Source: Blastocatellia bacterium (GTDB lineage Bacteria > Acidobacteriota > Blastocatellia > HR10). From it: a stretch of 54,211 nucleotides of DNA. The DNA is taken from assembly GCA_035573895.1 (NCBI GenBank), contig DATLZR010000019.1:1-54211 (forward strand). Direction: 5' to 3'. Made by a program: the position numbers and the translations under genes. Numbering within the stretch: position 1 is the stretch's first letter; each line of letters starts with the position of its first letter. Below, one piece after another: positions 1 to 54,211 of the stretch. The notes beneath the pieces are model-generated. The model did not search any database and was not told the origin of the DNA. It worked only from the letters and a program-made list of their open reading frames with translations.

Positions 1-929
1 ACCCGCCGGGAACGATTTATATCCCTGCCACGCCGGCGACACCGGCGAAGCTGGAAAAGCTGGCGCGGGATCTTGGATTGAATTTTGACGCGACGACCGT
101 GCGTCCCTCGGGCGATGCTTTCCGCTTGCGACCGGTACGCATTGGATTGTGGGATCGCTACGGGGGCTCAATGCCCTCGGGCTGGGTGCGCTGGCTCCTC
201 GAACAGTTCGAGTTCCCCTTCACGGTCGTTTATCCGCCGACGCTCGACGCCGGGAATCTGGCGGAGAAATTTGACGTGCTGATCTTCGTCACTGGCGCGA
301 TTCCCGCCCGCGATTCCCGTGGAGGTGAAGGGTTCGGCAGCATGCCTGATCCACAAACCATCCCCGAAGAATATCGGGATCGTCTGGGGATGGTGACAGT
401 GGCACAAACGGTCCCTCAGCTTCGCCGATTCCTCTCCGAGGGCGGCACGATTCTCGTCATCGGCAGCTCGACCAGTCTGGGATATCACCTCGGTCTTCCC
501 ATCGCTAATGCTCTGGTCGAACGACTGGCTGACGGAACCGAACGGCCCCTGCCGCGAGAGAAGTTTTATATCCCCGGATCGCTGCTCCAGGTTCGCGTGG
601 ACACATCTAATCCGCTGGCCTACGGTATGAGCGAACGCCTCGACGTCTTCTTCGACAATAGCCCTGTGTTTCGGTTGAAACCGGAAGCGGCTCTCGGTGG
701 GGTGAAACCCGTCGCCTGGTTTGATACGGGGAGCCCGCTGCGCAGCGGCTGGGCGCTCGGCCAGAAATATCTTCAGGACGGCGTGGCCGTGATTGATGCA
801 ACGGTGGGCAAAGGCAAGCTCTTCCTCTTCGGCCCGGAGATCACGTTCCGGGGGCAGCCACACGCGAGTTTCAAATTCTTGTTCAACGGCATTTACTATG
901 GCCGTTCGGAGCGGGTCGCGCTCCCCTGA
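1..929 (+). CDS. M14-type zinc carboxypeptidase, C-terminal part (5' truncated by window)
   Basis: The reading frame is open from the first bases of the window, so about 308 C-terminal residues are present and the start lies outside. The visible part lacks the zinc-binding residues of the catalytic domain. It resembles the C-terminal alpha/beta, class-I-amidotransferase-like region that follows the M14 domain in many secreted Acidobacteriota carboxypeptidases: an RIGLWDRYGG-type strand-turn, a predicted Rossmann-like core, and a late GKGKLFLFGPEITFRGQ segment. The product would be an exported peptidase, but the family call rests on this tail only. It ends in TGA at 927-929 and is followed by a long non-coding stretch. 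Another secreted hydrolase carrying the same tail cannot be excluded. Confidence 0.6.
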   Translation, partial: PPGTIYIPATPATPAKLEKLARDLGLNFDATTVRPSGDAFRLRPVRIGLWDRYGGSMPSGWVRWLLEQFEFPFTVVYPPTLDAGNLAEKFDVLIFVTGAIPARDSRGGEGFGSMPDPQTIPEEYRDRLGMVTVAQTVPQLRRFLSEGGTILVIGSSTSLGYHLGLPIANALVERLADGTERPLPREKFYIPGSLLQVRVDTSNPLAYGMSERLDVFFDNSPVFRLKPEAALGGVKPVAWFDTGSPLRSGWALGQKYLQDGVAVIDATVGKGKLFLFGPEITFRGQPHASFKFLFNGIYYGRSERVALP

Positions 930-1004
930 CGCTGTCTTCAGGCTTGCCGATCGGCCGCAGGGAAATGGTCAGAATGCGCTTCGGGGAAATCGGTCATCGG
1001 AGCG

Positions 1005-1041
1005 AAAAAATGGGGCCACAGCCCTCGAAGGGGTGGCCCCA
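1005..1041 (-). terminator. Intrinsic terminator on minus strand, downstream of nrdR
   Basis: A perfect 9-bp stem (TGGGGCCAC with GTGGCCCCA, 1011-1041) encloses a 13-nt loop. On the minus strand it is followed directly by six T (1005-1010 are A on plus). This is the classic Rho-independent arrangement and would end the UPF0104-nrdR transcript about 365 nt past the nrdR stop codon. On the plus strand there is no T run, so it would not stop the peptidase transcript. Confidence 0.75.
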
Positions 1042-1099
1042 GTAGCCCGGCATTACGCGCCTGGAGGAGCCGCCGACGGCACGATTGGCCTCGAAGGGC

Positions 1100-1195
1100 G
1101 AAATGAAAGGGGCTCATGCCCTTTCAGGGCTTAAGGTCGAGGGCGTTCTCCCGTTCTTAAAGGTCGCCCCAGGCTCTTATATCCTGCCCCCTTCA
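1100..1195. repeat. Degenerate CCCTTTCAGGGCTT-type dispersed repeat
   Basis: This segment contains GAAAGGG-loop-CCCTTTC, then CAGGGCTTAAGG, and 50 nt later CCCCAGGCT followed by TATATCCTG and CCCCCTT. That order (CCCTTTCAGGGCTT ... CCCAGGCT ... TAT) resembles a high-copy intergenic repeat I know from several Gram-negative phyla. Only one, decayed, copy is in the window, so its identity as a repeat is recalled rather than shown here. The rest of the gap 930-1404 holds no convincing gene. Confidence 0.4.
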
Positions 1196-1404
1196 CGTTT
1201 TCCCTTCGACGTTCACTTGCGCCGAACGATCACTCGGAGATCACGTTACTCTGGCGAAATTCCATTTCGAGAAGCGGGGAGCGGGCCGACGGCAAGTGGG
1301 AGAGACCCTGCGGCGTCAAGACTTCCAGCATGAGTGGATCCCGACAGCCCGTTTGTGTGGGCCGGACGGGCGAGGAGTTTTGGTTCATTCCCGTGGAGGG
1401 GGTG

Positions 1405-1890
1405 TTAGCGTCCGGTGCGACGGGTGGATTTCGGCTCCTTCTTTTTCACCAGCCGTTTCAATTCCTGCATGAATTCCGAGACATCCTGAAATTCGAGGTA
1501 AACCGAGGCGAACCGCACATAGGCCACTTTGTCGAGTTCTTTTAATCGGCGCATGATCAGCTCGCCGATCTTTTGCGTTGGGCGTTCTCGGTCGGGCGAG
1601 CTGCGCACGTAGGCATCAACGGCGTCAACAATCCCCTCGATCTTGGCCATGGGGATAGGACGTTTCTCACAGGCTTTCATGATGCCGGCCAGGACCTTTT
1701 GCCGATCAAAGGGCTCCCGCCGTCCGTCCTTCTTGATGACCATGTAGGGGACCTCGTCAATCCGTTCGTAGCTGGTGAAGCGACGACCGCACTTGAGGCA
1801 TTCTCGTCGCCGACGGATCGAATCCCCTTCCCGCGATTCGCGGGAATCCACCACCTTATCCTCGAAGTATCCACAGAAGGGGCATTTCAT
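1405..1890 (-). CDS. nrdR: Transcriptional repressor NrdR
   Basis: NrdR is the ATP/dATP-sensing repressor of ribonucleotide reductase genes. The 161-aa product is full length. It opens with the hallmark zinc ribbon MKCPFC...CLKCGRRFTSYER (about residues 1-46), followed by an ATP-cone domain (VIKKDGRREPFDRQKVLAGI, then a GELIMRRL...DKVAYVRFASVY segment near residues 100-135). I chose the ATG at 1890 because family members start MKCPFC and a GGTGGAG Shine-Dalgarno sits 8 nt upstream; a GTG at 1899 would add three residues and lies on top of that site. It is downstream of the UPF0104 gene with only 28 nt between, so probably co-transcribed. The C-terminus is basic (KKKEPKSTRRTGR). Confidence 0.96.
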   Translation of the reverse strand: MKCPFCGYFEDKVVDSRESREGDSIRRRRECLKCGRRFTSYERIDEVPYMVIKKDGRREPFDRQKVLAGIMKACEKRPIPMAKIEGIVDAVDAYVRSSPDRERPTQKIGELIMRRLKELDKVAYVRFASVYLEFQDVSEFMQELKRLVKKKEPKSTRRTGR

Positions 1891-1918
1891 AAGCTTCACT
1901 CCACCGTACTACACTCGG

Positions 1919-3010
1919 CTAAACGCAGGGGGTGACATCCTGATGAGCCGGTTGATCGGCCCTCTTTGCCATCCTCACTGTTCTCCTTGACTCCGGGACG
2001 TGGAATTCGCTCTCGACCAGGCGACGGAGTTTCCCCAGCGAGAGTCTATCGCGGATGAGGAAGTAGGGCCCAAAGAGCACGGCCGTTCCAAAACTGACGA
2101 TATGAAGCATGATGGCCACGCTCGCCGCCAGATTCTTTTCCACTCCGACCAGCATGAGCCCGGCCATCGTCGTGGTATGAAAGGCTCCGGCGGAGCCGCC
2201 GGGCGTCGGCACCAGTGATCCGATCATGGCAAATCCCAGGACGAACAGGATGGACCCGAGCGATAGGTTCAGGCCAAACGCCAGACCCACGCAAAAGAAG
2301 CTGATCACGACCAATCCCCAGACAAGCAACGTGTAACCGAGCGTCACGGCCAGCCCCCGGAGGTCGTGCAAGACATACAATCCTTCGGCCAGATGGCCGA
2401 GAAGGTGGAGAAGGATGACGCGAAGGGATGTCGGCAGCCACCCCACGTGCTCTTCGACAAAGGTGAGAACTCCAGGGGCGTGACGACGAAACATCGAGAG
2501 ACCCCACACTCCTCCCAGCGCAACCAACAACAGGATCGAGCCCGTGGTTTTCAAAGCTTGCCAGGAGTGGAAGTCCGCTGTTTGGGGTTCTGACCAGGCC
2601 GTCAGATCCAGGGCGAAGATCACACCAACGGTCACCATATCATAGAGGCGTTCGACCAGAAGCGTGGCGACGCTGGCACTTGGGCGAATGTGCTCACGCA
2701 GACTGAGGATCACGGGACGTACGGCTTCGCCGACGCGACCCACGAGAAAGATGGCAGAATATCCGACGACATTAGCGGCGAAGAGATTTCTCACCGAGGC
2801 CGTTCCGATGGGAGCCAGAAATACCCGCCACCGGAGGGATCTCACCAGGTAGGTGAGAGCGATCGGGCACATCGCCACCAGAATCAGACCGACATTCATC
2901 TGGCCAAAACTGTCCCGCACGGCCTGCCACTCCAGCCGATGGAGAAACCATGCGCTGAGGACGAGGGCGATGGCCAGCCAGATCAAGAATTTCACCGTCG
3001 TCCGACTCAT
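1919..3010 (-). CDS. UPF0104 / lysylphosphatidylglycerol-synthase-like flippase-domain membrane protein
   Basis: A 363-aa polytopic inner-membrane protein with about eight hydrophobic segments, starting at FLIWLAIALVLSAWFL. It has the layout of the UPF0104/LPG synthase TM family (AglD/MprF N-terminal half): a conserved RSLRWRVFL loop near residue 60, GRVGEAVRPVILS and LLVERLYDMVTV segments, and PTPGGSAGAFHTTTMAGL near residue 270. These proteins are implicated in moving or modifying lipids; no catalytic domain is fused here, so the substrate is unknown. The start ATG has a GGAGCAGG-like site about 10 nt upstream. It precedes nrdR on the same strand. The C-terminal tail is hydrophilic. Confidence 0.85.
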   Translation of the reverse strand: MSRTTVKFLIWLAIALVLSAWFLHRLEWQAVRDSFGQMNVGLILVAMCPIALTYLVRSLRWRVFLAPIGTASVRNLFAANVVGYSAIFLVGRVGEAVRPVILSLREHIRPSASVATLLVERLYDMVTVGVIFALDLTAWSEPQTADFHSWQALKTTGSILLLVALGGVWGLSMFRRHAPGVLTFVEEHVGWLPTSLRVILLHLLGHLAEGLYVLHDLRGLAVTLGYTLLVWGLVVISFFCVGLAFGLNLSLGSILFVLGFAMIGSLVPTPGGSAGAFHTTTMAGLMLVGVEKNLAASVAIMLHIVSFGTAVLFGPYFLIRDRLSLGKLRRLVESEFHVPESRRTVRMAKRADQPAHQDVTPCV

Positions 3011-3130
3011 CGGTCACGATCCTGCTCCCGGCACATTATCGGCTCCCCCCGTGATGTATGGTTGCGTCAGGGGTGCGCGGACGCTAAGGCTAGCCGAAGG
3101 CAAAGCCTAAGGTCAAGACAGACACCCTTG

Positions 3131-3159
3131 TTGACAGTCCTGAGGGAAATGCGTAAGAT
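3131..3159 (+). promoter_or_regulatory. Sigma-70-type promoter of himA-merR-tRNA-Pro
   Basis: TTGACA (3131-3136), a 17-nt spacer and TAAGAT (3154-3159). The -35 is consensus and the -10 matches 4 of 6. The expected start of transcription is near 3166, about 20 nt before the himA ATG. It points into the three-gene block himA, merR, tRNA-Pro. Confidence 0.65.
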
Positions 3160-3187
3160 AGGACGCCGAAGACGGGGATGAAGGAGC

Positions 3188-3442
3188 ATGACCAAGGCCG
3201 ATCTAGCACGCGCTGTTTATCATCGTCATGGGGGACTGTCGGCCCGTGAGGCAACGGCAACGGTGGATTTGATCCTGGACATCATCAAACGACGGCTCGC
3301 CGACGGTCATAAGGTATGTCTCGGTCGGCTGGGAGTTATGGAGGTAGTTGAACGCCGGTCGCGTCGGGGTCGTCGCCCCGCGCCTGGCAAAAAACCGATG
3401 ACGCGAATCTTGCTTTATCGCCCGGCGCGGGCGCTGCGCTGA
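3188..3442 (+). CDS. HU/IHF-family DNA-binding protein (IHF-alpha-like)
   Basis: An 84-aa nucleoid protein of the HU/IHF family, which dimerises and bends DNA. The N-terminal helices MTKADLARAVYHRHGGLSAR and the dimer core (ATVDLILDIIKRRLADGHKVCLGRLGVMEV) are clear. The beta arm is present with RRGRRPAPGKKPM in place of the usual RxGRNPxTGE, so the intercalating proline is retained. It lies directly before a MerR regulator and tRNA-Pro, an order that I recall for IHF-alpha genes in several proteobacterial and acidobacterial genomes. AAGGAG lies immediately upstream of the ATG. Whether the partner is itself or another subunit cannot be told from here. Confidence 0.85.
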   Translation: MTKADLARAVYHRHGGLSAREATATVDLILDIIKRRLADGHKVCLGRLGVMEVVERRSRRGRRPAPGKKPMTRILLYRPARALR

Positions 3443-3482
3443 TGCCTCGTGCCGGGGATCGTTTCATCGGGAGACGACGACC

Positions 3483-3914
3483 ATGCAGCAACCGCTTACG
3501 GCCATACCGGATAAGCTGTATTTCAAAATCGGCGAGGTCTGCCAGATCACGGGAATTCAACCCCATGTGCTCCGCTACTGGGAGACGGAGTTCCCTCAAC
3601 TCGCTCCCGAGAAGAACCGCTCGGGACAGCGTGTGTACAAGCGTCGTGACATCGAAATCGTCCTCAAGATCAAGAAACTGCTCTACGAGGAGAAGTTCAC
3701 CATCGCCGGAGCCAAACGCCGTCTGGCCGCTGAAACCCGCTTCAAAGTCGTCTCGTCCGATACGTCCAACGACACCCTCGATGCATCCGCTCCGTCTGAG
3801 ATCGAGCCTCCCTCTCGAAGCCTCGAAGCCCTGAGCCAGATTCGACGCGGCCTGGAAGAGTTGTTGGCAATGCTGCGGGACAATGATATAATCACGTCCC
3901 GAACGAAGAGATGA
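3483..3914 (+). CDS. MerR-family transcriptional regulator
   Basis: A 143-aa regulator whose N-terminal 70 residues form a MerR winged helix: KLYFKIGEVCQITGIQPHVLRYWETEFPQLAPEKNRSGQRVYKRRDIEIVLKIKKLLYEEKFTIAGAKRRL. The HVLRYWETEFP variant is the one found in the IHF-linked MerR proteins. The C-terminal half is short, acidic and helical with no cysteine pair, so a metal-sensing role is unlikely and the effector is unknown. The Shine-Dalgarno GGGAG is 6 nt before the ATG. It lies 40 nt after the IHF-like gene and 8 nt before tRNA-Pro, so all three are likely transcribed together. Confidence 0.9.
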   Translation: MQQPLTAIPDKLYFKIGEVCQITGIQPHVLRYWETEFPQLAPEKNRSGQRVYKRRDIEIVLKIKKLLYEEKFTIAGAKRRLAAETRFKVVSSDTSNDTLDASAPSEIEPPSRSLEALSQIRRGLEELLAMLRDNDIITSRTKR

Positions 3915-3922
3915 CGAAGGGT

Positions 3923-4000
3923 CGGGACGTGGCGCAGCCTGGTTAGCGCGCTTGCTTGGGGTGCAAGAGGTCGCTGGTTCAAATCCAGTCGTCCCGACCA
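3923..4000 (+). tRNA. tRNA-Pro (anticodon GGG)
   Basis: The cloverleaf can be read by eye: acceptor CGGGACG pairs with CGTCCCG, the D arm holds GGTTAGCGC, the anticodon stem CTTGC/GCAAG encloses TTGGGGT (anticodon GGG at positions 34-36), and the T arm is CTGG-TTCAAAT-CCAG. CCA is encoded at 3998-4000. It starts 8 nt after the merR stop codon. Confidence 0.95.
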
Positions 4001-5260
4001 CTCTCCCGTAAATTGCCACGGATACACACAGAGGAGCACGATTCGAGGAATTCCCGGCGAGAGAATCGTCTGATCTGACGGAAGTTAGCGCCCACCCCCG
4101 GGTTTTGCCCTCCTGCCCCGTCTCTTTTGCCCGTTGCCTTGGCCATTTTGCACAAAAATCTTCCCACCCGCTCAACCCTCACGCCACCTGATCACTTTCC
4201 ACTTCACCGGGATTTCCTGCCACTCCGTGGTCCGTGTTCATCCGTGGTGAGATTTTTCATAGCCCCTCCCCATGAGCAATTCCCGGGACCAACCAGGATG
4301 TCTCACACGAGAGCGAAGTCAGCTCAGAGCGTCGAAGGCACACCTTGCCTTCCCCAAAAGGCACGTGATAGCATTCGACCGGTTTCAAGGCGGTGAGGGA
4401 TCACCCCCTGTGCGGTAACAGGTGGTGAGAGGGAGAGCGTTTCGGTAATGAATCAGGGGCCAGGTGGGTCACTGTTTCGCTCCGCCGGCAGAGCACGGCT
4501 TCGCCTCAGGGCGCTCGGCCCACCCGTCCCTAATCTCACAGTGGTCCCCGGCATGGGTCAAACTGAGGGGACGTCCACTTCCGGCATGCTTCTCACAGGC
4601 CAAGCCAAGCAGGCTAAGATGGCTGCGCTCATAGAGATTTTCGGGAGAGTTATTCATGGAGTACGGGCTTCTACCCTGAAATCGTGAAAATCAGAATCGC
4701 CCACGGATGAAACGTGAGGGAATTTTTCAAAGAAGGCTCTATGGCGATTCCGGTTCTCGTCGAAGGCAAGCGAAGGTGGAGGCGGTCAACCGCCTGGAGG
4801 CAGCACCGGCGCAGTTGCTTCCTGAAACCCCTGCTACTATGAGGAATGTCAGGGCATCATGGCCCACAGCAGCTATGGCCGTACTTTATTGGGGTGGGAG
4901 TACCGTGAAGACCAAAGTGCACAAGGTGCGATACCTGGCCTGGCGCACAGAAGCAGGTGTCATTGCTGAACGGCATGCTCGAAGCCACGCCCGGCATCAG
5001 GTACTTCGATCTGGTAGACGCATAAGCTATGTGCATCATCGGTGGAAAGGAGTGATGGCTGCCAAGCACGCCAAAACCGACAGAAAGAAGAAAGGCATCG
5101 CCGGTAGATTCGTGGATCTCCCGTGCGGTGGCTGACCTACGCTCGTTTTCGCCGATCGTGTATTTGGCGGGTTCAGGCGAAGTCAGGAGTTAACGGGTTC
5201 TTGAGGCCGAGCGCGATGGCCCATAACGCTGCTAGATTCGCAAGAAAGAGGAGGATAATT
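4001..5260. other. Gene-poor stretch with repeat remnants and a possible decayed gene
   Basis: No convincing intact gene was seen in 1.26 kb. There are fragments of the CCACGGAT/ACACAGAGG and GTCCGTGTTCATCCGTGG type (near 4015 and 4230), which are common intergenic repeat phrases, and a GGTGGG...CCCACC inverted pair around 4460-4525. Between about 4880 and 5027 two plus frames each look partly protein-like: GGSTVKTKVHKVRYLAW in one, then NGMLEATPGIRYFDLVDA ending in TAA in another, suggesting a frameshifted remnant. A 26-codon frame at 5055-5135 (MAAKHAKTDRKKKGIAGRF...) has AAAGGAG just upstream but no recognised relatives. Confidence 0.4.
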
Positions 5261-5575
5261 ATGCAATTTGTCGTGATCGCCCACCATACACCGAACTTGT
5301 GTCCAACCTCAAACGCCAAGATCCGGGGACTGCTCAAAGAGAGTGCGAAAGAGATTCCCCACCTGGCCCAACGGCTTGGGATCACAATCATCAGCTTGAA
5401 CGTCTGCGGACCTGAGCACCAGGTCCTTGCCGTGATCGAGTCGCCAGATGTTGAAAGAGTCCACCAGTTTATCATGGGGGCGCGCCTCGTTCAGTGGAAT
5501 ACTATCAATGTCCATGCAACCTGGAGCCTGGAGGAAACACTGGCAAGGGCTGATGCCTTGCCGCCCATCTTTTGA
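5261..5575 (+). CDS. Small conserved-looking protein, possible dimeric alpha/beta-barrel fold
   Basis: A 104-aa soluble protein of unknown function. The start ATG at 5261 has a strong AGAGGAGG site 6 nt upstream, better than any earlier start. The pattern MQFVVIAHHTP, an amphipathic helix (GLLKESAKEIPHLAQRLG), two strands (ITIISLNVCGPEHQVLAVIES), a second helix and a final strand (NTINVHATWS) is beta-alpha-beta-beta-alpha-beta, the ferredoxin-like layout of dimeric alpha/beta barrels such as DUF3303-type proteins. A CPTSN motif near residue 13 carries one of two cysteines. It stands alone between the gene-poor stretch and a hairpin repeat. The fold is inferred; no function is assigned. Confidence 0.6.
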   Translation: MQFVVIAHHTPNLCPTSNAKIRGLLKESAKEIPHLAQRLGITIISLNVCGPEHQVLAVIESPDVERVHQFIMGARLVQWNTINVHATWSLEETLARADALPPIF

Positions 5576-5800
5576 GCTTCTTGGGCGAAAAGTTCGTGGG
5601 AACACAAAGCAAAAGCGGCGCTCCCGAAATTTCCTGCTGCGGAGTTCACAGGGTGGAAACAGGTGCTCGACGCGCTTCGTGCAACGTCATCAGGGTGTAT
5701 CTCAATGGCCCGAGGTTGACGAAGAAATGGAAAAGTACCAAGGGATGTCCATCGGGCGGAGATCTTCGCAACAGGTTGGCGTGCTTCGCGCGCTCTTTTT

Positions 5801-5920
5801 CACAAGCGTCGCCCATGTGCTCATGCACGAGAAACGAAAATGCATTTGCCAGCGGATGGAAGGTGCCGACTGATGAGTGATCCGTTGGAACCTTTCATCC
5901 GCTGGGAGATTATTTTTCAC
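5801..5920 (-). repeat. Dispersed hairpin repeat, copy 1
   Basis: Read on the minus strand this matches copy 2 (13420-13545) over about 120 nt: AAAATAATCTCCCA, then a 57-nt hairpin whose arms CCAGCGGATG and CATCCGCTGG (5896-5905 and 5849-5858 on plus) pair perfectly, then GGCAAATGC and CATGAGCACATGGGCGA. Both stem arms differ from copy 2 in step (AGC/GCT here), which keeps the stem. It ends 15 nt before the next gene. Confidence 0.8.
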
Positions 5921-5934
5921 GGGAGACAATCGGC

Positions 5935-6363
5935 ATGAACTGGAAACTGATCGTTTCGCTGAGCGGGTTAGGCGTTCTCATGGGAGGCGCGTCCGTGTTG
6001 GGTTTAACGAGGGGATCCGAAGGTGTACTGTGGCTGGTCTTCGCGGCGCTTGCTACGGTAGTGATCGTCAGGAAGGCGCAGACGCGCCCGTTGCTCCACG
6101 GGTTCTTCGTGGGATTGATTGGAGGCGGCCTCGCTCCGGTCGTGCAGTTTCTCTTCTTCTCGACTTACCTGGCCAGTAATCCCGAGGTCGCCGAGCAATT
6201 CTCCCGCGTGCCAAGCGGCCTGGGCGCGCGATATTTTGTCCTCGTTCTCGCGCCCGTCATCGGATTGGTGAGTGGAGTAGCGCTCGGTCTGATTTGTTGG
6301 TTGGGCGCACGGCTGGTGGTGAGACGGAAAGGTCCTGCCGCAGGGGATGCGATAAGCGGTTGA
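5935..6363 (+). CDS. Small four-helix membrane protein of unknown function
   Basis: A 142-aa protein with four predicted membrane segments: about residues 4-22 (IVSLSGLGVLMGGASVLGL), 29-46, 53-75 (GFFVGLIGGGLAPVVQFLFF) and 97-125 (YFVLVLAPVIGLVSGVALGLICWLGARL). The charged RKAQTRP loop and the RRKG tail suggest an inside C-terminus. I do not recognise the family. The ATG has CGGGAG 9 nt upstream. The gene begins right after copy 1 of the hairpin repeat, so the repeat may lie in its 5' leader. No neighbour suggests a role. Confidence 0.6.
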   Translation: MNWKLIVSLSGLGVLMGGASVLGLTRGSEGVLWLVFAALATVVIVRKAQTRPLLHGFFVGLIGGGLAPVVQFLFFSTYLASNPEVAEQFSRVPSGLGARYFVLVLAPVIGLVSGVALGLICWLGARLVVRRKGPAAGDAISG

Positions 6364-6537
6364 CTCATATGGTCATGCGAAACTTGAGTTCCCTGTGAAC
6401 TCTCACCGATCAGACCTGGAGTTGGTCTCCTGGCCCTGCTGCCCGGCGTGCGCGTTCGGTTCGGTCGGTGGGTCGAGATGCTGGCACAGCCGAGACGGTT
6501 TCTGCTTCACGCTCGGCCATGCGTCAGTTCGGGTGGC

Positions 6538-6566
6538 TTGTCTTGGGGGAAGAGAGGGAGTAAGAT
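6538..6566 (+). promoter_or_regulatory. Probable promoter of the Uma2 gene
   Basis: TTGTCT (6538-6543), 17-nt spacer, TAAGAT (6561-6566). The -10 is the same as in the himA promoter. Transcription would begin near 6573, about 24 nt before the ATG. Confidence 0.5.
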
Positions 6567-6596
6567 AGGCGCTGTTACGGGCAGAAGCTAGCGAGT

Positions 6597-7385
6597 ATGG
6601 CTGAAATGACTGCACCAGAAATGCCGATGGCCGAGATCGAATGGCCTCCGACGGAAGATGAGCTTCCCTGCGACGATGGGATCCCGATGGAGACGCAACG
6701 CCACGTGCTGCAACTGGACTTGTTGATGGATCCGCTGCTTCTGTATTGGGCCGAGCGGCAGGACGTTTTCGTGGGGGGCAATATGTTCATGTATTTCAGT
6801 TTGGAGCAGGTGCGGCGGCAGGATTTTCGGGGGCCCGACTTTTTCATCGTTTTGGGGGTGCCCAAGAGAGAGCGCAAAAGCTGGGTGGTGTGGCAGGAAG
6901 GGAAGGGACCGGATGTGGTGATCGAGCTTCTGTCCGAGAGTACGGCGGCCCGGGACAAAGGGGAGAAGAAGCAGATTTACCAGGATCGTCTGCGGGTGCC
7001 GGAGTATTTCTGGTACGATCCGTTCAGTGGCGAGTGGGCGGGGTTTGCCCTGCGAGAAGGGGTCTATGAGCCGATTGAACCGGATGCACAGGATCGGCTG
7101 ATCAGCCAGCAGGTGAAGCTGGCGCTGGTGCGGTGGGAGGGAACATACAAAGATGTTCCGGCACGATGGCTGCGCTGGGCGACGTTAGAGGGAGAACTGC
7201 TGCCCACACCCCAAGAGCTGGCAGCGCAGCAACAACAGCGGGCCGAAGAGGCCGAGCAGCAAGCCGCGGAGGCACGTCGGCAGGCCGAAGAGGCACGTCG
7301 GCAGGCCGAAGAAGCGGCGCGGCGTGCTGCCGAACTCGAAGCCCTGCTCCGTCGCTACCGTGAGCGCTTTGGCGAACTCTCCTGA
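6597..7385 (+). CDS. Uma2-family (DUF820) restriction-endonuclease-fold protein with coiled-coil tail
   Basis: A 262-aa protein. Residues about 15-185 form the Uma2 domain, a PD-(D/E)XK nuclease fold: GPDFFIVLGV near residue 80, GPDVVIELLSESTAARDKGEKK near 103-124 (the E..LSES...D...K signature) and YWYD-type strands near 135. Uma2 proteins are abundant in Cyanobacteria and Chloroflexi; their biological role is unsettled. Residues about 205-255 are a long Glu/Arg/Ala coiled coil made of near-identical AEEARRQ repeats, with matching 18-nt direct repeats in the DNA (about 7262-7310), prone to slippage. It has no toxin or methylase partner nearby. The ATG is preceded by a weak GCGAG site. Confidence 0.88.
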   Translation: MAEMTAPEMPMAEIEWPPTEDELPCDDGIPMETQRHVLQLDLLMDPLLLYWAERQDVFVGGNMFMYFSLEQVRRQDFRGPDFFIVLGVPKRERKSWVVWQEGKGPDVVIELLSESTAARDKGEKKQIYQDRLRVPEYFWYDPFSGEWAGFALREGVYEPIEPDAQDRLISQQVKLALVRWEGTYKDVPARWLRWATLEGELLPTPQELAAQQQQRAEEAEQQAAEARRQAEEARRQAEEAARRAAELEALLRRYRERFGELS

Positions 7386-7418
7386 AAGGATACAGTTCCC
7401 CTGGTTGCATCAGGTAGA

Positions 7419-7432
7419 CCGGGAACCCGGTT
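7419..7432. repeat. Short perfect palindrome between the Uma2 and GH57 genes
   Basis: ACCGGGAACCCGGT is a 6-bp inverted repeat around AA. The loop is too tight for a good RNA hairpin and there is no T run, so a protein-binding site or extruded repeat remnant is as likely as a terminator. The rest of 7386-7591 holds no gene. A weak TTGCGG-17-TACTTT promoter for the GH57 gene lies near 7530-7560. Confidence 0.3.
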
Positions 7433-7591
7433 CTTCAAAATCAGTCCTGGAAACACAATCACCCTGGGAAACGAAAGGATCTCCTGATCTCGTCTTCCGG
7501 GCCTCATTTCAGGCGCCGTCCTCAAGTGATTGCGGAATCGGGCCATTGGTGTTACTTTTTAGCCGTGGATAGCTCGATGAGGTAATGACCC

Positions 7592-9637
7592 ATGAAGCTC
7601 CTTTTCCTCTGGCACCTCCACCAACCGATGTACAAGGATTATGCCTCTGGGCGATATTGGCTTCCCTGGGCGTACCTGCACACGACGAAGGACTATTTTG
7701 AGATGGCGCGAATTGTCGCATCCTTTCCCCGGTTGAGGGTGACGTTCAACCTTGTTCCCAGTCTGCTTGAAAGTATTACCGATTATGCCGCGGGGCGAGC
7801 GCTCGACTCCTTCCTGGAGCTTTTTTTGAAGCCGCCGGAGAGGATGGAGGGGGGAGAGAAGGAATTTCTCATCGAGAACTTTTTTCATCTCAATCTCCAG
7901 CGCATTCACTCGCACGCACGATATCGTGAGCTGTATGTGAAGAAGATGGAACATCGGCCGTGGAGCGATGACGATGTGCGCGATCTTCAGGTGCTCTTTC
8001 ATCTCGCCTGGATGGGCGAGAGCATGCGGCGAGAGGATTCGGAGATTCGGCGGATGGTCGAGAAAGGCCGAGGCTATACCGAAGGGGATAAACAGCAGCT
8101 CTACGACAAAATGGTGTGGATCTTCCGCTCGACGATTCCCCTCTTCCGGTCTCTCTGGGATGATGGACGCATCGAGATTTCCACCACGCCGTACTATCAT
8201 CCGATCCTGCCTTTGTTATGCGATGCCCGCATTGCCCGCGCCTCCGATCCGGAGATTAAGCTCGGTGACGTAACGTTCCGTCATCCCGAAGATGCCCGAG
8301 AGCAGACTCGTCAAGCCCTGGATGCGTGCGAGATGATTCTGGGGCGACGGCCCGTGGGCGTTTGGCCAGCCGAAGGAGCGGTGAGCGATACGGCGCTGGC
8401 GATCCTCGGTGAGTGTGGCATTTCCTGGACCGCCAGCGACAGTGGCGTGCTGGAGCGCAGCTTGCCTCCGGATGTCCCCCGATCCGGGGCCCATTTCCGG
8501 CCCTATCTTTACCGGGATCGGGAGCGAACCCTGACGCTGTTTTTCCGCGATCACGGTCTGTCTGATCTCATCGGCTTTGTCTACTCTCATTGGCGGGAGG
8601 AAGAAGCAGTTGAGGATTTCATCAGCCGATTGCGGGTCATTGAGCAAACACATCCTCAGGCGGTGGTCTCCATCATCCTCGACGGGGAAAATCCCTGGGA
8701 GCACTATCGGGCTAACGGCTATGATTTTCTCACGGCGCTCTATCGGCGCATCGAACGAGAGTCGTGGATCGAGACGCTCACCTTCAGTCAAGCCATGCAG
8801 AAAGTCTCCCTGCGAGGACAGCTCACCCGTATTCATCCGGGATCCTGGATCGGAGCGAACTTCAACACCTGGATCGGCGATTCGGAGAAAAATACCGCCT
8901 GGCTCTACCTGGAACGCGCCCGCCGCGTGCTGGACGAAGCGGCTCAGCATGGGGCCAGGGATATGGAGCTGGCGCGGCGGTCGCTGTGGGCGGCGGAGGG
9001 CAGCGACTGGTTCTGGTGGTTCGGCGAGCCCCATCACAGTCCTCACGACCCGGTTTTCGACTGGCTCTTCCGCACTCATCTCCGCAACATCTACAGTGGA
9101 GTCGGCGTGGATGCTCCATCCTATCTGGAAGCTCCGGTGGGCATCCACATGGGAGCCCTGGTGCGCACGCCGGTAGCTTTCCTGCGGCCAATCCTTGACG
9201 GACGCGACTCCCATTACTTCGAGTGGCAGCCGGCGGGACTGCTCAATCTTCAATCCCGCGGTCCGATGGCCCCCGCGCAGTCGTTCCTGACCTGGCTCTA
9301 CTTCGGATGTGATGAGGAGAATCTTTTCCTCAGGGTTGATTTTCGGGAGAAAGCCAGTAAAGTTTTGGCCGATTCGACGCTGAGAGTGGAAATTTATTCG
9401 GCGCGGGGAGGGAAGACGCTGGAGGTTGGCGCACAGACACGATCGGAACAAGCGGCAGTGAAGGACATCGTGGAGCTGAAGATCGGTCTGGCCGAGGTCG
9501 GTCTCGCCTTCGGCGAGAGTTTCGATCTCGTGCTGATCCTGCGCCGCGATGGGGAACTGGAACGCTACCCCCCTGGCGGAGTGGTGAAACTCACTATGCC
9601 CGAGCGAGATTTCGAGAGTGAGAATTGGTGTGTGTGA
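7592..9637 (+). CDS. Glycoside hydrolase family 57 protein (alpha-amylase/glucanotransferase-like)
   Basis: A 681-aa GH57 enzyme, cytoplasmic (no signal peptide), expected to act on alpha-glucans with retention. Family signatures are visible: FLWHLHQPMY (residues 5-14), TTPYYHPILPLL near 198 (region 2), GVWPAEGAVSD with E261 as probable nucleophile, and ILDGENPWEHY with D364 as probable acid/base. Residues about 420-510 form the helical domain C, and the C-terminal 130 residues are an added beta-rich domain. GAGG lies 9 nt before the ATG. It is followed by galT after 36 nt, an arrangement that suggests glycogen or maltodextrin turnover. Exact specificity (amylase, branching, 4-alpha-glucanotransferase) cannot be read from sequence. 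Confidence 0.92.
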   Translation: MKLLFLWHLHQPMYKDYASGRYWLPWAYLHTTKDYFEMARIVASFPRLRVTFNLVPSLLESITDYAAGRALDSFLELFLKPPERMEGGEKEFLIENFFHLNLQRIHSHARYRELYVKKMEHRPWSDDDVRDLQVLFHLAWMGESMRREDSEIRRMVEKGRGYTEGDKQQLYDKMVWIFRSTIPLFRSLWDDGRIEISTTPYYHPILPLLCDARIARASDPEIKLGDVTFRHPEDAREQTRQALDACEMILGRRPVGVWPAEGAVSDTALAILGECGISWTASDSGVLERSLPPDVPRSGAHFRPYLYRDRERTLTLFFRDHGLSDLIGFVYSHWREEEAVEDFISRLRVIEQTHPQAVVSIILDGENPWEHYRANGYDFLTALYRRIERESWIETLTFSQAMQKVSLRGQLTRIHPGSWIGANFNTWIGDSEKNTAWLYLERARRVLDEAAQHGARDMELARRSLWAAEGSDWFWWFGEPHHSPHDPVFDWLFRTHLRNIYSGVGVDAPSYLEAPVGIHMGALVRTPVAFLRPILDGRDSHYFEWQPAGLLNLQSRGPMAPAQSFLTWLYFGCDEENLFLRVDFREKASKVLADSTLRVEIYSARGGKTLEVGAQTRSEQAAVKDIVELKIGLAEVGLAFGESFDLVLILRRDGELERYPPGGVVKLTMPERDFESENWCV

Positions 9638-9673
9638 GCCAGAGGAGTCATTCGGGGAAGGAAGGAATAAGTC

Positions 9674-10741
9674 ATGCGTGAACTGCGATTCGATCCGCTA
9701 CGAGACCGATGGGTCATCATTGTGCCGGACCGGGCGCGACGACCGAGCGACTATCTGATCGAAACGGGAGCCGGAGAATCCGGCGATACGCACGCGGCGG
9801 CCTGTCCCTTCTGCGAGGGGAACGAGGCCAAGACGCCCTCGGAGATTCAAGCCATCCGACCGGCGGGCACGCCACCGAACACGCCGGGCTGGCGCGTCCG
9901 CGTCGTCCCCAATAAGTTTCCCGCTCTGCGCATCGAGGATCAGGCAGTGCGCTATGGCGTCGGCATCTTCGATGTCGTCAGTGGAGCGGGCGCCCATGAA
10001 GTGATCATCGAGACCCCCGATCACACCAAGAGCTTGGCCGATCTCCCCGTCGAGTGGATCACCGACGTGCTCTGGTGTTATCGAGAGCGGATCCGCGACC
10101 TTTATCGTGATTCCCGGCTGCGCTATATCCTCGTCTTCAAAAACCATAAGCGGGAAGCCGGTGCTTCCCTCGTTCACACTCACTCGCAGCTCATCGCCAC
10201 GCCAATGGTGCCGCCCACCGTCAAGCAAGAGCTGAAAATCTGCCGGGAACATTTCGTCACCAAGGAACGATGCTTCATCTGTGATCTCATTCGTCAGGAG
10301 CGAAGTCAGGGCGAACGCATCGTCTATCAGAGCGACGACTTCCTCGTCTGGGCACCGTTTGCTTCGTCGTTCCCCTTCGAGACGTGGGTCCTGCCCGTGC
10401 ACCACGGGCATGATTTCTCCCGCTTGAGCGATGAGGAACTTCGGGCGCTCGCCCCGGTCGTGAAAGTCAGCCTGCTCTCGCTCAAGAATCTCTTGAATGA
10501 TCCCCCCTACAATTTCGTCCTCCACACGAGCCCGCCTCCCTTCAAGCGACCGGGACATGCCGATTACTGGAGTTCCATCGAGTTTGATTATCACTGGCAC
10601 ATCGAGATTGTTCCCCGTCTGACCCGCATCGCCGGATTTGAGTGGGGAGCGGGGCTTTTCATCAATCCCACCCCGCCCGAAGCCGCCGCCGACTATCTCC
10701 GGCGAGAAATCAGCGAGAACATGAAGACAAATAACTTCTGA
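9674..10741 (+). CDS. galT: Galactose-1-phosphate uridylyltransferase family protein (GalT)
   Basis: A 355-aa HIT-superfamily nucleotidyltransferase. It starts MRELRFDPLRDRWVIIVPDRARRPSD, as GalT proteins do. Zinc ligands C44 and C47 (CPFCEGNE) are present, and the active-site motif is H168-T-H170-S-Q172, with T in place of the usual P; H170 would form the nucleotidyl intermediate. A second CxxC (CFICD) is present near residue 197. GalT normally swaps UMP between UDP-glucose and galactose-1-P; close relatives are ADP-glucose phosphorylases. Next to a GH57 enzyme, a role in alpha-glucan-derived sugar phosphates is possible. The Shine-Dalgarno is GGAAGGAA. It converges on the P-domain gene with a 32-nt gap. 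Confidence 0.9.
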   Translation: MRELRFDPLRDRWVIIVPDRARRPSDYLIETGAGESGDTHAAACPFCEGNEAKTPSEIQAIRPAGTPPNTPGWRVRVVPNKFPALRIEDQAVRYGVGIFDVVSGAGAHEVIIETPDHTKSLADLPVEWITDVLWCYRERIRDLYRDSRLRYILVFKNHKREAGASLVHTHSQLIATPMVPPTVKQELKICREHFVTKERCFICDLIRQERSQGERIVYQSDDFLVWAPFASSFPFETWVLPVHHGHDFSRLSDEELRALAPVVKVSLLSLKNLLNDPPYNFVLHTSPPPFKRPGHADYWSSIEFDYHWHIEIVPRLTRIAGFEWGAGLFINPTPPEAAADYLRREISENMKTNNF

Positions 10742-10773
10742 ACCCGGTCCGGTGCGCGTCCAGTCGCCCGGGC

Positions 10774-12570
10774 TCAGGTGTGGGTGAGGATGATCTGCCA
10801 GAAGATCAGATCGCCCTCCACCAGGTTGAACTGCCGATCCCGTACCTCCAATCGCCAGGTCCCCAGCGAATCCTTCCCGTTGAAGACCGACAGCGGGGAT
10901 TGGGGACGGAATCGTCCTGTGTGGGGAGCCGATCCCGAACCGATGGGCTGGGCCGCGCTATCGTCGAGAATCGTATCGGTATAGTTCACGCCGGAGCCAG
11001 CACCGGACAGGAGCACGACGCGTGTGCCGTCCGGCCCGACGAGCGCCACTTCCAGATCGGATACGCGGTTGTGATCAATCGTCAGTTGCACATCGAGATC
11101 GGTGATGGTGAAGCTGTCGCTGATCGTCAGCGTGGATGTGGTGACCGGGGAAGGCCCGACGGCCTCGTTGATATGAAGCGGAACGTTGGTGCTCTCATAC
11201 GGTGTGCGCGACGTGCCGGGCGAGGTCGTCGTAATGGTTATGTCCCAGGACAGGAGCCGACCGGGAATGACGTTATTGGGTGGAAACGATGTGTCCCTCA
11301 CTTCCAGCGTCCAGGTACCAGCCGCATTGGCCAGGCTATCGAACGTCGCCAGGCTTCCTTGAGGCTTGAATCGCCCCGTGTACGGAGCCGATCCTCCGGT
11401 GATGACTGTGGCAGCTTCATCGTCGAAGATCGTGTCGGTGAAGTGAGCCCCTCCCCCAACGCCAGTCACCAGCGGCACCCGCGTACCGTCCGGGGCAACG
11501 AGAGTCATCTGAAGTTCGGACACATTGGGGTGATTGATGGTGACGCGAACATCGAGATCGGCGATGGGAAGCGCTTCCGAAACGACCAGCCGCGATGTGA
11601 TCGTCGGATTAAAGGCCGGAGGCGAAGATTGAAATTCAAGGATGTCTTTAGGGACATCGGTGCTCGCAAACAGCGTCTTGCGCGTAGGCGGTGCTTCGCT
11701 CGTCAGGACGAGTCGCCAGGAGATGAGCGCTCCGGTGTTGCCCGACCGACTATCGCGGATGATGAGCGTCCAGACACCGAAGGAGCTTTCCCCGTCGAAG
11801 GCCGATAGCGACTGTTCGGGCTGAAACCGCCCGGTGAAGGGGGCCGATCCCGCCGCGATCGGGACCGTTGCTTCGTCGTCGAGAATCGTGTTGGTGAAGT
11901 TATTCCCGAAGCCACCGACGCCGCCAAAAAGTCGCACGACTGTGTTCGCGGGAGAAACGAGAAAGACCGCCAGGTCAGCATCCGCCGTGTGGGTGATGGT
12001 CAGCTCAACATCGAGGTCGAAGATCGTCACATTGGAAGGGATCACCAGGTTGGATCCGACGAGGCTCGCGTCGGGGATGACTTTGGGGACGTCCCCGCTC
12101 GTGAACGTCGTGGTAATCAGTTGAAGAATGCGAAGCGTGAACGATTCCTGAAACGTCCCCTCGTTACTGACCAGGAACAAGCGAAAGCTGATCGTTGTTC
12201 CCCGGGGCACCGCCGGGTTCACGCTGAAGACAAACGGCGAGGTGTTGGCCGCCGACGTCCCGGCGGGAATATCGGGATAACTGGCCACGCTGGTGATGAC
12301 CGACACGCCCGGCGTGAACACCGAGAGCACGCCGGAGATGCGCGTCGCGCTCGTCGTTCCGTTATTTTTCACCGTGATGGTGAGGGCAATGGTCTCGCCG
12401 GGATCAATGATGCGATCCCCATTGCCGCCGCTTCTGTCGTCAATTGATGTGGCTTGAATGACAAGCTGGGGAAGAGCCCGCGCCTGAAGCGGAACACCAA
12501 CGGAGAGAGTCAACAGCACGATCATCATCCCCTTCGCTGTCACACGATGCACCTGCGGTTGTCGTCTCAT
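10774..12570 (-). CDS. Secreted protein with three tandem proprotein-convertase P domains
   Basis: A 598-aa exported protein. Residues 1-32 are a signal peptide ending ...PLQARA. Residues about 35-150 are an Ig-like domain with a GNGDRIIDPGETIALTITVKNNG motif, typical of extracellular beta-sandwich modules. Three P domains of roughly 140-150 residues follow (about 150-292, 293-455, 456-598). Each has a DLDV.LTI.H...DL...LV.P..T line, an F..T..DD.A...I..GSAP.TGRF.P...L..F line and a final G.W.L...D segment. P domains usually cap subtilisin-like proteases, but no protease domain is fused here. GAGGAGAG precedes the ATG. Probable role is adhesion or binding at the cell surface, which is inference. 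Confidence 0.9.
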   Translation of the reverse strand: MRRQPQVHRVTAKGMMIVLLTLSVGVPLQARALPQLVIQATSIDDRSGGNGDRIIDPGETIALTITVKNNGTTSATRISGVLSVFTPGVSVITSVASYPDIPAGTSAANTSPFVFSVNPAVPRGTTISFRLFLVSNEGTFQESFTLRILQLITTTFTSGDVPKVIPDASLVGSNLVIPSNVTIFDLDVELTITHTADADLAVFLVSPANTVVRLFGGVGGFGNNFTNTILDDEATVPIAAGSAPFTGRFQPEQSLSAFDGESSFGVWTLIIRDSRSGNTGALISWRLVLTSEAPPTRKTLFASTDVPKDILEFQSSPPAFNPTITSRLVVSEALPIADLDVRVTINHPNVSELQMTLVAPDGTRVPLVTGVGGGAHFTDTIFDDEAATVITGGSAPYTGRFKPQGSLATFDSLANAAGTWTLEVRDTSFPPNNVIPGRLLSWDITITTTSPGTSRTPYESTNVPLHINEAVGPSPVTTSTLTISDSFTITDLDVQLTIDHNRVSDLEVALVGPDGTRVVLLSGAGSGVNYTDTILDDSAAQPIGSGSAPHTGRFRPQSPLSVFNGKDSLGTWRLEVRDRQFNLVEGDLIFWQIILTHT

Positions 12571-12645
12571 AGCCGCTCTCCTCGGGACATCCTCGTCCCT
12601 GAATGATAAAGAGTGGATCCACCATAGGTGAAAGATCGCGTGCCG

Positions 12646-13131
12646 TCAATGGTTGCCGTCCACGGTCTTACCCGCAGACGCGGGTGATGGCCGAACGCCG
12701 GTGCTCCGGCTGAATCGGCGTCGGACAAAGAGAGTGAGGAAGCCCAGCGCCATCGCTGCGCCCACTGCGTCAAGAACGACGTCGCTGTAGGTGCCGCTGC
12801 GCGTTGCCGTCCACGTTTGCCGGTATTCGTCCACTATGGCCCAGGGCACAACGATAGCGAGCGGGCGAGTCACCCACCGCCAGTCCCACGCGTGGGAGGC
12901 TCCCCACCGGAAGGCGCGAAACCAAAGAGCGGCGAAAATACCGTACTCAACAAGATGGCCCAACTTTCGCACCAGACCGTGAAGCCGGAGGATCGTCTCG
13001 GGCGATGCTTCGGGAAACATCCACTGCAAAAGCGGCACGATGAAACGCGAGGTGTGCGGCATCCCCAGCATGTCGCCGGAAAATCCCAGGATCATCACCC
13101 CCCAGATTATCGGGGGCACCCACCGCGTCAT
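12646..13131 (-). CDS. VanZ-family membrane protein
   Basis: A 161-aa protein with about four membrane segments and the VanZ signature: GFSGDMLGMPHTSRF near the start, VRKLGHLVEYGIFAALWFRA near residues 58-77, and VVPWAIVDEYRQTW...GTYSDVVLDAVGAAMAL near 102-135. VanZ proteins include a teicoplanin-resistance factor, but most are of unknown role. I chose the ATG at 13131 (MTRWVPPIIWG), preceded by GGAGGGG. An in-frame start at 13263 would add 44 residues that lie over a degenerate copy of the hairpin repeat and look non-protein-like. The C-terminal tail after RRRFSRSTG is disordered. Confidence 0.85.
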   Translation of the reverse strand: MTRWVPPIIWGVMILGFSGDMLGMPHTSRFIVPLLQWMFPEASPETILRLHGLVRKLGHLVEYGIFAALWFRAFRWGASHAWDWRWVTRPLAIVVPWAIVDEYRQTWTATRSGTYSDVVLDAVGAAMALGFLTLFVRRRFSRSTGVRPSPASAGKTVDGNH

Positions 13132-13179
13132 CCCCTCCCGAGAAAGTGGGCGATTCACACCGATTCTCCCTCGAAAATC

Positions 13180-13419
13180 CCTCGCCCACAGATGAAAGGT
13201 CCCCACAGCATCGGCGGGAAGATCATTGTTTGTGACATCCGTGAGCACATGCCGATTTCTCAAACAATAGCCCGCGAGACACCCGAAATGACGCGGAAAA
13301 GTTCTCTTCGCTTCCGGGTGGTCCTCCCTCGCTCCGCGAAAAGCTCCTCCGAAGACGGCTTGTTCCTTACATCGTGCCAGGCGTCAGCGCATGAGCACAC
13401 TCAGCGATTACTTCCTCCC
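13180..13419. repeat. Degenerate pieces of the dispersed hairpin repeat
   Basis: Two decayed pieces precede copy 2. At about 13184-13258, CCCACAGATGAAAGGTCCCCA leads to GACATCCGTGAGCACATGCCGA. At 13380-13407, GGCGTCAGCGCATGAGCACACTCAGCGA matches the tail motif of the repeat. They suggest repeated insertion or tandem growth here. No gene is seen in the gap 13132-13636. Confidence 0.45.
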
Positions 13420-13545
13420 TTGAAAATAATCTCCCAACGGATGAAAGGTTCCAACGAATCGCTCCTCAGTTGGCCTTTTTCATCCGTCGGCAAACGCAAC
13501 TTCATCCTTCGTGGCATGCATGAGCGCACGGGCGATCTCTGTGCG
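13420..13545 (+). repeat. Dispersed hairpin repeat, copy 2
   Basis: The segment runs TTGAAAATAATCTCCC, a 57-nt hairpin (13434-13490; arms CCAACGGATGAAAGG and CCTTTTTCATCCGTCGG with an inner CCAAC/GTTGG pair), GGCAAACGC, then GCATGAGCGCACGGGCGA. It matches copy 1 (opposite strand, 5801-5920) over its whole length at roughly three bases in four, and copy 3 (42156-42250) over the hairpin and tail. Confidence 0.8.
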
Positions 13546-13636
13546 AAGGTTCTTAGTGTCGCAAACGGAGACGAAAAATGCAAAGGTCTTTCCCTTTTTT
13601 GGGGTCTCCCGTAAAATGTCGGCTGTGAGGAGAGCG

Positions 13637-13726
13637 ATGATGGACGTACTGACAATCATCCTTTTCATTGCCGTCTACATTATCCTGACGCGCTATATTT
13701 TCCCGCGCCTGGGAGTGCCAACGTGA
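13637..13726 (+). CDS. Tiny single-span membrane protein (29 aa)
   Basis: The frame MMDVLTIILFIAVYIILTRYIFPRLGVPT begins at 13637 (or at the second ATG, 13640) with GAGGAGAG just upstream. It is almost all one membrane helix (residues 4-17) followed by a TRYIFPRLGVPT tail. Length and composition suit a small membrane peptide. The hydrophobic stretch, good ribosome-binding site and position outside other genes argue that it is real, but there is no functional clue. The stop is TGA, and the frame stays open for 23 more codons. Confidence 0.45.
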   Translation: MMDVLTIILFIAVYIILTRYIFPRLGVPT

Positions 13727-13900
13727 GCTGCACCTGCGCGCCGCCGCGGATCGGCAGGCACGGATTCGCAGAAACAGGACAACAACCGATGTCGGTGATG
13801 TGGCGTGGGCTTTTGAGCCTGCGCATAATCGGAGATGGGAGGATTCGCCCTTCAGTTTCATTTCGGAGAGGAAGGGGGCTCTCTGTACACTGTCCCCGCC

Positions 13901-14752
13901 ATGATTCGCCTGGGAGTACATGCATCCATTTCGGGCCATCTGGCCAACGCCATTGACGAGGCTGCCCGATTGGGCTGCACGACAGTGCAAATCTTCTCGG
14001 GCAACCCGCGGGGGTGGGCAGCCGATGCATTGAGCAAGGACGAAGTCCGCGCTTTTCTCGTTGCCCGAGAGCGAGGGGGAATCACGCCGCTTGTGATCCA
14101 TTGCGGTTATCTCATCAACCTGGCGTCGCCCAATCCCCTCATTCGTCAAAGATCGGTCATGGCGTTTCGCCGGGAGCTAGAGCGCGCCATCGAGTTGCGG
14201 GCCGACTACCTCGTCGTCCATCCGGGAAGCGCCAAAGATCAACCCGCCGAGAGGGGCATTCACCATTGTCGTGACGCAATTCGGCGAGCCGTTCGAGGAT
14301 TGCGCCTCACCCGCCTGACCATCCTCATCGAAAACACCGCCGGTCAAGGCGGACAGATCGGGCGGACGCTTGAGCAACTGGCCGACCTTCTGGAGGGGCT
14401 CGATGATCTGCCGGTGGGCCTTTGCCTCGATACGGCTCATGCCTATGCTGCCGGATACGACCTTTCGACGGAAGCCGGAGTCGGGGAGTTCCTGTCGCGT
14501 GTTGACTCGGCGGTCGGCATGGACCGCATTGCCGTCATTCATGCCAATGACACCTGCATTCCACTCGGCGGTCGGCGCGATCGCCACTGGCACATCGGCC
14601 AGGGTCAGATCGGCCTCACGGGCTTCCGGGTGCTCGTCAATCACCCGATACTCGGCCATTGTCCCTTCATTCTCGAAACGCCGAAGAAGACCCCCGACGA
14701 CGATCCCGCCAATCTCGCCCAACTGAAAAAACTGGTTGCCTCGATTCGGTAA
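13901..14752 (+). CDS. nfo: Endonuclease IV (AP endonuclease)
   Basis: A 283-aa apurinic/apyrimidinic endonuclease of the Nfo family, which cuts 5' of abasic sites in base-excision repair using three metal ions. Visible signatures: RLGVHASISGHLANAIDEA (start), QIFSGNPRGW, VIHCGYLINLASPN, YLVVHPGS near residue 115, ILIENTAGQGGQ (metal-binding E), GLCLDTAHAYAAGYD, VIHANDTCIPLGGRRDRHWHIGQGQIG, and ILETPK at the end. All core metal ligands appear present. I start at the ATG of MIRLGVHAS; there is no good Shine-Dalgarno next to it, only a purine-rich stretch 25-35 nt upstream, so a longer N-terminus is possible but not supported by family length. Confidence 0.95.
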   Translation: MIRLGVHASISGHLANAIDEAARLGCTTVQIFSGNPRGWAADALSKDEVRAFLVARERGGITPLVIHCGYLINLASPNPLIRQRSVMAFRRELERAIELRADYLVVHPGSAKDQPAERGIHHCRDAIRRAVRGLRLTRLTILIENTAGQGGQIGRTLEQLADLLEGLDDLPVGLCLDTAHAYAAGYDLSTEAGVGEFLSRVDSAVGMDRIAVIHANDTCIPLGGRRDRHWHIGQGQIGLTGFRVLVNHPILGHCPFILETPKKTPDDDPANLAQLKKLVASIR

Positions 14753-14910
14753 CCTGTGCTAGCCTAACGGGCGTTCGGTGCTGTTGACGATGCGAGACCA
14801 AACGAGGACGAGCGAGCAGGTCACCGGAGAGCAATGAGCGTTCGAGCGGAAACGGTTTCGCGCGGGCTACTGATCATCCCCCGTCAGAAACCCCTGTCCG
14901 ATGAAACCAT

Positions 14911-14936
14911 CGGTCAGACCCTTTCGTATCTGACCG
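14911..14936 (+). promoter_or_regulatory. Leader hairpin before the tolC-like gene
   Basis: CGGTCAGA and TCTGACCG form a perfect 8-bp stem with a 10-nt loop, followed by AGGATTTTTC. A smaller CCGATG/CATCGG stem sits just before and shares bases with it. It lies 32 nt before the ATG and could attenuate transcription or shield the leader; the T run is short and offset by four bases. Confidence 0.4.
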
Positions 14937-14967
14937 AGGATTTTTCAGGAAGGAAGGAGAGTGAGGT

Positions 14968-16752
14968 ATGAGACATAAGACAAATATGCAACGACGATAT
15001 GTCGCCGCGATCTTCGGAGCGTCGCTTTTATTCTCCACCGTGAGCACCATCAGCGCTCAGAATCAGCAACCTCCCCCGACGCCGACTCCCGCTTCATCGC
15101 CGCAAAAGACCGAGTTCGGGCGGATCAAACCGTTGACTGTGCCCCGCGTCGGGGTCAATCCCGATCAATTGATGTATCTGTCACTGCACGACGCGATCCT
15201 CAAGGCGCTGGAGAACAACAATCAAATCCAGATCGAACGGACGACGGTTTTGGGCAATGAGATGAGCCTCAAAGCGGCCACCGGGGCTTACGACATCACC
15301 GTGGGAGCCGACCTCAATGCCCAGACGGCCACGCGCCCGACGACCAGCTCCTTCACCACCGGTGCGGGCACGCCGTCGTTCACCAATCGGTCGCTCACCT
15401 ATAACTTCAGCGCCCAGCAGTTGTTGCGGACCGGGGGCACCTGGCAATTTCAAATTCAGAATCTGCGCCAGACGACCGATCAAGTTTTCGTCCAGCGATT
15501 CCTCGGCATTGAAACCCGCGATTCGGCGGTGGCGTTCAATCCGTCGTTCACCTCCTCGATCAGCTTCAACCTGCGGCAGCCGCTCTTTCGCAATTTCCGC
15601 ATTGATCAAACGCGGCGGCAGATTCAAATCTCCCAGCGGGCGCTGGACCTTTCCGACAGTGCGTTTCGCCAGCGGGTGATCGAGATCATCACCCAGGTGC
15701 AAAACGCCTACTGGGATCTGGTCTTCGCCATTCGCAATGTCGAGATCGCTCAGGAGTCGCTGCTGCTGGCCAAGACCAACCTGGAGAACAACCGCAAGCA
15801 AGTGCAGGCCGGAACCCTGGCTCCCATCGAACTGGCTCAATCGGAAGCCGAAGTTCAGCGTCGGACGCAAGAACTGACGCAGGCCATCGGCAATGTCACC
15901 GTCGCCGAGAATACGCTGAAGAATCTCATCCTGGGTGATCCGAATTCCTCAGAATGGACGGCCAATATCGTTCCCACCGAAAACATCGAGTTTCTTCCCC
16001 CGGCGATTGACCTGGAGAGCGCGTTGAAGCTGGCGCTGGCCAATCGTCCGGAACTCGAACAGCTCCGCTTCCGCAAGGAGCAGAATCGGATTGATCTGAA
16101 ATATTTCGCCAACCAGAAACTGCCGCAGATTGATCTGGTGGCCAGCTACAGCAGTGCAGGTCTGGCGGGAACGCCCACGAAAATCACCACCATTAAAGTT
16201 GACGAGGAAGGCAATCCCGTCCGCGACGAAGAAGGGAACCTCGTCCTCGAACAACGACCGCGCGATGTGCCGCCGCAATTCATCGGAGGCGCGGGCAAGG
16301 CGCTCCGCACCGCCTTCTCCAACGATTTCCGCACCTACAGCTTCGGTCTCTCGTTTAGCTTCCCCATTCGCAATCGCGTGGCCGAGGGGCAATACGGGGC
16401 GGCCCTGGCGCAGAGTCGCAGCCTCGATTTCCAGGAGCGGCAATTGATCCAGTCCATCAGCGTGGAAGTCCGAAATGCTCTTCAGCAGGTGGAAGTTGCC
16501 CGTCAGAACATCGAAGCCGCTCGCGCCGAACGCATTTCCCGCGAACGTCAACTGGAAGGCGAGCAGAAGAAATTCGAGGCCGGCCTCTCGACGACCTTCT
16601 TCGTCCTGCAATTTCAAAATTTCCTTTCCCAGGCACGGGCCCTGGAACTCCAGGCCCTGGTCAACTACAACAAGGCGATTGCCAATCTCCAGCGCGTCAT
16701 CTCCACCACCCTCGATGTGCACAATATCCAGGTGTCATCGCGGGGGAAGTAG
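14968..16752 (+). CDS. TolC-family outer-membrane efflux protein
   Basis: A 594-aa outer-membrane channel of the TolC/OEP family, which forms trimeric tunnels for efflux pumps or type I secretion. A signal peptide (about residues 1-30, ending ...TISAQ) is followed by a Pro/Thr-rich linker. The first OEP repeat starts at LSLHDAILKALENNNQIQIER (about 72) and the second at DLESALKLALANRPELEQLR (about 345). Long helices such as ALAQSRSLDFQERQLIQSISVEVRNALQQVEVARQNIEAARAER carry the family heptads. No inner-membrane or adaptor gene lies next to it, so the partner pump is encoded elsewhere. Shine-Dalgarno AGGAAGGAGAG is close upstream. A GC-rich hairpin without T run follows (about 16810-16850). 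Confidence 0.93.
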   Translation: MRHKTNMQRRYVAAIFGASLLFSTVSTISAQNQQPPPTPTPASSPQKTEFGRIKPLTVPRVGVNPDQLMYLSLHDAILKALENNNQIQIERTTVLGNEMSLKAATGAYDITVGADLNAQTATRPTTSSFTTGAGTPSFTNRSLTYNFSAQQLLRTGGTWQFQIQNLRQTTDQVFVQRFLGIETRDSAVAFNPSFTSSISFNLRQPLFRNFRIDQTRRQIQISQRALDLSDSAFRQRVIEIITQVQNAYWDLVFAIRNVEIAQESLLLAKTNLENNRKQVQAGTLAPIELAQSEAEVQRRTQELTQAIGNVTVAENTLKNLILGDPNSSEWTANIVPTENIEFLPPAIDLESALKLALANRPELEQLRFRKEQNRIDLKYFANQKLPQIDLVASYSSAGLAGTPTKITTIKVDEEGNPVRDEEGNLVLEQRPRDVPPQFIGGAGKALRTAFSNDFRTYSFGLSFSFPIRNRVAEGQYGAALAQSRSLDFQERQLIQSISVEVRNALQQVEVARQNIEAARAERISRERQLEGEQKKFEAGLSTTFFVLQFQNFLSQARALELQALVNYNKAIANLQRVISTTLDVHNIQVSSRGK

Positions 16753-16915
16753 GAATCGGGATGATTCTGGCATAGCCAGCACGGATTCACCCGATAAAAC
16801 TAAAACGGCAAGAGGCGGCGGGATAATTGCTCCATGAGCCCCCGCCCTCTGCCTCTCATCGAGCGCGGGGGACTTAGGCCGCGCCCCTCACCGGGAACCG
16901 CGCAGGAAATATTTC

Positions 16916-16944
16916 TTGACATCAACATCCCCAATCGGTATACT
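16916..16944 (+). promoter_or_regulatory. Near-consensus sigma-70 promoter of the small hydrophobic pair
   Basis: TTGACA (16916-16921), exactly 17 nt, TATACT (16939-16944). It is the best promoter match I found in the window. Transcription would begin near 16951, about 42 nt before the first small ORF, so this locus is probably strongly expressed. Confidence 0.8.
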
Positions 16945-16992
16945 GGCGAGCGATTTTGCTTCAAATCCTATAGCAGGGCGGAGAAACGAGTT

Positions 16993-17217
16993 ATGAGAAA
17001 GGGACTGGTTGTTGTAATGATGGCTGCATCAGTGTCAGGGTGGCTTATCGGTCTGGCCGCGCCGGCCGTGCTCTTCATTGTGCTGACCTTTCTCGGCTTC
17101 GGGACAGGCGGCATTGGACTCACGGCGTTGCTTGGAGTCCTCTTAGCTGCCCTTGGTTTCGGTGGCCCCGCGGATGTTGTCGGTCTTACTCCGGCGCTCT
17201 TTGTCTTTGGGCTGTAA
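16993..17217 (+). CDS. Small very hydrophobic protein (74 aa), first of a pair
   Basis: The start ATG at 16993 has GGCGGAG 8-9 nt upstream. After MRKG the product is almost wholly apolar: a first helix to about residue 35 (VVVMMAASVSGWLIGLAAPAV...), then Gly/Leu/Ala-rich sequence (GFGTGGIGLTALLGVLLAALGFGG) ending ALFVFGL. It could be two membrane helices or an amphipathic self-associating peptide. No known family is recognised. A near-consensus promoter lies just upstream and a second protein of similar size starts 57 nt after its stop codon, so the two are probably one operon. Confidence 0.6.
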   Translation: MRKGLVVVMMAASVSGWLIGLAAPAVLFIVLTFLGFGTGGIGLTALLGVLLAALGFGGPADVVGLTPALFVFGL

Positions 17218-17274
17218 TGATAACTGTGGCAGACTCTGGCTTTTGATCAACGATATTCTCTTGCGGAGGAGTCT

Positions 17275-17517
17275 ATGAGGAAGGTGTTCGTAACGCTAGG
17301 ACTTGTCGTTGGACCCGCCGTTTTCGCCGCTTCACTGGGCGTTATGCCTCACCTTATTTTTCTGCTGGCGCTCTTTTTAGTAGCCTCGGTGATTGATCCA
17401 ACGTTTTCGTTGGTGGGGATTGGGTTTATCGCGTTGATCCCGATCGCCCTTTTTGCCCTCCTTTCGTTCCTGGGAGGCGATGTCCGGGTTGACGATCCGC
17501 TCAACTTCTTCCTGTAA
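17275..17517 (+). CDS. Small hydrophobic membrane protein (80 aa), second of a pair
   Basis: It starts MRKVFV, echoing the MRKGLV of its neighbour, with a strong GCGGAGGAG site 5 nt before the ATG. Two long apolar segments (about residues 5-40 and 46-68) are broken by VIDPTFS, and the C-terminus is acidic and short (GGDVRVDDPLNFFL). The family is not recognised. Shared length, start and operon position suggest a functional pair with the upstream protein, although sequence similarity outside the first residues is not evident by eye. Confidence 0.6.
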   Translation: MRKVFVTLGLVVGPAVFAASLGVMPHLIFLLALFLVASVIDPTFSLVGIGFIALIPIALFALLSFLGGDVRVDDPLNFFL

Positions 17518-17553
17518 GAGTAACCGTGCCGCCGTGGTGTCACACGGCGTAAA

Positions 17554-17641
17554 GGGGGAGCAACTCTACCGGCGGGATCGGTGGCAGGCATGAGACAGGG
17601 GGCAAGCGTTGACTGCGGCTCCGGTAGGTGGGGTGCTCCCC
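17554..17641. other. Strongly self-complementary 88-nt segment (candidate structured RNA)
   Basis: Nested helices can be drawn: GGGGAGCA (17555-17562) with TGCTCCCC (17634-17641), then CTACCGG (17566-17572) with CCGGTAG (17621-17627), then GCAG (17584-17587) with CTGC (17613-17616). It lies 37 nt after the second small ORF, after a smaller GCCGTG/CACGGC hairpin (17531-17548). It does not fit SRP RNA, 6S or RNase P by their conserved cores. The rest of 17518-17886 holds no gene. Confidence 0.45.
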
Positions 17642-17886
17642 TAGGTTGTAGTATTCAGGCTTAGGCTTAGCCCCCTCGGACAAGCGCGTTCCACGTGCGA
17701 TAATCCTCTGCATTTTGCCGCTTTTCTCCAGGAAGGCGGAATAATTCTCGCCAAATCACCCGCATTCTTTGGGACTAAGAACCAGTGTTGACTTTATGAT
17801 CCAGAGTTCGCACAGGAAGGCTCATGTGTGCTCGCGGAGGCAGAAAGTCTCTCAGTGGGTCGGCGAGGGAAGAGGTTTGTGCAGGG

Positions 17887-20757
17887 TTACAGTTGGCTGT
17901 GGGTACGCATGTGGAGAATCTGGCCATCGGTCTCGAATGTGATCATGCCGTCGCGGCCTGTTTGCAGGAGGCAGACTCCCCGGGCGCGATAGCGTTGCAC
18001 CACATCGGGATGGGGATGGTGGAACGGACTCCGCTCTGGAGCCGTGATGATCGCCCATGCCGGCCGGACGCGGGTGAGGAAGGGCTCGGTGCTGCTTGTG
18101 CGACTGCCGTGGTGCGGGACCTTCAGCACCTGACTGTGGAGATCGAAGCCGGTCTCAAGCAGTGCGTGTTCCTCGGCCCGCTCGATATCTCCCGCCAGGA
18201 GAATTGACATCCGCCCATAGCTTATGCGCAGGACGAGCGACCGGTCGTTACTCCATCGAAGCGGTGGCGCATCCTGGCGCGGCGGCCAGAGGACGACAAA
18301 CTGCACGCCCGCTATCTGAAAGCGGTCTCCCATGCCCAGGACCTGGACGGGAATCCGTCGAGAATCGAGTACTCTCATGAACCGGTCAACCCGCGCGTCA
18401 GCCACAGGGGGCTGAGCGATTAAAACTCTTCCCACGCCGAAGTTTTTCACCACGGCGAAGAGGCCGTCGAGGTGATCTGCATCCGCATGCGTCAGAACCA
18501 GATAGGCGATCCGCTTGATGCCCCGTGACCAGAGAGCTGGTGAGACGGCTACTTCGCCGACCGACCGGCTGTCATCGGTGAAATCGGGCTCCATTTCCCC
18601 TGTGTTACCCCGAGCGGTGATCGTCTCGCTGGGGCCAGGTCTCGGTTTTCGTGCAATCTCCTCCCATCGGAACTCCCCGCCTCCATCAACGAGCATTATC
18701 GTTCCATCCGGCAGCTCTAAAAGAGTACAATCCCCATGCCCTACATCGAGAAAATGGAGGCGGAGCCATCCCTTTTGATAGCGGTGGCTGACGGGATACG
18801 TGGCGATCAACAAAAAGCTCACGACCCAGGCCACTGCAACGAGATGCGGCAGAAGCCGCCGTCGGCTGCGGCGCGATCCCACAGGCAGGATGGCTTTCTC
18901 CTTCGCATGCTGCCGGGGATGAAACGTCACCGGTTGCCAGCGACTCAGTCGAACAGCCCAATAGACGAGCGTCGCAAAATAGACGACATAGATCACGACC
19001 CCGGGACCGGAATACTCGGGCACGCGAAAGCTCGCCCCGCGAAAACTTAACGGGAAGTCGAAGCTTCGCATCATCGCGTCGGTCAGCCGATCAGTGACAC
19101 GTCCAACCAGATAAGCCAGTGGGAGGTCCATCACCGATAGCCCCAGCGCCAGAATGGCCGATGATCCGATCAGGGTCACAAAAAGGGCGATGACAACGTT
19201 GAGGACAATTCCCGCCAAAACGACGCGATGGAAATAGATGGCCATGAGCGGCAGAAGCGCCATCTGAGTAACGCCGGAGACGAGCAGGGAAAGAACGCAG
19301 AAGCGCACGAGAGGCTGAACTCCCGGCAGGCGACCGAGCCAGCGAGCTGCGTCAGCTTTGTCCAGGCGAAATCGAATCGGCGATGCCTGCTGGTCACGCT
19401 GAAATCGGCGCTCATCCCAGAAGAGCGTTTCCGCCAGGAATCGCACAGCAGGCGGGCAGGACGGCGGTTCCGGCGTCTCAACCGTAGGTCGCCACTCGCC
19501 GATGGCCCGAAGATGACCAACGAGGGGTAGACTGAGCAGGACGATGCTGAGCACGGCGAGAAAGGTCAGCTGAAAAGAAGGCGAAGTCAGCTCCTGTGGA
19601 TTATGACTGAGCAGTAGAAGCGCCGCCAATCCCACCGTGTTGACCGGCTGAGCCTGGCGAAAGACAAACGGGGCCGCGAGCATCACCGTCATCATCACCG
19701 TCGCCCGCGTGACCGGAGCCTGTCCTCCAACGGCGACGGTGTACGTCCAGAGGAGAAAAATCGTCGGCAGCGCCCGCAGCGCCCACCGCCGCGTGTAGTG
19801 CGAGATCAGCCAGAGGATCGCTCCGGCAATGGCCGCGATATGGGCTCCCGAAATCACCAGCAGATGAAAGGTCCCGCCGGCGCGGAACCGTTCGGCAGTC
19901 TCTTCGTCGAGGAAATAGCGATTCCCCAGCAAAAGGGCTTTGAGAATGCCGGCCGTGCGGGCAGAGAACAGTTGGTCAATCCGCCTCTCAGCAGCCTCTC
20001 GGAGATCATAAACGACGGTCCGAAACGACAGCGACTCGTTTCTTTCCAGCAGGGTGATAAGCAACGGACTTTTCACCACCCCGGCGAGATCGTAACCGCG
20101 CACCTCCAGATACTCGCCGTAGTCGGACACACCGGGATTGCGATAGCTCCGGGGACGATTCAGTCGCGTGAGGATTCGCAGCCGGGCACCATAGCCGAGA
20201 CCTGCTTCCTGAAGCCGATCGAATTCCCGTTGTGCCTCCTCATTGCTCAGCATCACCATGAGCCGAAGGCGACCGCTGGCGGGATGCGTCTGTCGTCGCG
20301 TCGTGATCCTCTCGACGCTGACATCGAGGTAGGCGCGAAGGGGAGCCCTTTCGGAAGGACTCACGAGCCGCCCGATGACTTCGACCGGATCATCCGGGCT
20401 GATCACCCCGGTATCGAGAAGGCGACGCAGACGATGCTCGGCAACATGATGAGCATGGACCCGAGCCGAGAGGGCGCCAAGCACACCATAGCCGACCAGC
20501 AACACGGCGAAGAACACAACCGATGCGACAGACCTCTCCGAGGCCGCTGCATCCGAAGCCGCATTCCGTTCGAGGCGACAAAGATACCAGTGGACGACCG
20601 CACAGAAGCTTCCGCAGGCGAGCGTAAGAGCAAGGAGCAGGGGGGCCGAGACGGTCGGTCCGAGAAACCGCCCCAGATAAACTCCTCCGGCAAACGCCAC
20701 ACCCATAAAGAGCAGCGGCTGAAACGTCGGGTGAAGAGGAAGGACTCGGTCACGCAT
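17887..20757 (-). CDS. comEC: ComEC/Rec2-family DNA uptake channel protein
   Basis: A 956-aa inner-membrane protein of natural transformation, expected to pass single-stranded DNA into the cytoplasm. Order: N-terminal membrane helices and DUF4131 domain (residues 1-210), competence domain (about 235-520) with FHLLVISGAHIAAI and VTRATVMMTVML segments, more helices, and a C-terminal metallo-beta-lactamase domain (about 690-950) with LHFLDVGHGDCTLLELPDG and LTHADADHLDGL. Length is longer than the Bacillus protein (about 780) but usual for the DUF4131 type. I start at ATG 20757 (MRDRVLPLHPTFQPLLF); an in-frame start 41 codons upstream adds a basic non-conserved stretch. A TATAAA box ends 6 nt before this ATG, overlapping an AAAGGA site. 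Confidence 0.95.
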   Translation of the reverse strand: MRDRVLPLHPTFQPLLFMGVAFAGGVYLGRFLGPTVSAPLLLALTLACGSFCAVVHWYLCRLERNAASDAAASERSVASVVFFAVLLVGYGVLGALSARVHAHHVAEHRLRRLLDTGVISPDDPVEVIGRLVSPSERAPLRAYLDVSVERITTRRQTHPASGRLRLMVMLSNEEAQREFDRLQEAGLGYGARLRILTRLNRPRSYRNPGVSDYGEYLEVRGYDLAGVVKSPLLITLLERNESLSFRTVVYDLREAAERRIDQLFSARTAGILKALLLGNRYFLDEETAERFRAGGTFHLLVISGAHIAAIAGAILWLISHYTRRWALRALPTIFLLWTYTVAVGGQAPVTRATVMMTVMLAAPFVFRQAQPVNTVGLAALLLLSHNPQELTSPSFQLTFLAVLSIVLLSLPLVGHLRAIGEWRPTVETPEPPSCPPAVRFLAETLFWDERRFQRDQQASPIRFRLDKADAARWLGRLPGVQPLVRFCVLSLLVSGVTQMALLPLMAIYFHRVVLAGIVLNVVIALFVTLIGSSAILALGLSVMDLPLAYLVGRVTDRLTDAMMRSFDFPLSFRGASFRVPEYSGPGVVIYVVYFATLVYWAVRLSRWQPVTFHPRQHAKEKAILPVGSRRSRRRLLPHLVAVAWVVSFLLIATYPVSHRYQKGWLRLHFLDVGHGDCTLLELPDGTIMLVDGGGEFRWEEIARKPRPGPSETITARGNTGEMEPDFTDDSRSVGEVAVSPALWSRGIKRIAYLVLTHADADHLDGLFAVVKNFGVGRVLIAQPPVADARVDRFMRVLDSRRIPVQVLGMGDRFQIAGVQFVVLWPPRQDAPPLRWSNDRSLVLRISYGRMSILLAGDIERAEEHALLETGFDLHSQVLKVPHHGSRTSSTEPFLTRVRPAWAIITAPERSPFHHPHPDVVQRYRARGVCLLQTGRDGMITFETDGQILHMRTHSQL

Positions 20758-21378
20758 GGTCCTTTTATACCGTTTCAAAAAACGTGATATGTTGTTGGGG
20801 CGTCCCTCGGGCCCCGTGTTCTTCCACCCGCGTCGTGGGCGGGGGACATATTTCTTCGCGCGCGACCTGGGATTGCCCACTCCCGCCGGTCTCGCGGGTG
20901 AGGGTGTGACCCTTGCTCTCGAAGATGATATGATGACTCTCCGTCACGGTCAGGCATTCTCATCGCAGTCTCTTTCCCGGCCCCCACACTCTGCAATCCG
21001 GTGGCTCACTTATTGGCATCGTTTCTGCTTCAGAACATGCTCATGAAGGTCGAGGTCATCCTTCATCCTGGCGAAAGCGGCAACGGAGGGTATCCCGCCG
21101 ATCTTTCCACCGCGTCTCAATCTGTGCCGCGAGGTTTACGGGAGGGCGAGAGCCGACACGGGCACCCCACCCGGCTCTGGGCCACGGAGGCCGTTGAACA
21201 AGTCGCTCCGGGTTGCTGGCAAGCGGGATCCTGCTGGAGGAAGGCCGGAGGTGTGCCCGCCAGACCAACTCCCACCGCCAGCTCGTTCGTCAACATGGAC
21301 GCGATAGACAAGCACCTGTCGCACATCAAACGTCCGGAGGTCCCATACACGGTAAATGTGGATCGTCCTGTGATGCCC
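20758..21378. other. Intergenic stretch between comEC and the DUF72 gene
   Basis: About 620 bp with no convincing gene on either strand. The comEC -10 box (TATAAA, minus strand, 20764-20769) is at one end. GC-rich short inverted repeats occur (for example CCCGCG...GGGCGGGGG near 20829-20845), without T runs. Open frames through it have atypical composition for proteins (Arg/Pro/Gly-rich) and no conserved motif. Confidence 0.4.
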
Positions 21379-22242
21379 TTAACAGGACTTTCTCCACACT
21401 TCCTCAAACAGGCGAATCGAGCCGATGGCAAATCCCGCGTAGTGGTTGTTGAAATAGACGTAGATCTCAATCCCCCGCGCGGCGAGTCGGTTGATGGCCG
21501 GTACCCACCGCTGCATGTCTGGCGTTCGATCCAGGACGAGTTCGTCCCACTCCTTTTCCTTCCTTCCCTCTTTGATGAGTCGGGCGACGAGCGCATCCAT
21601 CTGCTTATGATGGCCGAGGAAGCGAATGAGGGTGAAGTCGGTGGTGACGACGTCTTTCTTCTGCATCAGCTCGTCGAGAGGCGGCATGGTGTAATAGCTG
21701 ATGAGCGTCAGCGCGATGTCGTATGTGCGAAGGAGGGAGAGGAGGTCTTCGGTCACCCAGCCGGGATTTCTCACCTCAACAGCATAGCGAAACTCACGGG
21801 GGAGCGTGGGCAGGAAAGTCCGCAGCCGACGGAGGAAGTCCTCGCCGGTCCGATACTCGTGCTCATCTTTTCCTTTGGCGACGTAGGGGAATTGAAAGAC
21901 GAGCGGGCCCAGCCTGTCGCCGAGCCGCTCCATCGTCCGAAGAAACTGCGTCATCTCCCGGTCGCAATCCAGGAGATATTTCTTATGGGTGATCGTTTGA
22001 GGCACTTTAGCAGCGAACCGGAAGCCCTCCGGCGTGCGCTGCCGCCATCCGTCCACCAGCGCCGGTGAGGGCGGGTGATGCCAGGTGGCATCAATTTCCA
22101 CCGTATCGAAGTGGCGGGCGTAATAGCTGAGGAAATCAGCCGGTTTGAGTTCTGGGGGATAAAAAACGCCGTACCAGTCGGGCGATGACCAGCTTGAGGT
22201 GCCGACGTGAACCGTCGGAGGGAAAGGACTCGCACGAGTCAT
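21379..22242 (-). CDS. DUF72 (YecE-like) TIM-barrel protein
   Basis: A 287-aa DUF72 protein. Family signatures: VHVGTSSWSSPDWYGVFYP (about residues 11-29), YYARHFDTVEIDATWHHPPSP (40-60), FRFAAKVPQTITHKK, LGPLVFQFPY (about 112-121), YAVEVRNPGWV and YVYFNNHYAGFAIGSI near the end. The fold is a TIM barrel; the biochemical role is unknown, with suggested links to DNA repair and the Fe-S field. Its ATG overlaps the fabI stop as ATGA (22239-22242), so it is translationally coupled to fabI. The C-terminus is full length. Confidence 0.93.
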   Translation of the reverse strand: MTRASPFPPTVHVGTSSWSSPDWYGVFYPPELKPADFLSYYARHFDTVEIDATWHHPPSPALVDGWRQRTPEGFRFAAKVPQTITHKKYLLDCDREMTQFLRTMERLGDRLGPLVFQFPYVAKGKDEHEYRTGEDFLRRLRTFLPTLPREFRYAVEVRNPGWVTEDLLSLLRTYDIALTLISYYTMPPLDELMQKKDVVTTDFTLIRFLGHHKQMDALVARLIKEGRKEKEWDELVLDRTPDMQRWVPAINRLAARGIEIYVYFNNHYAGFAIGSIRLFEEVWRKSC

Positions 22243-23033
22243 GATGCCGTATCCGGTGCCGAGTCGGGCACCGTCATCCCCATGATGTGGTATCCACCGT
22301 CAACGAAGATGATCTCTCCGGTGATGCCGCGCGAGAGATGGCTGACGAGGAAGAGGGCGACATCAGCGACTTCGCTCGGATCGGTATTTTTGCGCAACGG
22401 AGCCGTTTGGCTGACGTGTCTGAGCATCTTCGTGAAGCCGGGAACTCCGCTGGCCGCCAGCGTGCGAATGGGGCCCGGCGAGATGGCGTTGACGCGAATG
22501 CCCCTGGGACCCAATTCGTAGGCCAGATATTTCACCGCCGACTCCAGCGCCGCCTTGGCTGCTCCCATGATGTTGTAGCCGGGCATGACGCGCTCGCTTC
22601 CCAGATAGGTGAGCGTGACGATGCTGCCGTGACCCTCCATCAAGGGGGCCGCCCGCCGCGCCAGTGCAATGAGCGAGTAGACGCTCACGTCATGAGCAAT
22701 GCGGTAGCCCTCGCGGGAAGTGTTGATGAAGTCGTTCTCCAGGTCCTCGCGGGGCGCAAACGCCACCGAGTGGACGAGAAAATCGAGTTGCTGAAACTCC
22801 TGAGCCACCGCCTGGAAGACGGCCTCGATCTGAGCGTCATCCGAGACATCACAGGGGAGAAGAAGAGGATTATCCAAAGTGGCGGCCAGCTCGCGCACGT
22901 TCTCGCCCAGTCTCTCATTCTGATAGGTGAGAGCCAGGCGTGCTCCGGCCTGAGCCACTCGCTGGGTGATCGCCCAGGCGATACTTCGCTTGTTGGCGAT
23001 TCCAAAGACGATTCCTTTTTTCCCTTCCAGCAT
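22239..23033 (-). CDS. fabI: Enoyl-[acyl-carrier-protein] reductase (NADH)
   Basis: A 264-aa short-chain dehydrogenase that completes each elongation cycle of fatty acid synthesis. FabI hallmarks: GKKGIVFGIANKRSIAWAI (cofactor-binding loop), PCDVSDDAQIEAVF, DFLVHSVAFAPRE, and the catalytic YNIMGAAKAALES, where Y and K fit the Y-x6-K motif. SPGPIRTLAASGVPGF and VDGGYHIMGM follow. I begin at ATG 23033 (MLEGKKG) because the frame upstream overlaps its own promoter. No Shine-Dalgarno precedes the ATG (GTTGTGGCC) and the -10 box ends only 7 nt before it, suggesting a leaderless mRNA. It is the target family of triclosan and diazaborine. Confidence 0.96.
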   Translation of the reverse strand: MLEGKKGIVFGIANKRSIAWAITQRVAQAGARLALTYQNERLGENVRELAATLDNPLLLPCDVSDDAQIEAVFQAVAQEFQQLDFLVHSVAFAPREDLENDFINTSREGYRIAHDVSVYSLIALARRAAPLMEGHGSIVTLTYLGSERVMPGYNIMGAAKAALESAVKYLAYELGPRGIRVNAISPGPIRTLAASGVPGFTKMLRHVSQTAPLRKNTDPSEVADVALFLVSHLSRGITGEIIFVDGGYHIMGMTVPDSAPDTAS

Positions 23034-23040
23034 GGCCACA

Positions 23041-23069
23041 ACGATAATCAATCGCCGGGCGAGCGTCAA
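23041..23069 (-). promoter_or_regulatory. fabI-DUF72 promoter placed for leaderless transcription
   Basis: On the minus strand: TTGACG (23069-23064), 17-nt spacer, TATCGT (23046-23041), then 7 nt to the ATG. Transcription would begin within one or two bases of the start codon. Confidence 0.65.
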
Positions 23070-23134
23070 GCATCTCCCCGCGCAGGCGATGCCACCGGGA
23101 TGCCCCTCCGCACCGAGACTGGCAAAGAACCGTC

Positions 23135-23163
23135 TTGTCCAGACCGAACCCGTCTGATAGATT
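23135..23163 (+). promoter_or_regulatory. Probable promoter of the FmdB-type gene and pccB
   Basis: TTGTCC (23135-23140), 17-nt spacer, TAGATT (23158-23163); the start of transcription would be near 23170, 25 nt before the zinc-ribbon ATG. It faces away from the fabI promoter, 66 nt apart. Confidence 0.45.
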
Positions 23164-23194
23164 TATCCCCCGACGACGTCGAGAGAGAACGAGC

Positions 23195-23428
23195 ATGCCG
23201 ATCTACGAATATCAGTGCGAAGTCTGTCAGGAGAAATTCGAGAAGATCGTCTTCAACGCCGAGGCCGCCGTCGTCTGTCCCCGGTGTCACAGTCAGCGAT
23301 GCGAGCGGCTTCTTTCGACTTTCGCTTTCAGTCTGGGCGGTCGTTTCACTCCGAGCGCGATGGCCGGCGGATGTTCGGCCTGCCGCGGCGGCGGTTGCGC
23401 CTGTCACCACTCGTCATCGGGACGATGA
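23195..23428 (+). CDS. FmdB-family zinc-ribbon protein
   Basis: A 77-aa protein opening MPIYEYQCEVCQEKFEKIVF, the signature of the FmdB/CxxC_CxxC_SSSS family, with a second pair CPRC at residues 29-32 that completes the zinc ribbon. The tail is Gly/Cys/Ser-rich (GGCSACRGGGCACHHSSSGR) and adds further CxxC and CxC pairs, as family members often have. Proposed roles range from transcription regulation to simple metal binding; none is proven. It sits 38 nt before pccB and is probably in the same transcript. The ribosome-binding site (GAGAGA) is weak. Confidence 0.9.
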   Translation: MPIYEYQCEVCQEKFEKIVFNAEAAVVCPRCHSQRCERLLSTFAFSLGGRFTPSAMAGGCSACRGGGCACHHSSSGR

Positions 23429-23466
23429 GGCGGCCGAGCGGGGAAACCTTCCTCGTGGAGTGAAAG

Positions 23467-25017
23467 ATGGCCATTGAGGAAAAACTTCGGGTGTTGAGCG
23501 AGCGTGAACGCCTGGCGGAAGCCGGTGGGGGAGCCGAGCGCGTCGCCCGTCAACATGCCGAGGGAAAATTGACGGCGCGCGAGCGCATCGAGCTACTGCT
23601 CGATGAAGGCACGTTCGAGGAGTTCGATAAGTTCAAAACTCACCGGTGCACGGATTTCGGCATGCAAAATGAACGCTATCTCGGCGACGGAGTCATCGCC
23701 GGATGGGGCAAAATTGATGGGCGCACGGTGTTCGTCTTCGCTCAGGATTTCACCGTCTTCGGCGGATCGCTCTCCGAGAGCAATGCCGAGAAGATCTGCA
23801 AGATCATGGACCTGGCAATGAAGGTGGGCGCTCCGATCATCGGCTTGAACGATTCCGGTGGAGCGCGCATTCAAGAAGGCGTGGCATCACTGGCCGGCTA
23901 CGCCGACATCTTCCTGCGCAATGTGCTCGCCTCCGGCGTCGTTCCTCAGATCTCCGCCATCATGGGACCGTGTGCGGGAGGAGCCGTCTACAGTCCGGCG
24001 CTCACCGATTTCATCATCATGACCAAAAAGAGCAGCTACATGTTCATCACCGGACCCGACGTCATCCGCGCCGTCACCCATGAGGATGTGACCAAGGAAG
24101 ACCTCGGTGGAGCCATGACGCATAACACGCGCAGCGGCGTCGCCCATTTTGCTGCCGAGGATGATGAGGATTGTCTCCACCTCATTCGAGAGCTGCTCTC
24201 CTTCATGCCGTCGAATAATCTCGATGATCCGCCCCGGCGGGTCTGTCATGATCCGATTGATCGGGTGGAGGAGCGATTGAACACGATCGTTCCGTCGGAG
24301 CCTCATCTCCCCTACGACATTCGGGACGTCATTCATCTGGTCGTGGATGATGGGTATTTCCTCGAAGTCCAGGAGCACTTCGCCCAGAACATCGTCATCG
24401 GGTTTGCCCGTCTCAATGGCCGGCCCGTGGGGATCGTGGCCAATCAGCCGGCGGTGCTGGCGGGCGTCCTCGATATTGATGCCTCGGTGAAAGCCGCCCG
24501 CTTCGTGCGTTTCTGCGATTGTTTCAATATCCCGCTGGTGACATTTGAGGACGTACCGGGATTTCTTCCCGGCGTGGATCAAGAACATCGAGGGGTGATT
24601 CGACACGGGGCCAAACTCCTCTATGCGTTCGCTGAGGCGACGGTGCCGAAGGTCACGGTCATCACCCGGAAGTCCTACGGGGGAGCCTATTGCGTCATGG
24701 GGTCCAAGCACATTCGCACCGATGTCAATTACGCGTGGCCGACCGCCGAGATCGCCGTCATGGGCCCTGAAGGAGCCGTCAATATCCTCTATCGTCGTGA
24801 TCTTCAACGGGCAGCCAATCCCGAGGAACTGCGTCAGGCTCTGATTCGCGAGTACGAGGAGAAGTTCGCCTCGCCCTACGTGGCGGCGGAACGGGGATTC
24901 ATTGACGAAGTGATCGAGCCGAAATGGACCCGACTGAAACTCATTCGGGCGCTGGAGATGCTCGACACCAAGCGGGATACGAATCCGCCAAAAAAACATG
25001 GCAATATTCCGCTCTAG
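23467..25017 (+). CDS. Acyl-CoA carboxylase carboxyltransferase subunit (propionyl-CoA carboxylase beta / MmdA-like)
   Basis: A 516-aa biotin-dependent carboxyltransferase that moves a carboxyl group between carboxybiotin and an acyl-CoA, usually propionyl-CoA/methylmalonyl-CoA. Two crotonase-fold halves are complete: N-half with [19 protein letters not shown] (about 116-134) and [21 protein letters not shown]-half with [26 protein letters not shown] and [26 protein letters not shown], then [24 protein letters not shown] site precedes the ATG. No biotin carboxylase or biotin-carrier gene is adjacent, so those subunits lie elsewhere; the enzyme could serve a carboxylase or a sodium-pumping decarboxylase complex. 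Confidence 0.93.
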
Positions 25018-25109
25018 GAAACGACCGGGATTGTTGGTTTCTCCCCCTGGCCCGCGCCGAGGGCGGAACCGGCTTCCCGCTCGGAGAGCGACACCGGAGA
25101 GCATTCTTC

Positions 25110-25616
25110 ATGATGGAACCGACGCGGTGGAGCGATCTTCTCAGGCAGTGGGTGCCGGGATATGCGGGGTATGCTGACCGGCAGCACCGCCGCGCATGTG
25201 AGACAGCCTATCGTCAGTACCTGGCCGATCAGGTGAGCGCCCTGCAGCCCCCGCTCGATCGTGTGATTCGTGCGCTCGCCGATCAGGGAAAAGTCATCGA
25301 GGTCCTCCCGCTCGAACGAACGCGCCAGCGATTGGCCGATATCGAGCAGAAAATCCGCACAACCGACTACGCCTCGTCGGCCTTCTTTGAAGGAACCGTT
25401 CTCGAAGAGACTGCCCTGGACCGCCTCTACCAATACGATCTCGTGCTCATCGAGCAGGTCCGCGACCTTCACCGACAGATCGAGCAGTTCGAGCGAGGTC
25501 ACCCGTCGCAGGAGGACCTGGTGGCCGGCGAGACCCTCGAAGCCGCCGCCGTTGCCCTGAGCGCTGAATTCGAGCAGCGAACCGATCTCATCCGCACATG
25601 GACCTGGAGCGAGTGA
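25110..25616 (+). CDS. Helical protein of unknown function (168 aa)
   Basis: A soluble, mostly alpha-helical product beginning MMEPTRWSDLLRQWVPGYAGYADRQHRR, with a GGAGAG site about 7 nt upstream of the ATG at 25110. Longer versions would read back over the pccB end in another frame and look non-protein-like. Helices such as LDRLYQYDLVLIEQVRDLHRQIEQFE have coiled-coil character. No domain is recognised. It lies 92 nt after pccB and 139 nt before an ABC exporter on the same strand. Coding potential is supported by composition and length only. Confidence 0.55.
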   Translation: MMEPTRWSDLLRQWVPGYAGYADRQHRRACETAYRQYLADQVSALQPPLDRVIRALADQGKVIEVLPLERTRQRLADIEQKIRTTDYASSAFFEGTVLEETALDRLYQYDLVLIEQVRDLHRQIEQFERGHPSQEDLVAGETLEAAAVALSAEFEQRTDLIRTWTWSE

Positions 25617-25755
25617 AACCTGACGGTGCCCCGGGCGCCCGGAAGGCTCACGACAGCTTCCCGGCAGGCCATCTCCCCGACGACAGGGCAGGAGTTCCAT
25701 TGCGACTTCTTCCCGGCATGAGAATGTCGTTTGCTTTGAGGGTACGTCATCGGAT

Positions 25756-26745
25756 ATGACCGCGGCGATGATTGCCACTCAGCGTCTGACGAAAATCTAC
25801 AATGGAACGGTCGCGCTTGATGGTCTCACTCTGACGATTCATTCCGGCGAAATCTTCGGTGTCCTGGGACCGAATGGGGCAGGGAAGACCACAACCGTGC
25901 GGTTGCTCGCCTGTTTGATCGCGCCGACATCGGGTGAGGCTACCATCGCGGGATACCGGCTCGGACGCGACGATCACATCATCCGTCGTCTCATCGGCAT
26001 CGTCACCGAGTCACCCGGCCTCTACGAGCGGTTGAGCACCTGGAAGAATCTGGACATCTACGCCCGACTCTATGGCGTGAAGAACGCCGCCGCTCAAGTG
26101 GAAAAATATCTCCGCCTGCTCGATCTCTGGGACCGACGGCATGAGCCGGTGGGAACCTTCTCCAAAGGGATGAAGCAGAAAGTGGCCCTGGCCCGGGCAC
26201 TGGTGCATGAGCCGCGGATCTTGCTTCTGGATGAGCCGACCTCCGGGCTCGATCCCAAGACGACAAAGACCGTCCGGGATTTCATCGCGCAGCTTCGGGA
26301 CGAGGGGCGAACGATTCTCCTCTGCACCCACAATCTGGACGAGGCCGAACGGCTCTGCGACCGCATCCTGGTGCTCAAAACCCGCGCCGTGGCCGTGGAT
26401 ACGCCGGAAGCGCTCCGCCGTCGGCTCTTCGGTCGTCGGGTGGTCGTCACGCTCCGGGCCATTGATGAGCCAATCCTTCGAGCACTTCGTTCGCTTCCGG
26501 TCGTCAGAGACATTCGCCAGGAAAATCACCGGCTGGTCATCGAGGTGAATGATCCGGAGAACGATAATCCGCTCCTCATTCGCGCTCTCGTCGAGGCCGG
26601 AGCCGACATTCAGTTCGTCACCGAAGAGGAGCACTCGCTCGAAGATGTCTATTTGAAATTGATCGAGGAGGGGGCGGCTGGCGGGGGTGCTTCGCCCGTG
26701 ACGGCCCGCCCGCACTCGCCACCGAGGCAACACGGAGTTTCGTAA
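25756..26745 (+). CDS. ABC transporter ATP-binding protein (ABC-2 type exporter)
   Basis: A 329-aa ATPase subunit. Walker A GVLGPNGAGKTTTVRLL is near residues 34-50, the signature region FSKGMKQKVALARAL near 134, Walker B RILLLDEPTSGLDP near 155-168 and the H-loop CTHNLDEAERLCD near 193. The FSKGMKQK variant and the C-terminal extension (residues about 225-310) are those of ABC-2 drug, lipid or Na+ exporters of the NatA/CcmA type. It is followed after 46 nt by its permease. The ATG at 25756 or one four codons later (MIATQRLTK) are both possible; neither has a strong site. Substrate unknown. Confidence 0.93.
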   Translation: MTAAMIATQRLTKIYNGTVALDGLTLTIHSGEIFGVLGPNGAGKTTTVRLLACLIAPTSGEATIAGYRLGRDDHIIRRLIGIVTESPGLYERLSTWKNLDIYARLYGVKNAAAQVEKYLRLLDLWDRRHEPVGTFSKGMKQKVALARALVHEPRILLLDEPTSGLDPKTTKTVRDFIAQLRDEGRTILLCTHNLDEAERLCDRILVLKTRAVAVDTPEALRRRLFGRRVVVTLRAIDEPILRALRSLPVVRDIRQENHRLVIEVNDPENDNPLLIRALVEAGADIQFVTEEEHSLEDVYLKLIEEGAAGGGASPVTARPHSPPRQHGVS

Positions 26746-26791
26746 GGGAGCCGGGGGATTGGTGAACGCTCACAGCAAGGGACGTCTTCCT

Positions 26792-27601
26792 ATGTCGCAT
26801 CCGATTCTCGTCATTCTGGAAAAGGAATGGGCCGATTTGGTGCGCCATCGGCTGTTGCTCGTCTCGATGATCGTGCCTGCCCTTATCCTGCTCGTCCTTC
26901 CGTTCGTGGTGGCCGTAGTGATCCCCGTTGTGGTGGGAGCGGAAGCATTTTCCGATCACGGCATCCAGCAGATGATGGAATTGTTGCGTCAGGTGTCACC
27001 GGAGATGCGCTCGCTGCCCCCGCTGGTGCAATTTCAAATCTACCTGTTCCGCCAGTTCCTCTTGCTACTGGCGCTCGTGCCGGTGATGGGGGGATTGGCG
27101 ATTTCAACCTTCAGCATCATCGGCGAGAAGCAGGCGCGAAGTCTGGAACCGCTTCTGGCCACGCCGATCACGACGACGGAATTGCTCATCGGCAAATGTC
27201 TCGGCGCCGGACTGCCGGCCATCGCGCTCACCTGGCTCATGGGAGGGCTCTACGCCGCGGGAATGTGGGCGATGTGTCCGCCCGAGGTTCTGTATCACGT
27301 CATGGATGGGATGGGCTTGACGGTGATCTTCCTGATCTCACCGCTTGTGGCGATGCTCGGCTTGAACCTCGGCGTCGTCGTCTCGTCGCGGTCGAATGAT
27401 CCCCGCACGGCGCAGCAAATCGGCGTGGTGGTCATCCTCCCCCTCATCGCTCTGTTCATCAGCCAGTTGCGCGGCCTCTATCTGCTCACGCTCCCGCATG
27501 TTCTCGTGGGTGCTGTACTGCTGCTCGTCATCAATGCGATTATCCTCACCATCGGCGTCAAGCTCTTTGAGCGGGAAACGATCCTCACCCGCTGGAAATA
27601 A
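26792..27601 (+). CDS. ABC-2 type transporter permease
   Basis: A 269-aa permease with six membrane segments: one at about residues 16-44 (LLLVSMIVPALILLVLPFVVAVVIPVVV), then the ABC-2 core from about 95 (FLLLLALVPVMGGLAISTF) to the C-terminus. IIGEKQARSLEPLLATPITTTELLIGKCLGA near residues 110-140 is the typical coupling-helix region of NatB-like permeases. The ATG at 26792 has AAGGGA 9 nt upstream; an earlier in-frame GTG would add 11 residues. It pairs with the preceding ATPase. The last helix is followed by a short basic tail. Confidence 0.9.
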   Translation: MSHPILVILEKEWADLVRHRLLLVSMIVPALILLVLPFVVAVVIPVVVGAEAFSDHGIQQMMELLRQVSPEMRSLPPLVQFQIYLFRQFLLLLALVPVMGGLAISTFSIIGEKQARSLEPLLATPITTTELLIGKCLGAGLPAIALTWLMGGLYAAGMWAMCPPEVLYHVMDGMGLTVIFLISPLVAMLGLNLGVVVSSRSNDPRTAQQIGVVVILPLIALFISQLRGLYLLTLPHVLVGAVLLLVINAIILTIGVKLFERETILTRWK

Positions 27602-28110
27602 GTCCCTTCCGCCCGGAGGCGCAAAATTTCCCCTCGCAAAAGCACGCGGGTCGGAGACGACCGTAAATATCCCCTCACGGCAACGATGGTGATGCGTCGC
27701 GGATAGAGATACGGGGTGATTCGGTCAGGACGTACGCTGTAGAGGGCATGAGTGGTCTGATGTGATTGCGCAAACCGTGGTGTCGGAAAATTTCTCGTCC
27801 GATATTTTGCCTTGCGGCGTTTGTCCGAACGCGAGGGGCGGCCCACGGAGAATGGGATAGGGCGAACTTTCCAGTCTGCGAAAAACACAGGACGTCCCGC
27901 AGAATTCGAAGCAGCGCAAACGGGCGACCCGTTGAGGAGGAGAGCGGCGGCACGGTCCCATTCGTACATCTGAGCGGTTGAGCTATGTGCGCAACTCCTT
28001 CTGGCTTTCTCTCCTCCTCATGCGCACTTCGTCTCTGTGGCGGGCGTGTTGCCGCCCTTCCCCGGAGTACTCGGAGGCGGTACAATCGGCAGCGAGGGAG
28101 AAAGGGACTC
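27602..28110. other. Intergenic stretch with half of a GACTTTCCAGTC-type repeat
   Basis: No gene is seen in about 510 bp. At 27857-27888 the run ATAGGGCGAACTTTCCAGTC then TGCGAAAAACAC is one arm of the palindromic repeat found whole at 29001-29054. The ispA ribosome-binding site is at the right end. Confidence 0.45.
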
Positions 28111-29004
28111 ATGAGCAAAGCCTTTCGTCTGGACGAGTATCTGGCGGTGCAAAGAGAGTTGATTGATCGGGCGCTGGATGAGCTGACGCCGGAGGAGACA
28201 ACACCGCCCGAGGCGATCCATCGGGCCATGCGCTACAGCCTCTTTGCCGGAGGCAAACGGATCAGGCCGATTCTCACACTGGCGACCGGCGAGATGTTCG
28301 GCGCGGGCCGTGACGAACTGCTTCCCGTTGCCTCGGCCATCGAGATGATTCACACCTACTCGCTCATTCACGACGATCTCCCGGCGCTCGACAACGACGA
28401 TTGGCGGCGCGGTCGCCCGACCTGTCACAAGGTTTTCGGCGAAGCTCTGGCCATTCTGGCCGGTGATGCCCTGTTGACGCTGGCCTTCAGGACGCTGGCC
28501 GAAGCTCCACTCCGCCATCCCGAGCATTACGCGCGTGTGATCTCGGAGATCGCCCAAGCGGCCGGCACCGTCGAGGGCATGATTGGCGGGCAGGTCCTGG
28601 ACCTGCTCACCGAAGGGCAGCCATACGATGCGCAAACGCTGGCGACGATTCACCGGTCGAAGACAGGTGCCCTCATCACGGCAGCCGTGCGCGTCGGCGG
28701 CATCATCGGCGGCGCCTCTGACGAAGCACTCGCCCGGCTCACCCGCTACGGGCAGTGCATCGGGCTGGCCTTTCAAATCGCCGACGATCTGCTCGATGTG
28801 ACGGCCAGTCCTGCCGAGATGGGGAAAGCAACGGGCAAAGATGCTGCCCGGCAAAAAGCCACCTATCCTCGCCTGTTCGGTGTGGAAGCATCACGGGCAA
28901 AAGCGGAAGAACTCGTCGCCCAGGCCATCGAGGCCGTTCGCCCCCTGGCGGGCTCTCAGGTTCTCGTGGAAATCGCCCGCTTTATTGTGGCCCGGCGAAT
29001 GTAG
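28111..29004 (+). CDS. ispA: Polyprenyl diphosphate synthase, farnesyl/geranylgeranyl type (IspA-like)
   Basis: A 297-aa trans-prenyltransferase that condenses IPP with allylic diphosphates. The first aspartate-rich motif is HDDLPALDNDDWRRGRPT (D88 onwards, with the two-residue insert typical of bacterial FPP synthases). The second is FQIADDLLDVTAS near residue 225. YSLFAGGKRIRPIL near 40 and GKATGKDAARQKATYP near 238 are also conserved. The ATG at 28111 follows GGGAGAAAGGG. The TAG stop codon is formed by the first bases of a palindromic repeat, so the last codon or codons may derive from insertion; the C-terminus (VARRM) looks slightly short. It leads a long plus-strand run. Confidence 0.92.
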   Translation: MSKAFRLDEYLAVQRELIDRALDELTPEETTPPEAIHRAMRYSLFAGGKRIRPILTLATGEMFGAGRDELLPVASAIEMIHTYSLIHDDLPALDNDDWRRGRPTCHKVFGEALAILAGDALLTLAFRTLAEAPLRHPEHYARVISEIAQAAGTVEGMIGGQVLDLLTEGQPYDAQTLATIHRSKTGALITAAVRVGGIIGGASDEALARLTRYGQCIGLAFQIADDLLDVTASPAEMGKATGKDAARQKATYPRLFGVEASRAKAEELVAQAIEAVRPLAGSQVLVEIARFIVARRM

Positions 29005-29054
29005 CGCGGACTTTCCAGTCGGCGAGAACGCTCAGGCTTGAAAGCCTGCGCTAC
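29001..29054. repeat. Palindromic GTAGCGC...GCGCTAC dispersed repeat overlapping the ispA stop
   Basis: A 54-bp imperfect palindrome: GTAGCGCGGACTTTCCAGTC on the left mirrors GACTTGAAAGCC-type sequence ending GCGCTAC on the right. Repeats of this GCAGACTTTCCAGTCTGC kind are common in acidobacterial and other genomes. A half copy is at 27857. The TAG at 29002-29004 inside the left arm ends ispA. Confidence 0.75.
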
Positions 29055-29133
29055 AGGTGGCACTACTTCCTCCGACTGATCTGGCGATGGTTCTTGCTTC
29101 ACTCCGGCAGGGGAAACGTGATAGACTTCGGGC

Positions 29134-29823
29134 GTGACCGGGGTGAAGGGTGAAAAACTGAGGATTCGCCAGGCTCCGGCGGGACGCATTGTTCGCTCGG
29201 TCAAACAGGTGGTGTTTGTCCTGAGCCTGGGCGGGCTCTTTGTTCTGAGTACGTCGGTGGCCATTTATCTGGCGATGCGCCAGCCTCAGGTGAAGACTCC
29301 TCAACTCATCGGTATGTCGCTGCCTCAGGCGCAAGAAATGGCCCGGCGGCTCGGTCTGGAACTTCAGGTGAAAAATCGTCGCTATGATGACCGTTATCCT
29401 CCCGATGCTGTGGTGGATCAATGGCCCCCACCGGGAATGACGATCAAGCGAGGTCAGGCCATGCGGGTGGTCCTCAGTCAGGGAAAGCGACCTGGACCGG
29501 CGGAAGCTGTCGTCGCGCCTGTGGAGGCGAAACCGCTGCCGGAACCTGCGGCGGAGACGGCACCTCCGGCTCCGGTTGTTAGGCCGGCTCCTGCTGCTCC
29601 GGCGGAACCGGCAGTGGTGACGGAGACGAAGCCGACCCCCGAGAAAGTTGAGAAGGCTGAAGAAAAGCGAGAACCGGTGATGACCGGTCCTCCGCCGACA
29701 CCGCCTGCGGCCAAGCAACCCGAAACGAGTCCCGAGAAGCCATCGGCCCCGCCCGGAGAGCCCGCGTCGCCCGCCAGGCGTCCGGGCAAACACGGAGAGA
29801 GAAAGCCGGGATCGCACGGATGA
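29134..29823 (+). CDS. Membrane-anchored PASTA-domain protein
   Basis: A 229-aa protein: short cytoplasmic N-terminus, one membrane helix (about residues 26-48, [21 protein letters not shown]), one PASTA domain (about 54-117, [21 protein letters not shown]...[25 protein letters not shown]), and a Pro/Ala/Glu-rich tail of over 100 residues. PASTA domains bind muropeptides or beta-lactams and usually sit on Ser/Thr kinases or penicillin-binding proteins; neither is fused here. It starts with GTG; a TAGACT -10-like box ends exactly 6 nt before it and no clear Shine-Dalgarno is seen. Its stop overlaps the rpe start as ATGA. Confidence 0.85.
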
Positions 29824-30497
29824 TTGAACTGGCCCCATCCATTTTGTCGGCGGATTTCGCCCGCCTGGGCGAGCAAGTCGCCCTCGTCGAGCGAGCCGGT
29901 GCCCATCTCATCCACGTGGATGTGATGGATGGGCGGTTTGTCCCCAATCTCACCGTGGGACCGCTCATCGTCGAAGCTGTTCGCCGCGTGACGCACCTGC
30001 CCATTGATGTTCATCTGATGATCGTCGAGCCCGAACGATACCTCGATGCATTCGCTCGTGCCGGTGCTCAGTTGATCTCGGTCCATCTGGAAGCCAGCCC
30101 CCACCTGCACCGCACGCTCAGCCGAATCCGCGAGCTGGGATGTCGGGCGGGGATCGCCATCAATCCGGCGACATCACTGGCGCTGCTTGATGATGCTCTG
30201 GATCAGGCCGATTACGTTCTGGTGATGTCGGTCAATCCCGGATTTGGCGGACAGCAGTTTATCCCGACGGCGCTCGATAAAGTGCGGCGCCTGGCCCAAA
30301 TGATTGACGCGCGCGGGCTTCCGACGCGCATCGAGATTGACGGGGGAATCGGCCTGGAAAACTTCGCCGATGTGGTGGCGGCGGGGGCCCGAATGATCGT
30401 GGCCGGTTCAGCGATTTTTGGGGCCCCCGACCCTGCCGCTGTCGTGGGGAAGATGCTAGAATTAGCTCGCAGCTTTGAGGCCCATGCCCGGAGCTGA
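29820..30497 (+). CDS. rpe: Ribulose-phosphate 3-epimerase
   Basis: A 225-aa TIM-barrel metalloenzyme interconverting ribulose-5-P and xylulose-5-P in the pentose phosphate pathway. Signatures: [17 protein letters not shown] (start), [17 protein letters not shown] near 37-53, [30 protein letters not shown] near 137-151 and [11 protein letters not shown] near 175, with catalytic Asp residues at the ends of the expected strands. The ATG overlaps the PASTA gene stop (ATGA), indicating coupling. Full length. Confidence 0.96.
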
Positions 30498-30516
30498 CGC
30501 ATCAAGGAGGCGGATT

Positions 30517-31683
30517 ATGAGACGGACGACGCTGGTTGTGATTCTCGTTGCTCTCGGCATCACTGTCGCCGGGTGCGGCCGCGGCAAGCGTGTGGTTCTC
30601 GAAGAAGCGCGACCGGGACGCGACCGTGAGCTGCTGGAACAGGGGATGACCGAGTTCGAGAAAGGAAAATATGCCGTCGGTCGGTTCCTCCTGCAGACGC
30701 TCATCAACACCTATCCCGACAGCCCGTTCGTTCCCATCGCCAAGCTCGCCATCGGCGATTCCTTTTATCTGGAGGGAACATCGGAGGCCCTCGCTCAGGC
30801 GGAGGTGGAATATCTCGATTTCGCCAACTTCTTCCCCAATCATCCGCTGGCCGATGATGCACTGCTTCAGGTCGCGCACATCAAGATGCGGCGCATTCAG
30901 CCGCCGGATCGGGATCAAAAACCGACGCGCGAGGCCGAACGCCGACTTCTCAACGTCTTGCAGCGATACCCCAACACCGACCTCAAGGACACCATTGAAC
31001 GGGACCTCAAAGCCGTCCGAGAAATTCTCAGCGATCATGAGATGTACGTCGCCCGTCAGTACATGATCCGTCAACGCCTCAAAGGAGCGAAGGGACGCCT
31101 GCTGACCGTCGTGCAAAAGTATCCGACCTATACTAAATACGACGAGGCCCTCTATCGGCTGGGCATGGTTTTGTTCGAGGAAGAGGAACCCGAAGAAGCG
31201 GCGAAATATTTCGCCTGGCTCGTGCGCGAATATCCCACCAGCGAATACCGCAAGAGTGCCGCCGAAATGCTGGAGAAGATCGGCAAACCCATCCCCGAAA
31301 GCGCGGCTTCGGACATCGCTCAAACCGATGGCGAGACGAAAAAGGATAAGGGGCTTCTGGGAACGCTCTTCACGCCGTTGAAGACGCTCTTCGGCGTGGT
31401 GGATCTGAATGTGCCCAAAGAAGGTGTCCTCGTCAAGCGCGGCGAGACCGCCGAGCAGCTCATCGTCTCGGCAACGGCCTACTCCAAGCCGTCCACAGTC
31501 GTCACCCCGACGGCCACGACGGTCACCGTCGGTCCGGCCAGCCGAACCACACCGACAGGTGCCGCTCAGGGTAAACAGGAGATCACCATCGGAGCGCAGG
31601 GAGAAACGTCCGGTTCATCGGCGAAGACGCCCGCACCCGCCGACAAGGACAAAAAGAAGCCTGAGGAAAAGAAGAAGCAGTGA
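30517..31683 (+). CDS. BamD/YfiO-like outer-membrane assembly lipoprotein with long C-terminal extension
   Basis: A 388-aa lipoprotein. The signal peptide [20 protein letters not shown] ends in lipobox VAGC (Cys20). Residues about 35-260 are TPR-like repeats of BamD type ([72 protein letters not shown]), fitting a role in beta-barrel assembly at the outer membrane. E. coli BamD is about 245 residues; here some 120 extra residues follow, rich in Thr, Lys, Pro and Ala, including a [19 protein letters not shown] segment. The Shine-Dalgarno AAGGAGGCG lies 5 nt before ATG 30517. It is 19 nt after rpe. Confidence 0.88.
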
Positions 31684-31870
31684 GCAGGACGTTTCGGTGT
31701 CAGGGGTGGATGATCGTTTCATGGCGGGTGGGGAGGAGCCGACGCGTTTCCCCTGACCTTTTGCCGGCGGTAACCTTCTCTGACCCGCACCTACTGACTC
31801 TGGGCGTGTCGGAGATTCCCCATCCGGGTGAAGAAGTGCTTTCGCTCAGTTCGTCCAGGAGGAAGACATC

Positions 31871-34582
31871 GTGACCCTGGAGATGGCAAAGGCTTACAAT
31901 CCCCACGAGGTCGAAGACCGCTGGTATCCCTTCTGGGAGAGCCGGGGATATTTTCGGCCCGAGGTGCATCCCGAGGGAAAACCCTTTGCCGTTGTGCTGC
32001 CGCCGCCGAATGTGACTGGACGGCTTCACATCGGTCACGCCCTCAATCACACGCTGCAAGATGTGCTCGTGCGCTGGCGGCGGATGCAGGGATATGCGGT
32101 GCTGTGGGTTCCCGGAACGGATCACGCGGGCATCGCCACGCAAGTTGTTGTGGAACGTCATCTGGCGGCTCAGGGACTCACCCGTCAGGACCTCGGTCGG
32201 GAGGAATTCGAGCGTCGCGTCTGGCAGTGGCGGGCCGAAAGCGGCGGGACGATTCAACAGCAGATGCGGCGCGAGGGGATCTCGGTGGATTGGTCGCGCG
32301 AGGCCTTTACCCTCGATGAGCCGCGCTCGCGAGCCGTTCGGGAAGCCTTCGTCCGTCTCTATGAGGCCGGCCTCATCTATCGCGGAGATTACATCATCAA
32401 CTGGTGTCCCCGCTGTCAAACCGCCTTGTCCGATCTCGAAGCGCCGAAGAAAGAGGTTCGGGGAAAGCTCTACTATATCGCTTACCCGGTCAAAAGCCGG
32501 GGATCCTCTTCGACGACTTCAGAGCACGAGGCCCCGTCATCGCTGGTTGTTGCCACGACCCGACCGGAGACGATGCTCGGCGATACGGCCGTTGCCGTTC
32601 ATCCGCAGGATGCGCGCTATCGCCATCTCATCGGCGCGACGGCCCTCCTGCCTCTGGTCGGTCGAGAGCTGCCCATCATTGCCGATGAGCGCGTGGATGC
32701 CGAGTTTGGCACCGGCGTGGTGAAGGTGACGCCGGCTCACGATCCCGTTGACTATGAGATTGGTCGGACGCACGGCCTGTCGCTGGTCGTCGCCATTGAT
32801 CGCAACGGGCGCATGACGGAAGCGGCGGGGCGATTCGCCGGACTCGACCGATACGAGGCGCGTCACCGCCTTGTGGAAGCGCTCGCCGAAGCCGGTCAGC
32901 TCGTTCGCGTCGAGGACTACACGCACAGCGTCGGCCACTGCCAGCGATGCGATACGGTGATCGAGCCGCTCGTCTCCACCCAGTGGTTCGTTCACGTCAA
33001 GCCGCTGGCCGAGCAGGCCATCGCCGCGGTCGCCGAGGGGCGAACCCGCATCCTGCCGGAAAACTGGACGAAGACCTACTTTGACTGGCTGGAGAATATT
33101 CGCGATTGGTGCATCAGCCGTCAGCTCTGGTGGGGGCATCGCATTCCCGCCTGGTATTGCCGGGCCAACCATATCACCGTGGCCCGCGAAACGCCCCCTG
33201 CCTGCACGCAGTGCGGGGATACGCAGCTTGTTCAGGACGAGGATGTCCTCGACACCTGGTTCAGTTCGGCGCTCTGGCCGCTGTCCACTCTCGGCTGGCC
33301 GGATGACACGCCCGAGCTGCGTCGCTTCTATCCTACAGCGGTCCTTGTGACGGCCTTCGATATTCTCTTCTTCTGGGTGGCACGGATGATGATGATGGGG
33401 CTGGCCTTTATGAAAGATCACCCCTCGCGGACTGAGGCGATTGATCCCGACGCGGTTCCTTTTCGCCTGGTCCTCATTCACGGGCTCGTGCGCGATCCCT
33501 ACGGGCAAAAGATGTCCAAAACGCGAGGCAACACGGTTGATCCGCTGGAGATGTTCGAGCGCTACGGGACGGATGCCGTTCGCTATACGCTGGTGGCCGC
33601 GGCTCGACCCGGCAACGATGTGACACCTCAGTATTCCAAGCTGGAGACCTATCGCAACTTCTGCAACAAGATCTGGAACGCTGCCCGGTTCGCGCTCCTC
33701 AACTGCACGCCGGAGGATGTCGCCGGAGCCCGGGAAGGGACGACGGAGGAGCTTCCTCTGGTGGACCGGTGGGTGCGAAGCAAGTTGACGCGGACGATTG
33801 CGGAGGTCACTCAGGCGTTGGAGGAGTTTCGCTTTCACGAAGCGGCGCTCGCACTTTATCACTTCTTCTGGCACGATTTCTGCGACTGGTACATCGAGTT
33901 GACGAAGGCGACGGTGACGGCTCCGGAGGACTCCGCCGAGCGTCGCGCCGCCCGTGCACGGTTGGTCAGTGTGCTGGAGACTTCGTTGCGGCTCCTGCAT
34001 CCGTTCATGCCCTTCATCACCGAAGAGGTGTGGCAACGGCTGCCGCACGAAGGTGAGACGATTTGCCTGGCCCCCTATCCTGTGGCCGACCGATCGGCGC
34101 TCGATCCCGAGGCGGAACGGCAGATGGGCTTGATCATTGATCTCATCAAGAAGATTCGCAATGTGCGGGCGGTCATGAACATTGATCACGCCGCCTGGTT
34201 GGATCTGCTGGTGCGAGCGTCAAGCGACGACGCCCACGACCTCGTGGTGGCGCATCGGGATCATATCCGGCGCCTCGCCCGCGTGAATCGGATTGAATTC
34301 GTCCCCACGTTTGATGGCCTGCGGCATGTCGCTCGTGACGTCGCCGGGGACGTGGAGCTGGCTATTCCCCTGGAGGGGATCATTGATTTTGAGAGGGAGC
34401 GAGAGCGATTGCAGCGGGCGCTGGAGAAAGCGGAGAAAGAACTGAACCAACTCCAGCAGCGTCTGAACAACCCCGATTTCCTCGCCCGGGCACCGGAAGA
34501 CGTCGTCGCCGAGACGCGCGAGCGCCACGAAGAGCTGACCGAACGCCGAGAGAAATTGGTCGCCATCCTTCGCAGCCTGTAA
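31871..34582 (+). CDS. valS: Valyl-tRNA synthetase
   Basis: A 903-aa class I aminoacyl-tRNA synthetase charging tRNA-Val. HIGH motif in [17 protein letters not shown] (about residues 41-57), CP1 editing domain (about 215-345) with [17 protein letters not shown] and [24 protein letters not shown] as [15 protein letters not shown] near 543-557, anticodon-binding helices to about 800, and a C-terminal coiled coil (about 835-903, [25 protein letters not shown]) typical of ValS. It starts at GTG 31871 with CCAGGAGGAAG 6 nt upstream; an ATG four codons later is an alternative. No T-box or other leader RNA was seen in the 187-nt gap before it. Confidence 0.98.
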
Positions 34583-34622
34583 GACCCGCTCCGTGCAAGC
34601 GAAGCCATTCAGACTCCCATCA

Positions 34623-35480
34623 ATGGATATGAGGCTCACCCAATCCGACATAATCCGGTTGGTGGAAAGTTTCCTGGCCGAAGATCTCGGTCGGGGCGAT
34701 GTCACGACTGAAGCCGTCGTTCTGCCCGGCGTGACCGCTCGCGGGCGCTTCATCGCCCGCCAGGATTTTGTCCTGGCGGGACTGGAGCTGGCCGATGCCG
34801 TTTTCGCCGTTCTCGATTCCGAGGTGGAAATCGAGGCTTTCGTCAGCGATGGCGACCGCGTCAAACGCGGCGATGTCTTCGCCCGCGTTGAAGGTCCCGC
34901 CGACGTGCTCCTGACGGCCGAACGCACGGCATTGAACATCCTGCAGCATCTCTCCGGTATCGCCACGCTCACGCGCGCGTATGTGGACGCGATTGCCGGG
35001 ACATCGGCGACCATCGTGGATACGCGCAAGACGCATCCCGGCCTGCGCGCCCTGGAGAAATATGCCGTCGTCGTCGGCGGCGGACGCAACCATCGCTTCG
35101 GCCTGGACGATGGGATTCTCATCAAAGACAACCATATCTCGCTGGCCGGCGGCGTCAAAATCGCTATCGAACGTGCCCGTCGCTACGGCGGCTATCTCCT
35201 GAAGATCGAGGTCGAAGTCTCCACTCTGGACGATCTCAAGGAGGCTCTCGACGCCCGTCCCGATGCCATTCTGCTCGATAATATGACGCCGGAAATGGTT
35301 CGGGAAGCTGTGGGTCTGGCGCGTCAGGTAGCTCCCGAGATCGTGCTCGAAGCCTCCGGGGGGATCACGCTGGAGAACGTTCGACAATATGCCGAGGCGG
35401 GCGTGGATTTCATCTCCATCGGAGCCCTCACGCATTCGGCCCCGGCGGCCGACATCAGTCTCAAAATCGGGACAATCTGA
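34623..35480 (+). CDS. nadC: Nicotinate-nucleotide pyrophosphorylase (carboxylating)
   Basis: A 285-aa quinolinate phosphoribosyltransferase that makes nicotinate mononucleotide in NAD synthesis. Signatures: FLAEDLGRGDVTTEAVV (about 14-30), ERTALNILQHLSGIATLTRAYVDAI near 100-124, ATIVDTRKTHPGLRALEKYAVVVGGGRNHRFGLDDGILIKDNHI near 128-171, IEVEVSTLDDLKEAL, DAILLDNMTPEMV and LEASGGITLENVRQYAEAGVDFISIGALTHS. Three starts are possible (GTG 34593, ATG 34623, ATG 34629); none has a good Shine-Dalgarno, and I use the middle one. It is 40 nt or less after valS, so likely the same transcript. Confidence 0.95.
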   Translation: MDMRLTQSDIIRLVESFLAEDLGRGDVTTEAVVLPGVTARGRFIARQDFVLAGLELADAVFAVLDSEVEIEAFVSDGDRVKRGDVFARVEGPADVLLTAERTALNILQHLSGIATLTRAYVDAIAGTSATIVDTRKTHPGLRALEKYAVVVGGGRNHRFGLDDGILIKDNHISLAGGVKIAIERARRYGGYLLKIEVEVSTLDDLKEALDARPDAILLDNMTPEMVREAVGLARQVAPEIVLEASGGITLENVRQYAEAGVDFISIGALTHSAPAADISLKIGTI

Positions 35481-35693
35481 CACCGTCGGAAACACGTCCG
35501 ACAAAAGCCGCACGCGTCAGCCCCTCTCTCGCCGGACGTGAGAGGGAGATTGTTCCCCGGTTGATCGCCCCGGACGTAAGTTCCGGTGGTCTCTTGAGCG
35601 TGTGAGCCATGACTTTTAAGGCCCCGCTTGACAACGCACCGAAAATCCTTAATCGTTGGGAGCGAAGTTTAACAGCTATCAAGGAGAATGGCG

Positions 35694-36128
35694 ATGAAGA
35701 TACGATCTACCGTCATCTTGCTCAGCCTCACTCTTGCTGCGATTCTCATCTCGAATGTCCGGAGCAGTTCGACTGCTCCCTTGCAGGAAGAAGGCGCGCA
35801 ATCGTCCGATGTCATCAATCAAGTGCTCTTCGAGCCCAAAGAGCTTCGGCCCGGACAGAGTCTGGACTCACCCATCATTGATGTCAGCGGATTCCAGGCC
35901 GTCTCGGTCAACGTTCGCATTTTGAACTCGGATCCGAACATCCAGCGGCAGATCTTCTTCGGGCCTTTCCCGGGAGAAAGTTTTGCTCTCGCGCGCACGG
36001 ATTCTTTCCTGTTGACCAACACGCTGTTCACCGTCACGCCGGTCTTCGGACCCCGCATGTTTGTGCGAGTGCTCAATCGCGGGAACTCGACGACGACGGT
36101 TCAGGGCTTCGTCTACGGGGCGAAGTAA
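35694..36128 (+). CDS. Small secreted protein of unknown function
   Basis: A 144-aa protein with a signal peptide (MKIRSTVILLSLTLAAILISNVRSSS, about residues 1-26). The mature part is short, beta-rich and Asn/Val/Phe-rich (SVNVRILNSDPNIQRQIFFGPFPG; NTLFTVTPVFGPRMFVRVLNRGNS) and resembles one small beta-sandwich. No family is recognised. I choose ATG 35694, 7 nt after AAGGAG; an ATG two codons earlier would be only 1 nt from that site. A TTGACA at 35627 with a weak -10 may be its promoter. It lies alone between nadC and hflX. Confidence 0.7.
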   Translation: MKIRSTVILLSLTLAAILISNVRSSSTAPLQEEGAQSSDVINQVLFEPKELRPGQSLDSPIIDVSGFQAVSVNVRILNSDPNIQRQIFFGPFPGESFALARTDSFLLTNTLFTVTPVFGPRMFVRVLNRGNSTTTVQGFVYGAK

Positions 36129-36521
36129 CAAAGTCCCGGCGATGCTCCGCTGGTGAAACCCGACGGTCTGCCGGCGGCATCGGAGCAGAGGGCGGAAGGT
36201 GGGCGAGGGGTGAGACTCTGCGGCTCGCGCTCTCGGAGACCGTTCGTCTGCCCTTTCGGGCGATGAAATTCATCCCTCGTGTTGACCGACGTAAACCACA
36301 GAGGAAGGAGGCCCTGCCTTTCCTCGGCTCCGGGACGGGTGTGCGGGCATATCACTGGTGGCGCATGTCGGCAAGCCCTGTGGTACAATATCGCCGGATG
36401 CGGCGAACCGGGGAACAAGTGCCGAGAGCAGCGTGCGGAGCCTTCATGCTCCCTGTGCCGATGTCGGGTCGGGGCAGAAGTGTCGCTGCTGCGGTCGCGC
36501 CGTCCACCGGATCGCTCTCCG

Positions 36522-38240
36522 ATGCCAGATCGGGGATCGGACCGGGGAACCGAGAATCCCATCTGGGATCGTACACCGGACAGTGGAGGTGATGGGCGTA
36601 TCAGTACCGTCTACGGTCATACGCAGGGGTTGAAACCGAGCCAGTTACGACGCCTTGAAAAACTATACCACCGGCGCATCCCACCGGAGCAGATCATCAC
36701 GCATGAGCTGGCGCGTCAGCTCACGGAACTTTCCCGTGAAATGAATCGGCAGATCGGTCTTTTGATTGACCGCAAAGGTCACATCGTCTCGGTCGTCGTG
36801 GGCACGGCTCATCAAATTGTGTTACCGGAGTGGCAGCGCGTGCGCAGCGACCGGAGCCGATTCTGTGGAGTGCGCTGCGTTCACACGCACCTGAACGGTG
36901 AAGGGCTGACCGAGGATGATTTGACAGATCTGGCGTTGCTCCGGCTCGACCTGATGGCCGCTATTGAGGTTTTGCCGACCGGGCTTCCGGGCGTCGTGCG
37001 GGCGGCTCATCTGATGCCGATGCGACCGGGCAACGGAGATCTGACGGTGGCCCATCGCGGGTGCTCCTTCCTCGAGCCGGCTCCGCCCAGTCAGTTGAGG
37101 ATCAACTTCCTGGAGCTGATTCAGTCGCTGGAGGAAGAGCTGGCGCGAAATCGGCTGCTGGTTTCGCCCCAGGAAGCGGGTGATCGAGCCATCCTCGTCG
37201 GCGTCACGACGGGATCGCTCTCCGACGCGGAGGAATCGCTGGAGGAACTGCGCGAGCTGGCCCGCTCGGCCGGCGTCGTCGTGCTCGACACCATCTTGCA
37301 GCGGCGAAAGGAATACGATCCCAAGTTCCTGCTGGGGAAAGGAAAACTCCAGGAGTTGATCATTCGGGCTCTCCAGGTGGCCGCCGACATGATCATTTTC
37401 GATCAGGATTTGACGCCGAGTCAGGTTCGGGCCATCAATGCGGCCACGGACTTGAAAGTCATTGATCGCACGCAACTCATCCTGGACATCTTCGCGCAAC
37501 GAGCCCGCTCGCGGGAGGGGAAAATTCAGGTGGAGCTGGCGCAGCTTCGCTATCTCTTGCCGCGTCTGACCGAGACCGATAGCGGATTGTCACGACTGAC
37601 CGGCGGCATCGGCGGGCGCGGTCCCGGTGAAACCAAGCTGGAGATGGATCGGCGGCGCATCCGCGATCGGATCGCTCATCTCGAAGCCGAGATCGAGGAT
37701 GTACGCTGCAGCCGAGAGCAACAGCGCCGACAGCGGCGACGCCATCAGCTTCCGATCGTGTCCATCGTCGGCTATACCAATGCCGGAAAATCCACGCTTC
37801 TCAACACGCTCACGCGAGCCAACGTGCTGGCCGAGGAGCGCCTGTTCGCTACGCTCGATCCGACGAGTCGTCGCTTCCGGCTGTCACCGGATCGGGAGAT
37901 CATCCTCTGCGATACGGTGGGGTTCATTCGGAATTTGCCGCCCGATCTTATCAGGGCCTTTCGCGCCACGCTCGAAGAAATTGCCGACTCCACTCTGATC
38001 CTGCACCTGGCCGATGCGAGCAATCCTCAGGTCGAGAAACATCTGGCGACTGTGGAGAGGACGCTTCACGAACTGGGATTCGGGCAGATTCCTCGGCTGC
38101 TCGTCTTCAACAAACAGGATATCGCGGATCCGGACACGGTCGCTTATCTCTCGCGGCGGTATCACGCCCTGGCGATCTCGGCCCTGCAACCGGAGACGCT
38201 CGGGCCGCTCGTGCGGCGCATCGAGGAGATGCTCTCATGA
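36522..38240 (+). CDS. hflX: GTPase HflX (start codon uncertain)
   Basis: HflX is a ribosome-splitting GTPase active under heat stress. After a non-conserved start the protein shows the extended N-terminal HflX domain found in this lineage (VYGHTQGLKPSQLRRLEKLYHRR, LLIDRKGHI...), the GRGPGETKLEMDRRRIRDRI linker, then the G domain: GYTNAGKSTLL (G1), DTVGFIRNLPPDLI (G3) and NKQD (G4). Clear homology begins near 36606. The frame has no ATG/GTG/TTG close to that point; the nearest ATG in frame is 36522 without a good site. The best ribosome-binding site (GGAGG) serves an ATG at 36592 in another frame. A start-proximal frameshift or sequence error is possible. The 3' end overlaps pgpH by ATGA. Confidence 0.9.
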   Translation: MPDRGSDRGTENPIWDRTPDSGGDGRISTVYGHTQGLKPSQLRRLEKLYHRRIPPEQIITHELARQLTELSREMNRQIGLLIDRKGHIVSVVVGTAHQIVLPEWQRVRSDRSRFCGVRCVHTHLNGEGLTEDDLTDLALLRLDLMAAIEVLPTGLPGVVRAAHLMPMRPGNGDLTVAHRGCSFLEPAPPSQLRINFLELIQSLEEELARNRLLVSPQEAGDRAILVGVTTGSLSDAEESLEELRELARSAGVVVLDTILQRRKEYDPKFLLGKGKLQELIIRALQVAADMIIFDQDLTPSQVRAINAATDLKVIDRTQLILDIFAQRARSREGKIQVELAQLRYLLPRLTETDSGLSRLTGGIGGRGPGETKLEMDRRRIRDRIAHLEAEIEDVRCSREQQRRQRRRHQLPIVSIVGYTNAGKSTLLNTLTRANVLAEERLFATLDPTSRRFRLSPDREIILCDTVGFIRNLPPDLIRAFRATLEEIADSTLILHLADASNPQVEKHLATVERTLHELGFGQIPRLLVFNKQDIADPDTVAYLSRRYHALAISALQPETLGPLVRRIEEMLS

Positions 38241-40672
38241 GGCGGGAGTGGAAGAGGATTCGTGAGGCGCTGGGGAACTGGAGCGAGCGGCTGAACCGAC
38301 CTCCGGTACGGCGCTTGGGACTCGTTCTGGGCGCGTCGGCTCTGGTTCTTCTCACGACGCTCATCGTCTCGCGGTTTCCGCTTCAACGCGTTCCCCACTA
38401 TGCGCTGGGCGAGATGGTGCGGGCGGATATCATCACTCCCGTCGAGTTGATCGTCATTGATCATGAGCGCACCGAGCGGTTGCGCGCCGAAGAAGCCAAG
38501 CGTGTGCCCCCCGTCTTTCGCTATTTCCCGGATCGGGCGCGGGAGGCCCGTTCGCTCCTGGCCGAGTATTTCACCGCCACGCGGTCACAACTTCTCGCCC
38601 AGCTCGAAGCGACATTTCAACATCCCACGCTCAGCCGGGAGGAGCGCAGCCGCTTCCGCCATCGGCTTCGCGCCCTGATCGCTGAGCTTCGCCTCAAAGG
38701 GACGCCCTTTCCGCTCACCGATGAGGTGGTCGAGCGCTGGGTGCGGGGAGACAGCGGCGAGGATGTTCTGCGCCGATTGGACGAGGCGCTGGACACCGTC
38801 ATGAAACGGTATATTCGTTCCGATGATCCGCTGCCGGAGCTGGTGGAGAATCTCAGCGGAAACGTCACGGTGGTGCCTGCTTCCGTGGAGCGCGCCGAGA
38901 CGTTCCTCCCCTCACAAACCGTGCGTGCGAGTGATCTTCTGCCGCTCGGCGAGGCGCGACGGGCGGTGGCTCGCGTGCTCAGCGAAGCCGATGAGCGGCA
39001 GTACGGACACCTGCTGCGGTCGCTTGTGCGCGTCAACTGCGTGCTGGCAGACGATCTCACGGCGCGCGCTCGACGCGAGGCCACCGAACATATTGTCGCC
39101 ACCCGTCGCTATGCTCCCCGTCAGGTGATTGCCCAGCGGGGCGAGACGGTGACCCCAACCGTACAGGAGGCTCTGGACGCTCTCCGCCGTCATTTCGCCA
39201 GCGAGCGAAGCGGGCGGCGCCTGGCCGGATTGATGATCATTGTGGCCGCTCTCTACTATGCCCTCTGGCGATTCGCCGAGCGGGTTCGCGTCTACTACCT
39301 CACCTCGGTGAAGATCTTCCTCCTGGCGGCCCTGACGGTTGTGCTCCAGGCTCTCATCAATCGAATCGGGATGGCCGTTGCCAGCGGCGTCGCCTACCGC
39401 TTCGGCGATTATGATTCACCGGAAGCCTATCAGTACGCCATCCCCTACGCCACTGCTGCACTCGTTGTGGCGTTGCTCCTGGAGTCGCGGATTGCGCTCA
39501 CGGTGGGAGTCCTCTCGGCCATTCTCGTGGGATTGATGACGGGGAGTCTCGGCCTGCTCGCCTATGCGTTGCTCGGCAGCATGGCGGCGATTTACGGCGT
39601 CGGGCGCTATGAGCGACGGGCCACCATCACCCGCGCCGGATGGATCATCGGTGTGGCCAACATGATCGTCACGCTCGTCCCTCCCCTGATGGAAGCACGA
39701 CCCATCGTTTTCGGACCGGCCCTGTTCAGCGCCCTCTGTGGAGCGGGCGGGGGACTGCTGACGGCCACGCTGGCCGCCTTCGCCTTGCCTCCCACCGAAT
39801 CGCTGTTCGGCATTGTGACCGATGTCAAACTGCTGGAGCTGTCCAACGTCGAACTCCCCTTGCTCAAACGGCTGGCGCTGGAAGCTCCGGGAACCTATCA
39901 ACATTCGCTCATCGTCGCCACGCTCGCCGAGGCGGCGGCCAAAGCTGTCGGTGCCAATGCCCTGCTCGTCCGCATCGGCTCGTATTACCATGACATCGGC
40001 AAGCTCAATGATCCCCGCATGTATGTGGAGAACCAACGACCGGGAATGAATCCCCATGATCTTCTTTCTCCCGAGGAGAGCGTCGAGCGCATCGTCAGGC
40101 ACGTGCAGGAGGGCATCCGCATGGCGGAGGAAGCGCACCTGCCCCGGCAGATCATTGATCTCATCCCGCAGCATCATGGGACGCGACGGCTGCATTACTT
40201 CTACAACAAGGCGCTTCATCGTGCGGAAACGACCGGTCAGGTGGTGGATGAACAGCGATTCCGCTATCCGGGACCGAAACCGCAAACGATTGAGGCCGCC
40301 ATCGTCATGATGTGCGATAGCGCTGAGGCTGCTGCTCGGTCACTGCGACAGCGGACGCCGGAAAATATCAGGCGCATCGTCCGCAAGATCATTGACGACA
40401 TCGTCACTGACGGGCAGCTCGACGAATGCAATCTGCGGATGCGCGACCTTCGGATAATCCGGCAAACGATCCTGCAAACGCTGCTGACCATTTATCATGA
40501 GCGCGTGCCGTATCCCGGTTTTACCGAGGAAGATCTGGCCCGTATCGAGGTGAGCTATGAAGCCCTACCGGAGATTGAGACGATTTCCCAGCCCCCTCTT
40601 CCGCCCGATTTCGATCCCACCATTGACGAGAGCTGGCCGCCGCCGGCGACGAGACGGTCCGGGCGGACATGA
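38237..40672 (+). CDS. PgpH-type 7TMR-HD phosphodiesterase (probable c-di-AMP hydrolase)
   Basis: An 811-aa membrane protein of the PgpH family, which degrades cyclic di-AMP. Order: N-terminal helix (about 30-45), extracytoplasmic 7TMR-HDED domain (about 50-320) containing RADIITPVELIVIDHERTERLRAEEAKRVPPVFRY, seven membrane helices (about 325-515), and a cytoplasmic HD domain (about 540-700) with GTYQHSLIVATLAEAAA, SYYHDIGKLNDP (HD near residue 585), IPQHHGTR and MCDSAEAAARSL. All HD metal ligands look present. It overlaps hflX by ATGA. Together with cdaA (52 kb) it gives the window both ends of c-di-AMP turnover. The family match is strong; nucleotide specificity is inferred. Confidence 0.93.
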   Translation: MRREWKRIREALGNWSERLNRPPVRRLGLVLGASALVLLTTLIVSRFPLQRVPHYALGEMVRADIITPVELIVIDHERTERLRAEEAKRVPPVFRYFPDRAREARSLLAEYFTATRSQLLAQLEATFQHPTLSREERSRFRHRLRALIAELRLKGTPFPLTDEVVERWVRGDSGEDVLRRLDEALDTVMKRYIRSDDPLPELVENLSGNVTVVPASVERAETFLPSQTVRASDLLPLGEARRAVARVLSEADERQYGHLLRSLVRVNCVLADDLTARARREATEHIVATRRYAPRQVIAQRGETVTPTVQEALDALRRHFASERSGRRLAGLMIIVAALYYALWRFAERVRVYYLTSVKIFLLAALTVVLQALINRIGMAVASGVAYRFGDYDSPEAYQYAIPYATAALVVALLLESRIALTVGVLSAILVGLMTGSLGLLAYALLGSMAAIYGVGRYERRATITRAGWIIGVANMIVTLVPPLMEARPIVFGPALFSALCGAGGGLLTATLAAFALPPTESLFGIVTDVKLLELSNVELPLLKRLALEAPGTYQHSLIVATLAEAAAKAVGANALLVRIGSYYHDIGKLNDPRMYVENQRPGMNPHDLLSPEESVERIVRHVQEGIRMAEEAHLPRQIIDLIPQHHGTRRLHYFYNKALHRAETTGQVVDEQRFRYPGPKPQTIEAAIVMMCDSAEAAARSLRQRTPENIRRIVRKIIDDIVTDGQLDECNLRMRDLRIIRQTILQTLLTIYHERVPYPGFTEEDLARIEVSYEALPEIETISQPPLPPDFDPTIDESWPPPATRRSGRT

Positions 40673-40714
40673 CCGTGCCCTCGTCCTCCATGTTCATCAC
40701 CAGCGGAACTCGCG

Positions 40715-42136
40715 ATGAGACGAGCCAAGATCATCTCCACCATTGGACCGGCTTCACGTTCGCCCGAGCGATTGCGGGCTCTCATTGAGGCGGGCACCGA
40801 CGTCGTGCGGCTGAACATGTCGCACGGAACGTATGATGAACACGCCGCCGTTGTCTCGACGGTGCGTCGCCTGTCGGACGAACTGGGCAAGCCGGTAGCC
40901 GTTCTCCTCGATCTGGCCGGACCCAAATTGCGAACGGGGCGGCTCCGGGACGGTCGTCCCGTTGAGCTGACGACCGGCTCGCAGGTCATCCTGACATCCG
41001 CGGAGGTCGCCGGAGATGCAACGCGCCTCTCGACGAACTATCCTCGGCTTGTACAGGAAGTGCCCATCGGCGCGCGTATCTTGCTCGATGATGGACTCAT
41101 CGAACTGCGGGTGGAAGAAAAAAGAGAAGGGGAGATCGCCTGCCGGGTCATTCATGGCGGGCTTCTCGGCGAGCGCAAGGGACTGAACCTTCCCGGAGTA
41201 ACGCTCTCGCTTCCGGCGCTGACCGAAAAAGATCACGCTGATCTCGCCTTCGGTCTGCGGCTCGGCGTGGATTATATCGGTCTCTCCTTCGTTCGCTCAG
41301 CCGCCGATTGCCAGGCCGCGCGACGCCTCATCGAACAGGCGGGAGCCCAGACGCCCATCATCGCCAAGATCGAAAAGGCCGAGGCCGTCACAAACCTCAA
41401 CGAGATCCTGGCCGCTGCCGATGGCGTCATGGTGGCACGAGGAGACCTCGGCGTCGAGACATCGGTCGAAAGCGTTCCCCTCATTCAGAAGGCCATCATC
41501 GCCGCCGCCAATCGCTCGGAGAAGGTCGTCATCACGGCGACCCAGATGCTTCAATCCATGATCGAGAATCCCCGTCCGACGCGAGCGGAAGCCTCCGATG
41601 TGGCCAATGCGATTCTGGACGGCAGTGACGCCGTGATGCTGTCAGAAGAAACGGCCGTCGGAGCCTTCCCCGTCGAAGCCGTTGCTATGATGGATCGCAT
41701 TATTCGGTCCGCCGAGCAATCACCGCTCATGCGTCCGCGCCTGGCGGAGACCGTCAGCGGGGAACATTCCGGATCATCGGGTCGAGCGATTGCCGAAGCG
41801 GCTGCGTTTGCTGCCGAGGAGCTTAACGCCCGGCTGATCGTCGTCTTCACCGAAAGGGGACGGATGGCGCGGCATCTGGCGGCCCTGCGTCCAGTTCAGC
41901 GCATTCTGGCGCTCACGCAATCGCCGGCAACCGAACGCCAGCTCGCTCTCGTCTGGGGCGTCGAACCGCGCCGATTTGATTTTCTCCCGCGCTCGGATGA
42001 GTTGCTGGCAGCCTGCGACCGCCTGTTGCTCCGGGAAGGATGGGCTGCACCGGGCGAGATCGTCGTCTTGATCGCCGGTGGTATCACCGGGCTCGGCATC
42101 TCGAATATGATGAAGCTCCACCGCGTCGGCGAGTGA
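40715..42136 (+). CDS. pyk: Pyruvate kinase
   Basis: A 473-aa glycolytic enzyme converting PEP and ADP to pyruvate and ATP. Signatures: [55 protein letters not shown]-type segment ([13 protein letters not shown]), [17 protein letters not shown] with the catalytic Lys, [54 protein letters not shown], and a full C-terminal allosteric domain (about 345-473). The ribosome-binding site is weak (GCGGAACTCGCG); it follows pgpH by 42 nt. Copy 3 of the hairpin repeat begins 20 nt after the stop codon. Confidence 0.97.
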
Positions 42137-42155
42137 GCAGCAGAGCCGGTGCGTC

Positions 42156-42250
42156 CTCCCTTGCCCAACGGATGAAAGGGTCCATCCGTTGGCACTTTTC
42201 ATCCGCGGGCAAACGCCTTGTCATGGTGGCGTGGGTGAGCACATCAACGA
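42156..42250 (+). repeat. Dispersed hairpin repeat, copy 3
   Basis: The segment begins TCCTCCCTTGCCCAACGGATG (compare copy 2, which has ten extra bases after CCCTTG). CCAACGGATG (42165-42174) pairs perfectly with CATCCGTTGG (42183-42192) over an 8-nt loop, and a second CATCCGCGGG (42200-42209) can compete for the same arm. GGCAAACGC and GGTGAGCACATCAACGA follow. The rest of 42137-42558 holds no gene, only GC-rich inverted repeats (for example CCGGCC...GGCCGG near 42502-42531) that may end the minus-strand operon. Confidence 0.75.
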
Positions 42251-42558
42251 TTCCTGCCCCCGGAGTGCGCGTCTCGGCCATGCTTGTTGACTCCGCCCCA
42301 GCTTCCCGCTCCCGGCTCTTTAGTGGCGAAGTCAACCCGTGAGCAGTTCCTGCGCGTGCCGATGCCATTCAAAGAGGGGCTCGGCATTTCGCTTCCCATC
42401 TCCACGAGCTTATAACGTGATGGTCCCCCCGGGTGCCTTACGGCGCACCGGGCCCATTCATTCTGTTGACGCGAGCGGGATTTCTGCCTCGCTTCATCTC
42501 CGGCCCAACCGACCGAGGACGAAGGCCGGGTGGGGCGCCGGGGAGCATTCTTCACGCC

Positions 42559-43503
42559 TTACGGCTCGCGCCGCTCGCCTCCCATGAGACGCAGCACGAT
42601 AGCTTTTTGGATGTGGAGGCGATTCTCCGCTTGATCGAAGACGATGCTTTGCGGTCCGTCAATGACTTCGTCGGTCATCTCGGCGCCGCGCTCAGCAGGA
42701 AGACAATGCATGAAGAGCGCGTCCGGGCGGGCCTGCCGCATGAGGTCCATCGTCACCTGAAAGGGGCGGAGGCGTCGCTCGCGCTCGGCCCGCTGGTCAG
42801 GCGGGATGTGGTAGCTCATCCACGTATCCGTGTAGACGATGTCGGCCGAAGCGACCGCCGCGCGCGCCTCGTGCACGATCTCGATGACCGCTTGTGTCTC
42901 CCGAGCTATCGCCTGCGCGCGTGCGAGAACGGTCGCGTCCGGCTCATATTCCTGACCTTCGGGGCAGCCCACGCTCACGTGCATTCCGACGGCGGCGCCG
43001 CCAAGCAGCAGCGAATGGGTCACGTTGTTGTGTCCGTCGCCCACGTAGGCGAGTTTCACGCCCTGGAGTCGGCCTTTCTTCTCCCGAATGGTCATCAGGT
43101 CGCCGAGCACCTGGCAGGGGTGCTCGTGATCGGTCAGGCCGTTGATGACGGGCACGCTCGCGTGCGCGGCCAGCTCTTCCAGATCGGCTTGCCGAAACAG
43201 TCGCGCCATGATCCCGTCCACGTAGCGCGAGGCCGTGCGCGCGGTATCGGCGAAGCTCTCCTTTCCTTTCCCGAGCGGCGACGTGCTGAGATCGTAGTAG
43301 ATCGCGTGCCCGCCCATCTGCAGCATGGCGACCTCGAACGACAGCCGCGTGCGCAACGACGGCTTCTCGAAGAGCATGAGCAGCACGCGCCCTTCGAGCG
43401 CACGAGCGACCTGGCTCGGATCGCGCTTGATCTGCAACCCGTGTTCGATGGTTCCTTCAATCCACTCGCGGGGCCAATCGGCCAGAGAGAGAAGGTGCTT
43501 CAT
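42559..43503 (-). CDS. Ornithine-carbamoyltransferase-family transcarbamylase with altered second-substrate loop
   Basis: A 314-aa transcarbamylase. Carbamoyl-phosphate-site motifs are intact: FEKPSLRTRLSFEV (S49-L-R-T), DHEHPCQVLGDL (about 125-136) and MHCLPAERG near 270. The C-terminal FDQAENRLHIQKAI is OTC-like. The ornithine-binding loop, normally DxWxSMG, reads D226-T-W-M-S-Y-H, so M and G are replaced and HIPPDQRAE follows. The acceptor may not be ornithine. It is last in a minus operon after carbamate kinase and a COG2403 GTPase, with AGGAGG 8-9 nt before the ATG. No other arginine-pathway gene is nearby. Canonical ArgF/ArcB is the main alternative. Confidence 0.85.
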   Translation of the reverse strand: MKHLLSLADWPREWIEGTIEHGLQIKRDPSQVARALEGRVLLMLFEKPSLRTRLSFEVAMLQMGGHAIYYDLSTSPLGKGKESFADTARTASRYVDGIMARLFRQADLEELAAHASVPVINGLTDHEHPCQVLGDLMTIREKKGRLQGVKLAYVGDGHNNVTHSLLLGGAAVGMHVSVGCPEGQEYEPDATVLARAQAIARETQAVIEIVHEARAAVASADIVYTDTWMSYHIPPDQRAERERRLRPFQVTMDLMRQARPDALFMHCLPAERGAEMTDEVIDGPQSIVFDQAENRLHIQKAIVLRLMGGERREP

Positions 43504-43516
43504 CGCCTCATCCTCC

Positions 43517-44458
43517 TCATTCGGGATAAATGTGGGTGCCCGTATGGCCGCGAAAGGCCGCCAGCACGACTTCCGGTCGCGTGATGATGACCTCGCGTCC
43601 GCCGCGCTGGAGGAATGCGATGGCGGCTTCGATCTTCGGCCCCATGCTTCCGGGAGCGAAATGGCCTTCGGCCAGATAGCGTTGGGCTTCGGCGAGCGTC
43701 ATTCGCTCGATGTCTCGCTCATGGGGCGTGCCGAAGTTGAGCTTGACCTTCTCGACGGCCGTGAGATCGAGCAGTCGGTCGGCTCGGAGCGTCGTCGCCA
43801 GTAGACTTGACGCCAGGTCCTTATCCACAACGGCTTCGATGCCGACGAGCGTCCCGTCCTCGGCGAGCGCGACGGGGATACCTCCGCCGCCGGCGACGAT
43901 GACGATGACGCCACTCTCGAAAAGCCGAAGGATCACATCCTGCTCGATCAGACGAAGCGGCACCGGCGAGGGGACGACGCGCCGATACCCTCGATGCGCA
44001 TCTTCCACGAGCGTGTATCCCTTGCGCTGCAACTCCTCGGCTTGCGCTGCCGTGTAGAACGGGCCGATGGGTTTGGTCGGCGAGTGGAGGCGGGGATCCT
44101 GCCGATCCACGACGACCTGCGTGAGGACGGTCGCCACCGGACGCTCGATGCCGCTCCGGCGGAGCAGATTGTGCAGGGTGCGTTGAATGAGATACCCCAT
44201 CTCGCCCTGCGATTGAGCGACGCAGACATCGAGCGGCAGGTCGTAGGCTTTCCCCCGCGCCTCCTCGGCGCGGATGACGATGTTGCCGACCTGCGGGCCG
44301 TTACCGTGCGTGAGTGCGATCCGATGTCCGTCGCGGATCAACTCGACCACGCCGCCGAGCGATTCTTCCAGATTGGCGAGCTGCTCGGGGATCGTTCCGG
44401 CCTGGCCCGGTTTGATGAGGGCGTTGCCCCCCAGGGCGATGACGAGACGTTCGCTCAT
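43517..44458 (-). CDS. arcC: Carbamate kinase
   Basis: A 313-aa amino-acid-kinase-fold enzyme that makes ATP and carbamate from carbamoyl phosphate, or the reverse. Signatures: RLVIALGGNALIKPG (about 4-18), ALTHGNGPQVGNIVIRAEEA (about 48-67), GEMGYLIQRTL, VVDRQDPRL, KPIGPFY, VIVAGGGGIPV near 205, EAVVDKDLASSLLA near 224 and FAPGSMGPKIEAAI near 274. Full length. Its ATG overlaps the upstream GTPase stop (TGATG at 44456-44460), and the transcarbamylase starts 13 nt after its stop, so the three are one coupled operon. Confidence 0.96.
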   Translation of the reverse strand: MSERLVIALGGNALIKPGQAGTIPEQLANLEESLGGVVELIRDGHRIALTHGNGPQVGNIVIRAEEARGKAYDLPLDVCVAQSQGEMGYLIQRTLHNLLRRSGIERPVATVLTQVVVDRQDPRLHSPTKPIGPFYTAAQAEELQRKGYTLVEDAHRGYRRVVPSPVPLRLIEQDVILRLFESGVIVIVAGGGGIPVALAEDGTLVGIEAVVDKDLASSLLATTLRADRLLDLTAVEKVKLNFGTPHERDIERMTLAEAQRYLAEGHFAPGSMGPKIEAAIAFLQRGGREVIITRPEVVLAAFRGHTGTHIYPE

Positions 44459-45786
44459 CAGGCGTTCACCGTTGTGAGGAAATCTCGAAGGACATCGCCG
44501 AGCGTCGGCGGACCGACTTCTTCCAGCTCATACGCGACGCGACAGGTGGGATGTCGAATCTGCAGGACGCGGCGCAGATCCACCGGCGTGGCCACGAGCA
44601 CGACCTCGCACGGCGTGCCATTGATCGTCTCCTCCAGTTCGCGCATCTGCTCCGCGCCGTAGCCCATGGCCGGCAGTAGCGGTCCGATATGGGGATATTC
44701 GGCGAAGGTCTCGCGAATGCTCCCGACGGCGTAGGGACGGGGATCAACCAGCTCGCGCGCGCCGAACTGTCGCGCGGCGAGCACGCCGGCCCCATAGCTC
44801 ATCTCGCCATGCGTCAGCGTCGGCCCGTCTTCGACGACGAGCACGCGCCGATCGCGAATCGCTTCGGGCGTATCCACGACGATCGGCAGGTTCGCCTCGA
44901 TGACGAGCGCGTTCGGATTGAATGTGCGGATGTTGCGTCGCACAACGTCCACATCTTCGGGTCGCGCCGTATTGACCTTGCTGATGATGAGCACGTCGGC
45001 CCGCAGGAAGTTCACTTCGCCGGGAAAATACGCGCGTTCGTGTCCGGGCCGATGCGGATCCACGAGCACGATCTCCAGGTCGGGAACGAAGAAGGGGAGA
45101 TCGTTGTTTCCTCCGTCCCAGATGAGAACATCGGCCTCTGCCTCCGCCTGACGCACGATGCGCGCGTAATCCACGCCGGCGTAGACGATCACGCCGTTGC
45201 GCAAATGCGGCTCGTATTCCTCCATCTCCTCGATGGTGCAGTTGTAGCGGCGAAGATCATCGAGCGTCTCGAACCGTTGCACGACCTGCTGGGAGAGATC
45301 GCCATAGGGCATGGGGTGACGCACGACGACGACGCGGCGCCCCATCTCGCGGAGCAGCCGGGCGATCTTGCGACTCGCCGGACTCTTGCCGCAGCCCGTG
45401 CGCACGGCGCAGACGGAGATGACGGGCCGGTTCGCCCGCAGCATGGTCGCCCGCGCGCCGAGCAACCGAAAGTCGGCGCCTCGCGCCAGCGCCCGCGCCG
45501 CCGCGTGCATGACGTGTTCGTGCGAAACATCGCTGTAGGAGAAAACGACCTGGTCAATCGCATGCTCCTCGATCAAGCGTTCCAGGTCCTCCTCCGGGTA
45601 AATGGGCACGCCGTCGGGATACAACTCGCCGGCCAGCTCCGGCGGATAGCGCCGCCCTTCGATGTTGGGAATCTGCGCCGCCGTGAAGGCGACCACCTCA
45701 TACTGCGGGTTGTCCCGAAAAACGAGGTTGAAGTTGTGAAAATCTCGACCGGCCGCTCCCATGATCAGAACGCGCGTGCGCTTCAT
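44458..45786 (-). CDS. COG2403 GTPase / cyclic 2,3-diphosphoglycerate synthetase-like protein
   Basis: A 442-aa protein of the family named after the archaeal cyclic 2,3-diphosphoglycerate synthetase. Residues 1-115 are a Rossmann-like domain (RVLIMGAAGRDFHNFNLVFRDN). A P-loop TGCGKSPASRKIARLL follows (G131-C-G-K-S135), then VVRHPMPYGDL, DVLIWDGGNNDLPFF near 220 and an ADVLIISKVNTA segment near 262 in place of NKxD. A C-terminal domain ends VATPVDLRRVL...LEEVGPPTLGDVL. Bacterial members have no proven reaction. Heading an operon with carbamate kinase and a transcarbamylase argues for a role in carbamoyl-phosphate chemistry rather than cDPG synthesis, which is inference. The Shine-Dalgarno is GAGGAGAG. 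Confidence 0.85.
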   Translation of the reverse strand: MKRTRVLIMGAAGRDFHNFNLVFRDNPQYEVVAFTAAQIPNIEGRRYPPELAGELYPDGVPIYPEEDLERLIEEHAIDQVVFSYSDVSHEHVMHAAARALARGADFRLLGARATMLRANRPVISVCAVRTGCGKSPASRKIARLLREMGRRVVVVRHPMPYGDLSQQVVQRFETLDDLRRYNCTIEEMEEYEPHLRNGVIVYAGVDYARIVRQAEAEADVLIWDGGNNDLPFFVPDLEIVLVDPHRPGHERAYFPGEVNFLRADVLIISKVNTARPEDVDVVRRNIRTFNPNALVIEANLPIVVDTPEAIRDRRVLVVEDGPTLTHGEMSYGAGVLAARQFGARELVDPRPYAVGSIRETFAEYPHIGPLLPAMGYGAEQMRELEETINGTPCEVVLVATPVDLRRVLQIRHPTCRVAYELEEVGPPTLGDVLRDFLTTVNA

Positions 45787-46020
45787 ACGGTCGCTCTCCT
45801 CGGAAACCTCATCAAGCTTCTGAAGTGCTCCCTTGCCTTCACCCGGTTACTTCTCCGGCACCCGAAGACCGGCAGGGCTACTGCGCTTTTCCGGGACAAA
45901 TCCGTAGCCAGATAAAAGCCACCGGTGAGGGGACGAGTCGGTGAATCCGGCCGCTTTCTTCATTCATCACCCACCTCCGTCTGCAAAAACGTCAACCGGC
46001 AGCTTCCCTGCCGGGTATTG

Positions 46021-46035
46021 TGCAAGATGCGTGCC
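46021..46035 (-). promoter_or_regulatory. Sigma-54 (-24/-12) promoter of the COG2403-arcC-transcarbamylase operon
   Basis: On the minus strand the site reads GGCACG-CATC-TTGCA: -24 GG at 46035-46034 and -12 GC at 46023-46022 with exactly 10 nt between. It matches TGGCACG-N4-TTGCA except for C in place of the first T. Transcription would begin near 46010, leaving a leader of about 225 nt that opens with a CCGGCAG/CTGCCGG hairpin (45996-46014). Confidence 0.7.
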
Positions 46036-46126
46036 GTACTGGGAGAGTTATACAACACCGAACCTGAATGTGAAAGATCAAATGCTTGGTCGGCGGCGGA
46101 GCGATCCCGAATGAAGGAGCACCAGC

Positions 46127-46146
46127 CGATTCCCGCAAGGGAGTCG
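46127..46146. promoter_or_regulatory. Candidate enhancer-binding (UAS) palindrome upstream of the sigma-54 promoter
   Basis: CGATTCCC-GCAA-GGGAGTCG is an inverted repeat with 7 of 8 pairs matched, centred about 125 bp upstream of the predicted start. That is the usual distance for a sigma-54 activator site. An 11-bp direct repeat TCTGCAAAAAC also flanks the promoter (45980-45990 and 46160-46170). Confidence 0.45.
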
Positions 46147-46214
46147 AGTTCCCGTTGATTCTGCAAAAACCCTGCCTCCAGGACGGGCTGCGAAATCGTC
46201 TCGCTCTCCAAATC

Positions 46215-47075
46215 TCAGACGGATCGTTCGAGCACAAGCGTCCGTTCGATTCCCTGAAGATCTTTTACCACCTCAACCACCCGCCACACGGAGGCGTCAA
46301 TGATCGCTTGAATCTGGCGATACTGGCCGTAGCCCATTTCGCAGATCAAAAAGCCCCCGGGAACAAGAAACCGAGGGCTTTCATGGAGCAGCCGTCGGTG
46401 AACCTCCAGCGGGTCTTCACCCGCGAACAAAGCAACGGCCGGTTCATACTCACGGACCTCGCGAGGCAGTGTGTCCGCCTCCTGCTCGGCGATGTAGGGG
46501 GGATTGGCGACGATGAAATCCGCCTGAATGGGCTGCTTCTGCTGTTGCAAGGCGGAGAACAGGTCGCTTTGCAGGAATTCGATGCGCTCGGCCACGCCAT
46601 GCCGTTCGGCATTCCGTCGGGCTACAGCTAGGGCCGATTCGGAGATGTCCAGAGCCAGAAGATGAGCCGTTGGCAGATGAACGGCCAGGGCGATGGAAAT
46701 GCAACCGGATCCCGTGCCGACATCAATGATGAGCGGCCGGGACGCGCGATTGCGCACGAGCACCTGCTCGACGATGAGTTCCGTTTCCGGTCGGGGGATG
46801 AGCACATCGGGCGTGACCAGGAAATCAAGACCGTAGAACTCTTGATGTCCGGTGATGTATTGCAGCGGTTCGCCTCGAGCCCGACGGGCCACAGCATCGC
46901 GGAACCGATGAAGTGTTTCTTCGGCCAGCACCTCTTCCGGTCGGGTCAGAATATAGATGCGATCCTTGCGCAGGATCTCGGCCAGAAGCGTCATCGCCGT
47001 CAAACGCGGTTCCGACACACCGGCGCGGGCGAGTTCCTCTGTGGCCGAGGCAACAGCCTGGCGAATCGTCACCAT
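46215..47075 (-). CDS. prmC: Peptide chain release factor N5-glutamine methyltransferase
   Basis: A 286-aa SAM-dependent methyltransferase that modifies the GGQ glutamine of release factors RF1/RF2. The N-terminal helical domain (about 1-80) contains RARGEPLQYITGHQEFYGLDF. The catalytic domain has VLIPRPETELIVEQVL, the SAM loop IIDVGTGSGCISIALA near 115-130, LALDISESALAVARRNAE and the diagnostic NPPYIAEQE near 190. It ends with LVLERSV. It is downstream of the secreted-protein gene with 17 nt between, so probably the last gene of the rph operon. No clear Shine-Dalgarno precedes the ATG. Confidence 0.96.
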   Translation of the reverse strand: MVTIRQAVASATEELARAGVSEPRLTAMTLLAEILRKDRIYILTRPEEVLAEETLHRFRDAVARRARGEPLQYITGHQEFYGLDFLVTPDVLIPRPETELIVEQVLVRNRASRPLIIDVGTGSGCISIALAVHLPTAHLLALDISESALAVARRNAERHGVAERIEFLQSDLFSALQQQKQPIQADFIVANPPYIAEQEADTLPREVREYEPAVALFAGEDPLEVHRRLLHESPRFLVPGGFLICEMGYGQYRQIQAIIDASVWRVVEVVKDLQGIERTLVLERSV

Positions 47076-47092
47076 TGACGGCAGGGCGGGGA

Positions 47093-47626
47093 TTACGGAG
47101 ACAGGACCTTGAAACTGCGGGCCATGAGGTCCGTTCGGTTGCGGATCGAGCGCAGCACCTCGACCCGACCTTCAAACTGCAGGACGTAAAGAGTCGTCTC
47201 GTCGGTCTTGAGGTAGTAATAGCGGGCCAGCTTTCGCTTGCCCCGATGGGTGAACTCGAAGGTGAGGACCACGGAATCCGGATACGATCCGCCGAACGGC
47301 TCCAGCGAACCCCGAACGAATCCGGGACGGAAGCGAAAGGCCGTCTCTTCGTCGCGGGCCGCATAGTCGCGCGGAGTGACATGAGGCTCCACCTTGAACT
47401 GGCGGATGCGCAGCAATCCCTCTTCGCTGTTGTTGTAGATGATGTCAGTGACGGTATTGCCGGCTCCATCCTGATAGGTGACAGGCTCCCACTGATCGCG
47501 CAGCCGGAGGCTGTATCGTCCCTGCGGATCCTTGAACTCTCGTTCCTCCGGGCGCGGCTGTGGGGTTTGTGCCGCTGCCCACGCCAGCTCCAGCATCACG
47601 AACAAAAGGAAAGCGGAAGACCACAT
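47093..47626 (-). CDS. Secreted PsbP/DUF1795-like protein of unknown function
   Basis: A 177-aa exported protein. The signal peptide MWSSAFLLFVMLELAWAAAQ is followed by an alpha/beta domain (FKDPQGRYSLRLRDQWEPVTYQDG...TDIIYNNSEEGLLRIRQFKV...VVLTFEFTHRGKRKLARYYYLKTDETTLYVLQF...NRTDLMARSFKVL). The pattern of a GRYSLRLP-like start, a central antiparallel sheet and a closing ...MARSFKVL helix resembles PsbP/DcrB-type folds. I start at ATG 47626 because it begins the signal peptide. An ATG at 47764 overlaps the rph stop (ATGA) and has GGGAG upstream, giving 46 extra residues of disordered sequence; coupling from there cannot be excluded. Confidence 0.7.
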   Translation of the reverse strand: MWSSAFLLFVMLELAWAAAQTPQPRPEEREFKDPQGRYSLRLRDQWEPVTYQDGAGNTVTDIIYNNSEEGLLRIRQFKVEPHVTPRDYAARDEETAFRFRPGFVRGSLEPFGGSYPDSVVLTFEFTHRGKRKLARYYYLKTDETTLYVLQFEGRVEVLRSIRNRTDLMARSFKVLSP

Positions 47627-47760
47627 TGTTCCCTCTCTTTCTCTGCGCTCGCGCCGATCAGGCCTCGTGGCCCGGTTCCCCCTTTGGTCCGGCGGAGGTG
47701 CACATTCAGAAGCGCCGATTTCGCTTTCTCCGGGCCTGTGAGAAATCAGCGAGGCAAAGA

Positions 47761-48513
47761 TCATGTGAGTTCTCCCAGCACGGCCTTCTGCGCGGCGAGG
47801 ACTGTCGGGAGGCCTCGCCTGGCCAGTTCGAGCAATGTCATCAACTGCTCGGTCGTGAACGGTTGCTTCTCCGCCGTTCCCTGAATTTCGACGAAGCGAC
47901 CGTCATCGGTGGCGACCACATTCATATCCACTTCCGCGCGACTATCTTCGGCGTAACACAGATCGAGCATGGGCGTCCCGTCAACAATGCCCACGCTGAC
48001 GGCAGCCAGGTAATTTCTCACCGGCAGCGTGGGGAGGACTCCCTGAGCGATCAACCGTCGGAGAGCCAGCACCAGAGCCACGAAGGCCCCGGTGATCGAG
48101 GCGATGCGCGTGCCGCCGTCGGCCTGGATGACATCGCAATCCACTAAAAAGGTGCGCTCGCCGAGCTGATCCAAATCTACGACGGCGCGAAGGCTGCGTC
48201 CGATCAGACGCTGAATCTCCTGGGTGCGACCCGATAGGGCGCCACGGCTCGCCTCTCGCGGTGTGCGGGATTCCGTCGAACGCGGCAGCAGAGCGTACTC
48301 CGCTGTGATCCATCCCCGTCCCGTTCCTCGAAGAAACGGCGGGACGCGATCCTCCACGCTGACGGTGCAGATGACTTTGGTGTCTCCACAGGCGACGAGG
48401 ACGGAGCCTTCGGCGAATTTAATGAAGTCGGGGGTGATCGTCAGTCGCCGTAGCTCATCGGGGCGTCGGCCATCGCAGCGGATGATGTCCTCTTGTTCCA
48501 CCGATGACATCAA
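47761..48513 (-). CDS. rph: Ribonuclease PH
   Basis: A 250-aa phosphorolytic exoribonuclease that trims tRNA 3' ends. Signatures: [70 protein letters not shown] (about 10-80), [20 protein letters not shown] (about 96-115), [26 protein letters not shown], then [32 protein letters not shown] and [12 protein letters not shown]. All phosphate-site residues look present. The start overlaps the upstream coiled-coil gene by 4 nt (ATGA at 48510-48513), with a second ATG right after. Confidence 0.97.
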
Positions 48514-48974
48514 TGTCCCTTGGGTTGCGAGGAAGAGACACTCTCACCCATCTCGGCGGCGAGTTGATCCACCTGTTGCTGCACTTCATTGAGGGAGGCC
48601 TCCAGACTCTCGGCCTCGAATGCCGCGACTTTCAATTGCTGCTCCATGTCGGCGATTTCGTTCTCCAGGCGCTGGCGCCAGGCATCCAGAGCAGCGATCT
48701 GTTGTTCTTCTTCGGGGGTGAGCGTGCTTCCCGGTGATTCCTTCAATCGGCGGGTGATGCGGGCGATCAGTTCCCGCGTCCGCGCTCGGATTTCTGCGCT
48801 CTCTCGCCGCTGTCCGTCCAGCGTGTGACGCATCTGATGAAGGCGACGAAGCAATCCCTCACGGGCGAGTCGAAGTTGCTCCAGTTCGTCGCGCAGTTCC
48901 AACAATCGTTGCCATTTCGAGAGCCGATCTTCCAGGTCGGCGGGTGGCGTCGCGAAAAGGTTCGTGTTGAACAT
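48510..48974 (-). CDS. Coiled-coil protein of unknown function
   Basis: A 154-aa protein that is almost wholly coiled coil: about residues 12-75 ([36 protein letters not shown]...) and 85-145 ([53 protein letters not shown]). It has no signal peptide or membrane segment. No family is recognised. It starts 22 nt downstream of the tmRNA 3' end with no terminator between and no good Shine-Dalgarno (GAGTGGCAGACT before the ATG), and it overlaps rph. It may be translated from the tmRNA read-through transcript. Confidence 0.75.
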
Positions 48975-48996
48975 AGTCTGCCACTCAGAAAAGAAC

Positions 48997-49350
48997 TGGT
49001 GGAGGTGAGCGGAATCGAACCGCTGTCCGGAGGCCTTCAGCGCGAGGATCTACATACGTAGTCGCTTCTCAGCGTGTCGTCACTCGTGGAGGCGAAGCGA
49101 CCCGCGCCACGAGCCACGCGATCGGCATCTGTGTCGCTGGCACTGGCCGACCGACAGCGCCAGCCAAGCCCGATGAGGTGACGTTCTGACCCTCACGCAC
49201 GGGCGTTGTGAGGGAGAACGTGGCTGTCTTTAAGCAGCCATTTGATACTGCGTGTTGGCAGTTATTGTGTCCCGTGCCTGTTACGGGCCGGCACGGCCCC
49301 CGGTATGCACCTCGTCGCCTCCGTACCTCCGTCGAACCCATTGCACCCCC
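48997..49350 (-). ncRNA. ssrA: tmRNA (transfer-messenger RNA)
   Basis: A 354-nt tmRNA that rescues stalled ribosomes. The 5' end GGGGGTGCAATGGGTTCGACGG pairs with the 3' CACCTCC-ACCA (7 bp, one G-U), and the T arm is GCGGTTCGATTCCGC. CCA is encoded at 48999-48997. The tag frame, in the usual place after a pseudoknot-like GC stem, runs GCC (49259) to TAA (49230) and encodes ANTQYQMAA, with the expected final AA for ClpXP. GC-rich pseudoknots fill 49070-49215. Confidence 0.97.
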
Positions 49351-49363
49351 ACTTCAGTCAGGA

Positions 49364-49393
49364 ATTCTATCACCGCCCTTACTCGCCGGTCAA
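49364..49393 (-). promoter_or_regulatory. tmRNA promoter
   Basis: On the minus strand: TTGACC (49393-49388), 18-nt spacer, TAGAAT (49369-49364), then 13 nt to the mature 5' end. A short leader would be removed by RNase P. Otherwise 49394-49594 shows no gene. Confidence 0.7.
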
Positions 49394-49594
49394 CGCAGTT
49401 GTCCGTCACGCGCCGTGGCGAAGCTCACCCCTGTCAGGGGTCGTATCATCACCGGAGCGAGAGTCCGCTGTGCCCGCGGCCGAGGCCTCACTGCGCCGGG
49501 CGCGAAGGAGTTCGCAGGATCTCGGGCGGCAGCACTCGCTCCAGGAGAACTCTTCGAGAGAACGCACCCGTTGGTATGCAGGCAGATGGACCAA

Positions 49595-49624
49595 TTGATT
49601 GAACCGATCGAGGACGGCTATAAT
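49595..49624 (+). promoter_or_regulatory. bshC promoter next to its start codon
   Basis: TTGATT (49595-49600), 18-nt spacer, TATAAT (49619-49624, consensus). The predicted start of transcription (about 49631) is 5 nt before the ATG at 49636, leaving no room for a Shine-Dalgarno. Confidence 0.6.
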
Positions 49625-49635
49625 TGCCCGTCATC

Positions 49636-51321
49636 ATGACCGTGCCACGGAGCAATAGTGATCGCTTGTCCCCCGCATCGGTTGAGCATCGGGATGAGCG
49701 CTTGCGGGTCTCCTTCACGGACATTCCTCACACTCCTCGCTTGTTCGTTGACTTTGTCTGCAACTTCGCTCAGGTGAGCGAGTTTTATGGCCCGATGCAA
49801 CGATCCGATCGTCCATTGAGCGCGTGGGCCGAAGACGTGGCGGGCCGGGCGCGCTGGCGACGTTTACTTGTGGATGTCCTGCGCGATCAGAACCGTCGCT
49901 TCGGAGGCGATGACGTCACGCAGGCCAACATTGACCGGCTGGCGGATTCCGGCTGCGTGGCCATCGTCACCGGTCAGCAAGCGGGACTCTTTACCGGTCC
50001 CCTGCTCACGCTCTACAAAGCCCTCACCGCCATTACCGTTGCGGCTGAGCTTCAGCGTCAGGGTATAGCGGCAGTGCCCGTTTTCTGGATCAACAGCGAG
50101 GATCACGATTTCGATGAGGTGAATCACTGTGGGGTCGTCGGGCGCGATGGTCAGTGGACGGAGATTCGTTATGCCGGAGCGGAGGAGGACCTCGGCAAGC
50201 CCGTCGCCGATCTCGTTCTGACAGGCGATATTGATCGGGCCATCGGCGAGTTGCTCGCCGCGCTCCCGAATTCGGAGTTCCTTCCTCAAATTGAAGCCGA
50301 CCTGCGGTCGAGTTATCGGGCGGGGACTCGATTCGTCGAGGGATTCGCCCGGTTGCTGATGCGGATGCTCGGTGGTACCGGCTTGATTTTGTTCGATCCG
50401 TCGGATGCCCGGTTGAAACCGGCGCTCGTGCCGCTCTTTCGTCAGGTTCTCGCGCAATCCCGCCCTCTGGGAGCCGCTCTGCGGAAGCAAACGGAGATGC
50501 TTCAAAACCGGGGCTATCGCCCACCGATTCATCTGACCGAGGACAGCACGTTCCTTTTTTTCCGGGAGCAGGGGAAGCGGTATCCCCTGGTGTGGATGGG
50601 GGATCGAGTGGGGGTCAAGGGCGGGGCAACGACCTTCACCGAGCAGGAGGTGCTCGATCTCATCGCCGAAGAGCCCCATCGGTTCAGTCCGAACGTGGCC
50701 CTGCGTCCTCTGGTTCAAGACACGCTCCTGCCGACACTCGTTTACATCGGAGGGCCGACCGAGATCGCCTACTTCGCTCAGCTCACGCCACTCTATCCGG
50801 CTTGTGATGTGATCGAACCCGCGATCTGGCCGCGCGCGTCGCTCACACTCGTTGAATCGCGATATGCAGCGATGATGGCCAAATACGCCCTTCGACTCAC
50901 CGACCTCTTTGCCGGAGCGGATGCCGCGCGTGCGGTCGTCGTAGAGCGATCTTTGAAACACGATCATCTCGATCTTTTCAATCGCGCCGAGGAGGTGGTG
51001 GCCGAGCAATTGGCTCACCTGCGGCAGATTCTCGTCGAGGTGGATCCGACGCTCGACCGACCGGCCCTCAAAGCCATCGAGAAAGTGCGCCATCAGATCG
51101 CGAGCCTCCGCCGTCATTACATTGATGCCCGCGCCCACCGTGATGCCATTCTCACCCAGCAGATTCAGCGGCTCACAACGATTCTCACTCCGGGCAGGAA
51201 ATTGCAGGAGCGCGAGCTGAACGGATTTTACTTCTTCGCCCGCTACGGCTATAGCATCCTTGAGCGTATACGCCGGGAGATCGAGGTTCCCTCTCTCGAT
51301 CATCGGCTCATTTTTCTCTAA
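49636..51321 (+). CDS. bshC: Bacillithiol biosynthesis cysteine-adding enzyme BshC
   Basis: A 561-aa BshC, which joins cysteine to glucosaminyl-malate in the last step of bacillithiol synthesis. Signatures: LFVDFVCNFAQVSEFYG, VTGQQAGLFTGPLLTLYKALTAI (about 115-137), VPVFWINSEDHDFDEVNHCGV near 150, a FLFFREQGKRYPLVW region, FSPNVALRPLVQDTLLPTLVYIGGPTEIAYFAQLTPLY near 345-382, then the coiled coil and the C-terminal LQERELNGFYFFARYG. Length is usual (about 540). The ATG at 49636 is next to a -10 box with no ribosome-binding site; a TTG at 49702 would remove 22 poorly conserved residues. bshA/bshB are not in the window. Confidence 0.95.
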   Translation: MTVPRSNSDRLSPASVEHRDERLRVSFTDIPHTPRLFVDFVCNFAQVSEFYGPMQRSDRPLSAWAEDVAGRARWRRLLVDVLRDQNRRFGGDDVTQANIDRLADSGCVAIVTGQQAGLFTGPLLTLYKALTAITVAAELQRQGIAAVPVFWINSEDHDFDEVNHCGVVGRDGQWTEIRYAGAEEDLGKPVADLVLTGDIDRAIGELLAALPNSEFLPQIEADLRSSYRAGTRFVEGFARLLMRMLGGTGLILFDPSDARLKPALVPLFRQVLAQSRPLGAALRKQTEMLQNRGYRPPIHLTEDSTFLFFREQGKRYPLVWMGDRVGVKGGATTFTEQEVLDLIAEEPHRFSPNVALRPLVQDTLLPTLVYIGGPTEIAYFAQLTPLYPACDVIEPAIWPRASLTLVESRYAAMMAKYALRLTDLFAGADAARAVVVERSLKHDHLDLFNRAEEVVAEQLAHLRQILVEVDPTLDRPALKAIEKVRHQIASLRRHYIDARAHRDAILTQQIQRLTTILTPGRKLQERELNGFYFFARYGYSILERIRREIEVPSLDHRLIFL

Positions 51322-51339
51322 ACCATTTCACCGGAGGTG

Positions 51340-51801
51340 ATGCCCCCGGCAGCGAAACACAGCCAGAACGCCATGTCGCCCCTTGTGCTTCCCTCTTTCA
51401 TCGTCCGGGAGATCGAGTGCCATGCCCGGGAGACTGCTCCCGAGGAATGCTGTGGGTTGCTCGGAGGGAAGGGAAGAGTCGTGGAGAGTCTCTACCGGCT
51501 GCGCAACGTGGCCGAGACTCCGGAGACGCGTTACTGGGCCGATGTGAAGGATGTCTTCGCTGCTTTCCGCCTCATGCGCCAGCGAGGCCAAAAGTTGTTG
51601 GGAATTTATCACTCGCATCCCCGGGGGGAACCCCGCCCGTCCGAGACCGATATTCGTCAGGCGTACTACCCCGAGGCCGTCTATTTCATCATCACGCTGG
51701 AGCCGACTGTGTGCCTGCGGGCTTATCGGATTGTGGGGGGAGAGGTGGAGGATGTCTCCTACGATGTGGCGGATGACTTGCTCTGCGGTTCCACACGGTG
51801 A
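51340..51801 (+). CDS. M67-family (JAMM/MPN) metallopeptidase
   Basis: A 153-aa JAB1/MPN domain protein. The JAMM zinc motif is complete: E in APEECCGLLGG (about residue 34), then GIYHSHPRGEPRPSETDIRQAYYPEA (HxHP-x8-S-x2-D, about 88-113). Bacterial members cleave C-terminal tails of sulfur-carrier or ubiquitin-like proteins (for example MoaD/ThiS fusions, CysO). No such partner is adjacent. GGAGGTG lies directly before the ATG at 51340, which is unusually close; ATG 51373 (MSPLVLPSF) matches family length better but has no site. It follows bshC by 18 nt. Confidence 0.9.
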   Translation: MPPAAKHSQNAMSPLVLPSFIVREIECHARETAPEECCGLLGGKGRVVESLYRLRNVAETPETRYWADVKDVFAAFRLMRQRGQKLLGIYHSHPRGEPRPSETDIRQAYYPEAVYFIITLEPTVCLRAYRIVGGEVEDVSYDVADDLLCGSTR

Positions 51802-51886
51802 CCGATCCCCGGGAAAGGACTGGAGAATGCGCGAACCAGGACAGTCTTCGCTCGCTCGGAATGACGAACAACGGGAAGAGCAGGTG

Positions 51887-51903
51887 TCGTGACATTGTCA
51901 CGA
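51887..51903. promoter_or_regulatory. Perfect palindrome TCGTGACATTGTCACGA (possible operator)
   Basis: Two 8-nt arms, TCGTGACA and TGTCACGA, flank a single T. The size and symmetry fit a dimeric regulator site. It lies 85 nt after the M67 gene and 208 nt before cdaA. Confidence 0.45.
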
Positions 51904-51994
51904 GAGGTTGGGCGTCTCCCGACCAAGCGTCGAAGATGCTCTCCCGATGCAAGAGGTTGCGTTGATCCCTTCCGATGGGGCGCGCTCATCGTGA

Positions 51995-52030
51995 GCACCT
52001 GCTTTTCATCCTATCCGGGCAAGCAGGTGC
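51995..52030. other. Inverted repeat upstream of cdaA
   Basis: GCACCTGCTT (51995-52004) and AAGCAGGTGC (52021-52030) are perfect 10-nt arms around a 16-nt loop containing TTCATCCTATCCGGGC, faintly like the loop of the dispersed hairpin repeat. There is no T run on the plus strand. The rest of 51802-52110 holds no gene. Confidence 0.4.
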
Positions 52031-52075
52031 ATCGGAGTGGCAGTGCGAGGAGAACCCTCTGAACGGCGAGACTTC

Positions 52076-52104
52076 TTGCTTCGGTGGAAAATCGCAAGGA
52101 TAAT
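52076..52104 (+). promoter_or_regulatory. cdaA promoter placed for leaderless transcription
   Basis: TTGCTT (52076-52081), 17-nt spacer, GATAAT (52099-52104, 5 of 6), then 6 nt to the ATG. The A of the ATG falls at the expected +1. An AAGGA overlaps the -10, 10 nt from the ATG, and would not be transcribed. Confidence 0.55.
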
Positions 52105-52110
52105 TAGGGC

Positions 52111-52920
52111 ATGATGGATTCTTTTTGGAGGACAATTCAACATCTCACGGTCCGCGATGCGGTTGATATTTTTGTCGTAGCCTTGATGGTTTATGGGATA
52201 CTCCGGTTGATCAAAAACACGCGGGCCATGCAGATGGTCTACGGGCTCATGGCGCTGGGGGTGCTTTATTTTCTTTCCTCCCGGATGCATCTGCGGGCGC
52301 TGGAATTCGTCCTCCGCAATGCACTGCTGTATATCGGCATCGCCGTCATCGTCATCTTTCAGACGGAGATTCGAGCCGGGCTCGTTCAGTTCGGAAGATA
52401 TTTGCCTCGACCATTTGGAACGCGGGAGCCCCGGTTGAGCGAATACGAACGGATGTTCGAAGAGGTCCTGCTCGCCGTCACCACGCTGGCCGCGCAGAAG
52501 ATGGGTGCTCTCATCGTCTTTGAGCGAACGATCGGGCTGCAAAATTTCATCGAGACGGGAGTTCGACTGGAGGCGCCGGTCTCCTACGATCTGCTCGTTT
52601 CCATCTTCCATCCTCGGGTGCCGCTTCATGATGGGGCCGTGATCATCCGGGGGAATCGCATTGTCGCGGCCAGTTGCTTCCTCCCCCTCACGCTCAATCC
52701 TCATCTCTCGAAGGAGTTCGGCACGCGACACCGAGCGGCGATTGGGGTCACCGAGGATACCGATGCCGTTGTCATCGTCGTTTCTGAAGAAACCGGGATT
52801 ATTTCCTTTGTGGCGCAGGGGCGGTTATACCGGCACATGGACACGGCTCGATTGCGCCAGCTTCTCCGGCAATCGCTGGAGCCGGGAGGCGGGCGCGCGT
52901 CCTTCGCTCCAGCCTCCTGA
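52111..52920 (+). CDS. cdaA: Diadenylate cyclase CdaA
   Basis: A 269-aa membrane-bound enzyme making cyclic di-AMP from two ATP. Three N-terminal membrane helices (about 15-37, 42-58, 62-90) precede the DAC domain (about 105-235). Catalytic motifs are intact: VPLHDGAVIIRG (DGA near residue 173) and FGTRHRAAIGVTEDTDAVVIVVSEETG (RHR near 207). The C-terminus is short. It is followed by cdaR, the usual partner, after 70 nt. Two ATGs (52111, 52114) are adjacent. The promoter position suggests translation from a leaderless message. Confidence 0.96.
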   Translation: MMDSFWRTIQHLTVRDAVDIFVVALMVYGILRLIKNTRAMQMVYGLMALGVLYFLSSRMHLRALEFVLRNALLYIGIAVIVIFQTEIRAGLVQFGRYLPRPFGTREPRLSEYERMFEEVLLAVTTLAAQKMGALIVFERTIGLQNFIETGVRLEAPVSYDLLVSIFHPRVPLHDGAVIIRGNRIVAASCFLPLTLNPHLSKEFGTRHRAAIGVTEDTDAVVIVVSEETGIISFVAQGRLYRHMDTARLRQLLRQSLEPGGGRASFAPAS

Positions 52921-52990
52921 AGGTTTTTCCACTTCTCTTCGCTCCGAGCGGGCGCCAGGCCCACGCCCGACACGGCCCGAGAGAGATACG

Positions 52991-53968
52991 ATGGAAAGGA
53001 ATGACGCACCAGGCAGAAGCCGATTTTTCATTCGCGTGATCATTGAACTCGTGCGCCGATTCCTGGTCACGGATCCGGTTCTGAAAGTCATCGCGCTCGT
53101 TATTGCCGTGCTCATCTGGTTTTCCGTCTCATCGGACCAGGAGCATCAGGACCTGACCATCTACAATGTTCCCCTCACGGTGACGGTCTCGTCCTCGGAG
53201 TTGATGGTCCTCTCTCAGGCCTATCGGGTGGTGGACGTGCGGGTGCGGGGACCGGTCGCGCTCGTTTCCGAGTTGAAAGCCGATGATCTATCGGTCTCGC
53301 TCGATGTCACTCGTTTGGGTCCGGGCACTCATACGGTATGGATCGAACCGGGCTTTGTGCGCGCGCCCGCCGGAGTGGATGTACTGCGGGTTGATCCTTC
53401 GACCGTCTCTATCACGCTGGACGCCGTGATCACGCGGGCGGTGCCGGTGAAACTTCGCCTCGATGAAGGATCGTTGCCCCCCAACTACGTTGTGGCCGGT
53501 TACGAGCTTCAGCCTCCCGCGGTGACCGTCACCGGCCCGCGATCTGTCGTGGAGAGTCTCGCGAGCCTCTCCACCCAAACGTTCAGGCCGGAAACAGTCA
53601 ACTCCTCCATCAGCTCCGTCGTGCCGCTGGAGATCGCTTCATACTCTCACGTCACGGTTGAGCCGAAGGAAGTGAAAGCGACGATCTTCATCGAGGACGT
53701 CGTTGAGCGACGATTCGAGGCGCTTCCCCTCACTCGTCAGGCGGATGTCCTCTCGACTTCCGTGAGCACAGTGGATGTCATTCTTCGTGGTCCGCGGTCG
53801 GTCATCGCCGCTATTGACCGGCGACAGGTGAGCGTGTCGGTCAGCGGGCGAGGATTGAGTCCCGGCCTGCATGAGGTGACGCCGGAGGTCAATCTCCTGA
53901 CAGATGTTGGCTCGCGTCTGCGGATTCTTCGCACGGAACCGGAGAAAGTTATCATCCGTGTTCGGTGA
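52991..53968 (+). CDS. cdaR: CdaR/YbbR-like regulator of diadenylate cyclase
   Basis: A 325-aa membrane-anchored protein: cytoplasmic N-terminus, one membrane helix (about 35-55, VLKVIALVIAVLIWFSVSS), then at least three extracytoplasmic YbbR repeats of about 80 residues (VPLTVTVSSSELMVLSQAYRVVDVRVRGPVALVSEL...; VPVKLRLDEGSLPPNYVVAGYELQPPAVTVTGPRSVVESL; LPLTRQADVLSTSVSTVDVILRGPRSVIAAI). YbbR proteins bind and tune CdaA. The ATG at 52991 has GAGAGA 5-8 nt upstream. In Firmicutes the next gene is glmM; here 53969-54194 shows no gene and an ATG at 54195 may open the next one. Confidence 0.9.
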   Translation: MERNDAPGRSRFFIRVIIELVRRFLVTDPVLKVIALVIAVLIWFSVSSDQEHQDLTIYNVPLTVTVSSSELMVLSQAYRVVDVRVRGPVALVSELKADDLSVSLDVTRLGPGTHTVWIEPGFVRAPAGVDVLRVDPSTVSITLDAVITRAVPVKLRLDEGSLPPNYVVAGYELQPPAVTVTGPRSVVESLASLSTQTFRPETVNSSISSVVPLEIASYSHVTVEPKEVKATIFIEDVVERRFEALPLTRQADVLSTSVSTVDVILRGPRSVIAAIDRRQVSVSVSGRGLSPGLHEVTPEVNLLTDVGSRLRILRTEPEKVIIRVR

Positions 53969-54211
53969 TAGGAAGAGCCGTCATCCCGCCTCCCCTTTCG
54001 CTGCCTGCCTGTGCGCGGGAACCGTCACTGTGATTCTGGGAAATGGTAGATCCATCGTCGTCCCGGGTCTCCGGTTACTTCGGGCCTTTGTCTTGCCGGA
54101 CGGTGTCGGGAATCCTTCGTGTCGCCGGTTCCAGGTCGGCAGGAGGGGCGGAAAAAATATCCGCGGCGGTGGGAGAGGGTGTCGGAGTCCCAAGATGAGT
54201 GGCGTCCCAGC
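53969..54211. other. Window end, no complete gene
   Basis: About 225 nt without a convincing gene, rich in short GC inverted repeats. An ATG at 54195 (ATGAGTGGCGTCCCAGC) runs to the end of the window and could start the next gene, but only five codons are visible and GGAGAGGG is 20 nt away. Confidence 0.3.

Follow-up and report, generated by a model that had tools for sequence, protein, structure and literature searches.

Promoters set against start codons suggest leaderless or nearly leaderless transcripts in an order of Acidobacteriota

Several genes in an order of Acidobacteriota very probably carry sigma-70-type promoters so near the coding sequence that transcription would start at the start codon or 1 to 5 nt before it. 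On fabI, accD and cdaA this placement appears to be old, being kept across the order. Box position, enrichment, pairing with -35 elements and conservation were read directly from the genomes; the RNA 5' ends and the mode of ribosome entry are predictions made from them.

The original prediction had placed -10 boxes shortly before the start codons of cdaA, comEC, fabI, bshC and a gene for a PASTA-domain protein in the window, which is the whole contig C19 (54,211 nucleotides) of a Blastocatellia genome of 3.9 Mb in 184 contigs. All five boxes were recovered with their spacings, and the gene identities agree with Pfam. The features are:

52076..52081, forward strand: cdaA -35 element TTGCTT, 17 bp upstream of the -10 box; not listed in the original prediction
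52099..52104, forward strand: cdaA -10 box GATAAT, followed by a 6 nt gap and the ATG at 52111
52111..52920, forward strand: cdaA (diadenylate cyclase), ATG start; Pfam DAC and CdaA_N
49595..49600, forward strand: bshC -35 element TTGATT, 18-bp spacer
49619..49624, forward strand: bshC -10 box TATAAT, 11 nt gap to the ATG at 49636; predicted leader of about 5 nt
49636..51321, forward strand: bshC, ATG start; Pfam BshC models
29122..29127, forward strand: PASTA gene -10 box TAGACT (extended, TGA-TAGACT), 6 nt gap to the GTG at 29134
29134..29823, forward strand: gene for a PASTA-domain protein, GTG start; Pfam PASTA; second GTG 9 nt downstream
23064..23069, reverse strand: fabI -35 element TTGACG, present in 9 of 10 genomes of the order
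23041..23046, reverse strand: fabI -10 box TATCGT, 17 bp after the -35 element, 7 nt gap to the ATG at 23033
22239..23033, reverse strand: fabI (enoyl-ACP reductase), ATG start, no Shine-Dalgarno; Pfam and NCBIfam FabI models
20764..20769, reverse strand: comEC -10-like TATAAA, 6 nt gap to the ATG at 20757; no -35 match by eye
17887..20757, reverse strand: comEC, ATG start; Pfam Competence, DUF4131 and Lactamase_B

The TTGCTT at 52076 explains the coordinate at which the earlier annotation began. Two of the five boxes (GATAAT and TATAAA) do not fit TANNNT. We scored boxes against TATAAT, calling a box near-consensus with at most one mismatch and loose with at most two mismatches and an A at position 2, in either case at a gap of 5 to 11 nt; the control was the same 20 nt upstream permuted, which leaves the A/T content unchanged. 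In the window, loose boxes preceded 7 of 24 first genes versus 2.3 in shuffles (sd 1.5), and boxes with at most one mismatch 4 of 24 versus 0.3. Such a count is a weak argument by itself, so that a genome-wide test was needed to decide.

The -10 hexamer ends 6 nt before the transcription start (+1). A gap of 6 nt between box and start codon would therefore yield a leaderless mRNA, and gaps of 7 to 11 nt a leader of 1 to 5 nt, leaving no room for a Shine-Dalgarno (SD) sequence. Translation would probably initiate on the 5'-terminal AUG or GUG, by the 70S monosome or by an IF2-assisted route, both of which serve leaderless mRNAs in other bacteria. Recognition of such mRNAs would go through the start codon at the 5' end itself; IF2 and leaderless mRNA are treated in PMC10783764. 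Many of the gaps are 8 to 12 nt, for which a leader of 2 to 6 nt is just as likely as none. The proposal that these mRNAs start at the start codon or very few bases from it is supported by the enrichment and orthologue sharing reported below, with the amendment that gaps of 8 to 11 nt correspond to a leader of about 2 to 5 nt rather than to none.

Genome-wide counts were drawn from 983,144 bases of the same genome, window included, holding 705 genes of which 683 had a usable start; genes open at the 5' end, less than 60 nt from the end of a stretch or with N upstream were left out before counting. Start codons came from our gene finder and homology, some of them wrong: an SD-aware choice served for the counts, with homology added for the orthologue test, and a choice from coding signal only was discarded as noisy (it shortened cdaA, for example). 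Near-consensus boxes preceded 19 of 130 SD-less first genes of transcription units, compared with 2.5 in shuffles (maximum 8), and the expectation of -10 boxes enriched near start codons thus withstood a check over 983 kb. Operon-internal genes showed no excess (1 of 197 versus 2.2), which confines the feature to first genes. Sorted by gap, the boxes before SD-less first genes numbered 0 at 0 to 4 nt, then 1, 3, 1, 5, 2, 4 and 3 at 5 to 11 nt, and at most 2 beyond; a lower edge at 5 nt is expected if transcription begins at the start codon or immediately ahead of it. TANNNT starting at -18 to -11 was likewise found in 28 of the 130, versus 12.4 (maximum 24 in 500 shuffles). At 16 to 18 bp from their boxes, the 19 boxed genes matched the -35 consensus at a mean of 3.37 of 6 positions versus 2.36, a mean that 0 of 2000 shuffles reached, and eight of them matched at 4 or more positions, a number that 1 of 2000 shuffles reached. 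Over all first genes, near-consensus boxes were in excess (20 of 486 versus 6.6) and loose boxes were not enriched (50 of 486 versus 49.4); restricted to SD-less first genes, loose boxes numbered 33 of 130 versus 12.8. A/T-rich control patterns were raised too (for example AT...T, 14 of 98 versus 8.0, and T...AT, 16 of 98 versus 7.1).

A single-motif model of the first 692 kb (498 genes) returned AGGAGG at about -10 to -15 with a weight of 0.81, marking SD initiation as dominant. Two-motif mixture models fitted de novo to this genome produced low-complexity pyrimidine motifs instead of a second upstream signal of TA type, and a model started from TANNNT drifted off; mixture models were not used for the counts. 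Genes predicted to be leaderless or to have very short leaders are thus a minority of about 3 to 8% of first genes beside dominant SD initiation, which bears out the earlier suggestion of two coexisting modes, the SD-less first genes with near-start boxes being the smaller.

The order was sampled with ten genomes of three families: f1, with our own genome (G000) and five members of one sister genus (G001-G005); f2 (G006, G008 and G009); and f3 (G007). Our genome and G001 shared 110 reciprocal best hits; the start codon was common to 91 of them, and 77 of those were first genes. TANNNT stood near the start in both orthologues of 6 pairs, in ours only in 5, in G001 only in 1 and in neither in 65, where 1.0 would be expected for both (Fisher p=1.3e-5). 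The four control patterns were shared in 1 (0.65 expected), 1 (0.52), 4 (1.30) and 1 (0.55) pairs; the one with four, T...AT, also fits TAnAAT, and we infer that its four are the same boxes. Operon-internal pairs shared a box in 0 of 14 cases. Family searches identified three of the six shared-box pairs as LarB, NagA and TsaB, and a fourth as a PP2C-type phosphatase (first 240 residues searched) whose Stp1 match lay below the family cut-off. Within G001, near-consensus boxes preceded 5 of 55 SD-less first genes versus 0.7, but also 4 of 235 operon-internal genes versus 1.4, which speaks against confinement to first genes; unfiltered first genes of G001 showed no pile-up near the start (6 of 302 at 5 to 11 nt, up to 16 further out).

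For G020, from another family of the class, neither TANNNT (5 of 94 versus 8.8) nor near-consensus boxes (1 of 94 versus 1.6) were enriched, so that on this sample the signal is not class-wide. The G020 sample (L114-L133) had a much weaker, A-rich SD signal (AGGaaa) and no TA signal, and many of its genes would accordingly have no recognised initiation signal. Plasmid 1 of D. deserti, the positive control, carried TANNNT before 12 of 42 genes versus 4.8 (9 of 42 versus 2.5 at -14 to -11), with near-consensus boxes at 1 of 42 versus 1.1. The likeness to our genome lies in TANNNT at -11 to -14 of SD-less first genes; the plasmid differs in having loose TANNNT only and in holding a TANNNT-started model (mix 0.35), whereas our boxes are near-consensus and lie 5 to 11 nt from the start, slightly further out. 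TA as the second major motif, the mark of a Deinococcus-like leaderless-rich genome, was not found in ours. An E. coli K-12 sample (50 kb) was left out because it held just 35 genes.

The clearest single case is fabI, for which the predicted lack of an SD is plain. TTGACG-17/18-TATnGT-7..9-ATG precedes the SD-less gene in nine of the ten genomes of the order, G007 being the exception. A fabI match was obtained in 73 of 78 genomes, and the best 20 from outside the order were cut out for comparison: the promoter block occurred in 0 of these 20 loci, each from a different genome of the class, and an SD-like 4-mer at -20 to -5 in 18 of them, versus 1 of 10 genomes of the order. The hexamers stay constant over spacers of 17 or 18 bp and gaps of 7, 8 or 9 nt, so neither conserved coding sequence nor an N-terminal extension accounts for the block. 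No second promoter-like site was found in the fabI intergenic region. By this comparison fabI appears to have its promoter at the start in this order, and SD sites instead in other families of the class. Ahead of the -35 element, roughly 60 nt from fabI, the five sister-genus genomes (L135-L139) have in common a block like TGTCAAAAATC, at whose position two f2 genomes have TCTCAA; it is a possible regulator site.

The genome-wide list added accD from outside the window (contig C9, L072:1274-2137), which has a near-perfect promoter at its start, TTGACA-17-TAGAAT-8-ATG, and no SD. TTGACA/G-17/18-TAnAAT lies 8 to 12 nt before the aligned ATG in eight of the ten genomes, and TTGACA/G and TAnAAT occur in all f1 and f2 genomes; the exceptions are a gap of 15 nt in G006 and TTGCAA-18-TAGAAT-9-ATG in G007. 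Gaps of 8 to 15 nt would correspond to leaders of about 2 to 9 nt. For both fabI and accD, protein alignment that reaches the very first residues fixes the start in almost every relative. The automatic box finder missed accD of G006, began from a TTG or from a closer ATG in G008 and G002, and chose wrongly at fabI of G007; pairwise identities between relatives' boxes are biased upward, as the hexamers were selected by consensus match. Before ruvB, TACAAT stands 9 to 10 nt from the ATG in the six f1 genomes, with no common -35 element and no box in f2 or f3. The box before accC in our own genome was set aside, the relatives not having kept it.

For cdaA, we compared nine genomes of the order, leaving out G005, which has a cdaA fragment only. 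TTGnnn-17-nATAAT-6/7-start is present in five of the nine (G000, G006, G007, G008 and G009), representing all three families, and absent from the upstream regions of the sister-genus genomes G001-G004, where it appears to have been lost. Our cdaA, 74% identical to that of the Acidobacteriota MAG JZ-3.bins.73, has an AAGGA that overlaps the -10 box and ends 10 nt before the ATG, as well as an AGGG, and begins with two successive ATG codons (ATG-ATG). A terminator-like hairpin with a T-rich tail (window 51984-51996) precedes it, which fits cdaA as a first gene. The stretch between bshC and cdaA (window 51337-51801) encodes a product that by eye resembles a JAB/MPN-type metallopeptidase and has a counterpart in the same position in G001-G004.

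Taken gene by gene, the leaderless-type assignment drew backing from relatives for fabI, cdaA and bshC. The bshC TATAAT stands 8 to 9 nt before a GTG or ATG in G001-G004 and is absent from G006-G009; one of the ten genomes, G005, gave no bshC match. In our genome a GTG codon lies just downstream of the bshC ATG. For the PASTA gene the box was upheld and its distance was not: relatives keep a TACACT/TAGACT-like box, but at least about 20 nt ahead of an ATG, from which a G-rich, SD-like stretch separates it in G001-G005, and in our genome only GTG codons are available close to the box. No such backing came for comEC, whose TATAAA had no counterpart in relatives (G004 and G005, with distant paralogues only, being left out). 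An AAGGA lies just 2 nt before the comEC ATG, nearer than an SD usually stands.

It is improbable that the boxes are chance A/T-rich hexamers and that transcripts start upstream, using weak SDs or unstructured leaders. Such an origin would suit the unenriched loose boxes over all first genes, the comEC TATAAA and an AAGGA at cdaA that could act as a weak SD, but it leaves unaccounted for the near-consensus boxes, the 5 nt edge, the -35 pairing, the orthologue sharing, the order-wide conservation of the fabI and accD hexamers, and a fabI intergenic region devoid of another promoter-like site. We also regard as unlikely a misassignment of start codons, with the real starts downstream behind a normal leader and SD. 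The PASTA gene invites this explanation through its relatives' starts further downstream, as do the second ATG of cdaA and the GTG of bshC; the alignment-fixed starts of fabI and accD, and nine of ten fabI starts without an SD-like 4-mer, oppose it.

SD-less genes are expected to require open leaders, so A/T-rich sequence might have been selected to keep the ribosome-binding region open and not as a promoter, in line with the raised A/T-rich control patterns. We judge this very improbable: operon-internal genes need translation signals equally, yet just 1 of 197 is boxed, a -35 element at 16 to 18 bp would go unexplained, and shuffles that preserve A/T content give just 2.5 boxed genes. Promoters placed at the start codon are thus our preferred reading.

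Leaderless initiation is already known and the case is ordinary in kind. The survey of TA-led genes included three Acidobacteria genomes, which we take to lie outside the order studied here. It reports leaderless genes predicted in 3 of 3 Acidobacteria genomes, at an average of 13.3% (9.7-19.4), and TANNNT/-10 boxes some 12 nt ahead of the start codon in TA-led genes (Zheng et al. 2011, PMC3160421). The -10 box near the start is common to those genes and ours; our share is lower (about 3 to 8% of first genes), and here single genes are traced across relatives. Genomes mixing leaderless and SD initiation have been described by the GeneMarkS-2/StartLink authors, whose StartLink text does not name Acidobacteria (0 occurrences; PMC9581028). 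In the open-licence literature we found no mapped 5' ends for Acidobacteria, Acidobacteriota or Blastocatellia, and no earlier description of the new detail, namely that fabI, accD and cdaA keep this arrangement across the order and that fabI changes mode at the order's limit.

These results supply comparative evidence, beyond motif counts, for leaderless-type initiation in an order represented here by genomes alone. At fabI they point to a clean change of mode, promoter-at-start versus SD, between this order and other members of the class; named genes are now available for testing how such an initiation switch evolves. In these genomes, some starts may be set wrongly by SD-based start calling. 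It is conceivable, though rather doubtful, that the leaderless state is a selected trait of a small, fixed group of genes (fabI and accD in fatty-acid synthesis, cdaA in c-di-AMP synthesis, perhaps with ruvB, larB, nagA, tsaB and the PP2C phosphatase); if so, the group would respond jointly whenever conditions favour leaderless over SD mRNAs, as under stress, with a changed IF2/IF3 ratio or on altered ribosomes.
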